NCBI RefSeq assembly: GCF_000797465.1
Contig: NZ_JSWG01000004.1
Span: forward strand, 62,001-126,000
Direction: 5' to 3'
Length of the DNA: 64,000 bases
From: Psychroserpens jangbogonensis
Lineage (GTDB): Bacteria; Bacteroidota; Bacteroidia; Flavobacteriales; Flavobacteriaceae
Of this stretch, positions 1 to 64,000 are shown piece after piece. Numbering within the stretch: the first letter of the stretch is position 1; each line of letters opens with the position of its first letter. Below the pieces are notes generated by a model. The model did not search any database. It saw only the letters and a program-made list of their open reading frames with translations, and was not told the DNA's origin. The translations under genes and the position numbers were made by a program.

Positions 1-1
1 A

Positions 2-1543
2 ATGGATGCAAATTTCCAAGGCTACATGAACTTTATAGTTAAGGGTATTGGAGGATTAGGTTATTCGCCACTTGGTGGTAGTGTAACGCAAGGTATGGGA
101 GTAGTTTTAAATACATTTGCCTTTGGTTCTGGACCAGGCTGTCCTGCTTCTGGGATTGTTCCTAACTCTACATATGGCCTTGGTAGAACAGTCACTCACG
201 AATTAGGACATTTTTATGGATTAAACCATACATTTAATGCCGATGGTGGTGGATCTTGTGGAGCTGGTGGTGATGGTATTGCTGATACTCCTGAAGTTGC
301 TAATAGTACTTATGGATGTCCTAGTAATCCGACTCCATTTGCTTGTAACGCACCAGAAAGAAGATTAACAATGAATTATATGGATTATGTAGATGATGCA
401 TGTATGTATATGTTTACTCCAAGCCAAATGAATAATGTTGATTCATATGTATCTGCTGTTTTGGCATCTCAATTTAAGCCAGGCGTATGTGGTCCTGGAA
501 ATCCAGGATTTACATTAACGGCTAACGATAGTCCAATATATAGTTGTCCTAATACAGATACTGAAGCTAGTTTTAATCTTAGCTATACAACAATTGCAAA
601 CTTTAATGAAACAACTACGTTCTCAGCAAGTGGATTGCCAGCTAATGCTACAGTTGATTTTACACCTTCAACTTTAAATAACGATGGTGATTTTGTTATG
701 ACTGTAGGTAATTTAGGTGCTACAGCTGTAGGAGTATATACAATTGAAGTTACTGGTACATCAAACACTGTTACAGAATCAGTAGATGTTGAATTATTCA
801 ATAACTGTGCAGTTGTTACTTGTGACGATTATGTAGCAACAGATTTACCAGTTGTGATATCTCCAGTTGGTGGACCAACTGACTATACTTCAACTATAAC
901 TATAACTGAAGACTTACCAATTGACGACATCAATGTTACTTTTGCAATAGACCATACTTGGATTCGTGATATCACTGCAACAATAACAAGTCCAAATGGT
1001 ACAGTAGTAGAATTAACTTCAGTTAATGGAGTTGATGGTGCTGGAGAATATCAAAATACTGTTTTTGATCAAGAAGCAGGAGCAGGAACAGATATAGCAG
1101 GAGCAACTCCTCCTGGGAATATTTTTATAGGACCATATACGCCTGAAGGCGATTTATCTCTAATTTATGGAGAGATGTCTGCTGGTGATTGGGTGTTAAC
1201 TATTACTGATAATTTTGATTTAGATGGTGGGAATTTAACAAACTTCGAAATAGAACTTTGTCTTGAAGATGCATTAAGTATCTCTGAGTTTGAATTAAAT
1301 GGTTTCGCAATATTCCCTAATCCAAATAAAGGTGAATTCACAATTAAGTTGAATTCTAATTCAGGAAGCGATATTAAAGTTAATGTATTTGATATTAGAG
1401 GTAGAAGAATCTTTAATAATGCTTATACAAATAATGGTGACTTTAATGAAACAGTTAATTTAAACAACGTTCAAGCAGGAATGTATTTAGTGACTGTTAA
1501 TGACGGTAATAATGAAATTACAAAAAGAATTATTGTAGAATAA
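2..1543 (+). CDS. T9SS-secreted M43-type (pappalysin/cytophagalysin-like) metalloprotease, 5' end missing
   Basis: The reading frame is open to the left edge, so the signal peptide and any propeptide are outside the window. In the visible part, the zinc site HELGHFYGLNH (residues 66-76) fits HExxHxxGxxH, and a Met-turn MNYMDY follows at 124-129; this spacing and the Cys-rich surroundings fit the M43 (pappalysin-like) metallopeptidases. Then come an Ig-like stretch (about 167-270), a proprotein-convertase P-domain (about 272-432, with the conserved YTPEGDLS and GDWVLTITD segments) and a T9SS type A sorting domain (438-513, starting FAIFPNPNKGEF and ending KRIIVE). It is therefore predicted to be exported by T9SS and to act outside the cell on proteins. 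It precedes a second protease with the same C-terminal half. Confident in family; substrate unknown. Confidence 0.9.
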   Translation: MDANFQGYMNFIVKGIGGLGYSPLGGSVTQGMGVVLNTFAFGSGPGCPASGIVPNSTYGLGRTVTHELGHFYGLNHTFNADGGGSCGAGGDGIADTPEVANSTYGCPSNPTPFACNAPERRLTMNYMDYVDDACMYMFTPSQMNNVDSYVSAVLASQFKPGVCGPGNPGFTLTANDSPIYSCPNTDTEASFNLSYTTIANFNETTTFSASGLPANATVDFTPSTLNNDGDFVMTVGNLGATAVGVYTIEVTGTSNTVTESVDVELFNNCAVVTCDDYVATDLPVVISPVGGPTDYTSTITITEDLPIDDINVTFAIDHTWIRDITATITSPNGTVVELTSVNGVDGAGEYQNTVFDQEAGAGTDIAGATPPGNIFIGPYTPEGDLSLIYGEMSAGDWVLTITDNFDLDGGNLTNFEIELCLEDALSISEFELNGFAIFPNPNKGEFTIKLNSNSGSDIKVNVFDIRGRRIFNNAYTNNGDFNETVNLNNVQAGMYLVTVNDGNNEITKRIIVE

Positions 1544-1562
1544 CACACTAATTCCTTTCTAT

Positions 1563-1593
1563 AAAAAAAGAGGCACTTGTTGCCTCTTTTTTT
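1563..1593 (+). terminator. Intrinsic terminator
   Basis: An A-run leads into a stem AGAGGCA/TGCCTCT followed by a T-run, 20 bases after the stop of the first protease gene. It separates the two tandem protease genes. Confidence 0.85.
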
Positions 1594-1647
1594 ATATCCT
1601 AGCTTTTTGAAAATTATACTATCTTTTAAAAAAAAATTAAAAATTAC

Positions 1648-4600
1648 ATGAAAATTTCTCCACACTTAACAAGAATGATAATCTTCTTTTTTGCGACATT
1701 TTCGATGCTTGCACAAGAGAAAACTTGGGAAACCTCCCAATTTAGAAACGGAACAGATGATGTAACACTACAACATTTGGATTCAAAAAAATATTCGGTT
1801 TTTCAGTTAAACATTGAGAGCCTAAAACAACAATTACTTAATGCACCTCTTAGAAGGGAATCAAACGGGCAGTCAAATACGGTTGTTCAATTTCCTAATT
1901 TCAAGGGCGAAATAGAAGATTACCGCGTAGTTGAAACTGCTGTCTTTTCTTCAGAATTTGGAGCGAATGCATCTCCAAACATCAAAACATATCTTGGCTC
2001 TAAAACTGATAATTCTGGAACACGCATTAGATTTAGTGTTACGCCTTTAGGTTTAAAAGCAATGATTTCAGAACCTGGTAAAGACATGTTTTATATCCAA
2101 CCAGTAACAAAAGTATCTAATGGTCAGTATTTAATTTATAATAGAGACGCCAAAGTTGATTCTTCTGAAACATTTGAATGTTTAACTGAAGATTTAGAAG
2201 TGCTATCAAGGTCTGCCACACCTTCAATGCAAAGAGATGCTAATGATCAATTATTAAGAACATTCAGAATAGCGATATCTACAACATCACAGTATACAGG
2301 TTTTTGGGATGATGGCAATGCTGGTAATGGTGGACCTCAAGAAGATGCTTTAGCTCAAATGGTGTCAACATTAAATAGAATAAATGAGGTTTTCGAAGTT
2401 GATATGGCAATTACCTTTGTATTAGTTAACACAGCTGATGATTTAGCCATAGATCTAGTATATTCTGGAACAGATCCTTACGGAGGAGATTTAAATGGAG
2501 ATTTACAAACTAACTTAACAGCAACCGTTGGTAATTCAGACTATGATATTGGTCATTTATTACATTTTGCCGGTAATAACGGAAATGCAGGTTGTATAGG
2601 ATGTGTTTGTCAAAACGGAAAAGGAAGTGCATTTTCAGCGCATTCATTTGTAGATAATGATGATGGACCTTATATGGCAGATTTCTTTGATATTGATTAT
2701 GTACCACACGAAATGGGTCACCAAATGGGAGCGAACCATACGTATTCAAATTTCAGTGAAGGTACTGGTGTAAATGCAGAACCAGGAAGTGGAACTTCAA
2801 TTATGGGATATGCGGGAATCACAGGTCCAAACGACGTTCAAGATCATTCTGATCCGTATTTTCATTACTATAGTATCACACAAATTTTGAACAACGTCTC
2901 ATCAGCGCCAAATAATTGTGCCACAACAACAGTAATTACTAATAGTCCTCCAGTTGCAAATGCTGGTATTGATTTTACAATTCCAAATGGGACGGCTTTT
3001 ATTCTTAAAGGTAGCGCAACAGATGCAGATGCTTCGGATGTACAAACCTATTGTTGGGAGCAAATTGACGATGGTGTCACAAATAACAATAATTTCGGAC
3101 CAACTAAAACGACAGGAGCTTTATGGAGGTCAAGACCTCCAAGTACGTCACCAGATAGATATATGCCAATTTTTGAGCGCGTTTTAAATGGCCAACTTAC
3201 AGAAACAAATCCAGTTGAAACTGCCGATAATAGTTCGTGGGAAACAGTATCTACTGTTGGGCGAGTTTTAAATTTTGCCTTAACCGTTAGAGATCGATCT
3301 GAAGCTGGAGGAGTAGGTCAAACACCTCAGTCAGATTTTGACACAATGATTGTTACTGTTGATAATGCTAGTGGTCCTTTTGCTGTAACTTCACAAGCTA
3401 CAAATGTAAGTTGGGACGCTGGATCTTCACAAACCATTAATTGGGATGTTGCAGGAACTGATAGTGGTAATGTAAATACACCAACCGTAAATATTTTATT
3501 ATCTGTAGATGGTGGTCAAACGTTTCCATTTACAATGGCATCTAATGTACCAAATGATGGTTCACATGATGTGACTGTACCAGTTACAGGAGGAGACACA
3601 ACAATGGCAAGAGTTATTGTTGAAGGAAATGACAATATATTTTATGCAGTAAATGCTTCAAATTTCAGCATTCAAGAATCTGAATTTATTATAACTGTAG
3701 ATACTACAGAATTAGATATATGTGAGCCAAATAGTCTAGTATATAATTTCACATACAATACATTTTTAGGGTTTAGTAACTTGACAAATTTTTCTGTGAC
3801 AGGCTTGCCTGCTGGAGCATCTGCAGTTATAAACCCAACATCTACAACTGCAGATGGTACAGTGGGAACTATAACTGTAAATGGTACAGGAAGTTTAGCT
3901 GTTGGCAGCTATCCTTTTGAATTTCAGGGAACTTCAGGGTCTATTACACAAAGTGTAGATCTAATAATGAATGTTTATAATGATGTAATTGATGCAATAG
4001 TTCTTACTTCACCAGCTGATGGTGCTATAGATCAAAGTTCTGAGCCTGAATTGGTATGGACAGGAAATGATAATGCACAAGATTACTTAGTTGAAGTATC
4101 TTCAGATGTAAATTTCACAACTATTGTAGATAGCGGAACGGTTCAATCTACCTCTTATACAGCAAGTAATTTGAATATTAGCACATTATATTATTGGAGA
4201 GTTACGGCATCTAATTTATGTAATACTGCTCCAGCATCTTCTGTGTTTAGTTTTACTACAGCAGAAATCTCTTGTGGGTTTTTTGATGTCACAGACTTAC
4301 CCATTGATATTTTAGAGACTGGAAATGCTACAGATACATATACTTCAGTTCTAAATGTTCCCAATGACGCTCCAATTACAGATGTTAACGTTACAATAAG
4401 TATTCAGCATGGTTGGAATAATGATTTAGATATCTCTTTAATTAGTCCGTCTGGAACAGTCATTGTCCTTTCTGAAGATAATGGTAACGATGGCGAAGAA
4501 GATTACACCAATACAGTGTTTGACCAAGAGGCAGGAACATTAATTACTGCTGGCACTTCTCCTTTTACAGGAACGTTTATTCCTGAAGGGGATTTATCTA

Positions 4601-4992
4601 CACTTTATGGCGAAATGTCTGGTGGTGATTGGATTTTATCTGTAGACGATGATTTCGGATATGCAGATGGTGGACAAATTTTGATATTTACATTAGAGCT
4701 TTGTATTGAAGGAGCCCTTTCGGTTAGTGAAGAAAGTATTAATCTTTCAGATTTTGTGATTTACCCTAATCCTAATAAAGGAGCATTTAATGTGGTCATT
4801 AAAAATTCAAATTCTGAAGATGTGAAAATTTCTGTATTCGATATTAGAGGAAGGCGAATTTTTGATAATATATATGATGGATCACCATCATTTTATCAAC
4901 CAATAAGTTTAGAGAATGCACAATCTGGAGTGTATTTAGTTACTATTGAAAACGGAACAAGTAAAGTAACTAAACGAATCATAATCGATTAG
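1648..4992 (+). CDS. T9SS-secreted reprolysin-like (M12B-type) zinc metalloprotease
   Basis: The 1114-residue protein begins with a signal peptide (about 1-22, ending MLAQ). A propeptide-like region follows up to about residue 205. The catalytic zinc site is HEMGHQMGANH (residues 354-364), with a Met-turn containing SIMGY near residue 385. After this come a PKD-like segment (from about 434, NSPPVANAG), an Ig-like region, a fibronectin type III-like segment (about 780-870), a proprotein-convertase P-domain (about 880-1032) and a T9SS type A sorting domain (about 1040-1114). The role is extracellular proteolysis after T9SS export and processing. Its P-domain and sorting domain closely resemble those of the upstream gene although the catalytic domains belong to different zinc peptidase families. 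ATG at 1648 is used because the signal peptide starts there. Confidence 0.92.
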   Translation: MKISPHLTRMIIFFFATFSMLAQEKTWETSQFRNGTDDVTLQHLDSKKYSVFQLNIESLKQQLLNAPLRRESNGQSNTVVQFPNFKGEIEDYRVVETAVFSSEFGANASPNIKTYLGSKTDNSGTRIRFSVTPLGLKAMISEPGKDMFYIQPVTKVSNGQYLIYNRDAKVDSSETFECLTEDLEVLSRSATPSMQRDANDQLLRTFRIAISTTSQYTGFWDDGNAGNGGPQEDALAQMVSTLNRINEVFEVDMAITFVLVNTADDLAIDLVYSGTDPYGGDLNGDLQTNLTATVGNSDYDIGHLLHFAGNNGNAGCIGCVCQNGKGSAFSAHSFVDNDDGPYMADFFDIDYVPHEMGHQMGANHTYSNFSEGTGVNAEPGSGTSIMGYAGITGPNDVQDHSDPYFHYYSITQILNNVSSAPNNCATTTVITNSPPVANAGIDFTIPNGTAFILKGSATDADASDVQTYCWEQIDDGVTNNNNFGPTKTTGALWRSRPPSTSPDRYMPIFERVLNGQLTETNPVETADNSSWETVSTVGRVLNFALTVRDRSEAGGVGQTPQSDFDTMIVTVDNASGPFAVTSQATNVSWDAGSSQTINWDVAGTDSGNVNTPTVNILLSVDGGQTFPFTMASNVPNDGSHDVTVPVTGGDTTMARVIVEGNDNIFYAVNASNFSIQESEFIITVDTTELDICEPNSLVYNFTYNTFLGFSNLTNFSVTGLPAGASAVINPTSTTADGTVGTITVNGTGSLAVGSYPFEFQGTSGSITQSVDLIMNVYNDVIDAIVLTSPADGAIDQSSEPELVWTGNDNAQDYLVEVSSDVNFTTIVDSGTVQSTSYTASNLNISTLYYWRVTASNLCNTAPASSVFSFTTAEISCGFFDVTDLPIDILETGNATDTYTSVLNVPNDAPITDVNVTISIQHGWNNDLDISLISPSGTVIVLSEDNGNDGEEDYTNTVFDQEAGTLITAGTSPFTGTFIPEGDLSTLYGEMSGGDWILSVDDDFGYADGGQILIFTLELCIEGALSVSEESINLSDFVIYPNPNKGAFNVVIKNSNSEDVKISVFDIRGRRIFDNIYDGSPSFYQPISLENAQSGVYLVTIENGTSKVTKRIIID

Positions 4993-5014
4993 TTTAATTA
5001 CTGTTTTATTATAA

Positions 5015-5045
5015 GAAAAGAGAGGCTAATTAGCCTCTCTTTTTA
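5015..5045. terminator. Bidirectional terminator between convergent genes
   Basis: A perfect stem AGAGAGGCTA/TAGCCTCTCT is flanked by an A-run and a T-run. It lies between the stop of the M12B-type protease (4992, plus) and the stop of pth (5043, minus), whose stop codon it touches. Confidence 0.85.
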
Positions 5046-5609
5046 TTTTCCATTGAATGTATTCATGGTATTATTAATACCTGCTGTGCCAAAAGATTTT
5101 ATAAGTTCAATAGATTTCTCATAGCGTTCTTTGAGTTTTTCAGCTTCTTCATTTGTCCATTCTCCTAAGACATAGTCTACTTGTCTTCCTTTGCCGAATT
5201 CATCACTAATACCAAATCTAAATCTATTATATTTCGTTGTCTGCAGTTTGTCTTGGATATCTTTTAATCCGTTATGACCACCATCACTTCCTTTTGTTTT
5301 CATTCTAAGACTTCCAAAGGGAAGGTTAAGATCATCGGTTATAATAAGTAAGTTCTCTAGAGGAATCTTCTCTTTTGTTAACCAGTAGAGTACAGCCTTT
5401 CCGCTTAAATTCATAAACGTACTTGGTTTTAAAAGAATAAAAGTTCTTCCTTTAAATTTATAGGTGGTTAAATCACCTAATTTTTGTGTTTCAAATCTAA
5501 GGTCTTCTTTATCTGCTAAGGCATCTAAAACCTTAAAGCCTATATTATGTCTTGTATTTGCATATTGACTTCCAATATTACCAAGTCCAACAATTAGAAA
5601 TTTTTTCAT
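5043..5609 (-). CDS. pth: Peptidyl-tRNA hydrolase
   Basis: Cleaves peptidyl-tRNA released from stalled ribosomes to recycle tRNA. At 188 residues it has the normal bacterial Pth length. Visible motifs are VGLGNIGSQY at the N-terminus with catalytic His21 in TRHNIGF, KPSTFMNLSG (61-70, Asn67), DDLNLPFG (Asp92/Asp93) and SDGGHNGLK (Asn113), all matching the Pth active site and substrate-binding residues. It is the last gene of prs-rplY-pth. A strong hairpin lies between rplY and pth, so pth may be expressed by read-through or partly on its own. Confidence 0.96.
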   Translation of the reverse strand: MKKFLIVGLGNIGSQYANTRHNIGFKVLDALADKEDLRFETQKLGDLTTYKFKGRTFILLKPSTFMNLSGKAVLYWLTKEKIPLENLLIITDDLNLPFGSLRMKTKGSDGGHNGLKDIQDKLQTTKYNRFRFGISDEFGKGRQVDYVLGEWTNEEAEKLKERYEKSIELIKSFGTAGINNTMNTFNGK

Positions 5610-5699
5610 AGGATTAGTCTCTTCGATATCTAAGGATGTCGAATTCCAATTAAATAGATTTTTTATAAACGTCCAGATAACACAAAGTTTATGTAAAAA

Positions 5700-5733
5700 T
5701 AAAAAAGCATTCTAAATAAATAGAATGCTTTTT
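5700..5733 (-). terminator. Terminator/attenuator between rplY and pth
   Basis: A stem of AAAAAGCATTCTA paired with TAGAATGCTTTTT has a six-base loop. It stands in the rplY-pth gap and reads as an intrinsic terminator on the minus strand, so it probably reduces pth transcription relative to rplY. Confidence 0.75.
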
Positions 5734-5755
5734 ATATTTAAAGAATAAATGTGTT

Positions 5756-6406
5756 CTATTCTTGAGTTTCAGTTGCTGCTGCTTCTCCTCCTTCAGTAGT
5801 TGCTTCTGCTCCTTCTGCTCCTTCTTCAAGTTCTTCTTCCTCTTCCTCATCAACAACGGCAGTTCTTGCAGTTTTGATTTGAACGACAACAGTATTGTCA
5901 GAATGTAGTAATGTGAAATCTGCACCTGCCAATTCTGTAACATATAACTTGTCACCAATTTTTAGAGGTGTGATATCAGCTTCTAAGAAATCTGGTAAAT
6001 TTTTAGGTAAAGCTTTTACTCTTAATTTACGTCTGTTCTTACGAAGAACACCACCATTTAAAACACCTTTAGATGTTCCAATAACGTGTACAGGAATATT
6101 CATAGCAATTTCTTTTCCTTCGAATAAACGGTAAAAATCTACGTGTAAGATTTTATCCGTTACAGGATGAAATTGAATGTCTTGTAATACTGCATCGAAA
6201 GTATTATCATTGTCTAAAGCAATCACAACTGTATGCGCATTAGGCGTGTATACAAGTTTAGAGAATGCTAATTCAGCTGCTGAGAAATGTACTGTTTCGT
6301 CTCCTCCGTATAATACGCAAGGAACCTGACCAGCATTACGTAAGGCTTTAGTTGCCTTTTTGCCTACGCTTTCTCTTTGAGATCCATTGATTGTAATTGA
6401 TTTCAT
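5756..6406 (-). CDS. rplY: 50S ribosomal protein L25 (bL25, long CTC form)
   Basis: Binds 5S rRNA in the large ribosomal subunit. The 216-residue protein is the long CTC-type form: an N-terminal L25 domain (about 5-93, with [14 protein letters not shown]) and a beta-rich C-terminal domain (about 100-185), then a tail very rich in Glu and Ala. The acidic tail is typical of Bacteroidota bL25. The gene sits between prs and pth, an arrangement widely kept in bacteria. ATG at 6406 gives the expected start [11 protein letters not shown]. Confidence 0.95.
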
Positions 6407-6585
6407 TGTTGAAATTTTAATTTAATATTTAGTAAATCCCTCGTTTTGAGGGCTGCAAATTTAGTAAATATATTTAAAAGCACCACCTTTTACTGCAGTT
6501 TTTAATAGGTGTTAAATTGGTGCCAAGAATTACTTTGAAGTCAAGGTATATTAACGAAATGTTTTTAATGTAGAATTACATTCCG

Positions 6586-7527
6586 TTACATAATAAATTT
6601 AGAGCTTATCGATTTGTTGTAATGTACATTGTGCATCACGTCTGCAAAAAGCTCAGCACAACTTAAAACCTTAATTTTCTTGTTTTGCTGTTTTAATGGA
6701 ATTGAATCTGTGACTATTAATTCTTCTAGTTTAGAACTATCTAATTTTTTATAAGCATCACCAGATAGAATAGGATGAGTGCAGATAGCTCTTACACTTA
6801 GAGCGCCTTTTTCCATCATTAAATCTGCAGCTTTTGTTAATGTTCCTGCAGTATCAACCATGTCATCTACTAAAACTACGTTTTTCCCTGTGACATCACC
6901 AATAAGTTCCATGTGAGAAATTACATTGGCTTTTGCGCGTTGCTTATAACAAATAACAACATCACTTGCTAACGCTTTAGAATAGGCATAGGCTCTTTTT
7001 GATCCACCCATGTCTGGAGAAGCGATAGTAAGATTGTCTAAATTAAGCTCTTTTAAATAAGGTAAAAATATAGTGGATGCAAATAAGTGATCAACAGGTT
7101 TTTCGAAAAACCCTTGGATTTGATCTGCGTGTAAATCCATTGTTATTATACGAGTTGCTCCAGCTACTTCTAACATCTTTGCGACGAGTTTTGCAGCAAT
7201 TGGAACTCTTGGTTTATCTTTTCTGTCTTGTCTTGCCCAACCAAAATATGGAAGAACTGCTGTAATGTGTCTAGCAGAAGCACGTTTGGCAGCATCAATC
7301 ATCAATAGCATTTCCATTAAATTTTCTGGACCAGGATGCGTAGATCCAATAAGAAATACTCGAGTTCCCCTTATAGATTCTTCATAAGACGGCTGAAACT
7401 CACCATCACTATAGGTTGAAGTAATAACATTACCTAAAGGCACACCGAAATAATCAGCTATTTTAAGTGCGAGTGTTTTACTTTGATTACAGGCGAAAAT
7501 TTTGGCTTCTGTGACTGAGTTTGACAT
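6586..7527 (-). CDS. prs: Ribose-phosphate pyrophosphokinase (PRPP synthetase)
   Basis: Makes PRPP from ribose 5-phosphate and ATP, feeding purine, pyrimidine, His, Trp and NAD synthesis. The 313 residues match class I enzymes. Motifs seen: SDGEF (about 40-44), the ATP loop WARQDRKDKPR (about 97-107), DLHADQIQGFF (131-141, with His133) and the PRPP-binding loop VLVDDMVDTAGT (about 218-229). It is the first gene of a minus-strand operon followed by rplY and pth. A TAnnTTTG box (7578-7585) lies about 50 bases upstream of the ATG. Confidence 0.97.
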   Translation of the reverse strand: MSNSVTEAKIFACNQSKTLALKIADYFGVPLGNVITSTYSDGEFQPSYEESIRGTRVFLIGSTHPGPENLMEMLLMIDAAKRASARHITAVLPYFGWARQDRKDKPRVPIAAKLVAKMLEVAGATRIITMDLHADQIQGFFEKPVDHLFASTIFLPYLKELNLDNLTIASPDMGGSKRAYAYSKALASDVVICYKQRAKANVISHMELIGDVTGKNVVLVDDMVDTAGTLTKAADLMMEKGALSVRAICTHPILSGDAYKKLDSSKLEELIVTDSIPLKQQNKKIKVLSCAELFADVMHNVHYNKSISSKFIM

Positions 7528-7577
7528 TGGTAAAAGGACTGTTTTGTTGTGTTTTTATCATTTTAATTAACGATGCT

Positions 7578-7585
7578 CAAATTTA
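7578..7585 (-). promoter_or_regulatory. Candidate minus-7 box for prs
   Basis: On the minus strand this reads TAAATTTG, an exact match to the Bacteroidota minus-7 consensus TAnnTTTG, about 50 bases before the prs start. No convincing minus-33 TTTG was found. Confidence 0.45.
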
Positions 7586-7623
7586 GGAATTAATTCCTAC
7601 TGATAAAGTATAAAAGGACTATT

Positions 7624-7658
7624 TTTGAATGATTATAATAAATTATTTTATAGTTTTG
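7624..7658 (+). promoter_or_regulatory. Promoter of tRNA-Leu
   Basis: TTTG at 7624-7627 and TAGTTTTG at 7651-7658 match the Bacteroidota minus-33 and minus-7 elements, and the mature tRNA begins 12 bases downstream of the second. Confidence 0.65.
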
Positions 7659-7670
7659 CAGTCCAAAATT

Positions 7671-7752
7671 GCTCAAGTGGTGGAATTGGTAGACACGTTG
7701 GATTCAAAATCCAATGTCGCAAGACGTGCGGGTTCGATTCCCGCCTTGAGTA
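7671..7752 (+). tRNA. tRNA-Leu (anticodon CAA)
   Basis: An 82-nt class II tRNA. The acceptor stem GCTCAAG pairs with CTTGAGT (first pair G-T). The anticodon stem TTGGA/TCCAA encloses the loop TTCAAAA, giving anticodon CAA for TTG codons. A long variable arm (TGTCGCAAGACGT) and the T-loop GGTTCGATTCC are present. The 3' CCA is not encoded. It is followed at once by a strong terminator. Confidence 0.96.
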
Positions 7753-7754
7753 CA

Positions 7755-7792
7755 AAAACTCTGTTAATTAATATTAATTAACAGAGTTTTTT
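7755..7792. terminator. Terminator after tRNA-Leu
   Basis: A long perfect inverted repeat ACTCTGTTAATTAAT/ATTAATTAACAGAGT ends in a six-base T-run just after the tRNA 3' end. The 239 bases from here to the next gene hold only weak AT-rich inverted repeats and the short leader reading frame described below. Confidence 0.85.
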
Positions 7793-7990
7793 ATTTGCGG
7801 TTTTTGTAAGGATATCCATAAAAATTGGAAGTCTGTAAGATTTTAACTACCTTACAATCAGTTAATAGTTGTTTTTCTACTAATTAATTCCCACACCAAT
7901 TTTATTCCCACTGTATAGTTGGAAGGATTTCATATTTTGAAAGCCTTTCCGACCAATTCAACAATGATGTAATTAACCAATAACCATATT

Positions 7991-8026
7991 ATGAAAACAA
8001 GATTATTTTTAACCCTTAAAAACTGA
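7991..8026 (+). other. Short leader reading frame upstream of the LRR gene (11 codons plus stop)
   Basis: ATG at 7991 opens MKTRLFLTLKN and stops at 8024-8026, 5 bases before the ATG of the leucine-rich-repeat gene. It resembles the start of a signal peptide. It could be a translated leader that couples to the next gene or a decayed gene start; nothing in the sequence decides between these. Confidence 0.3.
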
Positions 8027-8031
8027 ATGTT

Positions 8032-9369
8032 ATGAGAAAATTATTACTTATCATCTCTTTTTTAAGCACCAGTTTAACCTTTTCGCAAACCGAAATAAAC
8101 GGTATAAACTATATCCTTAACACCACAGATGACACTGCCAGTGTCACCCAAATTACTGGATGTTATAGTGGAGATATTACCATCCCTGAGACGGTTATAG
8201 ATAGCGGAACGACTTACACAGTAACGAGTATTGGTAATTCAACTTTCGATGGTTGTTCCTTAACATCTATCATCTTACCTAATACGATAACAAGTATTGA
8301 GGATTGGGCTTTCTACTTTTGTGGTTCTTTAGCGTCTATTACCTTGCCTAATTCGCTAACAAGTATTGGTTATGGGGCTTTCTATTATTGTAGTTTCTTA
8401 ACGTCTATCACCTTACCTAATTCGATAACGAGTATTGGTGATAATGCTTTCTATAATTGTAGTTCCTTAACGTCTATCACAATACCTAATTCGATTACGA
8501 GTATTGGGTATGAGACTTTCCGAGAATGTAGTTCCTTAACATCTATCACCTTACCCAATTCGCTAACTAGCATTGGTGATCGTGTTTTCGTAAGTTGTAG
8601 TTCCTTAACATCTATCACCTTACCTAATTCCCTAACGAGTATTGGTCTTGGGGCTTTCGCTGTTTGTACCTCCTTACCATCTATCACCTTACCCAATTCG
8701 ATAACGAGTATTGGTGATAGTGTTTTCGCTGATTGTAGTTCCTTAACATCTATCACCATACCTAATTCGATTACGAGTATTGGTTTTGGGGCTTTCACAG
8801 GTTGTACCTCCTTACTATCTGTCACCTTGCCAAATACGCTAACGAGTATTGGGGATTCTGCTTTCAATTATTGTACCTCCTTACCATCTATCACCTTACC
8901 TAATTCGATAACGAGTATTGGTGATTATGCTTTCCGATATTGTACAGCCTTAACGTCTGTAACAGCACTTAATCCCACACCTATAACCATCAATGCTAAT
9001 GTTTTTCAAGATGCACCTATAGCTAATATCCCTTTATATGTCGTAGATGAGGCAGCAGTAACTGCGTACCAAGCTACAGCAGTTTGGCAAGATTTTAATT
9101 CGGTTACCGTAACAGCATTATCCATAGAAGATTTTGCGATTACTAATAAAATTAAGGTTTATCCAAACCCAACAAATGATATTGTTACTGTTTTAACAAA
9201 AATTCCATTGAAATATAAGATTGTTAATAGTCTTGGTCAAAACGTATTACAAGGAAAGTTAGATGAAAATCATAATCAAATTCAAGTCTCGCATTTGGCA
9301 AAAGGAATCTATGTAATGAGTTTTAATTCATCTGAAGGAAAAATATCTAAAAAGTTAATTATCGATTAA
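8032..9369 (+). CDS. BspA-like leucine-rich repeat surface protein with T9SS sorting domain
   Basis: A 445-residue protein: signal peptide (about 1-18, ending TFSQ), a short N-terminal region, ten tandem 23-residue LRR_5 (BspA-type) repeats at residues 77-306 of the pattern LTSITLPNSITSIGDxxF with a near-C-terminal Cys, then a short linker and a T9SS sorting domain (about 375-445: KVYPNPTNDIV to SKKLIID). Proteins of this kind are exported to the surface and mediate adhesion or binding in other Bacteroidota; the ligand here is unknown. The repeats are also nearly identical at DNA level (69-bp unit), which suggests recent expansion or gene conversion. Preceded by an 11-codon leader frame. Confidence 0.9.
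   Translation: MRKLLLIISFLSTSLTFSQTEINGINYILNTTDDTASVTQITGCYSGDITIPETVIDSGTTYTVTSIGNSTFDGCSLTSIILPNTITSIEDWAFYFCGSLASITLPNSLTSIGYGAFYYCSFLTSITLPNSITSIGDNAFYNCSSLTSITIPNSITSIGYETFRECSSLTSITLPNSLTSIGDRVFVSCSSLTSITLPNSLTSIGLGAFAVCTSLPSITLPNSITSIGDSVFADCSSLTSITIPNSITSIGFGAFTGCTSLLSVTLPNTLTSIGDSAFNYCTSLPSITLPNSITSIGDYAFRYCTALTSVTALNPTPITINANVFQDAPIANIPLYVVDEAAVTAYQATAVWQDFNSVTVTALSIEDFAITNKIKVYPNPTNDIVTVLTKIPLKYKIVNSLGQNVLQGKLDENHNQIQVSHLAKGIYVMSFNSSEGKISKKLIID
8260..8949 (+). repeat. Ten tandem 69-bp coding repeats (LRR units)
   Basis: Each 69-bp unit begins near TTAACATCTATCACCTTACC and contains ACGAGTATTGGT. Units differ mainly in the codons for the variable loop residues after SIG and before Cys, the part expected to line the exposed face. 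The array is wholly inside the LRR gene. Confidence 0.92.
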
Positions 9370-9416
9370 TTCAAGATTTAAAAAAGCAGAGAAACACTTA
9401 CTTGGAGCTTTTATTT

Positions 9417-9866
9417 TCACATCCTTTTGATGACATGTGTCACAATTCCCCAAATTTGAAAATCATTATTTTCTGTCACTAAAATAGGATCATAAACTGG
9501 GTTTTCGGGTTGTAGATATACACCTTCAGGAGTGACTTTTAAACGCTTCACAGTAAACTCTCCATCAATAAAACACACCGCAATTTGTTTGTGTTGTGGA
9601 CTGATACTTTTATCAACTACCAGCAAATCACCATCATCTAACCCAGCTCCAATCATTGACTGTCCGCTAACTTTGGCGTAAAAAGTTGTGTCTTTATTTC
9701 TTACTAGCGTTTTGTCGAGGCTAATTTTAGACTCAGCATAATCATTTGCAGGAGATGGGAGTCCAGCCGAAATACCTGTTTGAGCTAATGCCACTTCTAA
9801 AGGATTACTAGTGTCTGGAGTATAAAACTCAAGAGCATTTTTTGGAGTTAAGAATTTTAAAGACAT
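9417..9866 (-). CDS. umuD: UmuD-like S24 peptidase (translesion polymerase accessory)
   Basis: A 149-residue S24 serine peptidase. It carries the UmuD pattern: a cleavage site Ala34-Gly35 in SAGLPSPANDY, catalytic Ser70 in SGQSM and Lys107 in GEFTVKRL, plus DDGDLLVVD (77-85); E. coli UmuD has the same motifs at similar spacing. In the known system RecA filaments stimulate self-cleavage, and the product joins a Y-family polymerase. Here umuD lies beside, and in opposite direction to, a Y-family polymerase/DnaE operon, with the XRE-S24 regulator in between. An inverted repeat upstream (9880-9895) may be its operator. Confident in family; partner polymerase is inferred. Confidence 0.92.
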   Translation of the reverse strand: MSLKFLTPKNALEFYTPDTSNPLEVALAQTGISAGLPSPANDYAESKISLDKTLVRNKDTTFYAKVSGQSMIGAGLDDGDLLVVDKSISPQHKQIAVCFIDGEFTVKRLKVTPEGVYLQPENPVYDPILVTENNDFQIWGIVTHVIKRM

Positions 9867-9879
9867 AGTATTTGGAGGC

Positions 9880-9895
9880 TTATAGTTCTCTATAA
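9880..9895. promoter_or_regulatory. Candidate operator upstream of umuD
   Basis: A perfect inverted repeat TTATAG-TTCT-CTATAA lies 14 bases before the umuD ATG, in the 58-base gap to the XRE-S24 gene. A binding protein is not known; the neighbouring repressor is one candidate. Confidence 0.35.
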
Positions 9896-9924
9896 ATTTA
9901 GATTATTTTTTTAAAACAGAAACA

Positions 9925-10698
9925 TTATCTCAACGTTTTTTCGAGCGCTTTTAATTCAATACCTAAACCGCTAAACATATTGATGATGCTACTAATTTTT
10001 AATTCTTCTTCACTATATTCTTGAGTATTAATACTACAAGTAAATTCCCATAATTCTAGAACCTCATTAATAGGAACTTTGTAAGGGTTATATGTTTTGT
10101 TGTCTGAAATTAACGTCAAAGTACCATCAATTGCAATATCGTTGTTTACCCTTTTATAAACCATACCATCATTTAGGGTTACTAAAATGTATGTTTTTCC
10201 TGATTTGATTTCGTTTCTGTTTTCAATAAAACGACCAATAACAAAAGCGCCATCTTTCATAGGTAGCATTGAATCTCCTTTAATAGGAAAGGCTCTGTGT
10301 TTTCCTGTTGGTAAAAAAGGTAACTTTATTTTTTGGAGTTGTTCAATATATTCAGGATCATCATAACCAGATAGGTAACCAGCTGAAGCCTTGATTGGAA
10401 CCACTTCAATTAAATTTTCATTATCATTATCTACAGTTATAGGAAATAATACACGTTGGTTATTTAACTCAATAAATGAAACATCCTTGGCTTTAGTTAA
10501 ATCATTTCGCAAAATGATATCAATAGGAATCTTGAAATAATCTGACAGTTTTAATAATAATTCGATAGTAGGTGCCGAACGACTTTCTTCATAAGAACCT
10601 ATACGAGAGCGCGTAATACCTAACTCTTCAGATAAACCTTCTTGAGACAAATTTTTTAAGCGTCTTAAGTGTTTAATATTTTTTGCTATAAAACTCAT
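9925..10698 (-). CDS. XRE-family regulator with LexA-like S24 self-cleavage domain
   Basis: With the ATG at 10698 the product has 257 residues; a 10-residue longer form from 10728 is possible, but its extra codons overlap the apparent promoter. An XRE/Cro helix-turn-helix (about 5-60; NLSQEGLSEELGITRSRIGSYE) is joined to a LexA/S24 peptidase domain with cleavage pair Ala106-Gly107 (KASAGY), Ser143 (KGDSM) and Lys182 (VYKRV). All parts needed for RecA-induced self-cleavage are present, so it looks like a damage-inducible repressor. It is divergent from polY with only 52 bases between them and probably controls that operon and itself through the shared inverted repeat. Confidence 0.88.
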   Translation of the reverse strand: MSFIAKNIKHLRRLKNLSQEGLSEELGITRSRIGSYEESRSAPTIELLLKLSDYFKIPIDIILRNDLTKAKDVSFIELNNQRVLFPITVDNDNENLIEVVPIKASAGYLSGYDDPEYIEQLQKIKLPFLPTGKHRAFPIKGDSMLPMKDGAFVIGRFIENRNEIKSGKTYILVTLNDGMVYKRVNNDIAIDGTLTLISDNKTYNPYKVPINEVLELWEFTCSINTQEYSEEELKISSIINMFSGLGIELKALEKTLR

Positions 10699-10702
10699 AT
10701 TA

Positions 10703-10746
10703 CTACAAATGTAAGCAATTAATACCACAATATGTAGCTAATTTTG
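10703..10746. promoter_or_regulatory. Overlapping divergent promoters and operator between XRE-S24 and polY
   Basis: An inverted repeat CTACA (10703-10707) / TGTAG (10733-10737), extended by GT/AC inside each arm, spans the gap. On the plus strand TAATTTTG (10739-10746) matches TAnnTTTG four bases before the polY ATG. On the minus strand TACATTTG (10706-10713) matches it about seven bases before the XRE-S24 ATG. One dimer bound to the repeat would cover both minus-7 boxes. Confidence 0.5.
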
Positions 10747-10750
10747 TCAT

Positions 10751-11965
10751 ATGCGAAATAGTATTTTACATTTTGATTTAGACACCTTCTTTGTGTCTTG
10801 TGAACGTCTTATTGACAGCAGGTTACAAAACAGGCCCTTGCTTGTTGGTGGCACTGGAGATAGAGGTGTAGTTGCTGCGTGTAGTTACGAAACAAGAACA
10901 TTTGGTGTGCATTCTGGTATGTCAATGAAAGTTGCTAGAAGGCTATGTCCAGAGGCTGTTGTTATAAAAGGTAATTCAGGTATATATTCAAAATATTCGC
11001 ATTTAGTAACAGATATCGTTAAAGAGAATGTTCCTGTTTTTGAAAAAGCTAGTGTTGATGAATTTTACGCAGATCTTACAGGAATGGATAAATTTCACGG
11101 TTGCTATAAATATGCGTCAGAGTTAAGGCAAAAAATCATAAACGAAAGTGGTTTGCCGATTTCCTTCGGTTTATCTGAAAATAAAATTGTGTCTAAAGTA
11201 GCTACAGGAGAAGCAAAACCTAATAATCAATTAAAGATTGATTCAGGATATGAAAAATCGTTTTTAGCACCTTTATCTATTCGGAAAATCCCTTCCGTAG
11301 GAGTAAAAACATATCAAATACTAAGAAATCTAGGTGTTGATAAGGTTAGTGTTGTTCAGCAAATGCCATTAGATATGATGATAAGTGCTTTGGGAGCCAA
11401 CGGAAGAACAATATGGAAAAGAGCTAATGGTATTGACAATCCTCCATTAATACCATATCATGAACGAAAATCTATATCTACAGAACGAACCTTTACTAAG
11501 GATACCATTAATATGAAGCAGCTAAGAACTACCATTTTTGCAATGGCAGAAAATTTGGCGTTTCAGCTTAGAAGAGGTAATAAACTAGCCAGTACCATAA
11601 GTGTAAAAATCAGGTATTCAGATTTTAATACCTATAGCAAACAGATTAAAATTCCATACACAAGTGCAGACCATATCATTATACCAAAAGCGTTAGAATT
11701 ATTTGAAAAACTACACCAAAGGCGTTTATTAATTCGCTTGGTTGGTGTGAAAATCAATGATATTGTTAGCGGTAATTACCAAATACATCTCTTTGATGAT
11801 ACCGAAGACATGATAAATCTCTATAATGCTATGGACACGATAAGAGATCGATATGGAGAGTTAAGTATTATGAGAGCGTCTTCAATGGGAGCAAAGACGA
11901 TTGGAAGATTTCAAAATCCGTTTAATGGCGAACCACCAGTTTTATTGGCACATAGAAAACAATAA
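10751..11965 (+). CDS. Y-family translesion DNA polymerase (DinB/UmuC type)
   Basis: A 404-residue lesion-bypass polymerase. The palm carries Asp9 (HFDLD) and Asp103-Glu104 (SVDEFYADL), the three metal-binding acidic residues, so it should be active, unlike ImuB proteins that have lost them. The steric-gate region is LDTFFVSCE (10-18). Finger, thumb and little-finger domains follow (little finger from about residue 240, KSISTERTF). Its stop and the next ATG overlap as TAATG, implying coupled translation with the DnaE-type polymerase. UmuD-like protein and LexA-like regulator lie divergently next to it. Whether it is better called polymerase IV or V is not certain. Confidence 0.92.
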   Translation: MRNSILHFDLDTFFVSCERLIDSRLQNRPLLVGGTGDRGVVAACSYETRTFGVHSGMSMKVARRLCPEAVVIKGNSGIYSKYSHLVTDIVKENVPVFEKASVDEFYADLTGMDKFHGCYKYASELRQKIINESGLPISFGLSENKIVSKVATGEAKPNNQLKIDSGYEKSFLAPLSIRKIPSVGVKTYQILRNLGVDKVSVVQQMPLDMMISALGANGRTIWKRANGIDNPPLIPYHERKSISTERTFTKDTINMKQLRTTIFAMAENLAFQLRRGNKLASTISVKIRYSDFNTYSKQIKIPYTSADHIIIPKALELFEKLHQRRLLIRLVGVKINDIVSGNYQIHLFDDTEDMINLYNAMDTIRDRYGELSIMRASSMGAKTIGRFQNPFNGEPPVLLAHRKQ

Positions 11966-14922
11966 TGTATCTCAATTGTCATACATATTATTCCTTGCGA
12001 TATGGTACTTTTTCTGAAGTTCAACTTTTAGAGCTTGCCAAAGAACACGATATAGATACCTTGGTTTTAACAGACATCAATAATACATCTGCCTGTTTAA
12101 ATTTTGTTCGGAAAGCAAAAGCGTATGATATTAAACCCGTAATTGGTATAGATTTTAGAAATAATGCCAAGCAGAATTTTATCGGGATTGCTAAAAACAA
12201 CGAAGGATTTAAAGCGTTAAATACCTTTTTGTCTTACCATTCTGAAAACCGGATCAATATACCAGATGTAGCTCCAAAATTTGAAAACTGCTACATTGTT
12301 TATCCATTTGAAAGAGCCTTAGAACTTGAGATTGAAGTCTACAAGGACAATGAATATATTGGTGTTTCTGTTGAAGAATTAAGGAAACTTCCGTTTTCAA
12401 GATTACATCGTTTTAAAGATAAGTTGGTTGTCTTGCAAACCGTAACCATTAGAACCAAAAAAGACTTCAATGCACACAGACTTTTACGTGCTATAGATAA
12501 TAACACTTTATTAAGTAAGCTAGAAAAATCTCAAGAATGTAGGCTTACAGATAGTATGCTATCTGCAGAAACACTAAAAAAAGCCTTTAACGATTTTCCT
12601 CATATCATAACCAATACCAAAAACCTATTAGACCGTTGTAGTATTAGTTTTGGGTTTGGTGATAAACGGATTTCACAAAATCTAAAGTGCTATACCAATT
12701 CACCTGAAGAAGATTTTGAACTCTTAGAATTGTTGTGTTCCCAAGGGTTGAAAAAACGATATTCAAATCCGAATAAAACGGTTTTACAACGGTTAAAAGT
12801 AGAATTAGATACAATTAAATCGATGACCTTTGTATCGTTTTTTTTAATTAATCACGATATCGTTTCTTATGCAAAAAGCCAAGGCTATTTTCATGTCGGA
12901 AGAGGTAGTGGAGCGAATAGTATTGTGGCTTATATTATTGGAATTACAGATGTAGACCCAATAGAATTAGATTTATATTTTGAACGATTTATTAATCCGT
13001 TTAGAGCATCACCTCCAGATTTCGATATTGATTTTTCTTGGAAAGACAGAGATGATGTAACCGCTTATATTTTCAGAAGATTTAAGCACACCGCTTTACT
13101 AGCAACTTATAATACCTTCAAATATAGAGCTGTTGTTAGAGAGTTAGGTAAGGTTTTCGGATTGCCGAAAGAAGAAATAGATAAATTAAGCAAAGGACAT
13201 TTTCAAATTTCAAGCTTAGATGATATTTCTAAACTCGTCTTAAAGTATGGTAAACTCATAGAAGGTTTCCCCAATTACTTGAGTGTACATTCTGCTGGTA
13301 TTCTAATTTTAGATCAACCAGTACATTATTATTCAGCAACAAATATGCCACCTAAAGGATTTTCTACGGTTCAATTTGATATGATTATTGCTGAAGACGT
13401 AGGTGTCTTCAAATTTGATATTTTAGGGCAAAGAGGGCTTGCCAAAATCAAAGATGCTCTCAAGATTATTAAGGAAAACAGACCAGAAGTTCCTCCAATT
13501 GATATTACTAATGTTGAGGCTTTTAAAAAAGACAAACACATAAATAAGCTTTTAAAAACAGGAGGCGCAATTGGTGCTTATTATGTAGAGTCTCCTGCAA
13601 TGCGAGGTTTAATGACCCAATTACAAACTCAAGATTATCTGGGTTTGGTCGCTGCAAGTTCTATCATAAGACCTGGTGTGTCTGGTTCTGGAATGAAGGA
13701 TGAGTTTATAAAACGTCATCGACAACCTGAGAGACGAAAAAATGCCCATCCAATTTTGTTGAAAATTATGCCAGAAACTTATGGTGTTATGGTGTATCAA
13801 GAAGATGTGCTTAAAGTCGCTAATCAGTTTGCAGATTTAACACTAGGAGAAGCAGATGTGCTCAGAAGAGGAATGAGTGGAAAGTTTCGTTCAAGAGAAG
13901 AGTTTGTAGCTGTTGAACAAAAATTCATAGACAATTGTAGACATAAAGGATTTAGTGATGATTTGATCTTTGAAGTATGGAATCAAATTAAAAGTTTTGC
14001 AGGTTATGCTTTTGCTAAAGGGCATTCAGCATCTTACGCAGTAGAAAGTTACCAAAGTTTATTTCTGAAGTGTTACTATCCACTTGAATTTATGACTGCA
14101 GTATTAAATAATGGAGGCGGTTTTTATAGCGCAGAGCACTATTTACATGAAGCCAAAATGCAAGGTGCAAATATATGTTTGCCTTGTATTAATAATAGTG
14201 ATCATCCCAATAGATTAATAGATACTTCTATTTATTTGGGCTTTGGGTATTTAAGACAACTAGAACGATTTACAATTCAAAGGTTGCTCACAGAAAGACA
14301 ACTACATGGCAGCTATTTGTCTTTAGATGACTTTATTGATAGAGTTGTTATTAGTATAGAGCAGCTAACCATTTTAATTAGAATTGATGCGTTTAGATTT
14401 ACCAAACAGCTTAAAACAGAATTGCTGTGGAAGGCCATTTTTAAGTTAAATGCTAATGGATTAAAAACTCAACAATCGAAATTATTTAAAATTGAACATA
14501 AGAAGTATAAATTACCGAAACTTAATTCTAATTGGGTGGAAGACGCTTATGACGAAATGGAACTTTTGGGCTTTCCGTTATGTCATTATTTTGAACTTGT
14601 AAATGAAGAAATGCAAGGTGGTATTCTCGCTTCCGAAATGAAGAACCATATCAATAAAAAAATCCTAATTTACGGAAGCTTAGTCATTACAAGATTTAAT
14701 AAAACGTATAAAGGGAAACTGATGAGGTTAAGTACATTTATTGACCAACGAGGCGATTACTTTGATGCCGTTCATTTTACAGATGTGGTAGACAAATATC
14801 CTATTCACGGATTAGGTGTGTATGCATGCTTCGGAAATATTACAGATCGATTCGATTTTTATAGTATGAGTGTTGTTTGGTCTAAGAAATTATCGATTGT
14901 AAAAGACCCCAGAAATAATTAG
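11965..14922 (+). CDS. Short DnaE-type DNA polymerase III alpha subunit (DnaE2/ImuC-like, error-prone candidate)
   Basis: At 985 residues it is shorter than replicative DnaE (about 1150). It has an N-terminal PHP domain (HTYYSLRYGT, then LTDINNTSA), and C-family polymerase catalytic residues Asp354 and Asp356 (PPDFDIDF) and Asp485 (FKFDILGQRG). The tandem HhH region and an OB-fold-like C-terminus (about 890-985) follow. Its start overlaps the stop of the Y-family polymerase by one base, so both are made together. The size, the partner and the linked umuD and SRAP genes indicate the error-prone DnaE2/ImuC role in damage-induced mutagenesis rather than chromosome replication. No imuA is seen. 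Confidence 0.88.
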   Translation: MYLNCHTYYSLRYGTFSEVQLLELAKEHDIDTLVLTDINNTSACLNFVRKAKAYDIKPVIGIDFRNNAKQNFIGIAKNNEGFKALNTFLSYHSENRINIPDVAPKFENCYIVYPFERALELEIEVYKDNEYIGVSVEELRKLPFSRLHRFKDKLVVLQTVTIRTKKDFNAHRLLRAIDNNTLLSKLEKSQECRLTDSMLSAETLKKAFNDFPHIITNTKNLLDRCSISFGFGDKRISQNLKCYTNSPEEDFELLELLCSQGLKKRYSNPNKTVLQRLKVELDTIKSMTFVSFFLINHDIVSYAKSQGYFHVGRGSGANSIVAYIIGITDVDPIELDLYFERFINPFRASPPDFDIDFSWKDRDDVTAYIFRRFKHTALLATYNTFKYRAVVRELGKVFGLPKEEIDKLSKGHFQISSLDDISKLVLKYGKLIEGFPNYLSVHSAGILILDQPVHYYSATNMPPKGFSTVQFDMIIAEDVGVFKFDILGQRGLAKIKDALKIIKENRPEVPPIDITNVEAFKKDKHINKLLKTGGAIGAYYVESPAMRGLMTQLQTQDYLGLVAASSIIRPGVSGSGMKDEFIKRHRQPERRKNAHPILLKIMPETYGVMVYQEDVLKVANQFADLTLGEADVLRRGMSGKFRSREEFVAVEQKFIDNCRHKGFSDDLIFEVWNQIKSFAGYAFAKGHSASYAVESYQSLFLKCYYPLEFMTAVLNNGGGFYSAEHYLHEAKMQGANICLPCINNSDHPNRLIDTSIYLGFGYLRQLERFTIQRLLTERQLHGSYLSLDDFIDRVVISIEQLTILIRIDAFRFTKQLKTELLWKAIFKLNANGLKTQQSKLFKIEHKKYKLPKLNSNWVEDAYDEMELLGFPLCHYFELVNEEMQGGILASEMKNHINKKILIYGSLVITRFNKTYKGKLMRLSTFIDQRGDYFDAVHFTDVVDKYPIHGLGVYACFGNITDRFDFYSMSVVWSKKLSIVKDPRNN

Positions 14923-14957
14923 TCCTTTTTCACTAATTTTATTACAAACCAATTGTC

Positions 14958-15695
14958 ATGTGTTTTCATACGAGTATAAGTCATCCAACAAGAAAAATAG
15001 AGCAACAATTAAAAGTAACGTTGAGTGATGATAAGTTTAGACCTTTATTTGATACACCAAACTATCATCTTAATGGGTTTTCTCATCCGAACATGCTATT
15101 GGTGCCACAAGAAAAATCAGAGATTCTTGCACCAGGAGTTTGGGGAATAGTACCAAGCCATAAACCTGTAGAAGACATTAAGCCTTACTATAAGGAAGCT
15201 GTAAAATATGGAGGAGGCTTAAATGCACGTTCTGAAAAGTTGTTTGATCATTTCATTTATAAGAACTCTATTTTTAATCAACGTTGTGTAATTCCGGTAT
15301 CTGGTTTTTTTGAACCTCATGATCAAAACAATAAAAAGTATCCTTTCTATTTTAAAAACAGTGATGAAAACCTCTTATGTTTAGCCGGAATTTACACCAA
15401 AATAGACAGCTACATAACCTTTACTATTTTAACTAAAAAAGCATCTCCTTTATTTGAAAGAGTTCATAATTTAAAAAGAAGACAACCTGTAATAATTAAT
15501 GATTCTGAATTGAATAATTGGCTGTCATCTGACTTAAATGAAAAGGATATTATGTCTATTATCAATAAAGACTATCCAGAATCTAATCTAGAAACGTATT
15601 CAATAAGTAAAGATTTATTTAGCCCAAAAGTAGATAGCAATATCAACACGATTATTGAGAAACAAGTATATAAAGAGTTAGAATTACAATTTTAA
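14958..15695 (+). CDS. SRAP-domain protein (YedK/HMCES type, abasic-site DNA crosslinking)
   Basis: A 245-residue SOS response-associated peptidase-family protein. Cys2, which becomes the N-terminal nucleophile after Met removal, is present (MCFHTS). Other conserved residues are Asn89, Arg91 and Glu93 (GLNARSE), Glu119 (GFFEP) and His170 (VHNLKRRQPVII; family members usually have RMP where this has RQP). Known members form a thiazolidine crosslink with abasic sites in single-stranded DNA and protect them. It follows the Y-family polymerase and DnaE genes by 35 bases and is probably in the same damage-response operon. Start fixed by the required Met-Cys. Confidence 0.92.
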   Translation: MCFHTSISHPTRKIEQQLKVTLSDDKFRPLFDTPNYHLNGFSHPNMLLVPQEKSEILAPGVWGIVPSHKPVEDIKPYYKEAVKYGGGLNARSEKLFDHFIYKNSIFNQRCVIPVSGFFEPHDQNNKKYPFYFKNSDENLLCLAGIYTKIDSYITFTILTKKASPLFERVHNLKRRQPVIINDSELNNWLSSDLNEKDIMSIINKDYPESNLETYSISKDLFSPKVDSNINTIIEKQVYKELELQF

Positions 15696-15696
15696 A

Positions 15697-15725
15697 AAAA
15701 ACCTGCAATGTAAATTGCAGGTTTT
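15697..15725. terminator. Bidirectional terminator between SRAP gene and tRNA-Ser
   Basis: A stem AAAACCTGCAAT/ATTGCAGGTTTT lies between two convergent units. The T-run is stronger on the minus strand, where it ends the tRNA-Ser transcript. Confidence 0.85.
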
Positions 15726-15731
15726 CCTTTG

Positions 15732-15819
15732 CAGAGAGGAAGGGATTCGAACCCTCGAAACGCTATTAACGTTTACACGCTTTCCAAGCGTGCGCCTTAA
15801 GCCACTCGGCCACCTCTCT
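15732..15819 (-). tRNA. tRNA-Ser (anticodon GGA)
   Basis: An 88-nt class II tRNA read on the minus strand. The acceptor stem AGAGAGG pairs with CCTCTCT, with discriminator G. The anticodon stem CACGC/GCGTG encloses TTGGAAA, giving GGA for TCC/TCT codons. A long variable arm and the T-loop GGTTCGAATCC are present; CCA is not encoded. Confidence 0.96.
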
Positions 15820-15884
15820 CTTTAATTTTGTGAATGCAAAGAACTATAAAATTTTTTAAAGCTTAAAATTTGATTTGAAATTTA

Positions 15885-16916
15885 TTAATTCATTTCACCA
15901 CGCAAAGACGTTTCAAAAATGGTTTTAAATGTTTTCATAGAAATGTTCTCTCCTAACATAAACATCAATTTGGTCAGTGCTGCTTCAGTTGTAATATCTT
16001 TCCCAGAAATTAGCCCGATTTGTTTCAGTTGAGAGCTGGTCTCATATTGTCCCATCATTACACTTCCGCCAGAGCATTGCGTTACATTTATAATTGGAAT
16101 CCCTCTTTTAATCGTTCGTTTCAAAAGGTCTATAAACCACTGTCTTGTGGTTGTATTACCAGCTCCATAAGTTTCTAAAACGACACCTTTTAAATCAGCA
16201 GTGTTTAGTATGCTTTCTAGTATTGGTTCAGAAATGCCAGGAAACAATTTTATCAATGCAATATTGGTGTTAAACGATTTGTGAACCACCAATTTTTTTC
16301 TAAGATTAGGTTTAAATAAAACATTTTCTGAAACATTTAAATGCACACCTGATTCTGCTAAATGTGGATAATTTAAAGATTCAAAGGCTTCAAAATGTTC
16401 AGCATTAATTTTCGTTGTTCGGTTACCTCTATACAGTTTATACTCAAAGTAAAGCCCGACTTCACGAATTACAGGTTTCCCGTTTTTTTGAAGCGACGCC
16501 ATTTGTATCGATGTGATTAGATTTTCTTTGGCATCTGTTCGTAAATCTCCAATAGGTAATTGTGATCCTGTAAAAATGATAGGCTTCGCTAGATTTTCAA
16601 ACATAAAACTTAATGCAGAAGCCGAATAGCTCATGGTGTCACTTCCGTGTAAAACCACAAAACCATCAAAATTTTGATACTCGTTTTCAATAATTTCTGC
16701 AATTTGAGTCCAGTAATTAGGATTCATATTACTTGAATCTATAGGGTCGTCAAAAGAGATGGTATTAATGTCACAATCCAGTAATTTCAATTCAGGAATG
16801 CGCTCAAGTAAGTTTTCAAAATCAAATGCTTTTAATGCTCCAGTGTCAGGATCTTTAATCATACCAATGGTACCTCCTGTATATATCAATAGAATGTTAG
16901 GTTGCGATTGTGACAT
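15885..16916 (-). CDS. ansA: Type I (cytoplasmic) L-asparaginase
   Basis: Hydrolyses asparagine to aspartate and ammonia. The 343 residues, with no signal peptide, fit the cytoplasmic AnsA type. The two threonine motifs are YTGGTIG (12-18, catalytic Thr16) and LHGSDTM (89-95, with Thr94 and Asp93 for the second active-site motif); Lys130 follows in RTDAKEN. The gene begins two bases after the tatD stop, so the pair forms an operon (tatD then ansA on the minus strand). Confidence 0.93.
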   Translation of the reverse strand: MSQSQPNILLIYTGGTIGMIKDPDTGALKAFDFENLLERIPELKLLDCDINTISFDDPIDSSNMNPNYWTQIAEIIENEYQNFDGFVVLHGSDTMSYSASALSFMFENLAKPIIFTGSQLPIGDLRTDAKENLITSIQMASLQKNGKPVIREVGLYFEYKLYRGNRTTKINAEHFEAFESLNYPHLAESGVHLNVSENVLFKPNLRKKLVVHKSFNTNIALIKLFPGISEPILESILNTADLKGVVLETYGAGNTTTRQWFIDLLKRTIKRGIPIINVTQCSGGSVMMGQYETSSQLKQIGLISGKDITTEAALTKLMFMLGENISMKTFKTIFETSLRGEMN

Positions 16917-16918
16917 GA

Positions 16919-17686
16919 TTAAATACTAAAAATTTCCTTTGAGTTTTGAGTTGTAATTTCGGCAATTTTTTCTTCGGAAATGGCATAGATCTCAGACAAT
17001 TTTTCTAAAACTTTTGTAACATAGGAACTTTCATTCCGTTTTCCTCGATATGGTTTAGGTGCGAGATAAGGTGAATCGGTTTCTAAAACAATATGTTTCA
17101 AATCTATTTCATTTAAAAACTGATCTATTTTTCCGTTTTTGAAGGTTGCAACACCACCAATTCCTAATTTCATATTATAAGAAATAGCTTTATGAGCTTG
17201 TTCTAAAGTACCTGTAAAACAATGAAAAATCCCGAAAAGATCATCTCCTTTTTCCGTTTCTAAAACCTCGAAAATTTCATCAAAAGCTTCTCTACAATGG
17301 ATAGCAATTGGTAATTTATACCGTTTAGCCAATTGTATTTGATGCTTAAATGCTTTCTTCTGAATGTCTAAAGTTGACGTGTCCCAATACAAATCAATAC
17401 CAATTTCACCTACAGCATAGAACTGACGTTTTGCAAGCATATCTTCAACATGTTGCAATTCATCTTTATAATTTTCTTTTACAGAAGTTGGATGTAAACC
17501 CATCATCAAAAACATACAATCTGGGTAATCAGACTCAAGTTGAAGCATTGCTTCAGTATGACTAGAATCTATAGCAGGTATAAAAAACCGAGTAACTTTA
17601 GCATCTAAAGCTCGCTGAATCATGTCTTTTCTGTCAACATCAAAAGCTTCGCTATATAAGTGTGTATGTGTATCTGTAATTTTCAT
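16919..17686 (-). CDS. tatD: TatD-family metal-dependent DNase
   Basis: A 255-residue TIM-barrel hydrolase. Metal ligands of the family are visible: His7 and His9 (DTHTH), Glu94 (GEIGID), His130 (AIHCRE), His155 (FHCFTG) and Asp204 (ETDSPYLAP). Family members are 3'-5' DNases or RNA/DNA quality-control nucleases; the exact substrate cannot be told from sequence (YcfH and YjjV relatives look alike). It is the first gene of the tatD-ansA pair. Confidence 0.93.
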   Translation of the reverse strand: MKITDTHTHLYSEAFDVDRKDMIQRALDAKVTRFFIPAIDSSHTEAMLQLESDYPDCMFLMMGLHPTSVKENYKDELQHVEDMLAKRQFYAVGEIGIDLYWDTSTLDIQKKAFKHQIQLAKRYKLPIAIHCREAFDEIFEVLETEKGDDLFGIFHCFTGTLEQAHKAISYNMKLGIGGVATFKNGKIDQFLNEIDLKHIVLETDSPYLAPKPYRGKRNESSYVTKVLEKLSEIYAISEEKIAEITTQNSKEIFSI

Positions 17687-17713
17687 GTTGCAAAAATAAA
17701 TGTTTTATAAGAC

Positions 17714-17721
17714 TATATTTG
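17714..17721 (+). promoter_or_regulatory. Candidate minus-7 box for the retropepsin-like gene
   Basis: TATATTTG matches TAnnTTTG and ends 16 bases before the ATG at 17738. A TTG at 17688-17690 could be the minus-33 element, at a slightly long spacing. Confidence 0.5.
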
Positions 17722-17737
17722 TAAAAAAGTAAATGTT

Positions 17738-18178
17738 ATGGAAAGCTTACAGGAATTCCTTTTAAATAAGGGCTATACTAAAATAAAGTTGCACTTAACA
17801 AAGACCAATCATTTTGAGATTATAGCAAAAATTAATGGTCAACGCGGCTTATTTATTTTAGATACAGGAGCTTCTAGTTCTTGTGTTGGTTTTGAGGCTA
17901 TAGATACTTTTAACCTTAAGGCAAAAGATAGCGATATCAAGGCGGCAGGAGCAGGAGCTACAGATATGTTAACTCAAATTTCTAAGAGTAATAAACTAAA
18001 GATAGGAAAATGGAAAGAAGATAAAGTTGCGCTTATCCTTTTTAATTTAACCCATGTAAATACTGCGTTAACCAATCATAATTCTAAACCTGTAGACGGA
18101 ATTATAGGAGCAGATGTTCTTAAAAAAGGAAAGGCTGTAATCGATTATGAAAAAAAGTATTTATATCTAAAGTTGTAA
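17738..18178 (+). CDS. Retropepsin-like (clan AA) aspartic protease family protein
   Basis: A 146-residue soluble protein with no signal peptide. The catalytic-type motif LDTGASSS (residues 41-48) and the later hydrophobic-hydrophobic-Gly motif DGIIGADVL (about 119-127) fit a single-domain retropepsin fold, which would work as a homodimer with one Asp42 from each subunit. Bacterial members of this group are poorly characterised and the substrate is unknown. The gene is upstream of, and in the same direction as, the NarL-type response regulator (42-base gap), so the two may be cotranscribed. Confidence 0.8.
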   Translation: MESLQEFLLNKGYTKIKLHLTKTNHFEIIAKINGQRGLFILDTGASSSCVGFEAIDTFNLKAKDSDIKAAGAGATDMLTQISKSNKLKIGKWKEDKVALILFNLTHVNTALTNHNSKPVDGIIGADVLKKGKAVIDYEKKYLYLKL

Positions 18179-18220
18179 GATTTTAATTATCTTTATAAAA
18201 ATCCCTCACACTAATAGCAA

Positions 18221-18856
18221 ATGCCTACATCTATAATCATCGCAGATGATCATCCCCTAATCCTTAAAGGGCTCAAAGACTTCCTTCTTGAAAAAGAATT
18301 TAACGTAATTGCAAGTGCAAAAAATGGAAAGGAGGCATTTACACTTATCAACGCACATCAACCTGAGATAGCTATTTTAGATATTCAAATGCCATATCTT
18401 ACTGGTTTACAGGTTGCTAAAAAATGCAAGGATGCTGGGTTAATAACTAAAATTATTATTATCACTTTCGAAAAAAGTGAAGATATTTATAACGAAGCTA
18501 AGTCTCTCGGTATATATGGATATATTCTTAAGGAGTTTGCCATTGAAGAAGTTGAAAACTGTATTGCAAATGTGTTGCAGGAACGCTCATATTTTAGTCC
18601 AGAGTTGATAGAGTATTTAGAAATAAAGCAAACGCCTGAGGAGTTGAAATCACTTACAGTTACTGAAATGAAAGTGCTTCAACTAACAGCCAAAAATAAA
18701 ACTGCTAAAGAAATTGGAGCAATCATAGGTTGTTCAAATAGAACTGTTGAAAAACACAAAAGTCATATTCGATCTAAGTTAAAGTTGTCTTCTAATGCAA
18801 ATAGTATAGCAATTTATGCAAAAGGACAAGAGGAATTTTTAGCAAAATATACGTAG
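18221..18856 (+). CDS. NarL/LuxR-family response regulator
   Basis: A 211-residue two-domain regulator. The receiver domain (about 1-120) has the acidic pair Asp9-Asp10, phospho-acceptor Asp54 (AILDIQMP), a Thr in IITFE and the conserved Lys in YILKE. A GerE/LuxR-type helix-turn-helix occupies about 145-210 (LTVTEMKVLQLTAKNKTAKEIG, spread over 147-168, then SNRTVEKHKSHIRSKL). No sensor kinase is adjacent, so it is an orphan here. Its stop codon TAG lies inside the first of three identical palindromes that front tandem short transcripts, so it is the obvious candidate to bind them; this link is inference. ATG at 18221 gives a normal receiver start. Confidence 0.92.
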   Translation: MPTSIIIADDHPLILKGLKDFLLEKEFNVIASAKNGKEAFTLINAHQPEIAILDIQMPYLTGLQVAKKCKDAGLITKIIIITFEKSEDIYNEAKSLGIYGYILKEFAIEEVENCIANVLQERSYFSPELIEYLEIKQTPEELKSLTVTEMKVLQLTAKNKTAKEIGAIIGCSNRTVEKHKSHIRSKLKLSSNANSIAIYAKGQEEFLAKYT

Positions 18857-18896
18857 TTCTACGTATTGTTTGGTATAGATTTTATGCCGAAGTTTG
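18850..18896 (+). promoter_or_regulatory. Palindrome-controlled promoter, copy 1
   Basis: The inverted repeat TACGTAG-TT-CTACGTA (18850-18865) overlaps the stop codon of the response regulator. TTG at 18866-18868 abuts it as a minus-33 element. After 24 bases TTTG follows (18893-18896) in the context CCGAAGTTTG, i.e. a minus-7 box lacking the usual TA. Weak minus-7 plus an adjoining operator suggests an activator-dependent promoter. Confidence 0.7.
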
Positions 18897-18899
18897 TAT

Positions 18900-18968
18900 T
18901 GCTATTAATTCTTTAGGGAGAGTTATTTTACAAAAAGCCTTGAATTGTCATTGATTCAAGGTTTTTTT
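18900..18968 (+). ncRNA. Candidate small RNA 1 of a tandem trio
   Basis: Predicted from a promoter upstream and an intrinsic terminator at its end; about 69 nt. It starts near TGCTATTAATT, contains AGGGAG, and holds no reading frame. The start is an estimate from the promoter spacing. The first bases after the TTTG resemble those of copy 2. It could be a trans-acting regulatory RNA; target unknown. Confidence 0.6.
18932..18968 (+). terminator. Terminator of small RNA 1
   Basis: A-run, stem CCTTGAAT/ATTCAAGG with an eight-base loop, then seven T. Confidence 0.8.
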
Positions 18969-18997
18969 ATGGGTAAAAAGTAAAAAAAGCCAAAATA

Positions 18998-19044
18998 TAC
19001 GTAGTTCTACGTATTGTATTGCATTGATTTAATACCGAAGTTTG
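18998..19044 (+). promoter_or_regulatory. Palindrome-controlled promoter, copy 2
   Basis: The same 16-base palindrome as copy 1 (18998-19013), followed at once by TTG and, 24 bases later, by TTTG (19041-19044), again preceded by CCGAAG. Spacing is identical to copy 1. Confidence 0.7.
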
Positions 19045-19047
19045 TAA

Positions 19048-19118
19048 TGCTATTAATCAATTTTCCTTTTGAAATAAAGGATAAAGGCTCTGAGTTTTTA
19101 CAGCTCAGAGCTTTTTTT
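19048..19118 (+). ncRNA. Candidate small RNA 2 of a tandem trio
   Basis: About 70 nt between promoter copy 2 and a strong terminator. The 5' part begins TGCTATTAATC like copy 1, but the middle differs (GAAATAAAGGATAAAGG). No reading frame. The shared 5' end with divergent bodies suggests duplicated units with either a common seed or only a common promoter. Confidence 0.6.
19084..19118 (+). terminator. Terminator of small RNA 2
   Basis: Stem GCTCTGAG/CTCAGAGC, loop of nine, followed by seven T. Confidence 0.85.
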
Positions 19119-19188
19119 ATGCATTATTAAATTTTAACATTTAATAAATATCTGTTTTTTAGTGATTTAAAAATTTATTTAAGCCTTA

Positions 19189-19235
19189 TACGTAGTTCTA
19201 CGTATTGTGCCGCTTTGATTAATTGCCGAGTTTTA
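19189..19235 (+). promoter_or_regulatory. Palindrome-controlled promoter, copy 3
   Basis: The same palindrome (19189-19204) and abutting TTG (19205-19207); the TTTG position reads TTTA (19232-19235) after GCCGAGT. The site is kept although the minus-7 box is weaker than in copies 1 and 2. Confidence 0.65.
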
Positions 19236-19238
19236 CAT

Positions 19239-19343
19239 TATGTTATTTATATAGGGATTATGAATAGCAACTAATTAATCTTAATTAACAAGATAATTAG
19301 TTATAGGGTGTAAAGTTCTGGGGTATTTTATCCCAGGACTTTA
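19239..19343 (+). ncRNA. Candidate small RNA 3 or structured leader of the small membrane peptide gene
   Basis: Downstream of promoter copy 3. Two hairpins are visible: CTAATTAATCTT/AAGATAATTAG (19271-19300, one bulged A) and AGTTCTGGG/CCCAGGACT (19314-19340, one G-T pair) followed by TTTATTAT, a poor T-run. It may end here as a third small RNA, or read through into the peptide gene at 19372 as a 5' leader. Confidence 0.45.
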
Positions 19344-19371
19344 TTATAAAACAATTCAAAATCGAAACAAA

Positions 19372-19482
19372 ATGGATACAATGAAACACAAAACGAGTCT
19401 AACCAACAAATTTTTTATAACAGGCTTAATTATTAGCGCTGTTGTAATCATTGCAGTAAATATTCTTGTTAATTTTTTTTAG
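19372..19482 (+). CDS. Small single-span membrane peptide (36 residues)
   Basis: ATG at 19372 (a second in-frame ATG lies at 19381) opens a 36-residue frame ending TAG at 19480-19482. The first part is basic and polar (MKHKTSLTNK) and the rest is one hydrophobic helix (FFITGLIISAVVIIAVNILV), so it should insert in the inner membrane. A strong terminator follows 28 bases after the stop. The frame sits directly after the third palindrome-controlled unit and may be its real coding product. No family recognised. Confidence 0.5.
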   Translation: MDTMKHKTSLTNKFFITGLIISAVVIIAVNILVNFF

Positions 19483-19510
19483 TTATTAGTTAGTTATTTT
19501 TATTAGGGAG

Positions 19511-19548
19511 AAAAAGCGCATTCCAAATCTTCGGAATGCGCTTTTTTA
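19511..19548. terminator. Bidirectional terminator
   Basis: Stem AAAAAGCGCATTCC/GGAATGCGCTTTTTT between the small peptide gene (plus) and odhB (minus, stop at 19574). Confidence 0.88.
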
Positions 19549-19573
19549 TTTAAATAACTTATGCTGAAATGGG

Positions 19574-20788
19574 TTACATTTCTAGAGCTTTCTTAATGTT
19601 GTTATCCATTAATAATTCTGTTGGGTTTTCTAAAGCTTCTTTAACAGCTACTAAGAAACCTACAGATTCTTTACCATCAATAATTCTGTGGTCATAAGAT
19701 AAAGCCACAAACATAATTGGTCTAATTTCTACTTTACCATTAATTGCAACTGGACGCTCAACAATATTGTGCATTCCTAAAATTCCACTTTGAGGTGGAT
19801 TAATAATTGGCGTAGATAACATACTTCCAAAAACACCACCATTAGAAATGGTGAATGTTCCTCCTGTCATTTCATCAACAGTAATTTGTCCATCACGAGC
19901 GCGAATTGCTAAACGTTTTACTTCAGCCTCAACTCCTCTAAAACTTAAATTTTCAGCATTTCTAATCACAGGAACCATTAAACCTTTTGGTCCCGAAACT
20001 GCAATAGAAATATCAACAAAGTCATAGGTTAACATTTCTTTTCCGTCAATCATTGAGTTGACTGCTGGATACATTTTTAATGCACGAACGACCGCAAGAG
20101 TAAAGAAACTCATAAACCCAAGCCCTACACCATGTTTCGCTTTAAAGTCTTCCTTGTATTGTTTTCTTAATTCAAAAATAGGAGACATGTCAACTTCGTT
20201 AAACGTAGTTAACATTGCTGTAGTGTTTTTAGCTTCTACTAATCGCTCAGCTACTTTACGACGCAACATAGACATTTTGCTGTGAGAACTACCACGATTT
20301 CCTCCTGTTGGAGTTCCCATAGATGGTATTGCATTTACAGCATCATCTTTAGTAATTCGTCCGTCTTTTCCAGAACCAGATACAGCAGAAGAATCAATTC
20401 CTTTTTCATCTAAAATCTTTTTAGCAGCAGGACTCGCTGTTCCTGTAGCATACGTTTTAGTTTCTGTAGTTGGTTTAGGTGCCTCTTTTTTAGGAGCTTC
20501 TTCTTTTTTCTCTTCTTTTGCAGGAGAAGCAGCATCACCTTCAGGTTTTGCAGCACTTGTATCTATTAAGCAAACAACAGCTCCAACAGTAACAGCATCA
20601 CCTTCTTCGGCTTTAAGTGTTATTATTCCACTTGCTTCGGCAGGTAATTCTAATGTTGCTTTATCACTATCAACTTCTGCTATAGCTTGATCTTTTTCAA
20701 CATAATCTCCATCGGAAACTAACCATTCAGCAATTTCTACTTCTGTGATTGATTCTCCTGGAGAAGGAACTTTCATTTCTAAAATCAT
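19574..20788 (-). CDS. odhB: Dihydrolipoyllysine-residue succinyltransferase (E2 of 2-oxoglutarate dehydrogenase)
   Basis: Transfers succinyl groups to CoA in the TCA cycle. The 404-residue protein has one lipoyl domain (1-75, lipoylated Lys43 in VDSDKATLE), a Pro/Ala/Lys/Glu-rich linker, a peripheral subunit-binding domain (about 114-152, [15 protein letters not shown]) and the acyltransferase core (about 175-404) with His367 and Asp371 in SYDHRIIDG. It is 76 bases downstream of odhA (sucA), and both are read on the minus strand as one operon. Also known as sucB. Confidence 0.96.
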
Positions 20789-20864
20789 CGTTCTGTAATT
20801 TTATTTTTAAGCGTTTGTTTCAGTTTATTTATTTTGTCAATTTCCTAAAAAGGAATGTAATTAT

Positions 20865-23621
20865 CTATCGTTGGTTATTTTTCGTTTTATCAAATACGTA
20901 ATCAATTACTTCTTGATGACGAATTTTTGAGCGCACACTACTACCAGCTGCAGGAGCTCCATAAGGTCTACGAGAAGCCGCTCTAAATGATTTTGCGTCA
21001 TCTAAATGCATTAGTACATGACTGTAAGCTCCCATATTTCTTGGTTCTTCTTGAGCCCAAACAATATCATTTGCGTTTTTATATTTAGCAATTGTTTCTT
21101 TGATTAGCTTTTCTGGTAATGGAAATAATTGTTCTACTCTTACCAATGCTACATCATCTCTTTTAAGATTTTCACGTTCTTTTAATAAATCGTAATAGAA
21201 TTTACCAGATACAAAAACTAATGTTTCGACCTTAGTAGCTTTTACTTCAGTATCATGAATTAGCATTTGGAAACTTCCGTTTGCAAATTCATCTACAGAA
21301 GAGACTACTAACGGATGACGCAGTAAACTTTTTGGTGTAAAGACAATTAATGGTTTTCTGAATTCTGCTTTCATTTGTTTACGCAACAAATGATACATGT
21401 TTGCAGGTGTCGTACAATCCATAACAAACATATTGTCTTTCGCGCATAATTGTAAATAACGTTCCATACGACCAGAAGAATGTTCAGCACCTTGGCCTTC
21501 ATAACCATGAGGTAATAACATTACTAATCCGTTTTGAAGCATCCATTTATCTTCGGCAGCAGATATATATTGATCAAGCATAATCTGCGCACCATTACTA
21601 AAATCACCAAATTGTGCTTCCCAGATTACTAATGTTTTTGGACTTGCCATAGCATATCCATAATCAAAACCTACAACGCCATATTCAGAAAGTAATGAGT
21701 TATAGATATAAAAATTTCCTTGTTTATCACTTATTTGATTCAGCAATAAAATTTCTTCTTCGCTATCTTCAACTTTTACAACAGCATGTCTATGTGAAAA
21801 AGTACCACGTTCTACATCTTGTCCAGAAACACGAACGTCATATCCTTCCTCTAGCAATGTACCATAAGCCAAATGTTCAGCCATAGCCCAATCTAATTTA
21901 TCACCATCAAACATAGTTTGACGTGATTGAACGAGGCGCTCAATTTTACGAATAAATTTTTTGTCTTTAGGTAAGTTTGAAATCACTTTTGTGATTTTAG
22001 CTAAGCCTTCTTTAGGAAATTTTGTATCAATAGGTTGCATCATTTTGTCTTCAACAACCGTTTGAAAGTTTATCCATTCATCTTCCATAAATGGAGTGAT
22101 GACTGTTTTATCTGTTTTTCTAGAGTCTTCTAATTTAACTTCTAGTTTGTCTTTGTAATCTTTTTCTAATTCCGCAACATAATCAGTATCAATTATACCT
22201 TCAGCAATAAGTTTTGCAGCATAAATATCTCTTGGGTTTTTATGTTTTGAAATGGCTTTATACAATTTCGGTTGTGTGAAACGAGGTTCATCACCTTCGT
22301 TATGACCGTATTTTCTGTAACCTAATAAATCAATAAACACATCACGTTTAAATTTCATTCTAAAATGAAGCGCAAACAACATTGCATGAACAACAGCTTC
22401 AGCATCATCAGCATTGACGTGCATTACAGGTGATAAAGTAACTTTTCCAACATCTGTACAATAAGTACTAGAACGACCATCAAGATAATTTGTGGTGAAC
22501 CCAATTTGATTATTAACCACAATATGAATTGTTCCATTGGTTTTATAACCATCTATTTGTGCCATTTGAACCAATTCATACACGAGACCTTGTCCTGAAA
22601 TAGCAGCATCACCATGAACTATAATTGGTAAAACTTGTGATGGGTCATCACTGTATTTGTCATCTTGTTTCGCTCTAACAATACCTTCAACAACAGCTCC
22701 AACAGTTTCTAAATGCGATGGATTAGGTGCAATATTTAAACTAATTTGCTTTCCTCCATCTGTCACACGATTACTAGTCCAACCTAAATGGTATTTTACA
22801 TCTCCATCAAATACTTTTTGTTCATAATCTTTACCATCAAACTCACTAAAGATATCTTTAGCGGATTTTCCAAAAATATTTGTTAGAGTACTCAAACGGC
22901 CACGATGTGCCATACCCATTACAAATTCTTTTACACCATGGTTCGCAGCACTTTCAATTAGAGTGTCAAGTGCAGGAATTAAAGACTCATTTCCTTCTAG
23001 TGAAAACCGTTTTTGACCAACATATTTGGTATGTAAAAAGCTTTCGAAAGAAACGGCTTCATTTAATTTTTTTAGAATATATTTTTTCTCATCTGGAGAA
23101 AATTGTGGCTGATTGTCGTTAATATTTAACTTATTTTGAATCCACTGAATTTCTTCAGGTTTCCTAATGTACATGTACTCAACACCAATAGATTCACAAT
23201 AGATTTTTTCTAAATGATCAACAATATTTTTAAGGGTTACCTTACCTAGTCCCAAAATATCTCCAGCAGAAAAGACAGTATCCATATCGCTTTGCGATAG
23301 TCCGAAATTTTCTATATCAAGTGTTGGAGCATATTTTCTTCGTTCACGAACGGGATTGGTTTTTGTAAATAAATGACCTCTATTTCTATAACCATCAATA
23401 AGTTTAACTACTTGGAATTCTTTTTGAACTTGTTCAGGGATTTGAGTCGAAACGCCTTCGGCAATTTCGCCATCCATTCCATAGCTTTCGCTGCCAAAAT
23501 CGTAACCTTGAAAAAAGGCTCTCCAACTTGGTTCAACAGAATCGGGATTTTTTTGGTATTGTTCGTATAAATCAGCAAAGTATGCCGTATGTGCTGCGTT
23601 TAAAAAGGAATATTTATCCAT
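20865..23621 (-). CDS. sucA: 2-oxoglutarate dehydrogenase E1 component
   Basis: Thiamine-diphosphate-dependent decarboxylation of 2-oxoglutarate and transfer of the succinyl group to E2. The 918 residues match SucA/OdhA. The N-terminus (SFLNAAHTAYFADLYEQY) is the usual E1o start with E2-binding helix; the ThDP/Mg site is in GDAAISGQG followed by NNQIGFTT; further E1o motifs are GMAHRGRL, YRKYGHNEGDEP and LLPHGYEGQGAEHSS. It is first in the odhA-odhB operon. Confidence 0.96.
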   Translation of the reverse strand: MDKYSFLNAAHTAYFADLYEQYQKNPDSVEPSWRAFFQGYDFGSESYGMDGEIAEGVSTQIPEQVQKEFQVVKLIDGYRNRGHLFTKTNPVRERRKYAPTLDIENFGLSQSDMDTVFSAGDILGLGKVTLKNIVDHLEKIYCESIGVEYMYIRKPEEIQWIQNKLNINDNQPQFSPDEKKYILKKLNEAVSFESFLHTKYVGQKRFSLEGNESLIPALDTLIESAANHGVKEFVMGMAHRGRLSTLTNIFGKSAKDIFSEFDGKDYEQKVFDGDVKYHLGWTSNRVTDGGKQISLNIAPNPSHLETVGAVVEGIVRAKQDDKYSDDPSQVLPIIVHGDAAISGQGLVYELVQMAQIDGYKTNGTIHIVVNNQIGFTTNYLDGRSSTYCTDVGKVTLSPVMHVNADDAEAVVHAMLFALHFRMKFKRDVFIDLLGYRKYGHNEGDEPRFTQPKLYKAISKHKNPRDIYAAKLIAEGIIDTDYVAELEKDYKDKLEVKLEDSRKTDKTVITPFMEDEWINFQTVVEDKMMQPIDTKFPKEGLAKITKVISNLPKDKKFIRKIERLVQSRQTMFDGDKLDWAMAEHLAYGTLLEEGYDVRVSGQDVERGTFSHRHAVVKVEDSEEEILLLNQISDKQGNFYIYNSLLSEYGVVGFDYGYAMASPKTLVIWEAQFGDFSNGAQIMLDQYISAAEDKWMLQNGLVMLLPHGYEGQGAEHSSGRMERYLQLCAKDNMFVMDCTTPANMYHLLRKQMKAEFRKPLIVFTPKSLLRHPLVVSSVDEFANGSFQMLIHDTEVKATKVETLVFVSGKFYYDLLKERENLKRDDVALVRVEQLFPLPEKLIKETIAKYKNANDIVWAQEEPRNMGAYSHVLMHLDDAKSFRAASRRPYGAPAAGSSVRSKIRHQEVIDYVFDKTKNNQR

Positions 23622-23659
23622 TATTTGGTGTAAGTCGTTTTCGCTTCAACAATATTTAG

Positions 23660-23667
23660 TCAAAAAT
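23660..23667 (-). promoter_or_regulatory. Candidate minus-7 box for the sucA operon
   Basis: On the minus strand this reads TATTTTTG, matching TAnnTTTG, about 38 bases before the sucA ATG. No clear minus-33 element. Confidence 0.4.
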
Positions 23668-23736
23668 ACAACATTTACTAAAAATAGGTATGTTTTTGGT
23701 ATATTTATAGATGTAATTTAACTCAAATTTTATATA

Positions 23737-24270
23737 ATGAATTTTTCGTCTCTTTTTAATTGCAAAACCTACCTTATTGTTTTTCTTTTTTTAAACTGTT
23801 CGTTAACTTCTTTTTCTCAAAATCAAGATAATACAAGTGATTTCTGGAATCATGTTCGTTTTGGAGGAGGTATAGGCTTAAGTTTTGGTGATGGGTTTTT
23901 TAGTGGCACATTGGCACCAACTGGAATTTATCAGTTCAACTCAAAGTTTTCAGCTGGAGTTGGTTTAAATGCAACCTATAATAAACAAGATGATTTTTAC
24001 AAATCTACCATTTTTGGAGCTAGTGTTATTGGATTATTTAATCCAATAAGAGAATTACAAGTATCTGCCGAATTTGAAGAACTCAATGTTAGCCGTAAAT
24101 TTGATGATTCTGCTTTTGAAGATCAAAATTACTGGTATCCTGGTTTGTTTATGGGTTTAGGTTACGGTAATGGAAATGTCACCTTCGGAATTAGATATGA
24201 TGTGCTTTATGATAGAGAAAAAAGCACTTATGCAGATCCATGGGTTCCTTTTGTAAGAGTGTTTTTTTAA
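23737..24270 (+). CDS. Small outer-membrane beta-barrel-like protein
   Basis: A 177-residue exported protein with a signal peptide (about 1-28, ending SFSQ) and then alternating, Gly- and aromatic-rich strands (FGGGIGLSFGDGFF, FSAGVGLNATYNK) ending in Phe-Phe, which is the pattern of an eight-strand outer-membrane barrel with a C-terminal aromatic residue. Function unknown. It is divergent from sucA, and some databases may transfer the neighbour's enzyme name to it; nothing in the sequence supports an enzyme. Convergent with the next gene, overlapping it by four bases. Confidence 0.7.
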   Translation: MNFSSLFNCKTYLIVFLFLNCSLTSFSQNQDNTSDFWNHVRFGGGIGLSFGDGFFSGTLAPTGIYQFNSKFSAGVGLNATYNKQDDFYKSTIFGASVIGLFNPIRELQVSAEFEELNVSRKFDDSAFEDQNYWYPGLFMGLGYGNGNVTFGIRYDVLYDREKSTYADPWVPFVRVFF

Positions 24271-24617
24271 GAATAGGTATTGCGAAACCAAACTTTTTGC
24301 CACTCGCGTTGTAATATTAAAAATGTGACCACTTCCGATAATTTTAATGTATCACTACCATCTAGTTGTTTTATTTTATTTTCTGAAACATCTATGATAT
24401 AAAGTAAGTTTAGATAGTCTGCAAATTTCTCTTGTATGAGTTTAAAGACGATTTCATGCAACAAGTATTTGAGGCTTGAAGGTAAGATGTTTTCTTCAAA
24501 ATCGAGATCTATATTGGCTAACAAAAAATCTTTATTGATTTGCTTTATTAGTTTTGAATAGAGTTCTAAACCTTCAGCTTCTGAAACTAAATCTTCAAAT
24601 GTTTGTGGTAACTGCAT
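24267..24617 (-). CDS. Conserved-type hypothetical protein next to polyprenyl synthetase
   Basis: A 116-residue, mostly helical, soluble protein without signal peptide or recognised catalytic motif. Its ATG overlaps the stop of the polyprenyl synthetase gene by one base (TAATG on the minus strand), so the two are translationally coupled. A helper role for the synthetase is possible but not shown by any motif. Its 3' end overlaps the convergent outer-membrane gene by four bases. Confidence 0.7.
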   Translation of the reverse strand: MQLPQTFEDLVSEAEGLELYSKLIKQINKDFLLANIDLDFEENILPSSLKYLLHEIVFKLIQEKFADYLNLLYIIDVSENKIKQLDGSDTLKLSEVVTFLILQREWQKVWFRNTYS

Positions 24618-25591
24618 TAGACATTTCTAGTCATTAAATCGTTTCCAAATGCTCTTAATGCATTTTTATTGTCTTCAGAAATTTTTATGCGTTCTAAAAC
24701 TGAGAATGCTTTTTTAGTGTAGTTTTCAATTTCCTTTTTTGTTGCTTCTGAAGAACCGCTAGATATAAAAAATTGTTTTACAGTTTCTATTTTTTCACTT
24801 GGATCTGTTGGATTTACACTGTATAAATGCTCTAATTGCTTTTGGTCATCTTTACTAGAAAATTCTAAGCATTTTAAATATAAATAGGTCTTTTTATTCT
24901 CAATAATATCACCTCCAACTTGCTTCCCAAAGGTTTCTGGATTGCCAAAAGCATCTAAATAGTCATCTTGTAACTGAAAAGCAATGCCTAAGTTTTTACC
25001 AAACTCATAAATAGAATTTTGACAACTTTCTGAAGCATTTGCAACAATAGCTCCCATTTTCATGGCAGCTCCAACTAAAACAGCCGTTTTGTATTCTATC
25101 ATTTTTAAATATTCAGAAATAGTCACATCATCTCGAGTTTCAAAGTCAACATCATATTGTTGTCCTTCACAAACTTCTAATGCAGTTTTACTAAATAATT
25201 TCGCTAAATCTTGAAAAGTTTTTGGCTCATAGTTTTCAAATAATTGATAAGCCATAATGAGCATAGCATCTCCAGAAAGGATACCAGTATTCACATCCCA
25301 TTTTTCGTGAACCGTTTCTTTTCCACGTCGTAAAGGTGCATCATCCATAATATCATCGTGAACTAATGAGAAATTATGAAAGACCTCCACACTTAAAGCA
25401 GCATTAAGTGCCTTTTTATAATCACAATCAAAAATTTCGGCAGTCATTAAAGTTAAGATTGGTCGTAAACGCTTACCTCCAAGTTGAATGATATAATTAA
25501 TTGGATCGTAAAGAGTAGTAGGCTCTTTAGGTTTTATAAAAGTTTCTAAATGTTTTAAAAACGATTCTTGATAGGATTGGATATTCTGCAT
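24617..25591 (-). CDS. Polyprenyl (isoprenyl) diphosphate synthetase
   Basis: A 324-residue trans-prenyltransferase that condenses isopentenyl diphosphate onto an allylic diphosphate. The two aspartate-rich motifs are DDIMD (79-83, followed by APLRRG) and DDYLD (209-213, followed by AFG); GGKRLRP (38-44) is the IPP-binding site. The aromatic residue at five positions before the first motif is Phe74, which in this family favours short chains (farnesyl or geranylgeranyl), but the product length cannot be settled from sequence. First gene of a two-gene minus-strand operon. Confidence 0.92.
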   Translation of the reverse strand: MQNIQSYQESFLKHLETFIKPKEPTTLYDPINYIIQLGGKRLRPILTLMTAEIFDCDYKKALNAALSVEVFHNFSLVHDDIMDDAPLRRGKETVHEKWDVNTGILSGDAMLIMAYQLFENYEPKTFQDLAKLFSKTALEVCEGQQYDVDFETRDDVTISEYLKMIEYKTAVLVGAAMKMGAIVANASESCQNSIYEFGKNLGIAFQLQDDYLDAFGNPETFGKQVGGDIIENKKTYLYLKCLEFSSKDDQKQLEHLYSVNPTDPSEKIETVKQFFISSGSSEATKKEIENYTKKAFSVLERIKISEDNKNALRAFGNDLMTRNV

Positions 25592-25664
25592 TGTACAAAA
25601 ATAATGTAAATGAGTAAATCTACAATCACACTTTAACTATATGTTAAAAAAACATTAAAACTTT

Positions 25665-25705
25665 GGAAACTATTTTTGTTTTTAAAGTTTCCTGTTGTAG
25701 ATTTG
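25665..25705 (+). promoter_or_regulatory. Promoter and operator of the efflux operon
   Basis: TTTG (25675-25678) and TAGATTTG (25698-25705), 19 bases apart, are exact minus-33 and minus-7 matches. An inverted repeat GGAAACT (25665-25671) / AGTTTCC (25686-25692) encloses the minus-33 element and is the likely TetR operator. The minus-7 box ends only 10 bases before the tetR ATG. Confidence 0.65.
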
Positions 25706-25715
25706 CACTCAAATT

Positions 25716-26321
25716 ATGAGAGAACAAATTATACTTAAGTCGGCAGATCTATTTTTAAACCTAGGTTTTAAAAGTGTGACAATGGATGATATTGCCAATG
25801 AAATGGGGATTTCTAAAAAGACGATTTACGTCCATTTTAGCAATAAAACTAAATTAGTTGAAGCCGTTACATTCAATTTGTTTGACAAAATTTGTGTAGG
25901 TATTGATGACATTTGTGAAAAAGCACCAAACCCAATTGAAGAATTATACTCTATCAAAATGTTTGTGATGCATCATTTAAAAAATGAAAAAGCATCACCA
26001 CAATATCAACTTAAAAAGTATTACCCACAGATTCATGCGGCATTAAAATTTAAACAATTCGAAAAAATGCATCAATCTGTTCAAGAAAGTCTTGAGCATG
26101 GCGTAAGTACAGAAGTTTTTAGAAACACTATAGATGTCGATTTTATATCTAGAATGTATTTCACAGGTATGACAGGCATTAAGGATAACATGTTTTTTCC
26201 AACTGAACAGTTCCAGATGGACTATCTCATGGAAAGTTATCTCGAATATCACTTAAGAGCTATTGTATCCGATAAAGGGATGACAATTTTAAATAATTTC
26301 ATAAATAAGAATCAATCATAA
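25716..26321 (+). CDS. TetR-family transcriptional regulator of the efflux operon
   Basis: A 201-residue protein with an N-terminal TetR helix-turn-helix (about 5-52: VTMDDIANEMGISKKTIYVHF spread over 21-42) and an all-helical ligand-binding domain. It is the first gene of tetR-tolC-hlyD-RND, three bases before the TolC gene, and is expected to repress its own operon by binding the GGAAACT-N14-AGTTTCC repeat. The inducer is unknown. Confidence 0.92.
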   Translation: MREQIILKSADLFLNLGFKSVTMDDIANEMGISKKTIYVHFSNKTKLVEAVTFNLFDKICVGIDDICEKAPNPIEELYSIKMFVMHHLKNEKASPQYQLKKYYPQIHAALKFKQFEKMHQSVQESLEHGVSTEVFRNTIDVDFISRMYFTGMTGIKDNMFFPTEQFQMDYLMESYLEYHLRAIVSDKGMTILNNFINKNQS

Positions 26322-26324
26322 ATC

Positions 26325-27638
26325 ATGAGACAATCACTCATACTAATTATAAGTTTAATCACAGTTTCTTTTGGGTTTTCTCAAGAGAATACTAATAGTT
26401 TTTCGCTTCAGCAAGCTATAGATTATGCTTTAGAAAATAACAGACAAGTTAAAAATGCAGCTCGAGATATCGATGCTGCTATAAAACAAAAATGGGAAAC
26501 GATAGCAACAGGTTTACCACAACTTAATGCTGCTGTAGATTATCAAAACGCTATTAAAAGAAACGTTGCCGTTTTTGGTGGTGAAACATTTCCTATTGGA
26601 GCAGAGCAATCTCTTACTGCGACGGCAACTTTAAGTCAATTATTATTTGATGGATCTTATATAGTTGGATTGCAATCAGCAAAAGTCTTTTTAGAAATCT
26701 CTGAAAATGCTAAGTTAAAGACAGATTTAGAAGTAAGAAAAGTTGTTGTTAATGCTTATGGAAACGTACTTCTGGCTGAAGAAAGTATTAAAATTTTAGA
26801 CAGAAATATTACTGTACTAGAAAGAAATCTTGATGAAACCACAAAAATTTATGAAAACGGATTAGAAGAAGAAGAAAGTGTGGAGCAACTTCAGATTACC
26901 TTATCTGGTGTACAAAGTAGCCTTAATAATGCCACAAGGCTAAAAGATTTAGCGTATCAAATGTTAAACATTACAATGGGTTTAGATATTAATGACAACA
27001 TAAAATTAGTAGATAGTTTAGAAAGTTTAACTTCTCAAAACTTATTATCTGATTTAATCAATGCAGACGACAATATTGAGAATAATATTGATTTTAAAAT
27101 TGCTGCAAACGATACAGAATCTAAAGAATTGTTATTAAAGCTAGAGAAAAGTAAAGCCTTACCAACACTAAATGCTTTTGTAAACGGAGGATATGCCGCC
27201 AATAGAGAATCTTTTAATTTCACAAATAGCAGTGAGCCTTGGTTTGGTTCTTCAATTCTCGGATTGAGTATGAATATTCCAATTTTTAGTTCAGGAATGC
27301 GAAGCGCATCGACACAAAGAGCGGCTATAAATTTAGAAAAAGCAAAAGATGATTTAACTGAAACCGAACAACAATTAAAGTTTCAAATAGCATCTTCTAA
27401 AAGTGATTATCAATTTTCTATTGAAGATTATCAAAACAAAAAAGAAAACTTAGGCTTAGCTGAGCGCATTGAAACTAAAAACCAAACGAAGTTCTTCGAA
27501 GGTATTGCTTCTAGTTTTGAACTTAGACAAGCACAAACACAATTATATGCAGCGCAACAAGAATTTCTGCAAGCGATGTTAGATGTTATTAATTCTAAAG
27601 CAGCCTTAGAAACTGTCCTAAATACACCAATCAATTAA
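26325..27638 (+). CDS. TolC-family outer-membrane efflux protein
   Basis: A 437-residue outer-membrane channel. A signal peptide (1-20, ending FGFSQ) is followed by two repeated OEP units, each with long coiled-coil helices (for example SLQQAIDYALENNRQVKNAA split around 26-45, and the second half from about 245) that form the periplasmic tunnel. Starts three bases after tetR and 10 bases before the membrane-fusion gene. Works with the HlyD-type adaptor and RND pump that follow. Confidence 0.94.
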   Translation: MRQSLILIISLITVSFGFSQENTNSFSLQQAIDYALENNRQVKNAARDIDAAIKQKWETIATGLPQLNAAVDYQNAIKRNVAVFGGETFPIGAEQSLTATATLSQLLFDGSYIVGLQSAKVFLEISENAKLKTDLEVRKVVVNAYGNVLLAEESIKILDRNITVLERNLDETTKIYENGLEEEESVEQLQITLSGVQSSLNNATRLKDLAYQMLNITMGLDINDNIKLVDSLESLTSQNLLSDLINADDNIENNIDFKIAANDTESKELLLKLEKSKALPTLNAFVNGGYAANRESFNFTNSSEPWFGSSILGLSMNIPIFSSGMRSASTQRAAINLEKAKDDLTETEQQLKFQIASSKSDYQFSIEDYQNKKENLGLAERIETKNQTKFFEGIASSFELRQAQTQLYAAQQEFLQAMLDVINSKAALETVLNTPIN

Positions 27639-27648
27639 AAAAAATCAA

Positions 27649-28836
27649 ATGAAACAAATCATAGCATTAACATTTATAGCTCTTTTTATTCTCTCTTGTG
27701 GAGGTGATAAAAATAAAAGCGTTGAAGATATAATCGCTTCAAGCGATTTGGAGCAAATCAGAGAAAAGAAATCAGAACTTGATGCTCAAAAACTGGAATT
27801 AGAAAACCAGTTGAAGCAATTAGGTTTAAAAATTAAAGAGCTAGATCCTCAAGAAAAAATTCCATTAATAACAACATTCCCAGCAAAGGAAGGTGAGTTT
27901 ATTCATTACGTAGAATTACAAGGTAATGTAGATACAAAGAAAAATTTAGTGATTTACCCAGAGTATTCGGGTATTATGACTAGAGTATATGTTAATGAAG
28001 GTCAAAAAGTTACTAAAGGACAAACTTTAGCTAAGATTGATGATGGCGGATTGAGTCAGCAAGTAATACAATTGCAAATCCAAGCTGATTTAGCAAAAAC
28101 AACTTTTGAACGTCAGAAACGACTCTGGGATCAAAATATTGGTAGTGAAATACAATATTTGCAAGCTAAATCTAGCTATGAGGCTCAACAAAAAGCTGTA
28201 CATCAAATACAACAACAAGTTGCAAAGACGATTGTAAAAGCACCTTTTTCTGGGACTATAGATGATGTGATAACAGAACAAGGAAGTGTTGTGGCTCCAG
28301 GTCAAACTGCATTATTTCGTATTGTAAATCTTGATGACATGTACATTGAAACTGATGTGCCTGAAAGTTATATTACTTCTGTGTCAGTTGGGAAAACTGT
28401 ACAAGTAGATTTTCCTGTTTTAGGGACTACTATGGACGCTAAAATTCGTCAAGCAGGTAGTTTTATTAATCCTGCAAACCGTACGTTTAAGGTTGAAGTT
28501 GCAATTCCAAATAAAGACAAAAACATAAAGCCAAACTTAACGGCTAAATTAAGAATTAACGATTATACTAACGAAAAAGCTATTTTAATTCCGTTAAGTA
28601 TCATTTCAGAAAATGCTAAAGGCGAGCAGTATGTGTATACAATTATAAATAAAACTGATAGTCTAGCCACTGCTAAACGTACCATTATTACAACCGGAAA
28701 AACCCAAGGTGACGATATCGAAGTGCTTTCAGGTTTAACTAATAACGATGAAATTATTCAAGAAGGTGCACGAAGTGTAAAAGACGGACAAGACGTAAAA
28801 ATTCTTAAAATGGAATCTAACCAATCTACCAAATAA
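27649..28836 (+). CDS. RND efflux membrane-fusion protein (HlyD/AcrA type, lipoprotein)
   Basis: A 395-residue periplasmic adaptor. The lipobox LFILSC places the lipidated Cys at residue 17. A short coiled coil (about 38-70) precedes the barrel-sandwich hybrid domain (VYPEYSGIMTRVYVNEGQKV and APFSGTIDDVITEQGSVV regions), then beta-barrel and membrane-proximal domains. It links the RND pump to the TolC channel encoded before it. Confidence 0.94.
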   Translation: MKQIIALTFIALFILSCGGDKNKSVEDIIASSDLEQIREKKSELDAQKLELENQLKQLGLKIKELDPQEKIPLITTFPAKEGEFIHYVELQGNVDTKKNLVIYPEYSGIMTRVYVNEGQKVTKGQTLAKIDDGGLSQQVIQLQIQADLAKTTFERQKRLWDQNIGSEIQYLQAKSSYEAQQKAVHQIQQQVAKTIVKAPFSGTIDDVITEQGSVVAPGQTALFRIVNLDDMYIETDVPESYITSVSVGKTVQVDFPVLGTTMDAKIRQAGSFINPANRTFKVEVAIPNKDKNIKPNLTAKLRINDYTNEKAILIPLSIISENAKGEQYVYTIINKTDSLATAKRTIITTGKTQGDDIEVLSGLTNNDEIIQEGARSVKDGQDVKILKMESNQSTK

Positions 28837-28848
28837 ATTTAGCATCTG

Positions 28849-31800
28849 ATGAAGAAGAAGAAAAAAGTAGATAAAGAATTTATACTATCGTCGTGGGCAA
28901 TTAATAACAAAACCACGATGTATGTCCTAATTACCCTAATCTTAATATTAGGTACTGGTGCATATTTTAGTATGCCACGAGAGAACTTTCCTGAAATCAA
29001 GGAAACAAAAATTTATATCAGTTCGGTATACCCAGGAAATACAGCTGAAGATGTTGAGAAACTGATTACTGATCCTATTGAAGATAAACTAAAGACGGTT
29101 AGTAACGTTGTTGAAATTATCTCTACATCTCAAGAAGATTACTCTATTGTTATTGTAGAGTTTGATGAAAATATTTCAGTTGAAGCAGCAAAACAAAAGG
29201 TTAAGGACGAAATAGATTCTGAAACAGCAAGTGAAGATTGGCCAACATTTAATGGTGCTAAAGTTGAGCCGAATGTGTTTGACTTGAGTATGTCTGAGGA
29301 AATACCAATTTTAAACATAAACATCTCTGGTGATTATCCAGTTGATAAGCTTAAAGAATATGGTGAATATTTAGAAGATGAAATTGAAGGGCTTTTAGAA
29401 ATTAAACAAGTAGATATTAGAGGCGCTCAAGAAAAAGAAGTTGAGGTTGCCGTAGATATCTATAAAATGATGGCTGCTCAAGTGAGTTTTAATGACATCA
29501 TTAATACCATTAATAACGAAAATATGACGATGTCGGCTGGAAATTTCATTTCGAGCGGACAACGACGAACCATTAGAGTTCTTGGAGAAATTAAAGATCC
29601 AAAAGAACTAGAAAACTTTGTGGTTAAAAGTGAAAAAAACAATCCTATTTATTTAAAAGATATTGCTGATGTAACCTTCAAAGATGAAGATAGAACTACA
29701 TATGCTAGAGAGTATGGAGCACCTGTTGTAATGCTTGATGTAAAAAAGCGAGCAGGAGAAAATATGGTTGCAGCTGCTGAAAAAATTCAAATTATCGTTG
29801 ATGATGCGATAGCTAATAAATTCCCTCCAGACTTAACCATAACCATAGCCAATGATCAATCTGCTAAAACAATTGGTCAAGTAGATGATTTAGTTAATAA
29901 TATCATCTTCGGAATTATTTTAGTCGTAACCGTTTTGATGTTTTTCTTAGGCTTTAAAAATGCTTTGTTTGTTGGATTTGCGATTCCGATGTCTATGTTT
30001 ATGTCATTAATGATTCTGAACCTTATGGGTTATACCATGAACACGATGATTCTTTTCGGGTTAATTATGGGTCTTGGGATGTTAGTAGATAACGGTATTG
30101 TTGTAGTTGAAAACGTATATCGTTTAATGGAAAAAGAAGGATTGAGCCGAATTGAAGCTGCCAAAAAAGGTATTGGAGAAATAGCATTTCCAATTATTAT
30201 TTCGACTTTAACAACTGTTGCTGCCTTTGTTCCTCTTGGCTTATGGCCTGGAGTAATGGGACAATTTATGCAATACTTTCCGATAACATTATCAGTTGTT
30301 TTAGGATCATCTTTATTTGTTGCTATTTTCTTTAATTCGGTATTGGTGTCAAGATATATGACTATTGAAGATAATAAAATGCCATTGAAAGAAATTGTAA
30401 AAATAACGAGTATTATTGCCATTATTGGTGGTTTAATTATGGTTTTTGGAGGTGAATACAGAGGCTTAGGAAGTTTGATGATTGTGACTTCTATCTTGCT
30501 TTGGGCTTATCGCTTATTTCTTAGAAAGTGGGCAAATAATTTTCAAACTAAAACCTTACCTAAATGGGAGAATTTTTATGAAAGAACATTAAGGGCTTCA
30601 TTATCAGGAAAACGTCCAATAATTATTACCATAGCAACAGTAATCTTGTTATTTATTGCTTTTGGAGGTTTTGGAGCATCTATAGGAAGTCAACGTACCA
30701 AAGTTGAATTTTTTCCTGACAATACACCTAATCAAATTATAGCTTACATAGAGTATCCAGAAGGAACAGATATTCAGAAAACGAATGCAATTACTAAAGA
30801 TATTGAACAACGTCTATATAAAATCATTAATGATGATTCTTATAAAAATGGAGACTATAATTTCTTAATGGAAAGTGCAGTGTCTCAAGTAGGTGAAGGT
30901 GCTGGTAATCCTCAAACCGATGGAGGTTCAGCAGCTGAAATGCCACATCGAGCAAAGATTACGGCAACAATGCGTGAGTATAAATATCGTGAAGGAGCAG
31001 ATAGTAATGCCCTTTTGAAAAAAGTTCAAGATGATTTAGATGGTGTGTATCCAGGTGTCGCTATTTCTGTAGAAAAAGATGCTGTTGGTCCACCCGCTGG
31101 ATATCCAATTAATATTGAACTAGAAGGGAAGAATTATGAAGAATTAATTGCTACTGCAGAGTTGATGCGTGATTTTATAAACACCAAAAATGTAAGAGGG
31201 ATTGAAGAATTAAAAATTGATGTTAACCGCTCAAAACCATCAATGCAAGTTAATGTTGATCGAAAAAAAGCTGGAGAATTAGGTATTTCTTCTGGGCAAG
31301 TAGGACAGCAATTACGTAACTCCATTTTTGGAGCTAAAGCAGGTGTTTATAAAGAAGATGGCGACGACTATGACATTTATGTTCGCTTTAATGAGGCTAA
31401 TCGTTATAATAAAAGTGCCATTTTTAATCAGAAGATCACCTTTAGAGATATGGCTTCTGGTCAAATTAAAGAAATTCCAGTTTCAGCAGTTGCTAGTCAA
31501 AGTAACTCTTCAGGATTTAGTGCTATAAAACACAAAGATGTAGAGCGTGTAGTAACTGTATATTCTGCATTAGCAGCTGGATTTACAGATGCAGGAGCTA
31601 TTGTATCTGAAATTCAGAATGAGATGAAATCCTTTGAAGGTAAACCAGAGGGTGTGAAAATTGATTTCACTGGTCAGATTGAAGAACAAAACAAGCAAAT
31701 GGCCTTTTTGATGTCTGCTTTTTTTATCGGTCTTGGTTTAATATTCTTCTTATTGATATTCCAATTTAATTCAATTTCAAAACCAGGAATCATAATGCTT

Positions 31801-32373
31801 GCAATTTTCTTAAGCCTTATTGGAGTTTTCGGAGGTTTAATTATTACTGGTAGTGCATTTGTAATTATGATGACCATGATGGGTATTATTTCACTTGCAG
31901 GAATCGTAGTAAATAATGGAGTTGTGCTATTAGATTACACACAATTATTAGTCGATAGAAAGAAAATAACTCGAAACCTTGAAGAAGATCAGTATTTAGA
32001 AAAAGATGATTTACTAGAGGCTATTGTAAAAGGAGGAAAGGCGCGTTTGCGTCCTGTATTACTTACTGCCATTACTACTATTTTGGGATTAATACCATTA
32101 GCAACAGGATTAAATATTAACTTCTTTACTTTATTTAGTGAATTTGATCCAAATATTTATGTAGGTGGAGATAACGTGATCTTTTGGGGACCATTAGCAT
32201 GGACCGTAATTTACGGATTGTTCGTTGCGACCTTCTTAACTTTAATAGTGGTACCAATATTGTTTTTCTTAGTAACTAGATTTAAAATGTGGACTAAAGG
32301 CGCTAAATCTACTACTGAAGCAGCACCAAAAGAAGCATTTAATATGGATAAAAGAATTGAAACTCAATTCTAA
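28849..32373 (+). CDS. RND-family efflux permease (HAE-1/AcrB-like)
   Basis: A proton-driven inner-membrane pump of 1174 residues, longer than the usual 1030-1050. Twelve core transmembrane helices are seen in two repeats; the proton-relay region in TM4 reads LVDNGIVVVEN with Asp414, where AcrB has two Asp in a row. Extra length comes partly from additional hydrophobic segments near residues 510-560 (IVKITSIIAIIGG, then SLMIVTSILLWAY) and from a polar C-terminal tail after TM12. Last gene of the efflux operon, ending before a hairpin at 32445. Substrates cannot be told from sequence. Confidence 0.94.
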   Translation: MKKKKKVDKEFILSSWAINNKTTMYVLITLILILGTGAYFSMPRENFPEIKETKIYISSVYPGNTAEDVEKLITDPIEDKLKTVSNVVEIISTSQEDYSIVIVEFDENISVEAAKQKVKDEIDSETASEDWPTFNGAKVEPNVFDLSMSEEIPILNINISGDYPVDKLKEYGEYLEDEIEGLLEIKQVDIRGAQEKEVEVAVDIYKMMAAQVSFNDIINTINNENMTMSAGNFISSGQRRTIRVLGEIKDPKELENFVVKSEKNNPIYLKDIADVTFKDEDRTTYAREYGAPVVMLDVKKRAGENMVAAAEKIQIIVDDAIANKFPPDLTITIANDQSAKTIGQVDDLVNNIIFGIILVVTVLMFFLGFKNALFVGFAIPMSMFMSLMILNLMGYTMNTMILFGLIMGLGMLVDNGIVVVENVYRLMEKEGLSRIEAAKKGIGEIAFPIIISTLTTVAAFVPLGLWPGVMGQFMQYFPITLSVVLGSSLFVAIFFNSVLVSRYMTIEDNKMPLKEIVKITSIIAIIGGLIMVFGGEYRGLGSLMIVTSILLWAYRLFLRKWANNFQTKTLPKWENFYERTLRASLSGKRPIIITIATVILLFIAFGGFGASIGSQRTKVEFFPDNTPNQIIAYIEYPEGTDIQKTNAITKDIEQRLYKIINDDSYKNGDYNFLMESAVSQVGEGAGNPQTDGGSAAEMPHRAKITATMREYKYREGADSNALLKKVQDDLDGVYPGVAISVEKDAVGPPAGYPINIELEGKNYEELIATAELMRDFINTKNVRGIEELKIDVNRSKPSMQVNVDRKKAGELGISSGQVGQQLRNSIFGAKAGVYKEDGDDYDIYVRFNEANRYNKSAIFNQKITFRDMASGQIKEIPVSAVASQSNSSGFSAIKHKDVERVVTVYSALAAGFTDAGAIVSEIQNEMKSFEGKPEGVKIDFTGQIEEQNKQMAFLMSAFFIGLGLIFFLLIFQFNSISKPGIIMLAIFLSLIGVFGGLIITGSAFVIMMTMMGIISLAGIVVNNGVVLLDYTQLLVDRKKITRNLEEDQYLEKDDLLEAIVKGGKARLRPVLLTAITTILGLIPLATGLNINFFTLFSEFDPNIYVGGDNVIFWGPLAWTVIYGLFVATFLTLIVVPILFFLVTRFKMWTKGAKSTTEAAPKEAFNMDKRIETQF

Positions 32374-32444
32374 AGAGACACATTTGATAGTTTTTCAATG
32401 TGGAAGGACCTTTTATTGGAATGAAAAAGGTTTGATTAATAGCA

Positions 32445-32482
32445 GAAAAAGTCATAACGTAATGTTATGGCTTTTTCATTTT
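32445..32482 (+). terminator. Terminator after the efflux operon
   Basis: Stem GAAAAAGTCATAAC/GTTATGGCTTTTTC (one G-T pair, five-base loop), continuing into ATTTTT. It separates the RND gene from aspS. Confidence 0.7.
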
Positions 32483-32501
32483 TATAGTCCGTTAACTTCA
32501 T

Positions 32502-32509
32502 TAAATTTG
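32502..32509 (+). promoter_or_regulatory. Minus-7 box for aspS
   Basis: TAAATTTG matches TAnnTTTG and ends 17 bases before the aspS ATG, just after the preceding terminator. Confidence 0.5.
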
Positions 32510-32526
32510 CAGTTCAATTTTTTACT

Positions 32527-34281
32527 ATGTACAGAAGTCATAATTGTGGTGAATTAAGAGCATCACATATCAATACAGAAATTACCCTTGCAGGTTGGGT
32601 TCAAAAATCACGTGATAAAGGATTTATCGTTTGGGTAGATTTACGTGATCGCTACGGCATGACACAATTAGTGTTTGATGAAGAGCGTACTTCAAAAGAA
32701 ATGATGAAGCAAGCTCAAGATTTAGGACGTGAGTTTGTAATTCAAGTGAAAGGGAAAGTCATCGAGCGTGCATCCAAGAATCCAAATATGCCAACAGGTG
32801 ATATCGAGATTTTGGTTTCTGAATTAACCATTTTAAATGAAGCGAAGTTACCGCCATTTACAATTGAAGATGAAACTGATGGTGGAGAAGAGCTGCGGAT
32901 GAAATATCGTTATTTAGATATTCGTCGTAATCCTGTAAAAGACAGTTTGATTTTCAGACATAAAGTGACTCAAGAGGTTAGAAATTACTTGTCAAAAGAA
33001 GGATTCATTGAAGTTGAAACCCCTTACTTAATAAAATCGACTCCTGAAGGTGCTCGTGATTTTGTTGTGCCTTCTCGTATGAATGAAGGACAATTTTATG
33101 CTTTACCACAATCGCCTCAAACCTTTAAACAATTGCTTATGGTTGGTGGAATGGATAAGTATTTTCAAATTGTAAAATGTTTTAGAGACGAAGATTTACG
33201 TGCGGATAGACAGCCAGAATTCACACAGATAGATTGTGAAATGGCATTTATTGATCAAGAAGATATTTTAAACGCTTTTGAAGGGTTAACACGTTACTTA
33301 CTTAAAGAAATTAATGGGGTTGAGGTAGAAAAATTCCCAAGAATGCTCTATGATGATGCGATGCGTATCTATGGAAATGACAAACCAGACATTCGTTTTG
33401 GAATGGAATTCGGAGAGTTAAATGAAGTCGCTCAGCATAAAGAATTTAATGTTTTTAATTCTGCTGAATTAGTCGTTGGAATTGCTGTTCCAGGTGGAAA
33501 TAGTTATACTAGAAAAGAAATTGATAAACTAATCGATTGGGTAAGACGTCCGCAAGTTGGCGCTTTAGGAATGGTATACTCCAGATGTAATGATGATGGA
33601 AGTTATAAATCTTCAGTAGATAAATTCTATGATCAGGATGATTTAGCAAAATGGGCAGAAGTAACAGGAGCAAAACCTGGTGATTTAGTCTGTGTATTAT
33701 CAGGAGATACTAATAAAGTAAGAGCACAATTAAGTGCTTTACGGATGGAAATTGCAGAACGTTTAGGGCTAAGAAACCCTAAAACATTCGCACCTCTTTG
33801 GGTTATGGATTTCCCTCTTTTAGAATGGGATGAAGACTCAGAACGTTTCCATGCGATGCACCATCCATTTACATCTCCAAAACCCGGACAGTTAGAATTA
33901 TTGAAAACAAATCCAGGCGATGTAAAAGCGAATGCATATGATTTAGTTCTTAACGGAAATGAAATAGGTGGAGGTTCTATTCGTATTCATGATAAAGAAA
34001 CTCAAGCCTTAATGTTTGATTATTTAGGATTTACTCCTGAAGAAGCTAAAGCACAATTTGGATTCCTTATGGATGCTTTCGAATATGGAGCGCCTCCACA
34101 TGGTGGACTAGCATTTGGATTGGATAGATTGGTAGCTATACTTGGCGGACAAGAAACAATTCGAGATTTTATTGCTTTTCCAAAAAACAATAATGGTCGT
34201 GACGTCATGATTGATGCGCCTGCTCCAATTGATGATGACCAACTAAAAGAGTTAAGTTTAAAGCTTAACCTAAAATCATAA
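32527..34281 (+). CDS. aspS: Aspartyl-tRNA synthetase
   Basis: Charges tRNA-Asp. At 584 residues it is the bacterial type: N-terminal OB-fold anticodon-binding domain (1-105, start [11 protein letters not shown]), class II catalytic core with motif 2 [16 protein letters not shown] and motif 3 [14 protein letters not shown], and an inserted GAD domain between about 280 and 410. Ends before a strong terminator at 34285. Confidence 0.97.
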
Positions 34282-34284
34282 ATT

Positions 34285-34312
34285 AAAAATCCTGCTTCAT
34301 GCAGGATTTTTT
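34285..34312 (+). terminator. Terminator after aspS
   Basis: Stem AAAATCCTGC/GCAGGATTTT with a five-base loop and further T residues. Confidence 0.85.
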
Positions 34313-34326
34313 AGTAGATTTAATCA

Positions 34327-36105
34327 ATGCGAATACAGTCCATCATAAGACGTATACTAGTACTGAGGTATAAATACATATCACAGAAAAACTTTGTGTT
34401 TTTATTAGCCATGCTTATTGGTTTGTTATCTGGTTTGGTTTCTGTAACTATTAAAAATATCACGTATGGTATTGAATGGATTTTAGATCAATTAGCCATT
34501 GTGTCTAAAAATGGTATTTATTTTATTCTACCTATAGTCGGACTTTGGTTAGTCTATTTATTTGTAAAATATGTGTCAAAACAAAAAATTGAACATGCAA
34601 TACCTAGCATACTATTTTCACTTTCAAAAAAGAATGGATTACTTAAGCGTAGTAAAATCTATTTGCCACTAATCACTGCGCCATTAACTGCAGGTTTTGG
34701 AGGTTCAGTTGGATTACTTGGTCCAGCAATTGCTTCCGCATCAGCTGTAAGTTCTAATATTAGTCAATTGTTCCATGTAGATAGAAAAACAAGAACTTTG
34801 TTAATTGGTTGTGCCGCTGCTGGAGCTATTGCATCCATTTTTCAATCGCCTATTGCTGCTATCATTTTTGCTATAGAAGTCTTTAGTCTAGATCTAACTT
34901 TTGCTTCCTTACTCCCATTATTAATTGCCTCAGTATCTTCAGTTTTAACATCCTATTTTTTCGTTGGAAACAGCGTGCTTTTTACCTATAGTGTTTCCAC
35001 ACCATTTGCATTAAGAGATACTTTGTTTTTCATTATTTTAGGTATTGGTACTGGAATTGCCTCTATTTATTTCTCCAAAATATATTTTGCTGTTTATAAA
35101 TTTTTCGAACGTTTTAAATCTAACGGACAAAAACTCGTTGTAGGAGGTTTGGCAATTGGCGTAATGCTATATTTTATTCCACCACTTTATGGTGAAGGTT
35201 TTGGGTTTATAAATGATCTTCTCGAGGGAAATCATTTACACGCATTAGGAGAAACACCATTTGATAATTATTTAGATAATATTTGGGTAGTCATTGCATT
35301 GCTTATAGGAATTACAATTTTTAAAGCCGTTGCTATGTCGACGACTTTTGCAGCAGGTGGAGCAGGTGGAATTATCATACCAACTATGGTAATGGGAAGC
35401 GCCTTAGGTAATGTTGTTGCTAAAATCATAAATAATATCGGACTAGGATTTCAGGTATCTGAATCGAGTTTTACGCTAATTGGTATGGCTGGTTTGATTG
35501 CAGGTGTGCTTCATGCACCGCTAACCGCAATTTTCTTAATAGCAGAAATCACAGGAGGTTATCAACTTTTTGTTCCGTTAATGATTACAGTTTCAATGTC
35601 TTTCATTATTACTAAAAGCGCAATAGATCATACAATTTACACAAAGGAATTGGCTGAAAAAGGCGAGTTACTTACCCATAATAAAGATCAATCGGTTTTA
35701 ACTTTAATGCGCTTAGATAATGTTATAGAACAAGACTTTACAGTGCTTTATCCTGAAATGTCTTTAGGTGACATGTTGCATCAAGGAGTAGCTAAGTCGA
35801 GTCGAAATTTATTTCCTGTTGTTGATGAACAGCGACAAATGGTTGGGATTATTTTATTAGATAATATTAGAGACGTTATGTTTGATCAAACGCTTTATGA
35901 ATCTACAACTGTTGAAACCTTTATGCATAATCCACCAGAACATATTTATTATGAAACCGACTCCATGAAAATTGTGATGAAAAAGTTTCAAGATACAGGA
36001 GCTTGGAATCTTCCAGTAATCAAAGATGGAATTTACTATGGTTTTGTTTCTAAATCTAAGTTGTTAACGGCTTACCGACGTGAATTGATTAATTTTACAT
36101 CTTAG
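34327..36105 (+). CDS. ClC-family chloride channel protein with C-terminal CBS domains
   Basis: A 592-residue membrane protein with the ClC fold (about residues 25-440) and paired CBS domains (about 455-585). The selectivity motifs are recognisable but changed: the first reads EHAIPSI, the second GGSVGLLGP (126-133) where transporters have GREGP, and the third GGAGGIIIPTMVMG. The external gating glutamate is replaced by Leu131 and the internal proton glutamate is also missing (AIEVF instead of IIEEM). On known ClC mechanism this predicts a passive anion channel rather than a chloride/proton antiporter. The CBS pair suggests nucleotide control. Confidence 0.9.
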   Translation: MRIQSIIRRILVLRYKYISQKNFVFLLAMLIGLLSGLVSVTIKNITYGIEWILDQLAIVSKNGIYFILPIVGLWLVYLFVKYVSKQKIEHAIPSILFSLSKKNGLLKRSKIYLPLITAPLTAGFGGSVGLLGPAIASASAVSSNISQLFHVDRKTRTLLIGCAAAGAIASIFQSPIAAIIFAIEVFSLDLTFASLLPLLIASVSSVLTSYFFVGNSVLFTYSVSTPFALRDTLFFIILGIGTGIASIYFSKIYFAVYKFFERFKSNGQKLVVGGLAIGVMLYFIPPLYGEGFGFINDLLEGNHLHALGETPFDNYLDNIWVVIALLIGITIFKAVAMSTTFAAGGAGGIIIPTMVMGSALGNVVAKIINNIGLGFQVSESSFTLIGMAGLIAGVLHAPLTAIFLIAEITGGYQLFVPLMITVSMSFIITKSAIDHTIYTKELAEKGELLTHNKDQSVLTLMRLDNVIEQDFTVLYPEMSLGDMLHQGVAKSSRNLFPVVDEQRQMVGIILLDNIRDVMFDQTLYESTTVETFMHNPPEHIYYETDSMKIVMKKFQDTGAWNLPVIKDGIYYGFVSKSKLLTAYRRELINFTS

Positions 36106-36141
36106 ACTCATAAGGAGTATTTGACAAAACTGATATTTTCA

Positions 36142-36369
36142 ATGAAATATATTATTCTTATCGCGTTTTTAGCATCCTTAGGAAGCATTATTTGTGGCTT
36201 TTTATTAGATGTAGAATATTCTCAAAAACTTATCGGTTTTGGTGTATTAGGACTTTTCCTAATTGTTTTTCCTCTATTTTCTTACTATCGATGGAAAGAT
36301 AAGGATGTTAAGGATTATATGTTGACTAAAGAGAATCTAGATAAGATGCGAGAAAATCAGAAAAAGTAA
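36142..36369 (+). CDS. Small two-span membrane protein, hypothetical
   Basis: A 75-residue protein with two hydrophobic helices (about 3-22 and 31-50) and a charged, Lys-rich C-terminal tail. The frame could start from TTG at 36121, which has an AGGAG four bases upstream, but the ATG at 36142 starts at a typical membrane-protein N-terminus (MKYIILIAFLASLG). It follows the ClC gene by 36 bases and may share its transcript. No family recognised. Confidence 0.65.
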   Translation: MKYIILIAFLASLGSIICGFLLDVEYSQKLIGFGVLGLFLIVFPLFSYYRWKDKDVKDYMLTKENLDKMRENQKK

Positions 36370-36432
36370 ACGTACTGACTGTCAGTAATTTAAAAAATTA
36401 CAATTTATTAACAAGGGAATTAATTTAGGACG

Positions 36433-36440
36433 TACATTTG
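36433..36440 (+). promoter_or_regulatory. Minus-7 box for the cold-shock gene
   Basis: TACATTTG matches TAnnTTTG, 29 bases before the ATG at 36470, leaving a short 5' leader. Confidence 0.5.
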
Positions 36441-36469
36441 CAACTTTATTAACATATATTTTTATTACA

Positions 36470-36661
36470 ATGACTGGAACAGTTAAATTTTTCAATGATT
36501 CTAAAGGATTTGGATTCATTACCAACGACGAAACAGGAAAAGACATTTTCGCACACGTATCAAACCTTAATGGTGTTGAGTTACGTGAAGGCGATAGTGT
36601 AGAGTACAACGAAGAAGAAGGAAGAAAGGGAGTGGTTGCCGCTAACGTGCAAGTTCTCTAA
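36470..36661 (+). CDS. Cold-shock domain protein (CspA type)
   Basis: A 63-residue single cold-shock domain with the RNA-binding motifs RNP1 (KGFGFIT, about 13-19) and RNP2 (DIFAHVS, about 26-32). Family members are single-stranded nucleic-acid chaperones. Monocistronic: own promoter box and own terminator (36685-36714). Confidence 0.95.
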   Translation: MTGTVKFFNDSKGFGFITNDETGKDIFAHVSNLNGVELREGDSVEYNEEEGRKGVVAANVQVL

Positions 36662-36684
36662 GAGATATACTTTATTACAGTTTC

Positions 36685-36714
36685 AACGTCTAACGAAAGT
36701 TAGGCGTTTTTTTT
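36685..36714 (+). terminator. Terminator after the cold-shock gene
   Basis: Stem AACGTCTAAC/GTTAGGCGTT with a GAAA tetraloop and eight T. Confidence 0.88.
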
Positions 36715-36718
36715 GTTC

Positions 36719-37168
36719 CTAATTTAAATTCCTTTTTTCAACAAAGAAACGTTTCATTAATTCTGAGGCTTCTTCAGCAAGAACACCGCTTACAACTTCA
36801 GTTTTAGGATGAAGTTTTGTGCCTAGTGTTTTAAATCCACGTTTGTCATCGCTGGCACCATAAACAATTTTTGAAATCTGACTCCAATACAAAGCGCCTG
36901 CACACATTTGGCAAGGTTCTAATGTAACGTAGAGAGTACAATTGGTTAAATACTTTCCGCCCAAAAAGTTTGCAGCAGCAGTTATTGCTTGCATTTCGGC
37001 ATGAGCAGTTACGTCATTTAATAATTCGGTAAGATTATGTGATCTAGCAATAATTCTATCTTTAATAACCACTACAGCACCAACAGGAATTTCGCCTTTT
37101 TCAAAAGCATCTTGAGCCTCTTGCAAGGCTTTTTTCATAAAGTAAGTATCGTCAAAAGGGTTTTCCAT
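36719..37168 (-). CDS. tadA: tRNA adenosine deaminase
   Basis: Converts adenosine 34 of tRNA-Arg(ACG) to inosine. The 149-residue cytidine-deaminase-fold protein has zinc ligand His56 and proton-shuttle Glu58 (TAHAEMQ) and zinc ligands Cys86 and Cys89 (PCQMCAGAL). It is divergent from dxs with only 56 bases to the dxs start chosen here. Confidence 0.93.
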   Translation of the reverse strand: MENPFDDTYFMKKALQEAQDAFEKGEIPVGAVVVIKDRIIARSHNLTELLNDVTAHAEMQAITAAANFLGGKYLTNCTLYVTLEPCQMCAGALYWSQISKIVYGASDDKRGFKTLGTKLHPKTEVVSGVLAEEASELMKRFFVEKRNLN

Positions 37169-37209
37169 TTATGAAGAGAATTCGTAATCAAAAATACAAT
37201 TTCAAATGG

Positions 37210-37217
37210 TACATTTG
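37210..37217 (+). promoter_or_regulatory. Minus-7 box that decides the dxs start
   Basis: TACATTTG matches TAnnTTTG and lies seven bases before the ATG at 37225. Because it falls inside the longer reading frame from 37171, it argues for the downstream start. Confidence 0.55.
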
Positions 37218-37224
37218 TAATGGA

Positions 37225-39003
37225 ATGAAAAAATTATTAGACCATATCAATTTCCCTTCAGATTTAAAACAATTAAATCAAGATGAGTTGCCACAACTTG
37301 CTAAAGAGTTGCGTGAGTTTATTATCAATATTGTCGCTACTAAAGAAGGACATTTAGGAGCAAGCCTTGGCGTTGTAGAATTGACGCTAGCGCTACACTA
37401 TGTGTTTAATACGCCTGATGATCTTTTGGTTTGGGATGTTGGGCATCAAGCATATGGTCATAAAATACTAACAGGAAGAAAGAATGTATTTCATACTAAC
37501 AGACAGTTTGGAGGTATTAGCGGATTTCCAAAACGTGATGAAAGTGATTATGATACGTTTGGCGTTGGACATTCATCGACCTCAATTTCTGCTGCATTAG
37601 GAATGGCTATTGCATCAAAACTTAAAGGGGAAAACAAACAACATATTGCAATTATTGGTGATGCATCTATTGCTAGTGGAATGGCCTTTGAAGGGTTAAA
37701 CCATGCAGGTGTTACTGATGCTAATTTATTGGTGATTTTAAATGATAATGCAATTGGAATTGATCCGAGCGTTGGCGCATTAAAACAATACTTGACAAAC
37801 GTAAAAAAAGGAAAAGAGAAACAAGATAATATCTTTGAAGCTCTAAATTTTGATTATTCTGGACCAATTGATGGCCATGACTTACCAACTTTGATTTCAG
37901 AATTGGAACGCTTAAAAACGGTTAAAGGTCCTAAGTTTTTACATGTTATCACAACTAAAGGAAAAGGATTAAGACAAGCTGAAGCAGACCAAGTTAAATA
38001 TCATGCACCAGGAAAGTTTGATGCAACAACTGGAGATGTTCACGTTAAATCTACTACGAAACAACCACCTAAATTTCAAGATGTTTTTGGACATACAATT
38101 GTTGAATTGGCAAAGGCAAACAAAAAAATTGTAGGTATTACACCAGCAATGCCAACAGGTAGTTCTTTAAAGTTTATGATGGAGCAATTACCAGATCGTG
38201 CTTTTGATGTTGGTATCGCTGAGCAACATGCAGTCACTTTAGCTGCAGGAATGGCTACACAAGGATTAATTCCGTTTTGTAATATCTATTCTACCTTTTT
38301 ACAGCGTGCTTACGATCAAGTAATTCATGATGTGGCTATTCAGAAGCTTCCAGTAATTTTTTGTTTAGATCGTGCTGGCTTGGTTGGTGAGGATGGTGCA
38401 ACACATCATGGTGTTTTTGATTTAGCGTATCTCAGATGTATACCAAATCTAATTCTATTTGCTCCAAGGAATGAAATAGAGTTACGGAATATTATGTATA
38501 CTGCTCAATTGGGATTAAAAAAGCCTATTGTTATTAGGTATCCAAGAGGTAGAGGTCATATTTTAGATTGGAAACAACCTTTCTCAAAAATTGAAATAGG
38601 AAAAGGAGAACAACTAAAAGAAGGTAATGGTTTAGCCGTTTTGAGTATTGGAACTGTTTCAGATATAATTACTCAAGCACTTAAAAAGGTTAGTAATAGT
38701 GACGCTATTGCTCATTACGATATGAGGTTTGTGAAACCTTTAGACGAGCATTTATTACACAATGTTTTTGAAAAATTCACAAGTATTGTCACCATAGAAG
38801 ATGGAACAATTTCCGGAGGTTTTGGAAGTGCTATTCTTGAGTTTGCATCTGCACACAACTACAAAAACACTATACAGGTATTAGGGATTCCTGATGAATT
38901 TGTTGAACATGGCAGTAAAGAACAATTACAAACACATTTGAAAATTGATGAATCAAGTATTTGTAACGTTTTAAATTCTACTCTTCGTTTTCTAAATCTG
39001 TAG
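37225..39003 (+). CDS. dxs: 1-deoxy-D-xylulose-5-phosphate synthase
   Basis: First step of the non-mevalonate isoprenoid pathway: pyruvate plus glyceraldehyde 3-phosphate to DXP, with thiamine diphosphate. The chosen ATG gives 592 residues and the start MKKLLDHINFPSDLK; the frame is open 18 codons further up, but that part overlaps the promoter box. Visible motifs: GHLGASLGVVELT, DVGHQAYGHKILTGR, the ThDP site IGDASIASGMAFEGLNHAG, then GIAEQHAVTLAAGMA and DRAGLVGEDGATHHG. Supplies precursors for the prenyl synthetase elsewhere in this window. Confidence 0.95.
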   Translation: MKKLLDHINFPSDLKQLNQDELPQLAKELREFIINIVATKEGHLGASLGVVELTLALHYVFNTPDDLLVWDVGHQAYGHKILTGRKNVFHTNRQFGGISGFPKRDESDYDTFGVGHSSTSISAALGMAIASKLKGENKQHIAIIGDASIASGMAFEGLNHAGVTDANLLVILNDNAIGIDPSVGALKQYLTNVKKGKEKQDNIFEALNFDYSGPIDGHDLPTLISELERLKTVKGPKFLHVITTKGKGLRQAEADQVKYHAPGKFDATTGDVHVKSTTKQPPKFQDVFGHTIVELAKANKKIVGITPAMPTGSSLKFMMEQLPDRAFDVGIAEQHAVTLAAGMATQGLIPFCNIYSTFLQRAYDQVIHDVAIQKLPVIFCLDRAGLVGEDGATHHGVFDLAYLRCIPNLILFAPRNEIELRNIMYTAQLGLKKPIVIRYPRGRGHILDWKQPFSKIEIGKGEQLKEGNGLAVLSIGTVSDIITQALKKVSNSDAIAHYDMRFVKPLDEHLLHNVFEKFTSIVTIEDGTISGGFGSAILEFASAHNYKNTIQVLGIPDEFVEHGSKEQLQTHLKIDESSICNVLNSTLRFLNL

Positions 39004-39151
39004 TTGCTAATTCTGACTGGTCACTAGAGTTATATAATTCAACAGAATTTTGAAACTCTGGATTCCTGTTTTTCGTGACATCATTTAGCATAACTAAAAA
39101 GGCTAAGGTCACAAAAAAGATAACAACAATAAACTCGACATTTTTTCTCAT
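38978..39151 (-). CDS. Small single-span membrane protein, hypothetical
   Basis: From the ATG at 39151 the product has 57 residues: a short basic start (MRKNVEF), one hydrophobic helix (about 8-22) and an acidic, polar tail. A 20-residue longer form from 39211 is possible but has no helix-like start. The 3' end overlaps the last 26 bases of dxs in antisense. No family recognised; real expression is unproven. Confidence 0.45.
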   Translation of the reverse strand: MRKNVEFIVVIFFVTLAFLVMLNDVTKNRNPEFQNSVELYNSSDQSELATTDLENEE

Positions 39152-39236
39152 GATAGTAGGTTTATATGATTTGGGCTTATCAATATATGCAATAATAAAG
39201 GTAAAATGCAAATTTAATCGACGAAATGCATTAAAT

Positions 39237-39270
39237 AAAAAAAGGAGAACTATGACAGTTCCCCTTTTTT
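39237..39270 (-). terminator. Terminator of the beta-propeller T9SS gene
   Basis: Read on the minus strand: a stem of nine pairs with one mismatch (AGGGGAACT/AGTTCTCCT), loop of five, followed by a T-run; 17 bases after the stop of the gene ending at 39288. Confidence 0.7.
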
Positions 39271-39287
39271 AGCATTAAGATTATGCT

Positions 39288-42077
39288 TTATTTGATAATA
39301 ATCTTTTTTGTTTCAGTAACATTTCCAACGCTAATATTCACAAAGTAAATTCCTGAATTAAGATTTAAATTAATCTCATTTCTTGAATTAGAAATATTGA
39401 TTTTAGAAGTATATACTTTTTGTCCGCTAATGTTATAAATATTCATGTCAGCATCTCCAAGATTATTTTTTGAAGCCACCGTAATTTGTCCATTAGATAT
39501 TGTTGGGAATATTGAAATCAAGTTAGATTCTAACTGACTTTCAAGTACACTCAAAGGAGCAGCAGTAAATTGACTTGTAAATAATCCTCTACCATAAGTT
39601 GTTGCCAAAATAGTGTTATCAGAAGATCTTAAGTCAAGGTCTAATACAGTAACATCGCTCATGCCATTGTAGGCCTGAATCCAATTAGGATTAGCTACAG
39701 TGAAATTACCTGTTGCCCAAACCCCTAATTCTGTTCCTATAATTAACTCATTAGGAAGTAGAGGGTTTCTTAAAATACATTTAACTGGTAAATCTGGTAA
39801 GTTACCTTCAAGACTTCTCCATGAAGTACCTCCATCATCAGTATACCAAATACTTTGTACACCATAGTTATGCATAGTTACAAAAATTTCATCTTCGTCA
39901 TCTCCATATTCTATATCAGAAACACTACCAATAAATGGCCCACTTATTTCACTCCATCCAGGAGAAGTATCTGCATTAACAACTTTAACAAGATTTCCGT
40001 TTTTTAATCCTACTAACAATGTTGCTGTATTTGTAGGAAGTACTCCACCAGTAGCATGAGGATTTAACTTAAATGCTGATGGCTCTGCAGTAAGAAGAGC
40101 GTTAGTCAATAATGAAGTATTTAGTATCGCTTCAATATTAACATTAACATATCTTCCAATTCTACGATTTCCTCCAGAAGTAGCATTTGTATATAATACG
40201 TTTCTGTTGTCGTCAAGTTCTGCTTGATTTATAAAATCTCCGTTTTGATTATTGACAATAGTATAAGCGTTTGAATTTACATTTGGATAGTCTGAATAAA
40301 TATGATTTTGACCAAAATATGAAGTAATTAAATATGTACCATCTTTACTAATCTCAGTATAAGCACCATCACCACCTCTAGGGTCAACAAATGAATTGGC
40401 ACCTGCACCTGCATCAAATACCATTTGACTACCATTATCTTGAGCTCCTGCAACTAAGTCATCTCCATCTGGCACATCAACTTGGTTAATGTCACCATAG
40501 TAAAACTGAACTGTATTAAAATCTCTATTTCTTTCTACGATAGCATTGGTATTTCCTGGGTTAGGATTTGCCGCTAAAATATCTGGAGAATAGAACACAC
40601 CTCCATCATTTCCGAAAACAGCTTCAGTATCATTCGTTCCAGGTCTAAACACAATAGCATGTTGATCTGCATGAACGAAAGGAACTTGTAATGATCCTAA
40701 ATTAAAACCATTTGTCCATTTAGAGATTTGATCCCATGAAATTCCGAAATCATCAGATCTATGTAAATTGATACCACCAACATATAATCTGTTGTTTCCA
40801 TCGGCTTCAATTGGTAAATCATAAAAAGATTGTCCTCTAGTATAATCGTTTGCTGGAGTATCAGTACCTACGTCATCTGGTTCTGAAGATAAAGAGCTTA
40901 CACTTGTAAAACCATTGTTAGTGAAAAACAAATCTGCCGTACCTCTATTTGCAGCTACCCAGAAAAGGTTAGCATTCGTACTAGAAGGTTCTAATTCTGT
41001 TCTACCAGCACCAGAAATGGTTGCTTCTAGAGTAAAGTTTACACCATCAGTAGATTTGTAAATATCTCCACCTGGATCTCCAAAAGGATTTCTTGTTGTA
41101 GTCATCCAAACATTGTTATTGATATCTAATTCTAAATCACAAGGATTCTTGAAATTACCATTAGTATGGGTTATATCAAAGCGATTCCAGTTGTCACCAC
41201 CATCATCAGATTTATATAATCCCATTTCTTCTGTACCATGGAAATTATTTGGGCTATTTGCAGAACCATATCCTGCACTAGCAATACCTGCATAAATTTC
41301 AGTAACTCCACCATTGTCTCTTGCTACAATGTCATTCACATAGAAAATACCATTAACAACTCCATTCCCTACATTAAAACTATCATAACCTCCAAGGACA
41401 TTAGTCCAATTGATACCAGCATCAGTAGATCTCCAAATACCTCTTCCTACAGCATCTCCAGTTGTAAAAGATTCACCTGAACCTATATAAAATGTATTGG
41501 TGTTATTAGGATCATAAATTATTGCAGTTACCGAAATGTTAGCTTGAATGTTTAGCTGAGTCCATGATGAATTTTGATTTGTGATATCATCATTCACCCA
41601 TAAACCACCAGAAACTCCACCTGCGAACACACGTGTATAATCATCAGCTGGATTTGCATTACCTACATCATTAGGATCAAACATAATACCTCTTGTACGA
41701 CCACCTTGATTGTTTGGTCCTCTATCAATCCATGGGTTGTTGGCATCGCCTCCAACACCTCTATTTAGAGCTGACCTTTGTGCTTTTAATTCTGCTTGAA
41801 CTTCCATAACACGTTCAGGCATTGGTTTTCCTGTTGAAGGATCCATAGATAATTCCCACATTTGCTCATTAAAAGCATTTGGAGGCAAGCCTAAAGCTTT
41901 TCTTTCTGCTCTAGGAAGCATTTTTGTCTCTTTAAAGGGACTGTTTTCTAAAAACTCTTCGTGTTGCTGTTGCAATTTTGCAATAGCATTCTCCTCTTCA
42001 TTCTTATTGTTAAGTAAGAATATTGCAATAGAAGACACTATCAAAACTGAAGCAAAAATTAGTAATTTGTTTTTCAT
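39288..42077 (-). CDS. T9SS-secreted beta-propeller (VPS10/sortilin-BNR type) protein
   Basis: From the ATG at 42077 the product has 929 residues; a TTG three codons upstream is also in frame. It starts with a membrane-spanning signal (about 1-23), then a charged helical region, then a large beta-propeller built of BNR/Asp-box units (STDAGINW, SDDGGDNW, SDDFGISW, TDDGGTSW), as in sortilin-like domains. The C-terminal 75 residues are a T9SS type A sorting domain (from about SIFPTISNGQITV to ETKKIIIK). Expected to be exported; such proteins are often called glycosyl hydrolases by similarity, but no catalytic residues are evident. Starts 21 bases after dgt, so probably in the same transcript. 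Confidence 0.88.
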   Translation of the reverse strand: MKNKLLIFASVLIVSSIAIFLLNNKNEEENAIAKLQQQHEEFLENSPFKETKMLPRAERKALGLPPNAFNEQMWELSMDPSTGKPMPERVMEVQAELKAQRSALNRGVGGDANNPWIDRGPNNQGGRTRGIMFDPNDVGNANPADDYTRVFAGGVSGGLWVNDDITNQNSSWTQLNIQANISVTAIIYDPNNTNTFYIGSGESFTTGDAVGRGIWRSTDAGINWTNVLGGYDSFNVGNGVVNGIFYVNDIVARDNGGVTEIYAGIASAGYGSANSPNNFHGTEEMGLYKSDDGGDNWNRFDITHTNGNFKNPCDLELDINNNVWMTTTRNPFGDPGGDIYKSTDGVNFTLEATISGAGRTELEPSSTNANLFWVAANRGTADLFFTNNGFTSVSSLSSEPDDVGTDTPANDYTRGQSFYDLPIEADGNNRLYVGGINLHRSDDFGISWDQISKWTNGFNLGSLQVPFVHADQHAIVFRPGTNDTEAVFGNDGGVFYSPDILAANPNPGNTNAIVERNRDFNTVQFYYGDINQVDVPDGDDLVAGAQDNGSQMVFDAGAGANSFVDPRGGDGAYTEISKDGTYLITSYFGQNHIYSDYPNVNSNAYTIVNNQNGDFINQAELDDNRNVLYTNATSGGNRRIGRYVNVNIEAILNTSLLTNALLTAEPSAFKLNPHATGGVLPTNTATLLVGLKNGNLVKVVNADTSPGWSEISGPFIGSVSDIEYGDDEDEIFVTMHNYGVQSIWYTDDGGTSWRSLEGNLPDLPVKCILRNPLLPNELIIGTELGVWATGNFTVANPNWIQAYNGMSDVTVLDLDLRSSDNTILATTYGRGLFTSQFTAAPLSVLESQLESNLISIFPTISNGQITVASKNNLGDADMNIYNISGQKVYTSKINISNSRNEINLNLNSGIYFVNISVGNVTETKKIIIK

Positions 42078-42098
42078 CTTTTTCAATTTTTTTTTTAA

Positions 42099-43442
42099 TT
42101 ATAAATGGTTTCCTTTTAATTTATTAAATGTTAATATGGCATTTCTATCAGATAATTTTGAAATGTAAAAACACACTGACAATAAGTTTTGGTACAACGT
42201 ATCTTGTTTTATGTCTATGTTTTTCGGGAAAACTTTCAAAATTAGGTTATCAAAATTGGATGGTTTCCCTACAAAATTATTTGAAACAGCAGTTGTAAAG
42301 ATATTCAAAAGCTCATTAATAACCTTAAATCCTGCGATTTCCTTATCAATAACATCTTTAGATTGATAAATGTTTTCAATGCTGAGTTTAATGATATCCT
42401 TTATTTGAGCTTCATACTTACTTTGGTCTAACAAAGCTTTAGAGTATGTTCCATTAAGAATGTCGTCTTCATTATTCATAAACAATTCAACAGCTTCATT
42501 AATTAAAGTGTTTATTGCTAAAGCCCTTAAGTAACTCACTCTATCTTGAGTAGTAGATAATAAGTTGTATTTATTTGTGTTTATAGTGTCCCTTACAAGA
42601 TTGATTAAATATTCGAGAGCATATTCTTCTTGTATGAGACCAAGATTTATTCCATCTTCAAAATCAATAATAGTATAACAAATGTCATCTGCCGCTTCAA
42701 CTAAAAAAGCTAAAGGATGCCTACAAAAACTGATATCATCTTCTGCTCCTCTTTTGACTAAACCGAGTTCATTAGCCACATCTGTAAATGCTTCTGTTTC
42801 ACTCTGGAAGAATCCATATTTTTTATCTGCTATATGTGATGTTGGTTTTTTAGGAAGTGATTCCTTAGGATATTTCATAAAAGCACCAAGCGTTGTATAA
42901 CTAAGTCTTAAACCACCTTCGCGTCCTTGTCTGCTTTCTGTTAAAATTTTAAAACCATTAGCATTCCCTTCAAAATCACAAAGGTCTTGGTATTGCTTAG
43001 CGGTTAATTCATTTTTAAAACGCATGCCTTCACCTGACTTAAAAAATTCACCAATTGATTTCTCTCCACTGTGACCAAAAGGTGGATTCCCAATATCGTG
43101 AGCTAAAGATGCAGCAGCCACAATAGTACCGAAATCGTTGGCTCGATAGCCTAAAGTGTCTTTTAAATGCGGATGTTTTTCTAAAAGTTTTTGCCCTACT
43201 TTTCTTCCAAGGGATCTTCCTACAACACTAACTTCTAAACTATGTGTTAATCTCGTGTGTACAAAATCTGTTTCTGATAAAGGGATAACCTGGGTTTTGT
43301 CTTGAAGACTTCTAAACTCTGAAGAAAAGATAATTCTGTCATAATCAACCTCAAAACCTAAGCGTGTTTCATCTTGTTCTTTTCGTAGTCTTTTATGCGT
43401 ATCACCAAAACGTTTAAGAGATAAAAGTTGTTCCCAATTCAT
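42099..43442 (-). CDS. dgt: Deoxyguanosinetriphosphate triphosphohydrolase (dGTPase)
   Basis: Hydrolyses dGTP to deoxyguanosine and triphosphate, controlling dNTP pools. The HD-domain signature is complete: His67 (LTHSLEV), His115-Asp116 (LAHDIGNPPFGHSGE, with His124) and a later Asp in EAADDICYTIIDFEDG. The ATG at 43442 (MNWEQLLSLKRFGDT) is preferred; an in-frame ATG at 43460 and a TTG at 43466 are alternatives. The product has 447 residues. It is followed by the propeller-protein gene on the same strand. Confidence 0.92.
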   Translation of the reverse strand: MNWEQLLSLKRFGDTHKRLRKEQDETRLGFEVDYDRIIFSSEFRSLQDKTQVIPLSETDFVHTRLTHSLEVSVVGRSLGRKVGQKLLEKHPHLKDTLGYRANDFGTIVAAASLAHDIGNPPFGHSGEKSIGEFFKSGEGMRFKNELTAKQYQDLCDFEGNANGFKILTESRQGREGGLRLSYTTLGAFMKYPKESLPKKPTSHIADKKYGFFQSETEAFTDVANELGLVKRGAEDDISFCRHPLAFLVEAADDICYTIIDFEDGINLGLIQEEYALEYLINLVRDTINTNKYNLLSTTQDRVSYLRALAINTLINEAVELFMNNEDDILNGTYSKALLDQSKYEAQIKDIIKLSIENIYQSKDVIDKEIAGFKVINELLNIFTTAVSNNFVGKPSNFDNLILKVFPKNIDIKQDTLYQNLLSVCFYISKLSDRNAILTFNKLKGNHL

Positions 43443-43622
43443 AGTAAATTTTTTAGGCATGTGCAAGATAACACATCAATGTTAAATTATCGTTTCCTAA
43501 GTACAAAAAAAATGAAGCGTTCGTAACATTGAGGTAACTTTTTTATGACTTAGGTTTAACCTCATATTAACCTTGACTTTACACTATGACAGTTTCTTTG
43601 CATCAACAAATTAAAACGACTA

Positions 43623-46460
43623 ATGAGAATATTTGTATTACTTACGATACTGTTTTATACGACCCTAGGGTTTGCTCAAAATACTGGAACAATTGCTGGG
43701 AAATTAATTGATAAAGAATATAATGATGAGCCCTTAGCTTTTGGTAATGTATTAATTAAAGGAACAACAACTGGTACAACATCTGATTTTGATGGATTAT
43801 TCGGTGTGGATAATTTATCTCCTGGGACTTATGTTCTTGTATTTAGTTTTGTGGGTTATGAAACTCAAGAAATTTCAGTTGAAGTAACTACGGGAAGTAT
43901 AACTGAAGTTAATGTTTTTATGTCAGCAAGTGCGGCGACTTTAGATGAGGTTGTCATTACAACGACTAAGCGTAAAGTAAGTGAATCAGCTCTGTTGCTT
44001 GATCAAAAGAAAGCTGTTGCAATAAAACAAAGTATTGGTGCTGAAGAATTATCAAGAAAAGGTGTTAGTAACGCAGCAGGAGCTGTTGCTAAAATATCTG
44101 GTGTATCTAAACAAGAAGGCTCTAGTAATGTATATGTTCGAGGTTTAGGTGATCGTTACCAAAATACAACCTTCAATGGATTGTCTTTACCTTCAAATGA
44201 CATCAATAAAAAGAATATTGATTTAGATTTGTTTACATCTGATATTATTGAAAATGTTTCAATCAGTAAAGCATATTCAATAAGTTTTTATGGTGATTTC
44301 TCTGCTGGTAATGTAGATATTTCTTCTAAAGATTATAAAGGCAAAGGCTTTTTCGATTTTGAAATTGGATCTTCTATAAATACCAATGCTGCAGGAGAAA
44401 ATTTTGTTAAGAGTGAAGGTACTAGTTACTTTGGATACTACAATAGATATGACAATAATCCTTTTGCTGTAGTGTTGTCTCATGGCATTGATCCTGTTGA
44501 AGGTTATACTCCAATAGCAGTTAATTTTGGTGGTTCGTTTGGGAAATCTTTTGATTTCGAAAATGGAAGTCGATTAAGTATTTATGGTACAGGATCTTTT
44601 AATAATGGATTCGAGTATAGAAGGGGTGTTACAACAGACTACACCAACGTAGAAAAGAAATCATTTGAGGATTCTGAAGAGTATGAATATTCAACCCAAA
44701 CAACAGGTATGCTTGGATTAAATTTCAAAATAGATAGTGAACATTCATTCCGCTTTAATTCTTTATTCATTAACAGTTCATCAGACAAGGTTGGGTATTT
44801 TGGTATCGATGGCTTAGGAAGAAACAGAGATGCCATAGCAGATACAGACAAGGGATTTTACCAAATGAATGTTCAATTTAATCAAAACCTTATCTATGTA
44901 AATCAAATAATGGGTAAGCATAATTTTGAAAAATTAAATTTGGATTGGGCAATAGGATATAATGTTGTTAACGCTCATGAACCAGATAGAAAACGTATCA
45001 CTTTAGAAAATTATGATACGGTGTTTGATAATGATCCTTCAACTAATCCAATATTTTATAGTAACGTAGATTTTGATAACCAACGTTATTTTCAGAATAT
45101 CGAGGATAATGAACTTAATAGTACTTTGAATTTAGCCTATTCAGTTTCTGAAAAATTAAAGTTTAACCTTGGTTATAACGGCAAAAGTAAAGAGCGTAGC
45201 TTCGATAATAATCGATATGGTTATGATATTCTTAGTTCTCAAACGCAAGCAGGAAATCCTAATAGTTTAAATAGCTTTTTTACTTTAGATAATCTACAAG
45301 TAAATCCCAGTGGAAATGGATTATATACAATAAAAGTATTTAGACCAATACCTATTTCTCCTGATGGGAATCAAACTCTAGGTACAACAAACAGACCTGG
45401 ATTAAATGAAAACACATACAATGGAAGTTTAGATGTTTATGCAGGGTATTTTAATGCAGAAATAAAAGCAGGTGATAAATGGTTATTTGTTCCTGGTATT
45501 CGTGTAGAATCTTTTATACAAAACATAGATTATGATGTTATTAACCAAGGTAATGAAGGTATTGGAAGCAGATCTTTTTCTGATGTTGTTTACTTGCCAA
45601 GTTTAAATATTAAATACAGCTTAACTGAAGATCAAAACTTGCGTTTTTCTGCAAGTCAAACAATTTCCCTTCCAGAATTTAAAGAAGTAGCACCATTTGT
45701 ATATGAAGGTGTTTCACAACGTATAGGTGGTAATCCAGACGTTTTAGGCTATTCAGAAATTTTAAACTTAGACTTGAAATATGAGTGGTTTATGAGTAAA
45801 TCTGAAATTCTATCTGCTGCAGTATTCTACAAACAAATTAATGACCCAATTAACCAAGTTGTAGCATTTGATGCTACTGGAACACAGCGTTTTTTTAGAA
45901 CTGGAAATCAGGCTCAGGTTATAGGGTTTGAAGCAGAGGTTAGAAAAAACATCATTTTGAACACGGGTGAAGATGATGATACTGCTAAACTTTCGGTAGG
46001 TTTAAATGCAACATATATTCATACTGAACAGGATTTGTATGAATCTATTGATGGTTCATTATTCGATGTTAGTTTTAGAGATGATAGCGAGGAATTACAA
46101 GGTGCCTCTCCATTCATTATAAATGCAGATATTAATTATTCTCCAACTTTTGGAAATTATAAACCTTCTGCCAATTTAATGTTTTCTTATTTCTCAGACA
46201 GAATAGATGCTTTAGGTTCAGGACAATTAGGTAATGTAATTGAAACAGGATTACCAAATTTAGACTTCGTTCTTCAGAATAAAATTTCAAAAAAATTTGA
46301 AATCAATCTAGCAGCTAGAAACCTTTTAAATCCAACAGTACAATATTTCAGACAAGGAACTTCAGTAGGCGATGTATTAGTAACCTCTCCAAATGGTAAA
46401 GATGTTACTAATTATGAAAGAGGTATCGATTTGTCAATACAACTTAAATACAAATTTTAA
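43623..46460 (+). CDS. TonB-dependent outer-membrane receptor
   Basis: A 945-residue protein: signal peptide (1-19, ending GFAQ), a carboxypeptidase D regulatory-like domain (about 22-105, GTIAGKLIDKEYNDEPLAFGNVLIKG region, split here), a plug domain (about 120-240, with VYVRGLGDRYQNTTFNGL) and a 22-strand barrel ending in aromatic Phe (LKYKF). It imports a substrate using TonB energy. No SusD partner follows; instead a lipoprotein of beta-helix type is 50 bases downstream. The nearby phosphate genes make a phosphorus source possible, but this is only context. Confidence 0.93.
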   Translation: MRIFVLLTILFYTTLGFAQNTGTIAGKLIDKEYNDEPLAFGNVLIKGTTTGTTSDFDGLFGVDNLSPGTYVLVFSFVGYETQEISVEVTTGSITEVNVFMSASAATLDEVVITTTKRKVSESALLLDQKKAVAIKQSIGAEELSRKGVSNAAGAVAKISGVSKQEGSSNVYVRGLGDRYQNTTFNGLSLPSNDINKKNIDLDLFTSDIIENVSISKAYSISFYGDFSAGNVDISSKDYKGKGFFDFEIGSSINTNAAGENFVKSEGTSYFGYYNRYDNNPFAVVLSHGIDPVEGYTPIAVNFGGSFGKSFDFENGSRLSIYGTGSFNNGFEYRRGVTTDYTNVEKKSFEDSEEYEYSTQTTGMLGLNFKIDSEHSFRFNSLFINSSSDKVGYFGIDGLGRNRDAIADTDKGFYQMNVQFNQNLIYVNQIMGKHNFEKLNLDWAIGYNVVNAHEPDRKRITLENYDTVFDNDPSTNPIFYSNVDFDNQRYFQNIEDNELNSTLNLAYSVSEKLKFNLGYNGKSKERSFDNNRYGYDILSSQTQAGNPNSLNSFFTLDNLQVNPSGNGLYTIKVFRPIPISPDGNQTLGTTNRPGLNENTYNGSLDVYAGYFNAEIKAGDKWLFVPGIRVESFIQNIDYDVINQGNEGIGSRSFSDVVYLPSLNIKYSLTEDQNLRFSASQTISLPEFKEVAPFVYEGVSQRIGGNPDVLGYSEILNLDLKYEWFMSKSEILSAAVFYKQINDPINQVVAFDATGTQRFFRTGNQAQVIGFEAEVRKNIILNTGEDDDTAKLSVGLNATYIHTEQDLYESIDGSLFDVSFRDDSEELQGASPFIINADINYSPTFGNYKPSANLMFSYFSDRIDALGSGQLGNVIETGLPNLDFVLQNKISKKFEINLAARNLLNPTVQYFRQGTSVGDVLVTSPNGKDVTNYERGIDLSIQLKYKF

Positions 46461-46510
46461 ACATAAACTATAAACGTAAATCAGAACTTTAATTAAACAC
46501 ACAAAAAACA

Positions 46511-47707
46511 ATGAAAAGAAATTTAATATTAGGATTCGCAATTATCGCAATGCTTGTTACCGCATGTACTTCAGATGATACTGCAGATATTATCATTAAT
46601 GATAATACTGTTACAAATAATAACAATGGAGGTAACAATGGATCACAATCAATTTTCTTATCTGGTACTTACACTACAGATTTAGATTTAGATGCAAACA
46701 ACAGCTATGTTGTAAATGGACCATTAATTATGGCTTCGGGTACAACATTAACTATTCCTGCAGGCATGACTATTGAAGCCTTAGCTGATGGAGCAAATGT
46801 ATATATTGCAATTTCTCAAGGCGCTAGAATAGTTGCTAATGGAACAGCAGGTAATCCAATTATCTTGACTTCTGATGCGGCTTCTCCTGCTGCCGGAGAT
46901 TGGGGAGGATTAATATTGTTGGGAAGAGCTCCTATAAATTCAGTGTCTGGAACAGCTACATCTACATCTGAAATTGCTAGTTTACCTTATGGAGGTTCTG
47001 ATGCTTCTGATGATTCAGGTGTTTTAAGGTATGTTAGAGTAGATTATTCTGGTGGTGCTGCAGATGGACAATCTGAAAACAATGGATTCTCATTTTATGG
47101 TGTTGGAAACGGAACTTTAGTTGAATATATTCAAGCTTACGAAGGGAAAGATGATGGTATTGAATTCTTTGGTGGAACTGTAAATGCTAGTTTTGTTTCA
47201 GTTGTTAATGCTCAAGATGATTCTATTGACTGGACTGAAGGATTTAGTGGAACAATCACTAATGCATATGTAAAGCATGGTTCAGAACACGATAAAGGTG
47301 TTGAAGCTGATGGATATAACACGGATATTGGAAACAATTCAAATCCAATATTTTTCTCAAAACCAACTGTAACTAATCTTGCTATCTATGGAAATGGATC
47401 AGGAACTGGCAATGAAGCTGTGCGTTTAAGAGCAGGAACTCAAGGTGTTTTTACAAATGTTTATATCGAAGGATTTGAGGAAGCATTTGATTTAGATGGA
47501 GACGCTGGTGCAATGAGTTCAAATCCTACAGGAACAGGAGTTCTTAATGGAGATTTAACTGTTACAGATGTCACTTTTGTTGATGTCACTTTAAATTTAA
47601 AAAATGATACAGGTGTGACGTTTACTGAAGCAGATTTTATATCTGGCTTAGGTAATGGTATTCCTACAGATTATGTAACTTGGGGAGCTGGTTGGACAAT
47701 CCAGTAA
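46511..47707 (+). CDS. Beta-helix-like surface lipoprotein, partner of the TonB receptor
   Basis: A 398-residue lipoprotein with lipobox LVTAC (Cys19), then an Asn/Asp/Gly-rich low-complexity linker (about 30-47) and a region of short repeated strands (SGTTLTIPAGMTIEA, GARIVANGTAGNPI, GDWGGLILLG) typical of a right-handed parallel beta-helix. No catalytic motif seen. Position just after the receptor and before a perfect terminator suggests that both are one operon, with this protein binding substrate at the surface in the way SusD-type lipoproteins do; it is not a SusD homologue. Confidence 0.8.
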   Translation: MKRNLILGFAIIAMLVTACTSDDTADIIINDNTVTNNNNGGNNGSQSIFLSGTYTTDLDLDANNSYVVNGPLIMASGTTLTIPAGMTIEALADGANVYIAISQGARIVANGTAGNPIILTSDAASPAAGDWGGLILLGRAPINSVSGTATSTSEIASLPYGGSDASDDSGVLRYVRVDYSGGAADGQSENNGFSFYGVGNGTLVEYIQAYEGKDDGIEFFGGTVNASFVSVVNAQDDSIDWTEGFSGTITNAYVKHGSEHDKGVEADGYNTDIGNNSNPIFFSKPTVTNLAIYGNGSGTGNEAVRLRAGTQGVFTNVYIEGFEEAFDLDGDAGAMSSNPTGTGVLNGDLTVTDVTFVDVTLNLKNDTGVTFTEADFISGLGNGIPTDYVTWGAGWTIQ

Positions 47708-47725
47708 ATAATGATTCTCGAGTAT

Positions 47726-47757
47726 AAAAAAAGCATCCAATTTGGATGCTTTTTTTG
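47726..47757. terminator. Bidirectional terminator
   Basis: Perfect stem AAAAAAGCATCCAA/TTGGATGCTTTTTT between the lipoprotein gene (plus) and the MORN gene (minus). Confidence 0.9.
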
Positions 47758-47771
47758 TAAAAAATTAATTC

Positions 47772-48131
47772 CTAATTACCAATTGCAACAGGTGTTTTGT
47801 TGTTCCAATCAGTAACGCTAGTTATAGCGTTGTTTATATAATCTACTTCTTTTAAAGTGGTATTATTCCAATAAAACCACTTGCCGACTTTTTTCCCATT
47901 ATCATAATTCGCCGAAACACTCTTTTTACCATCAGTATCATAACTTAACCATTCACCTTGTAATTTACCATCTAAAGTATATGAGCCTGTTTGGCTTATA
48001 ACTCCATTGTCGTGATAATAAGTTACTTCAATTAAATTGGTGTCATTGTTGAGTTTTAATTTTCTCTCTTGTTGAGCAAGAGAAACCACACTGATTAATA
48101 AACCGAATAAAAGCAAAATTTTTTTGTTCAT
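47772..48131 (-). CDS. Exported MORN-repeat protein
   Basis: A 119-residue protein with a signal peptide (1-19, ending SLAQ) and three to four MORN-type units (YYHDNGVISQTGSY, GKLQGEWLSYDTDGK, GKKVGKWFYWNN). Such repeats occur in YwqK-like antitoxin-family and other surface proteins of Bacteroidota. Function unknown. Stands alone on the minus strand. Confidence 0.8.
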   Translation of the reverse strand: MNKKILLLFGLLISVVSLAQQERKLKLNNDTNLIEVTYYHDNGVISQTGSYTLDGKLQGEWLSYDTDGKKSVSANYDNGKKVGKWFYWNNTTLKEVDYINNAITSVTDWNNKTPVAIGN

Positions 48132-48321
48132 AATTATGGGTTTAAAATTTACTTAATACTTCAATATAAAGATTACTTAACATTCAGGCAACAATTAATT
48201 AACATTAATTTTACATTAAAACCATAAGTTGTTGTATGGTAGTATTTTATATATTTTTATTTATCAGAAAAGCTTAATAATTAGTTAATACTTAGATTAC
48301 AATGTAATTAAACTGCTGGTT

Positions 48322-48346
48322 TACATTTGTTCTGTCTCATGAGACA
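48322..48346 (+). promoter_or_regulatory. Minus-7 box and start-site palindrome of an orphan small-RNA unit
   Basis: TACATTTG (48322-48329) is an exact TAnnTTTG match. Directly after it lies the perfect 14-base palindrome TGTCTCATGAGACA (48333-48346), centred near the expected transcription start, a position fitting a repressor site. Confidence 0.5.
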
Positions 48347-48429
48347 AATTAGTTTCGTATAATCTATTAGTTTTTGTCGACTAATTATCATGTATTCTAA
48401 TGACTGCCTTTGGCCAAGGCAGTTTTTTT
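48336..48429 (+). ncRNA. Candidate orphan small RNA
   Basis: About 94 nt from the predicted start to the T-run of an intrinsic terminator (stem ACTGCCTT/AAGGCAGT, 48403-48423, then seven T). It holds only a seven-codon frame (MRQISFV, ATG at 48339), so it is either a small RNA or a very short peptide leader. It stops 79 bases before the phosphate-porin gene. Confidence 0.5.
48403..48429 (+). terminator. Terminator of the orphan small RNA
   Basis: Stem ACTGCCTT/AAGGCAGT, loop TGGCC, then seven T. No coding gene ends here. Confidence 0.82.
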
Positions 48430-48508
48430 ATGCGAAAATTTAACAATAAGGAAACATTCGTAATTTAAATAAGTAGGTTATTTGCATTGACAAAAACTAA
48501 TACTTATA

Positions 48509-49717
48509 ATGAAATTACGACTAAGCATACTGGCTCTTATTGCCATTATAACTTTCAATTCAGCTCAAGCCCAAGAAATAAGCGATACTTCATTTGGTAA
48601 AGGAATGATAAACTTCGTAGCTAAAGACAGTTCTTTCAGTGTAAAATTCGCACCTCGTTTTCAAGTACGATCAGTTTCTTTTTGGAAGCATGACGGAAAT
48701 CAATATGGTAGTCCTGAGCACAATTTTATTTTACGTCGTGCACGATTAAAATTCAGTGGTTTTGCTTACAGCCCAAAGCTTAAGTACAAAATAGAGCTTG
48801 GGTTATCTAGTAGAGACATCTCAGGAGCAAATGATTATAACAGAAATACACCACGTTATATTTTGGATGCAGTCATCATGTGGGATTTTGCAGAAAACTG
48901 GGAGCTTTGGGCAGGGCAGACTAAATTACCAGGTAATGTTGAGCGAGTGGTGTCTTCCGCAAATCTTCAATTAATTGATCGTTCTCAATTAAATAGTCGA
49001 TTTAATATTGATCGTGATTTAGGAATTCAAATACGTCACAAGACGAACTTAGGTGATAATTTTTTAATGCGAGAAAAAGTATCGATTTCTCAAGGTGAAG
49101 GGCGAAATGTTTCAGAAGGAAATGAAGGTGGACTTCAGTATACAGCTCGTTTAGAATTCTTGCCTTTAGGAACATTTAAATCTAAAGGAGATTACTCCCA
49201 ATCTGATTTAAAACGTGAAGAAAAACCGAAATTGATGTTAGGTTTTACATATAACTATAACGAAGATGCAGTTAGAGAAAGAGGTGTTTCAGGTGATTAT
49301 ATGATAAGAACAGATGGTTCCCTTTACGAAACAGACCAAACTACAATTTTTGCGGATGCCATGTTTAAATACAATGGATTTTCATTTATGGGAGAGTATG
49401 CTCAGCGTACTGCAAATGATGAAATTGCAACAGAAATAGATGGAACTACACCTACAGGAGATGTTGTTTTAACCGGTAATGCAATTAATTTACAGGCTGG
49501 TTATTTATTTAAAAGTAACTATGAAATAGCTGCTCGTTTTACCACAGTAGAATATGAGAACGTAACAGGAGAATTACCAACGGAACAGTACACACTTGGT
49601 GTCAATAAATTTATTGTTGGTCATAAATTAAAAGTGCAGTCAGATATAAGTTATACTACTCTTGATGGTAATGAGAATAATATTACTTTTAGACTTGGTT
49701 TCGATATTCACTTTTAA
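48509..49717 (+). CDS. OprO/OprP-family (phosphate-selective) porin
   Basis: A 402-residue outer-membrane barrel with signal peptide (1-21, ending AQAQ) and the OprP-family N-terminal strands (FAPRFQVRS, then LRRARLKFSGFAYSPKLKYK split around 64-82), the WAGQTKLPG motif and a C-terminal strand ending in HF. Family members conduct phosphate or polyphosphate anions. It is 79 bases upstream of a PiT phosphate permease, which supports phosphate uptake as its role. Confidence 0.88.
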   Translation: MKLRLSILALIAIITFNSAQAQEISDTSFGKGMINFVAKDSSFSVKFAPRFQVRSVSFWKHDGNQYGSPEHNFILRRARLKFSGFAYSPKLKYKIELGLSSRDISGANDYNRNTPRYILDAVIMWDFAENWELWAGQTKLPGNVERVVSSANLQLIDRSQLNSRFNIDRDLGIQIRHKTNLGDNFLMREKVSISQGEGRNVSEGNEGGLQYTARLEFLPLGTFKSKGDYSQSDLKREEKPKLMLGFTYNYNEDAVRERGVSGDYMIRTDGSLYETDQTTIFADAMFKYNGFSFMGEYAQRTANDEIATEIDGTTPTGDVVLTGNAINLQAGYLFKSNYEIAARFTTVEYENVTGELPTEQYTLGVNKFIVGHKLKVQSDISYTTLDGNENNITFRLGFDIHF

Positions 49718-49796
49718 ACAATAAAGAAATAACAATTAGGTAACGTAACAATTAAATAGACTAATGATATTTGCTAACTTATTTTAATTAAAAACT

Positions 49797-52157
49797 ATGG
49801 ATAATATTTATTTATATATGATTATTGCTCTTGCCCTTTTAGCAGTTGCTGATTTGGTAGTAGGTGTTAGTAATGATGCAGTAAACTTTCTGAACTCTGC
49901 AATTGGATCTAAAGCAATTTCATTTAGAACAATTATGATTGTTGCCAGTGTTGGTGTTGCCGTTGGAGCTGTGTTTTCTAGTGGAATGATGGAAGTTGCT
50001 CGTAAAGGTATTTTTAATCCAAGTGAATTCATGTTTAATGAAATCATGATCATCTTTATGGCAGTAATGATTACTGATATTTTATTGCTGGATTTTTTCA
50101 ATACCATTGGTATGCCAACGTCAACAACAGTCTCAATTGTTTTCGAATTATTAGGAGCTGCTGTTGCTATGGCTTTAATAAAAATTGGTCATGATGGAGG
50201 AGATTTTAGTGATGTTATTAATTATATAAATACATCTAAAGCCTCACAAATTATATTCGGGATACTGCTTTCGGTCGTCGTCGCCTTTTCAATAGGCGCG
50301 CTTGTTCAGTGGGTTTCAAGATTGCTTTTGTCTTATAATTTTGAAAAGAAAGCAGCTTGGGTTGGTGCTTTATTTGGAGGAGTAGCGCTAACAGCGATCA
50401 CTTACTTTATATTTATGAAAGGTTTAAAAGGGACATCATATGCCAAACAATCCTTTGATATTTTAAATGGTGGGACAATGAAGGACTTTCTAGAAGCTCA
50501 GGTTTTACCAATAGTACTAGTGAGTTCAGTGTTTTGGTCATTATTATCATATGCAATCATAGCCTTTTTAAAGACTAATATTTATAAGCTTATTATAATA
50601 ATTGGAACCTTTGCCTTAGCATTGGCCTTTGCTGGTAATGATTTAGTGAATTTTATTGGTGTTCCTGTTGCCGCTTTTAATGCATTTACAGAATGGACAG
50701 CTTCTGGAGTGTCTGCTACTAGTTTTCCAATGGATGTATTAGCTGAAAAAGTTCCAACTAACAATTGGTTATTATTTGGTGCAGGAATGATCATGGTCCT
50801 TACCTTATGGTTTTCTACTAAAGCAAAAGGTGTTGTAAAGACTTCCTTAGATTTATCAAGTCAAAGTGAAACTAAAGAGCGTTTTCAGCCTAATTTCTTA
50901 TCTCGTGGATTTGTAAGATCAGCGATGGGAATGTCTCAAATGTCATCTTATATTTTACCAGAATCATGGCAAGCAAAAATTGAAAAACAATTTGAAGCGC
51001 CAGTCATTAAATTATCAAGAGATAAAGTACACGAATTACCTTCTTTCGATTTAGTAAGAGCTGCAGTGAATTTAATGGTTGCCGCTGTTCTAATCTCAAT
51101 TGCAACATCATATAAATTACCACTTTCAACCACTTATGTTACATTTATGGTAGCTATGGGTACATCGCTTGCTGATAGAGCTTGGGGAGCAGAAAGTGCT
51201 GTATATAGAGTTGCTGGAGTTCTAAATGTTATTGGTGGTTGGTTCTTTACTGCTTTTAGCGCATTTGCAGCTGCTGCATTAGTGGCATACTTATTAAATT
51301 TAAACTTGCCTATAATGTTCCCATTGTTATTGGTGGTAGCATTTGCATTACTAATAAGAAATTATATTTCTCATAATAAAAAATCTAAAGAAGTTAAAGC
51401 TGAAGATAGTTTGGTTAGAGCAGAAAGTAGCTCTGTTCAAGGTGTTATTCATGAGAGTGCAAATAATATTGCTAATGTAGTGAAACGTACTAATCGAATT
51501 TACTCAAACTCAATTGTTGGTCTTGCAAGACAAGATTTAGCGTTACTTAAAAAGAGTAAGAAACAAGTTTTAAAACTTGCCGATGAAGTAGATGATTTAC
51601 GTGATAATGTGTTTTATTTTATTAAAAATTTAGACGAATCTAGTGTAGGCGCAAGTGATTTCTATATTAATATTTTAGGATACCTTCAGGATATGACACA
51701 GTCATTAGAATATATTTCTAAAATAAGTTACAAGCATGTAAATAACAATCATAAGAAACTAAAATTCAGTCAAATAAAGGAATTGAAAGAAATTGATGAT
51801 AAGCTAGAAAATTTATTTGAAGACACTAGAGTTGCTTTTAATTCTGAATCTTTCGAACAGATTGGTGCTATTTTAGATGAACGAACTGAAGTCTACAAAC
51901 TCGTAAAAGAGAAAATAAAGAAACAAGTTGCTCGTACAAGAACAGAAGAATCTAGTCCTAAAAACACCACTTTATATTTTAGTGTGTTGTTAGAAACTAA
52001 AGATTTAATTAAAGCAGCAATGAATTTATTAGAAGAGTATCATAATTCTTTTGACAGTTCTGTTGAACCTGCAACCATTACAGTTGTAGACGAAATCATT
52101 GAAAGCTCAGAGCCCTCAAAGCCTGAAGAACCTTCTGAACCTTCGGAACAAGAATAA
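49797..52157 (+). CDS. PiT-family inorganic phosphate transporter with PhoU-like C-terminal tail
   Basis: A 786-residue inner-membrane protein. The transporter part (about 1-530) has the duplicated PiT signature GVSNDAVNFLNSAIGSKA (about 23-40) and AGNDLVNFIGVPVAAF (about 280-295), and about 12 hydrophobic helices. The C-terminal part (about 535-770) is cytoplasmic, highly charged and helical, like a PhoU/DUF47-type regulatory domain, ending in a Glu/Pro/Ser-rich tail. It is downstream of the phosphate porin; both are probably cotranscribed. The fused tail suggests built-in phosphate sensing or gating, which is inference. Confidence 0.92.
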   Translation: MDNIYLYMIIALALLAVADLVVGVSNDAVNFLNSAIGSKAISFRTIMIVASVGVAVGAVFSSGMMEVARKGIFNPSEFMFNEIMIIFMAVMITDILLLDFFNTIGMPTSTTVSIVFELLGAAVAMALIKIGHDGGDFSDVINYINTSKASQIIFGILLSVVVAFSIGALVQWVSRLLLSYNFEKKAAWVGALFGGVALTAITYFIFMKGLKGTSYAKQSFDILNGGTMKDFLEAQVLPIVLVSSVFWSLLSYAIIAFLKTNIYKLIIIIGTFALALAFAGNDLVNFIGVPVAAFNAFTEWTASGVSATSFPMDVLAEKVPTNNWLLFGAGMIMVLTLWFSTKAKGVVKTSLDLSSQSETKERFQPNFLSRGFVRSAMGMSQMSSYILPESWQAKIEKQFEAPVIKLSRDKVHELPSFDLVRAAVNLMVAAVLISIATSYKLPLSTTYVTFMVAMGTSLADRAWGAESAVYRVAGVLNVIGGWFFTAFSAFAAAALVAYLLNLNLPIMFPLLLVVAFALLIRNYISHNKKSKEVKAEDSLVRAESSSVQGVIHESANNIANVVKRTNRIYSNSIVGLARQDLALLKKSKKQVLKLADEVDDLRDNVFYFIKNLDESSVGASDFYINILGYLQDMTQSLEYISKISYKHVNNNHKKLKFSQIKELKEIDDKLENLFEDTRVAFNSESFEQIGAILDERTEVYKLVKEKIKKQVARTRTEESSPKNTTLYFSVLLETKDLIKAAMNLLEEYHNSFDSSVEPATITVVDEIIESSEPSKPEEPSEPSEQE

Positions 52158-52180
52158 TACATATTTTATAAATTAATTTA

Positions 52181-52211
52181 AGCCATCATTATTTAAATGA
52201 TGGCTTTTTTT
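52181..52211 (+). terminator. Terminator after the PiT gene
   Basis: Stem AGCCATCATT/AATGATGGCT with a five-base loop and seven T. Confidence 0.88.
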
Positions 52212-52307
52212 ATTAAGATTATTGGGTTAATTTTTTGTGTTTCAAATCAAGTATTCTTCATTTAAAACCAAATAGTTTAAATTAGTGATTCTAAAAAAAT
52301 AACAGGC

Positions 52308-53030
52308 ATGAAATTACTCACACTCTTGGTCGTTTTGGTTTTCAATTTTCAATTGATAACTGCCCAAAGCATTAGCAGCTCATTACTTTTAAAAAAATCA
52401 ATAGCTTATCATGATCCAAATAATCAATGGAGCACGTTTGCAGGTGAGTTTGATATCGTGATGGAAATGCCTGACAATCCCAAAAGAATAAGTCATATAA
52501 CTATCAAACTTCCTGAAGAATATTTTAAAGTTAAAGCGTCTCGCGATACTCTGGTTACTGAATATACTGTTGATAAAGGAAAGTGTACGATTTCATTAAA
52601 CGGAAAAACAGATTTAAGTAAAGCTGAATTGTTTTCAAATAATTTAAGTTGTGAACGCGCCAATATGTATAAAGATTATTACACTTATTTGTATGGCTTG
52701 CCTATGAAACTTAAAGATAAAGGCACAAATATTTCTGAAACAGTAAAGCGTAAAATATTTAAAGGAAAAGAATACTTGGTGTTAAAAGCGACCTATGATG
52801 AAGCTGTAGGTAGTGATGTTTGGTATTTTTATTTTGACCCTGAAACCTTTGCCATGGAAATCTATCAGTTTTTTAAAACTGATGAGAATGGGAAACTAAA
52901 GCCAGAAAGTGGAGAGTATATTATGTTGTCTGATACTGAAACCATCAATCAAATAAAAATACCAAAAGAAAGAGCGTGGTATTATAACAAAGATGATGCT
53001 TATTTGGCGACAGATACTTTAGAAAAGTAA
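52308..53030 (+). CDS. Exported protein, DUF6503-like (hypothetical)
   Basis: A 240-residue protein with a signal peptide (1-19, ending LITAQ) and a mature part rich in beta strands (HITIKLPEEYFKVKAS, YFYFDPETFAMEIYQFF). The layout resembles the LolA/outer-membrane-lipoprotein-sorting-like families often found in Bacteroidota, but no decisive motif is present. It lies between two phosphate transport genes; a link to phosphate is not shown. Confidence 0.65.
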   Translation: MKLLTLLVVLVFNFQLITAQSISSSLLLKKSIAYHDPNNQWSTFAGEFDIVMEMPDNPKRISHITIKLPEEYFKVKASRDTLVTEYTVDKGKCTISLNGKTDLSKAELFSNNLSCERANMYKDYYTYLYGLPMKLKDKGTNISETVKRKIFKGKEYLVLKATYDEAVGSDVWYFYFDPETFAMEIYQFFKTDENGKLKPESGEYIMLSDTETINQIKIPKERAWYYNKDDAYLATDTLEK

Positions 53031-53039
53031 TATAAATAG

Positions 53040-54785
53040 CTAATTTCCATTATCGAGTAAGGTGTCTTTTTTACCGTATAATAGATCTGCAGTATCAATT
53101 AAGTTTTTTATAATATCATTGACATTATCGGTATCATTAACTAGGGAAGACGCCATGTCAACTGTAATTAAATCTTCTCTAATGAGTTTGTCTAAATTAG
53201 AATTACTAACATCTTTATGGTCACGAGCTTGTTGCTTTAAACGTTTTAGAGTGTTGTGATAGGATTCATTGTCTTTTTCGGTTCTAAACAGATGTATAAC
53301 ACGTAATACCTTGACCACTCGTTTACGTAGTTTATCATATTCTTTTTGAATGTATTTATTTTCAGAATTTAAATAAAGTGTAATATTTCTACTTAATTCA
53401 TTCACGTCTTTAATAATCTCAACCATGTTTCGATTGGCAATTTTAATCTCACTAATCTGATGGTTTTGATTCTCGGTTAAATCTAGTTCGCTTTGCGCTT
53501 TAGTAGCATAGTTTATAATTTGTCCGTAAATATATTTTACTCTTGTGATATATTGTTTTCGTATGTCTAATTCGAATAGAATATTAGATTTCTTTATTAC
53601 TTTTTTGAGTTTTAAATCTGATTTGATATCAGACCTATGGGTATTAAGTGCATGCGAAACGATTTCGAAAACTGTTGTTTTAAATAAAAATTTCGATTCT
53701 TTTTGTAACGCTGAAATGGCCGTTTCCGGATATTTTAAAATTGCTTTTTTCAAGAATTTTGGATCATCAATTTTTGTTTCTGAATCTAGTTTTTCAGGTA
53801 TTATTTTTTCTACTAGCCTTGCTATTGGATTCACAAACCAGATTAATAAAAAAGTGTTTATAATGTTAAACGCTGTATGAAATAAAGAAATAGCGACTGG
53901 TATCGCGGCTGCTGTAATATAGGGAGATCCTGAACCTAAAGTTTCAGCCATCCAACTAACAAATCTTAAAAAAGGGTAAAACAAAATGAGTACCCAAAGA
54001 ACACCTATTATGTTAAATACTAAATGTGCTCTGGCTGTTCGCTTGGCTTTATAACTAGCAACAAGAGCTGCTAGATTGGCTGTTATAGTTGTTCCAATAT
54101 TTTCTCCTAATACCATCGCAGCTGCCAATTCAAAAGGGATCCAACCTTCAGCGGTCATGATTAAGGTTAAAGCCATAGTTGCACTTGATGATTGAATAAC
54201 TACAGTTAAAAATGTGCCTATGAGTAAAAAAAGTAATACCGAAATAAAACCAAGATCAGTATACTGACTTAAAAAAGCTAGAATTTCGGGATTGTTTTTA
54301 ATGTCAGGCATAGCTTCTTTTAGAAACTGAAGCCCAATAAATAACAAGGCAAAACCAATAATAAAACTCCCCCAATTATCAAGGTTTTTACGCTTTGAAA
54401 ACGTGAATAAAAACCCGAATCCAACCAATGGTAACGCGATGGTACTCATACTCACTTTAAAGCCTAAAATTGTAATTAACCAAGCTGTTATTGTGGTTCC
54501 AATATTTGCTCCCATAATAACACTTATAGATTCTGTAAGTGTTAGTAATCCAGCATTTGAAAAGCTAACCACCATTAACGTTGTAGCAGAGGAAGATTGA
54601 ATGACTGATGTTATAAAGAAGCCCGTAATTATGCCAAATACTCTATTAGAAGTCATTGTGGCGAGAAACGACCGAAGCTTATTTCCTGCAAGTTTTAATA
54701 AAGCATCACTCATGACTTTCATTCCAAAAAGGAATAAGCCTAGAGCTCCAATAAGTTGCAAAATATCGTAAAATCCGTAATTCAT
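53040..54785 (-). CDS. Na/Pi cotransporter family protein with PhoU-like domain
   Basis: A 581-residue membrane protein of the NptA/YjbB type. The duplicated Na/Pi core (about 1-330) contains two QSSSAT motifs (TSVIQSSSATTL near 62-73, TVVIQSSSATMAL near 192-204) and GANIGTT/GENIGTT repeats. The C-terminal 220 residues are a helical PhoU-like domain. Members import or export phosphate with sodium; YjbB of E. coli exports. It is convergent with the DUF6503-like gene and lies next to a PiT transporter, giving two phosphate carriers with PhoU-like tails in one region. Confidence 0.92.
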   Translation of the reverse strand: MNYGFYDILQLIGALGLFLFGMKVMSDALLKLAGNKLRSFLATMTSNRVFGIITGFFITSVIQSSSATTLMVVSFSNAGLLTLTESISVIMGANIGTTITAWLITILGFKVSMSTIALPLVGFGFLFTFSKRKNLDNWGSFIIGFALLFIGLQFLKEAMPDIKNNPEILAFLSQYTDLGFISVLLFLLIGTFLTVVIQSSSATMALTLIMTAEGWIPFELAAAMVLGENIGTTITANLAALVASYKAKRTARAHLVFNIIGVLWVLILFYPFLRFVSWMAETLGSGSPYITAAAIPVAISLFHTAFNIINTFLLIWFVNPIARLVEKIIPEKLDSETKIDDPKFLKKAILKYPETAISALQKESKFLFKTTVFEIVSHALNTHRSDIKSDLKLKKVIKKSNILFELDIRKQYITRVKYIYGQIINYATKAQSELDLTENQNHQISEIKIANRNMVEIIKDVNELSRNITLYLNSENKYIQKEYDKLRKRVVKVLRVIHLFRTEKDNESYHNTLKRLKQQARDHKDVSNSNLDKLIREDLITVDMASSLVNDTDNVNDIIKNLIDTADLLYGKKDTLLDNGN

Positions 54786-54858
54786 GTAATGCTTAAAAGG
54801 AGATTAAGATAGTGTAATTTTAATGCATATTCAAATTGTTTTCACAATCTATTAAACC

Positions 54859-54888
54859 AAAAAAAGCACCTCAAACGAGGTGCTTTTT
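54859..54888 (-). terminator. Terminator after nrdA
   Basis: Stem AAAAAGCACCTC/GAGGTGCTTTTT with loop AAAC, 21 bases after the nrdA stop on the minus strand. Confidence 0.88.
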
Positions 54889-54908
54889 ATTGTTATTTAA
54901 GTTAAAAT

Positions 54909-57407
54909 TTAAGAACCACACATCAGGCAATCATCTCCTTCAGCTTCTTTAGCTTGAGCAACTAATGCTTTCATTTCATCTGCACTCATTGGTTCTACTT
55001 CAACCTTAATAGGTTCTGCTTCAATTTTTTCTGCTGTTTGCTTAGCGAATTTTGCTGCAGTTTCAGCCGCTATCTGTTGCTTTTGTACTACGTTATCTAC
55101 TGCGACTTCTTGTACTTCTGCTACAGGTTCAGCTTTTACTTCTCTTGTAATAGTCACTTTCTTAGCATCAACAGCACTCTTTGTACGTAAATAGTACATT
55201 CCTGTTTTTAAGCCACTTTTCCATGCGTAAAAGTGCATAGATGTTAACTTGGCCATAGTTGCTCCTTCTAGGAACAAGTTAAGAGATTGTGATTGGTCAA
55301 TAAAGTAACCACGTTGACGAGACATATCAATAATATCTTTCATTGATAGTTCCCAAACTGTTTTGTATAAATCTTTAATATCTTGAGGAATGCAATCTAC
55401 ATCTTGTACAGATCCATTAGCTCTCATGATTTCGTTCTTCAAATCTTCATTCCAAAGACCTAAATCGACTAAGTCTTCTAATAAATGTTTGTTTACAACA
55501 ATAAATTCACCAGATAACACACGACGTGTATAAATGTTAGAAGTATATGGTTCAAAACATTCATTGTTTCCTAAAATCTGTGATGTAGATGCTGTTGGCA
55601 TTGGCGCAACTAATAATGAGTTACGAACACCATTCTTTGCAACATCTTTTCTTAATTTATCCCAATCCCAACGTCCACTAAGAGTGTCTTCTTGTACGTT
55701 CCATAAGTTATGTTGAAATTGACCTTTGCTTATTGGAGATCCCTCATAAGACTCATAAGGTCCATCAGCTTTTGCTTCTTCCATACTTGCGGTTACAGCA
55801 GCAAAGTATAAGGTTTCAAAAATTTCTTGATTTAAAGTCTTAGCTTCATCACTAGTAAAAGGCATACGTAATTTGATAAACGTATCTGCTAAACCTTGAA
55901 CTCCTAAACCAATTGGTCTATGTTTTAGATTAGAATATTCAGCTTCAATTACAGGATAATAATTTCTATCAATTACTCTGTTTAAGTTCTTAGTAACGCG
56001 TTTTGTTATTCTGAATAATTCTTTATGATCAAACTCACCATTCTTTATAAACATTGGTAAAGCAATAGATGCTAAATTACAAACAGCAACTTCATCTGGA
56101 GACGTATACTCCATGATTTCTGTACATAAGTTAGACGAACGTATTGTTCCTAAATTTTTCTGGTTAGACTTACGATTTGCTGCATCTTTATACAACATGT
56201 AAGGTGTTCCAGTTTCAATTTGAGATTCTAATATTTTCTCCCAAAGCTCTCTTGCTTTTATAGCTTTACGACCTTTCCCTGCTGATTCATATTTTGTGTA
56301 CAGTGCTTCAAATTCTTCACTGTGTACATCACATAATCCAGGACATTCGTTTGGACACATTAAGGTCCACTCTGCATCTTCCTGTACACGCTTCATGAAT
56401 AAATCTGGCATCCACATAGCATAAAATAAATCACGTGCTCGTAATTCTTCAGCTCCATGATTCTTTTTTAAATCTAAGAAACTCATAATGTCTGCATGCC
56501 AAGGTTCGATGTACATAGCAAAGCTTCCTTTACGTTTTCCTCCACCTTGATCTACATAACGCGCAGTGTCATTATATACTTTAAGCATTGGTACTATACC
56601 ATTACTTGTTCCGTTTGTTCCTGCAATATAACTACCTGTCGCACGTACATTGTGAATAGATAAGCCTATTCCACCTGCAGATTGTGAAATTTTAGCCGTT
56701 TGCTTTAAAGTATCGTAAATACCATCAATACTATCATCTTTCATTGTTAATAGGAAACAAGAAGACATTTGTGGTTTTGGAGTTCCTGAGTTAAATAAAG
56801 TTGGTGTCGCGTGTGTAAAGTATTTTTTAGACATCAACTCATAGGTCTCAATTGCAGCATCTAAATCGTTAAGATGAATACCAATAGATACTCTCATTAA
56901 CATGTGTTGTGGTCTTTCTGCGATTTGCCCATTCAATTTTAAAAGGTAAGAACGTTCAAGAGTTTTAAATCCGAAATAATCATAACTGAAATCACGGTTA
57001 TAGATAATTGCAGAATCTAACATGTCCTTATTATCTGTAATTACTTTATAAACCTCATCGCTTAATAATGGTGCTTTTTTACCTGTTCTCGGATTTACAT
57101 ATGTATATAAATCTGACATCACCTCGCTAAAGGTCTTTTTTGTGTTTTTATGTAAGTTAGAAACCGAAATACGAGCTGCCAAACGTGCATAATCTGGATG
57201 AGCAGTAGTCATTGTAGCTGCCTGCTCTGCTGCCAAATTATCTAATTCACTTGTTGTTACACCATCATATAAGCCATCAATAACTCGCATTGCAACTTTA
57301 ATGGGATCAACAAGTTCATTAAGTCCATAACACAACTTACGTACTCTAGCCGTAATCTTGTCGAACATTATTGGTTCTTTTCTTCCGTCTCTTTTTAATA
57401 CAAACAT
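54909..57407 (-). CDS. nrdA: Ribonucleoside-diphosphate reductase class Ia, alpha subunit
   Basis: Reduces ribonucleoside diphosphates for DNA synthesis. The 832 residues begin with an ATP-cone (1-90, [18 protein letters not shown]) for dATP/ATP control. Catalytic cysteines are in SSCFLL (Cys217), NLCTEIMEY and VCNLASI; the radical-transfer tyrosine pair is in GMYYLRT. The C-terminal redox pair is Cys827 and Cys830 (DDCLMCGS). A Glu/Ala/Val-rich low-complexity stretch (about 750-815) separates the core from that tail. Lies after nrdB on the same strand with a 215-base gap that contains two hairpins. Confidence 0.96.
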
Positions 57408-57426
57408 ACTTTACACATTTTTTAGG

Positions 57427-57453
57427 TTTTTCTGAAGCGACCATTCAGAAAAA
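57427..57453 (-). repeat. Inverted repeat in the nrdA leader
   Basis: Perfect 10-base arms TTTTTCTGAA / TTCAGAAAAA with a seven-base loop, 20 bases before the nrdA ATG. On the minus strand no T-run follows, so a plain terminator is unlikely. Confidence 0.65.
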
Positions 57454-57467
57454 GGGATTAGTTAGTT

Positions 57468-57498
57468 ACTATTAATCAGAAGGAGACTGATTAGTAGT
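57468..57498 (-). repeat. Second inverted repeat in the nrdB-nrdA gap
   Basis: Arms ACTATTAATCAG / CTGATTAGTAGT (one mismatch) with loop AAGGAGA. Together with the 57427-57453 repeat it gives two successive hairpins between nrdB and nrdA. It does not match the NrdR box pattern as I know it. Confidence 0.6.
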
Positions 57499-57622
57499 TG
57501 AATTAATTATTAGGTTTTTATACTGAAATTAAAATTGGCTGTAAATCTTTAGGTTAAAGTCAATAGGACTAAAGGAACACGAAGCCAATTAAAATAATTC
57601 TGTCTTTGATTTTGTTTAGGTT

Positions 57623-58612
57623 CTAAAAATCGAAACTATCTGAACCGAAATCGTATTTATTTTCTTCTTCTTCTTTGTTAAGAACACCAGCTTTTTGGTA
57701 TTCAGACACACGTTTTTCGAAGAAATTTGTTTTTCCTTGTAATGAAATCATGTCCATGAAATCAAAAGGATTTGCTGTATTGTAAACTTTCTCACAATCA
57801 AGATCTTGTAGTAAGCCATCAGTTACAAATTCTAAATATTGTGACATTAATTTTGAATTCATACCAATTAAACTTGCAGGTAGAGATTCTGTAATAAATT
57901 CTCTCTCAATGTTTAGAGCATCAACCAAAATTTCTTTAATACGTTCTTTAGGCACTTTATTTATTAAATGATGTTGGTGTAAGTGAATAGCAAAATCACA
58001 GTGCACACCTTCATCACGAGAAATCAACTCATTAGAAAACGTTAAACCTGGCATCAAACCACGTTTTTTCAACCAAAATATTGAACAAAATGAACCAGAA
58101 AAGAAGATTCCTTCAACAGCTGCAAAAGCTATTAAACGTTCTGCAAAACTTGGAGATTCTATCCATTTCAATGCCCAATCTGCTTTTTTCTTAATTGCAG
58201 GAAAAGTTTCAATAGCATTAAAAAGCATTGCTTTTTCTTTTTCGTCTTTTACATACGTGTCAATTAACAATGAGTAAGTTTCACTATGAATGTTTTCCAT
58301 CATAATTTGGAAACCATAGAAAAATTTCGCCTCACTATATTGTACTTCATTTACGAAATTTTCAGCTAGATTTTCGTTTACGATACCATCACTTGCAGCA
58401 AAAAATGCTAATACATGTTTGATAAAGTAACGTTCATCATCCGTTAATTTTTGTGACCAATCTGTTATGTCTTGGTGTAAATCAATTTCTTCTGCAGTCC
58501 ACATGCTCGCTTCAGATTTTTTATACCATTCCCATAAATCATGATGTTGAATAGGAAAAATCACGAATCGATCTTTATTTTCTTGTAAAATTGGTTCTAC
58601 AATTTGAGACAT
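57623..58612 (-). CDS. nrdB: Ribonucleoside-diphosphate reductase class Ia, beta subunit
   Basis: Holds the di-iron tyrosyl-radical cofactor. The 329 residues contain Asp44 (EEIDLHQD), Glu106, His109 and the radical Tyr113 ([15 protein letters not shown]) and the second ligand set in [11 protein letters not shown]. These motifs are closer to the eukaryotic R2 pattern ([23 protein letters not shown]) than to E. coli NrdB. First of the pair nrdB-nrdA on the minus strand. The intact Tyr argues for the ordinary radical type. Confidence 0.95.
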
Positions 58613-58915
58613 ATTAATTGGTTTTTTTTTATTAAAAATTTACTGAAAAATCTCGTGTGATTTGGGACTAACAAAGATTCAAAAATGTATGAGATATTTC
58701 ACTGTTTTTTTCGAAAGCTTTTCAACAAGTTTTTAACAATGTGGAATTCTCAAAAAAATTAAAGATTTGTTAAAAATAATTTTAAAATATTGATTATCAA
58801 TAATTTACAAATAAAATATTGATTTGTGTTTTGTAGGCTAATTCTTATTAAATAGGCAGTTGTAACCGATGTTTGCTACGTTGAATAGTTTGTGAAATCA
58901 TACTGAAAATTAAAC

Positions 58916-58943
58916 AAAAAAAGAGAGCTTCAACGGCTCTCTT
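58916..58943 (-). terminator. Orphan terminator-like hairpin
   Basis: Stem AAAGAGAGC/GCTCTCTTT. On the minus strand it is followed by seven T, while on the plus strand only TTTAAT follows, so it reads as a minus-strand terminator. Confidence 0.6.
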
Positions 58944-59016
58944 TAATCCCTAATAATTAAATAAACTAACTAAAACTATTAACTTAATAATAGTAATATA
59001 TGAAGACCTTAAAGTT

Positions 59017-59045
59017 AAAAAGTCAGGTTTAACCCTGACTTTTTA
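59017..59045. terminator. Second orphan terminator-like hairpin
   Basis: Stem AAAAAGTCAGG/CCTGACTTTTT with loop TTTAAC; it has five T on both strands, so direction is open. Confidence 0.6.
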
Positions 59046-59307
59046 ATGATTAATAGCATTTAATCAAATAGTGAATCCCCACGATCACTTTTTCTTTATA
59101 CTTATTAAAATTGGTTGGTCATTAAATTGTTTAATCAAAGATGAAAATTTTTAATTGATCCCTAAATTGAATTTGTGTGGTTGGTAATAAATAGTGTATA
59201 GTTGGTATCGTCAGTTTTTAGTAAACCTTTAAAAGGTCATTTTTTACACAATACACACAAAAGAATGCTAACCATACATATTGAAGATTTTTTGATTCAT
59301 AATATTA

Positions 59308-59315
59308 TATATTTG
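59308..59315 (+). promoter_or_regulatory. Minus-7 box of the LytTR-kinase operon
   Basis: TATATTTG matches TAnnTTTG and ends five bases before the ATG at 59321, predicting a leaderless or nearly leaderless mRNA. Confidence 0.5.
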
Positions 59316-59320
59316 GTATT

Positions 59321-60055
59321 ATGATAAAAGCAGTAATAGTAGATGATGAACCAAAAGCTATCCAAAGTTTGTCTTGGGAGCTGTCTAATTTCAGTAATGA
59401 AATTGATGTTATTCAAACTTTCTCAAATCCTGAGGAGGCTATATCTTATTTAAATTCTAATTCTCCAGATTGCTTGTTTTTAGATATACAAATGCCAACA
59501 ATGGATGGTTTTCAATTTCTTAAAAAATTATCCAATAAAGATTTTGCTGTGGTTATTACTACTGCTTATGATGAGTATGCTATAAAGGCTTTAAAGCATG
59601 AGGCTATTGATTATTTGTTGAAGCCTATTGATTCTGACGATCTAGAAGCAACGATTCAAAAAATTAAAAAGCACAATTTTCGAGCTTTAAATGTTTCAAA
59701 AATAGAAGAAGTACTTACTAACTTTAATGGTAAGTTTGATAAAAAACGGATTACAATAAATACAGATGGCAAACTTATTTTCCTGAACATTGATGATATT
59801 CTTTATGTAGAATCAGATGGAAACTACAGTACTATTTTTTTAGAAGGATCTCAAAAAATAGTGATTACAAAAAAATTAAAAGAAGTTAATGCTATTTTAC
59901 CTGAACATTGTTTTTTTAGGATACATAATTCATACATAATCAACCTTAATAAAATAAAAGAATTTATTAAAAGTGAAGGTTATGTTGTGATGCAATCCAA
60001 TCAAAAAATACCTGTTGCCAGACAACGAAAATCTGATTTTTTAGAGAAATTATAA
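59321..60055 (+). CDS. LytTR-family response regulator
   Basis: A 244-residue regulator with a receiver domain (1-118; acidic pair Asp8-Asp9, phospho-acceptor Asp55 in FLDIQMP, Lys in YLLKPI) and a LytTR DNA-binding domain (about 140-244; IDDILYVESDGNYSTIF and FFRIHNSYIINLNKI). One base separates its stop from the next ATG, so it is an operon partner of the TPR kinase, as in LytS/LytR-type systems. Confidence 0.94.
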   Translation: MIKAVIVDDEPKAIQSLSWELSNFSNEIDVIQTFSNPEEAISYLNSNSPDCLFLDIQMPTMDGFQFLKKLSNKDFAVVITTAYDEYAIKALKHEAIDYLLKPIDSDDLEATIQKIKKHNFRALNVSKIEEVLTNFNGKFDKKRITINTDGKLIFLNIDDILYVESDGNYSTIFLEGSQKIVITKKLKEVNAILPEHCFFRIHNSYIINLNKIKEFIKSEGYVVMQSNQKIPVARQRKSDFLEKL

Positions 60056-60056
60056 G

Positions 60057-62036
60057 ATGAATCATCTTCAAAACATAATCAAAGCTGATGTTGTCAAAAT
60101 TAAACTAGTATTTGTTTTGATATTTTGCTTTGCTGTATGCTTAGGTCTTAAGGCACAGGATGATATGGAGTCTGACTTTGCTTTGCAATTAGAATCTATT
60201 ACTACGTCTAGACCAAGAGATTTTAGTGTGTTGGATTCGGTGTTTTCAGAATTTAAAAGTGATACTTTAAAAATAAACGCTTTATTACGAAAATCTAGAG
60301 AATTCAACTATCCAGAAGGCGAAAGTTTTGCACTGAATACTATAGGTGTGTTTTTTAGAAATAATTCTCTTTATGAAGAAGCTATTGCTATGCATAAAAA
60401 AGCAAATGCACTTGCAATGGAGGCTGATAATTTAGAGTTAAGAGTAATGAATCTTAATAATATAGGTGTGGTTTACCGAAGAATGGATCTTGTAAAACCT
60501 GCACTAGATTTTCATACTAAAGCTTTAGATATCGCAAGGTCTATAGATAAACCTTCAAAAGATATTAAATATAACATTGCCGTTTCTCAAAACAGTATTG
60601 GTAATATTTATTTAGTACTTGAACAGTATGAACTGGCTATGCGTCAGTTTCAAAAATCACTTATTATAGAAAAAGAAGCTGGCAATAGGTTAGGCTTAGC
60701 TATTAACTATCAAAATATTGGTTTTGCTTACGAAGCTCAAGGAGAATTGGAGAATGCATTGCGGAATTATAAGCGCTCTTTAGACTACAATAACCAAATT
60801 AACTCAGAGCTTGGACGTGTTATTTGTTACAATAGTATTGGAAAAGTCTATATAAAACAAGAGCAATTTAATGACGCTATGGTTATTATTGAAAAAGCGC
60901 TTGAAAAGGCCTTATACTTTGGTGATCAGTTTTATATTACTTCCTCTTATATTAATTTAGGATGGGCTCAAAAGCACTTAGGATTGAATGATTTATCTGA
61001 AACAAATCTAATAACCGGATTGGATCTCGCTAAGAAATTTGGTCTGAAATCTTCGATTGTTGAAGCTCAGAAATATTTGTCAGAATTATACGAAATTACA
61101 AATAAACCCAACTTAGCCCTAAATGCGTACAGAGATGCTGTTGAGTTAGAAAAAACAATTGCTAACGATCGAAATTTGAGATATGTTAATGATGTCATTA
61201 TTCAATACGAAAATGAAGCAAAGAATAAGCAAATTAAAGACCTTGCAGATGAGAACGAATTGGTAAAGTCTAGCTTAGAGCGCAATAAAAAATTATTTTG
61301 GTATTCTATGTTAGCCTTAGCTATAATTGGCGCGATCATGGTTGCTCTTTACAGAACAAGACAATTACAACAAGAAAAACAAATACTAACATTAGAGCAA
61401 GATATGTTAAGGAGTCAAATGAATCCGCATTTCATTTTTAACTCGCTAAACTCTATTAAGCTGTATATTATTAATAATGAAAAAGAAAATGCTGTTTACT
61501 ATTTAAATAAGTTTTCAAAATTCATTAGGAAAATTTTAGTGGCTTCAACCGAAAAAGAGATTTCTTTAGATGACGAACTCGATACCATGAAGCTTTATAT
61601 GAATATTGAAAACATTAGGTTTTCTAACGAAATTAATTTTGAAGTTAATATAAAAAACAGCATTAATACGGCGCGAATCAAAGTGCCATCAATGATTTTA
61701 CAACCGTTTATAGAAAACGCACTTTGGCATGGATTATCATCTAAAAAGGAAGACGATAAAAAAATCACGTTGAATGTCTATCAAACAAATGAAGATTTTG
61801 TTACCATTTCTATAGAAGACAATGGCATAGGAAGAATACAATCAACAAAAATTAACGATGGTAAATTATTAAAACGAAAATCTATTGGTATCTCTTTAAC
61901 TAAGGCAAGGCTGGCAAATTTTTCAAAGGGCTATACAAGCGATTATAATATACAAATCGAAGATCTGTATGATAATAACCGAAAAGCTACAGGTACAAAA
62001 GTTGTTGTTGATATACCTATTATACAACTGTCTTAA
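60057..62036 (+). CDS. TPR-containing sensor histidine kinase (LytS/YehU type)
   Basis: A 659-residue membrane kinase. N-terminal hydrophobic signal (about 15-34, ending LGLKAQ), a periplasmic-side array of about seven tetratricopeptide repeats (about 75-370), one transmembrane helix (about 413-432), a coiled coil and a His_kinase domain with phospho-His458 in NPHFIFNSLNSI. The ATPase part shows IENALWHG (N box, about 551) and EDNGIG (about 587). It should phosphorylate the LytTR regulator encoded one base upstream. The signal sensed is unknown; TPRs suggest a protein or peptide partner. Confidence 0.94.
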   Translation: MNHLQNIIKADVVKIKLVFVLIFCFAVCLGLKAQDDMESDFALQLESITTSRPRDFSVLDSVFSEFKSDTLKINALLRKSREFNYPEGESFALNTIGVFFRNNSLYEEAIAMHKKANALAMEADNLELRVMNLNNIGVVYRRMDLVKPALDFHTKALDIARSIDKPSKDIKYNIAVSQNSIGNIYLVLEQYELAMRQFQKSLIIEKEAGNRLGLAINYQNIGFAYEAQGELENALRNYKRSLDYNNQINSELGRVICYNSIGKVYIKQEQFNDAMVIIEKALEKALYFGDQFYITSSYINLGWAQKHLGLNDLSETNLITGLDLAKKFGLKSSIVEAQKYLSELYEITNKPNLALNAYRDAVELEKTIANDRNLRYVNDVIIQYENEAKNKQIKDLADENELVKSSLERNKKLFWYSMLALAIIGAIMVALYRTRQLQQEKQILTLEQDMLRSQMNPHFIFNSLNSIKLYIINNEKENAVYYLNKFSKFIRKILVASTEKEISLDDELDTMKLYMNIENIRFSNEINFEVNIKNSINTARIKVPSMILQPFIENALWHGLSSKKEDDKKITLNVYQTNEDFVTISIEDNGIGRIQSTKINDGKLLKRKSIGISLTKARLANFSKGYTSDYNIQIEDLYDNNRKATGTKVVVDIPIIQLS

Positions 62037-62193
62037 AACTCACTGATACATCATCTGTAATAAAAAACGTGATTTTATGTTCATCGCTTTCACTCACAAA
62101 ACCTTCGTACTCATAATTTAGAAGGTTTTGGAGTCTATCTTTTTTAATATTTATGAGTTAAATGTTTATAATTGATTAATTTCAATGCAACGA

Positions 62194-63195
62194 CTACAAC
62201 TTGACTATTCTAACATTCTGAAATGTATTATTTGCATGGTCTTTTATATTCAGAATATAAACACCAGAAGCGTATGTCGTTAGATCCAACCTGTTGTTGA
62301 CCTCTAATTTTTCTAGCTGAAAGATCTCTTTACCAGAAATATTATACACTGTAATAGAATAGTCACCAAACTGTTTGAAATTTATATTGATATTATTTTT
62401 TGTCGGATTTGGAAATATATCAAAACTTTCAGAATTGAAATCTTCCACAGATAGCGCATCCACATTAAATAAAGCACGTTTGTATAAAGACCAAGTATTA
62501 TCTTGATCTTGTGCTCGCAAATACAAATAATGATCTCCATTTGTCATATCGTTAGGAACTTGTATGAGCAAGTCGTCATCAATACTAAATCCTTGTGTGA
62601 TACCAATTGATGTCGCACTGCCAACTCCTGGATCTGTATCAAAAAAATACTCGGCTGCAATTATATGTGTTGCAGTTGGATTGGAGTTTTGTGAGTGTGT
62701 GTAAAAATAAGCGCGCTTGTATAAGCTCCATGTATCATCTGCATCTTTCACACGTATATGTAAAACATGTAAACCATCGGCTAGACCTGTTGTAGCGATT
62801 GTGAATGTTTCGCTTATTGTCATGCCTTGCGTTACAACATCTGGATTAGCACTTCCAACTCCTGGATCTGTATCTATAAAATATTCCGCAGCAATAATAT
62901 TTTGAGGTGTACTGTTTGTGGTTGGTGTTTGTATGTAGAAATAAGCACGTTTATATAAACTCCAAACATCACTCGTTCCTTTTACTCTAATGTGTAAGGT
63001 GTGCAAACCTTCAGCCAAACCTGTTGTTGGAATGCTGCTAAAGTTTTCGTCAATAGTATTTCCTGTTGTTACAGGAATCGAAGTCCCATTATCAACTCCT
63101 GGATCTGTGTCAAAAAAATATTCGGCATCTGTAATTTGGCTAAATCCTGATATGGAAAAGCACATGAAGACTATGACTGTTAGTAGATTTTTCAT
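62194..63195 (-). CDS. T9SS-secreted protein with three internal repeats
   Basis: A 333-residue protein: signal peptide (1-20, ending SGFSQ), three tandem units at about residues 21-88, 101-165 and 179-244, each starting AEYFFDTDPGV and ending WSLYKRAYF, then a T9SS type A sorting domain (about 258-333, FDIFPNPTKNNI to NVRIVKL). The repeated DTDPG looks like a calcium-binding turn, and HIRVKD/WSLY like beta strands of an Ig-like or adhesion unit; this is inference. It starts 10 bases after the beta-helix gene, in one operon with it. Confidence 0.88.
   Translation of the reverse strand: MKNLLTVIVFMCFSISGFSQITDAEYFFDTDPGVDNGTSIPVTTGNTIDENFSSIPTTGLAEGLHTLHIRVKGTSDVWSLYKRAYFYIQTPTTNSTPQNIIAAEYFIDTDPGVGSANPDVVTQGMTISETFTIATTGLADGLHVLHIRVKDADDTWSLYKRAYFYTHSQNSNPTATHIIAAEYFFDTDPGVGSATSIGITQGFSIDDDLLIQVPNDMTNGDHYLYLRAQDQDNTWSLYKRALFNVDALSVEDFNSESFDIFPNPTKNNININFKQFGDYSITVYNISGKEIFQLEKLEVNNRLDLTTYASGVYILNIKDHANNTFQNVRIVKL
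62464..63135 (-). repeat. Three tandem coding repeats of about 78 codons
   Basis: The units of the protein above; DNA identity is highest around the codons for DTDPGVG (CCAACTCCTGGATCTGTATC on the plus strand occurs nearly unchanged three times). Confidence 0.85.
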
Positions 63196-63205
63196 CTTAA
63201 AAGTT

Positions 63206-64000
63206 TTATTGTTTTTGTTCTGCAGTGAAATTCACGTCTAAATTTTGCCCAGGAGCTACTACATTATTATTGATAGTAATACTGGTAGGAAATGGCATTA
63301 AATCTGGTCTGCCTTGAGGGTCGAATAAAAAATTATTTCCGAAGATGCCAATACTTGTGCCATCTGTACCGTAATTAGTTCCTGGAGAACCAGCCAATAA
63401 ATGATAGTCATTATCATAAAAGTCATCTTCTGTCATTGTTGGAGCAATTACAAACATTGGGTTTGTATTATCTAAATTATTAGTTCCTGGAAGGTCAACA
63501 ATAGTATTACCTACATAACTATATGTGAGGTTGTTTCTAAAATCTAAATTGGTGGAATTATTAATGCCAAACTCGGTCATATTACCATTAGTAACAAAAA
63601 TATTGTTAGAAATTATTGTGCTTGTACAGTTTGAAAAGAAAAAATCGGTTGAATTACTAGTGCTAAAAAATATGTTATTCCTTACCAAATTAGTTACGTT
63701 TAAACCACTTACACCACCAAACATAAAATTATTTTTAATTAACCAAACATCTGCACTTGTAAGTATAGCTGTACCTGTGGTTGTAAAATAATTACCTTCT
63801 ACTAGCCAGGAATCTGCTAAACCGTTGGGAGGACTTACAGATATAGCACTATTAATCCTGTTATTAATGATTTTAATTCCGTCTAAATTATTTACGGTTC
63901 CACTTAGAATAATTGCATTTATGGTTAAGCCTCTAATTTCGCTATTGGCTGCTGTTCCAAAGAAAGCAATATTACCAACAACAGTAGTTAATCCCTGATC
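63206..64000 (-). CDS. Right-handed beta-helix protein, 5' part beyond the window
   Basis: The minus-strand frame is open from 63206 to the right edge (264 residues seen), so the real start lies outside; an internal Met at 63724 is not the start. The sequence is a ladder of short Asn-rich turns (IRGLTINAIILSG, GIKIINNRINSA, WLVEGNYFTTTG, LVRNNIFFSTSN, TIISNNIFVTNG), typical of pectate-lyase-like parallel beta-helices. It ends with FTAEQKQ without a T9SS sorting domain in this reading, 10 bases before the repeat protein. Function unknown; polysaccharide or surface binding is possible. Confidence 0.85.
   Translation of the reverse strand, partial: DQGLTTVVGNIAFFGTAANSEIRGLTINAIILSGTVNNLDGIKIINNRINSAISVSPPNGLADSWLVEGNYFTTTGTAILTSADVWLIKNNFMFGGVSGLNVTNLVRNNIFFSTSNSTDFFFSNCTSTIISNNIFVTNGNMTEFGINNSTNLDFRNNLTYSYVGNTIVDLPGTNNLDNTNPMFVIAPTMTEDDFYDNDYHLLAGSPGTNYGTDGTSIGIFGNNFLFDPQGRPDLMPFPTSITINNNVVAPGQNLDVNFTAEQKQ

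Follow-up and report, generated by a model that had tools for sequence, protein, structure and literature searches.

A locus in the genome of the marine bacterium Psychroserpens (Flavobacteriaceae) probably represents a conserved output of a NarL-type two-component regulator. At this locus, an operator-bound activator would drive at least two sRNAs and the leader of a membrane microprotein, with the second sRNA acting through base-pairing of its 5′-terminal 14-mer; we place the probability of this reading at about 0.68. The locus lies in a window of 64,000 nt, the whole stretch of DNA that was analysed. The features that can be read directly from it and its relatives are the operators, the rigid spacing behind them, their linkage to the regulator gene, their co-variation with its helix-turn-helix (HTH), the terminators, a recurring microprotein frame, an invariant RNA 5′ end and an excess of the 14-mer. 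The layout of the locus and its flanks is as follows.

17738–18178, forward strand: retroviral-type aspartyl protease gene (Pfam Asp_protease_2, 3.2e-12), a flank only, membership in the circuit not being implied
18221–18856, forward strand: NarL/FixJ-type response regulator (RR) with receiver and GerE HTH (Pfam Response_reg 5.6e-24, GerE 2.4e-13), the proposed activator
18850–18865, forward strand: operator 1, exact copy of TACGTAGTTCTACGTA, overlapping the RR stop codon
18866–18896, forward strand: promoter 1, TTG (-33-like) and GAAGTTTG (-7-like), with TTT[GA] at 27 nt as the spacing rule
18901–18968, forward strand: unit 1, predicted sRNA of about 68 nt, type A, with a 5′ hairpin, UUAGGG in the loop region and then a terminator (fold -20.9 kcal/mol, z -4.8; predicted 5′ end)
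18998–19013, forward strand: operator 2, exact copy of TACGTAGTTCTACGTA
19014–19044, forward strand: promoter 2, TTG and GAAGTTTG, from sequence and the 27-nt spacing rule
19049–19118, forward strand: unit 2, predicted sRNA of about 70 nt, type B, with an unpaired 5′ end, a small hairpin and a terminator (z -4.7; genus alignment)
19049–19062, forward strand: invariant 5′ end of unit 2, GCUAUUAAUCAAUU (21/21 aligned copies)
19189–19204, forward strand: operator 3, exact copy of TACGTAGTTCTACGTA
19205–19235, forward strand: promoter 3, TTG and GAGTTTTA, from sequence and the 27-nt spacing rule
19239–19345, forward strand: unit 3, type C, a structured leader containing two AGGG motifs, plus a hairpin that lacks a long T-run (z -7.5, fold -36.5 kcal/mol; alignment)
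19372–19482, forward strand: frame of a 36-aa single-helix membrane microprotein, MDTMKHKTSLTNKFFITGLIISAVVIIAVNILVNFF, with similar frames in the loci of relatives
19511–19547, forward strand: terminator 3′ of the microprotein gene, with another UUAGGGAGAA before it (read from the sequence)
19574–20788, reverse strand: dihydrolipoyl succinyltransferase-like gene (ORF), a flank, which we take to be sucB

By eye, the array has a similar aspartyl protease gene beside it in G040, G069, G121 and G184, and the dihydrolipoyl succinyltransferase-like flank is common to G040, G069 and G184. A plasmid collection gave zero matches to 18800–19520.

The operators have the form TACGTA-N4-TACGTA, with palindromic half-sites and a 4-nt spacer, GTTC, that is not palindromic. 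A search allowing up to three mismatches returned six matches, one per strand at each of the three sites, where 0.44 would be expected; none of 100 shuffles reached six. A preliminary description of this DNA had reported exact palindrome copies at 18850, 18998 and 19189, followed in every case by TTG and then by TTTG or TTTA 27 nt on, and this was borne out. It had also given the 24 bases between these elements as the same; the spacing is indeed equal, TTG-N24-TTTG for units 1 and 2 and TTG-N24-TTTA for unit 3, but the bases themselves differ. The RR, placed directly upstream of the sites, does adjoin them, with the correction that operator 1 overlaps its stop codon. Across 80 named loci, TTT[GA] lies 27 nt past the palindrome in 180/182 operators. 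On the opposite side of the palindrome, used as a control, 108/182 operators had no TTT[GA] in range, and 40 of the 74 found there sat at 26–28, so this side is not wholly random. The -7-like element resembles the consensus TAnnTTTG, and the candidate promoters are proposed to be weak, carrying xAnnTTTG/A in its place.

Units 1 and 2, predicted to span 68–70 nt, end in a strong hairpin with a T-run (MFE z -4.8 and -4.7) and contain no ORF of at least 40 aa, in agreement with their earlier description as frameless RNAs of about 70 nt with strong terminators. The terminator base pairs of the sRNA units co-vary. The 5′ hairpin of unit 1 is conserved, with modest co-variation (two pairs changed on both sides, in one sequence each), and carries AGGG in 23/25 type-A copies of the genus alignment, the exceptions being L047 and the third copy of L048. 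AGGG is likewise present in 29/29 type-A rows kept across genera, a set from which 9/38 rows were dropped as type-B-like, including L092 with a similar hairpin lacking AGGG. Unit 1 has one UUAGGGA-type loop, and AGGG is absent from unit 2. Unit 2 begins with 14 nt that are identical in 21/21 aligned genus copies, its own included, and its nt 1–15 have an unpaired probability of at least 0.93. In Rfam 15, only two tRNAs in the window reached the gathering cut-off; all 28 weak matches within 18700–19580 fell below their cut-offs, so no family was found in the locus and no match contradicting the preliminary description occurred.

It is possible, though unlikely, that these RNAs titrate a protein in the manner of RsmY/Z, the AGGG(A) loops of unit 1 and of the unit-3 leader sequestering an RNA-binding protein with no mRNA pairing. 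The conservation of AGGG in type-A copies, its recurrence in unit 3 and 3′ of the microprotein gene, and the two AGGG-type hairpins seen by eye in some Winogradskyella units are consistent with this. However, AGGG follows only 120/182 operators within 150 nt, the 5′ end of unit 2 is instead invariant and single-stranded, and there is no candidate protein. Titration of CsrA was ruled out for the genus: the search gave no match at all in 22 genus genomes, and 0/37 genomes reached the cut-off (controls positive 3/14). Dependence of the sRNAs on Hfq was rejected as well, Hfq being found in 0/24 genomes, 14 of them of the genus (controls positive 5/14).

Unit 3 is followed by the 36-aa ORF, which has counterparts in relatives, and the sequence identifies it as the predicted leader of a one-helix membrane microprotein and not an sRNA; the earlier count of three small-RNA units is thus not upheld. 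A loose search found a short hydrophobic frame behind the operator in 79/80 named loci, L139 being without one. Differing codons in the microprotein frames are more often nonsynonymous than synonymous (2234 vs 1449 in the 36-aa class), so the codon comparison alone is no proof of selection on the frame.

The leader character of unit 3 raises a quite unlikely alternative, in which the terminated units would be premature-termination leaders of microprotein genes whose duplicates lost their frame, the microprotein being the product of the circuit. Besides unit 3 itself, this reading can draw on G040, where by eye a microprotein-like frame follows both units, and on the leader of a histidine-kinase gene: in six genomes this leader carries the same 14-mer, and in four of these a script detected a terminator-like hairpin. 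Units 1 and 2 are frameless, but 21/21 genus copies of unit 2 start with the same 14 nt; an unused leader would not need such invariance, which counts against attenuation.

Base-pairing through unit 2, the reading preferred here, is suggested by the genomic positions of its 14-mer. GCUAUUAAUCAAUU or its complement occurs in 2–13 copies, unit 2 included, in each of 23/23 Psychroserpens genomes, with zero for the reversed control. Among 55 14-mer sites, a terminator-like hairpin lies downstream in the sense direction at 18, on the complementary strand at 21, on both at 0 and on neither at 16. The 14-mer or its complement often stands where a transcript seems to begin or just ahead of a terminator, and some complement-bearing transcripts are perhaps candidate sponge RNAs. 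At ten of the 21 complement-before-terminator sites, TTT[GA] also lies just 5′ of the sense 14-mer, which leaves their direction open. G023 contains twelve 14-mers, yet no RR or unit-2 match. The histidine-kinase gene of the source genome encodes TPR, HisKA_3 and HATPase_c domains. Predicted duplexes with unit 1 almost match those with unit 2 in strength, and unit 1 is the stronger at 1/4 sites. Outside the sRNAs, the type-A complement AACTAATTAATAGC is not clearly in excess: it occurs in 47/149 family genomes with 1–3 matches each, there are five reversed-control matches, and many of the places are the sRNAs. Given these control matches and self-matches, no claim is made for unit 1 targets through this sequence. 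In seven fetched loci, each from a different genus, the leader of a gene that we take to be a DegT-type aminotransferase contains the 14-nt complement; this is treated as a lead only, the complement lying inside a leader hairpin (by eye), and at least four of the seven genomes have a different sRNA 5′ end at the RR locus.

A broader and more tentative proposal is an Hfq- and CsrA-independent RNA network of Flavobacteriaceae. Here the GCUAUUAAUCAAUU seed would be common to sRNAs and mRNA leaders under different promoters, one RR-driven and one leading the TPR histidine kinase, and 14-nt complements just before terminators, in 3′ UTRs and dedicated small RNAs, would be targets or sponges. The operators would co-evolve with the HTH, and the membrane microprotein would be co-activated. 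Confidence in this network, already below even, was lowered slightly because of the ten complement sites whose direction is open.

The RR is tied to the operators by both position and co-variation. Receiver and GerE are its only domains over the Pfam cut-off, and Asp54 is invariant in 29/29 aligned RRs. An operator lies within 1 kb downstream of the RR in 80/80 named loci (182 operators in total), these loci being all named relatives kept when fetched by RR alone, and the linkage holds in 22/22 Psychroserpens loci, the present one included. The arrangement is therefore not absent from relatives. HTH distance tracks spacer class when receiver distance is controlled (partial r 0.36, 0/500 permutations) in 109 RR loci with operators, a set partly fetched via operator or RNA patterns; the reverse test gave r 0.04 and 79/500 permutations. 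RR residue 193 is Gln in 20/20 AAGT and 7/7 ACGT loci, and Ala, Ser or Gly in 36/43 GAAC loci. L059 and L143 combine an AAGT spacer with an AAGT-like HTH, yet their receivers are closest to those of GAAC or mixed-type loci. Spacer identity between operator copies could be partly due to gene conversion. Because the spacers co-vary with the DNA-binding domain after receiver correction, the adjacent RR or a close relative of it very likely reads the operators as an activator near -45. This linkage and co-variation favour the earlier proposal of an activator-type operator set before tandem RNAs, tied to the adjacent NarL-type RR.

RR orthologues (E <= 7.9e-82) are present in 71/149 Flavobacteriaceae genomes. 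The strict operator pattern, which misses TAG and TTT variants, occurs in 33/71 genomes with an orthologue and also in 6/78 without; the reversed pattern occurs in 0 of 149. The array is retained with no RR gene at the locus in at least four genomes (G040, G069, G121, G184), and the family search gave no RR match at E <= 1e-45 in G040, G069 and G121, so the array there must have another reader. This observation counts against the preferred reading and favours an alternative that we consider improbable, namely that a different regulator or several paralogous RRs read the palindromes, and not specifically the adjacent RR. Paralogous RRs in G029, G028 and G152 do adjoin TACGTA-type palindromes with other spacers (GACC/GGTC, GTGA), together with very large ORFs, and in some congeners extra units stand behind a different, AGGTA-type palindrome, AGGTAnnTATACCT. 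Against it, spacer class co-varies with the HTH of the adjacent RR, two separate switches included. An RR paralogue of 40–45% was dropped as the reader of the AGGTA palindrome, as, by eye, its distribution and that of the extra units did not coincide, and three AGGTA sites off the locus (L209–L211) had no recognisable regulator gene. The RNA model R1, built on unit 2, detects relatives; across the order it matched 7/119 genomes at E <= 0.001, of which five belong to other families and score weakly (1.2e-4 or worse). Of 30 R1 loci read, 23 adjoin an RR, L084 and L097 are arrays without one, and five resemble chance terminators. That the sites are mobile-element or structural repeats with no regulatory role is hardly credible: contig 61 does have two further operator copies, within a region that looks accessory and cassette-like, and there TAAAAAAG and not TTG comes next, but the fixed 27-nt distance to TTT[GA], the RR linkage in many genera, the HTH co-variation and the empty reversed control in 149 genomes speak against it.

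The proposed mechanism would begin with activation of the RR, presumably by phosphorylation at Asp54. The active RR would bind TACGTA-N4-TACGTA beside the -33 element, centred near -45, and switch on the weak promoters (xAnnTTTG/A), yielding two or more short sRNAs with terminators, units 1 and 2 among them, along with an mRNA in which the unit-3 leader precedes the 36-aa microprotein frame. Unit 2 would most likely base-pair through its exposed invariant 14-mer; the same 14-mer stands at the apparent starts of other transcripts, and its exact complement just 5′ of terminators elsewhere would mark candidate targets or sponges. Unit 1 may present its conserved UUAGGG loop to some partner. RR binding, activation, 5′ ends, base-pairing, sponging and function are thus what we infer.

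Two known systems offer parallels, which the preliminary description had drawn and which hold as analogies only. In Gammaproteobacteria, the NarL-family RR GacA controls a set of short hairpin sRNAs, RsmX/Y/Z, through a palindrome upstream of them; these RNAs each have several GGA-loop hairpins, and the loop seen in unit 1 is of the UUAGGGA type. The present locus similarly combines a NarL/FixJ RR (Response_reg and GerE) with a palindromic site before each RNA promoter, but its operator differs from the GacA box, searches of genus genomes gave no CsrA/RsmA, the regulator gene lies next to the RNAs, unit 2 has a base-pairing-type 5′ end, and a microprotein would be the third output. LuxO of Vibrio is a sigma-54 activator that drives the sibling sRNAs Qrr1-5, which need Hfq. 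One RR and several sibling sRNAs are common to both; here, in contrast, Pfam detects no sigma-54-type AAA+ domain in the RR, which consists of receiver and GerE only, and Hfq was found in 0/24 genomes.

Closer in phylogeny, FopS/GibS of Bacteroides thetaiotaomicron are described as paralogous sRNAs of about 65–70 nt with a shared 5′ seed, bound by the RRM-1 protein RbpB, whose 14 FopS loci comprise 9 intergenic, 4 antisense and 1 3′UTR-derived (PMC11697453). Compared by description, the window sRNAs are similar in predicted length and in having a common invariant 5′ seed, but stand in tandem beside a candidate activator. In Flavobacterium psychrophilum, Rfp18, described with three or more stem-loops, and other sRNAs are conserved in their genus, according to a source whose main text lacks the term 'response regulator' (PMC9723704); they too are Flavobacteriaceae sRNAs conserved in a genus and are set beside the window units by description only. 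Our literature search, which covered such sources in part, found no publication describing the RR/tandem-sRNA locus. The recurrence of the arrangement in many related genera points to a regulatory circuit not described so far.

Activators of Bacteroidota sRNAs are little known, and the FopS study calls a possible activator unknown (PMC11697453). Here, a candidate activator, its operator, several predicted sRNAs, a microprotein and complementary sites can all be recognised in the sequence, and they recur across many genera within a large marine family. The control of sRNAs by an RR thereby becomes directly testable in a lineage where neither Hfq nor CsrA was detected, and the matched switches of HTH and spacer are natural experiments on how the centre of the operator is read by NarL-type regulators and how these keep paralogues apart.

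The array begins at the end of the response regulator gene, and three exact copies of TACGTAGTTCTACGTA lie where the preliminary description had claimed them. The features of the locus in the window are as follows:

18221-18856: regulator gene, encoding a NarL/FixJ-type protein with receiver and GerE domains
18850: operator 1, a palindrome of the form TACGTA-N4-TACGTA
18998: operator 2, of the same form
19189: operator 3, of the same form

Searching for TACGTAGTTCTACGTA with up to three mismatches returns six matches (three sites on two strands), compared with 0.44 in shuffled windows. Operator 1 and the regulator gene share bases at the stop codon because the operator starts 4 nt before that codon, a position found for the first operator in 31 of 109 operator-bearing loci (the window, 18850-18856, included). 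The proposed downstream pattern is also borne out, with TTG after every copy and TTTG or TTTA 27 nt past the palindrome. The genome itself carries TACGTANNNNTACGTA at six places, comprising the three in the array, one ahead of a large ORF (contig 6) and two within contig 61, where the surroundings are cassette-like. There (L007, G000:C61:72000-90000, 7860-9670), the palindrome occurs twice within a run of unrelated ORFs resembling mobile gene cassettes, with similar boundaries by eye (ACAACGTGTATA...GCAACTAACCATACGCATACACGT), and is followed by TAAAAAAG instead of TTG.

The arrangement, which had been suggested as something to seek in relatives, is present there. The 80 best of 556 loci fetched purely by similarity of the regulator (52-86% identity) all have an operator within 1 kb downstream of it, giving 182 operators in total. 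TTT[GA] stands 27 nt from the palindrome in 180 of these 182 and 26 nt in two; on the control side it is lacking from the same range in 108, and the remaining 74 spread over 22-32 nt, 40 of them at 26-28. The Bacteroidota -7 box is TAnnTTTG. Most operators have GAnn or CAnn before TTT[GA], which we infer to be a weak form of this box, as expected of activator-dependent promoters. All 22 Psychroserpens loci fetched by regulator, including that of the window, contain 2-5 tandem units; type B (window unit 2) is found in 21 of 22, and type C (unit 3) was recognised in 20 of the 22 as listed. The strict pattern TACGTANNNNTACGTATTG is found in 39 of 149 family genomes and its reversed control in none; variants such as TACGTATAG, which account for 54 of the 182 operators in the best 80 of 556 loci, escape it. 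Regulator orthologues, separated from paralogues at a gap in the scores (E <= 7.9e-82 versus >= 1.5e-73; a G051 match ending at 107 residues excluded), are encoded by 71 of the 149 genomes. The strict operator is present in 33 of these 71 versus 6 of the 78 without an orthologue, and the type-B RNA model matches 38 of 71 versus 17 of 78, several of the 17 weakly.

The regulator that reads the operators is indicated by their central 4-nt spacer, which varies among lineages and is mostly identical across the operators of any one locus (in 75 of 96 loci with several operators; shuffles give a mean of 21.7 and a maximum of 33). Taken alone, this sameness could be explained by gene conversion. However, there is co-variation across 109 loci, with identical proteins counted once and some loci fetched via operator or RNA patterns: spacer difference follows the distance between DNA-binding (HTH) domains with the receiver corrected for (partial r 0.36, 0 of 500 permutations), versus r 0.04 (79 of 500) for receiver distance with the HTH corrected for. 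At residue 193 of the regulator, which we take to sit directly past the recognition helix, all 20 AAGT and all 7 ACGT loci encode Gln, and 36 of 43 GAAC loci encode Ala, Ser or Gly. Two loci with AAGT spacers, from Psychroserpens (L059) and Gelidibacter mesophilus (L143), have an HTH closest to the AAGT type and receivers closest to GAAC-type or mixed-type loci; at L175, both half-sites are TACGCA and the recognition helix is changed. These findings are the strongest evidence that the palindromes are bound by the neighbouring regulator or one closely related to it. A simple one-regulator picture is opposed by two observations: in four genomes (G040, G069, G121, G184) the array persists at an unchanged chromosomal position with the regulator absent there, the first three giving no regulator match at E <= 1e-45 when the family was searched, a set outside which G184 lay; and another palindrome, CAGGTAnnTATACCTAT, occurs in 9 of 23 genus genomes, with 9 of its 12 places at the array. 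Paralogous regulators of G028, G029 and G152 (L195, L194, L214) adjoin TACGTA-type palindromes with other spacers, which suggests that spacers hold paralogous circuits apart. Very large ORFs, secreted-looking by eye, lie beside these paralogues, and the whole may be a sister arrangement of the circuit.

The preliminary description spoke of three small-RNA units, and this is supported for units 1 and 2, predicted at about 68 and 70 nt, which finish in terminators as it stated and fold better than shuffled sequences (z -4.8 and -4.7). In unit 3, a long structured leader (z -7.5) precedes a 36-aa frame. A short frame with a single hydrophobic stretch follows the operator in 79 of 80 named loci (best 80 of 556; loose search for 27-60 codons within 520 nt), L139 having none. 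Frame and helix recur at the corresponding position in different genera, and on that basis unit 3 is interpreted as a microprotein mRNA leader and not as an sRNA. Crude codon comparison of equal-length copies gives more nonsynonymous than synonymous differing codons, and so is no proof of selection on the frame. In three genera (L189, L192, L198; G059, G082, G083), the operator stands ahead of a further membrane-type protein gene as well, whose 60-68-aa product ends in PTGS and is likely a second regulon member.

Rfam, the comparison proposed at the outset, returned at the gathering threshold nothing besides two tRNAs elsewhere in the window. The 5' hairpin of type A (unit 1), around UUAGGG, is conserved, with 91.6% of cells paired in the true register versus at most 58% in slid registers, in an alignment retaining 29 of 38 collected rows (nine type-B-like rows were removed, one a similar hairpin without AGGG). 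Two of its pairs are changed on both sides, each in one sequence, and the terminator helix shows many compensatory changes. Type-A units are preceded by a distinct palindrome, AGGTAnnTATACCT, at L043, L048-L050, L054, L056, L058, L059 and L203. The first 14 nt of type B, GCUAUUAAUCAAUU, do not vary in any of the 21 genus copies, and nucleotides 1-15 of unit 2 have a predicted unpaired probability of at least 0.93. An invariant, exposed 5' end is characteristic of a pairing seed, and unit 2 probably acts by base-pairing.

The 14-mer or its complement occurs 2-13 times (unit 2 counted) in each of 23 Psychroserpens genomes, and its backward reading in none. Family-wide there are 221 sites in 64 of 149 genomes (one for the reversed control), 177 of them in the 71 genomes with a regulator orthologue; G023, without an orthologue, has twelve. 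Among 55 sites surveyed in six genomes (the regulator-locus copy excluded, one G157 site unread), a terminator-like hairpin lies downstream in the sense direction at 18, on the opposite strand at 21, on both at none and on neither at 16, some of these within ORFs. Direction is ambiguous at 10 of the 21 opposite-strand sites, since TTT[GA] directly precedes the sense 14-mer there as well. Sense sites include a second short-RNA set, with 1-3 copies per genome in all six; in G000 two such RNAs, each with a terminator and beginning with the identical 14 nt, stand in tandem some 51 kb upstream of the window (contig 34:11017 and 11229; L258). A TPR-HisKA_3 histidine kinase gene (domain-tested in the own genome) also has a sense site in its leader in all six; kinases of this type partner NarL regulators, making it a candidate sensor and no more. 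Complement sites include, in all six genomes, an RNA with AAUUGAUUAAUAGC in a predicted hairpin region followed by a terminator; a 3' UTR carries one in four genomes, and in five there is a short unit neighbouring genes that by eye look purE-like and peptidase-like. Many sites are orthologous to each other and hence not independent; judged by eye, about a dozen loci are. At four sites, the raw energies calculated for unit-2 duplexes lie between -22.6 and -32.1 kcal/mol, versus -18.8 to -25.6 for unit 1, which beats unit 2 at one; the type-A complement shows no clear excess family-wide. A wider seed/anti-seed RNA network is possible on these grounds, though less likely than not. In seven genera (L335, L337, L345, L346, L349, L351, L359), the exact complement lies 190-283 nt ahead of the start codon of a gene presumably encoding a DegT-type aminotransferase.

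Hallmarks of GacA-Rsm and LuxO-Qrr, offered earlier as models, were looked for and not found: CsrA exceeds the cut-off in 0 of 37 genomes, Hfq is found in 0 of 24, and the domain search detects no sigma-54 activator domain in the regulator. Among the published descriptions compared, the closest RNA analogue is FopS of Bacteroides, presented as short paralogous RNAs with a common 5' seed whose possible activator is called unknown (PMC11697453). No description of the present locus was found among open-licence PMC papers. Its expression and function are inferred throughout, and it would work like a response-regulator-driven multi-sRNA locus. As a regulatory locus it is genuine, conserved and seemingly undescribed, and it most probably (about 0.85) consists of tandem sRNAs and a microprotein driven by a response regulator.
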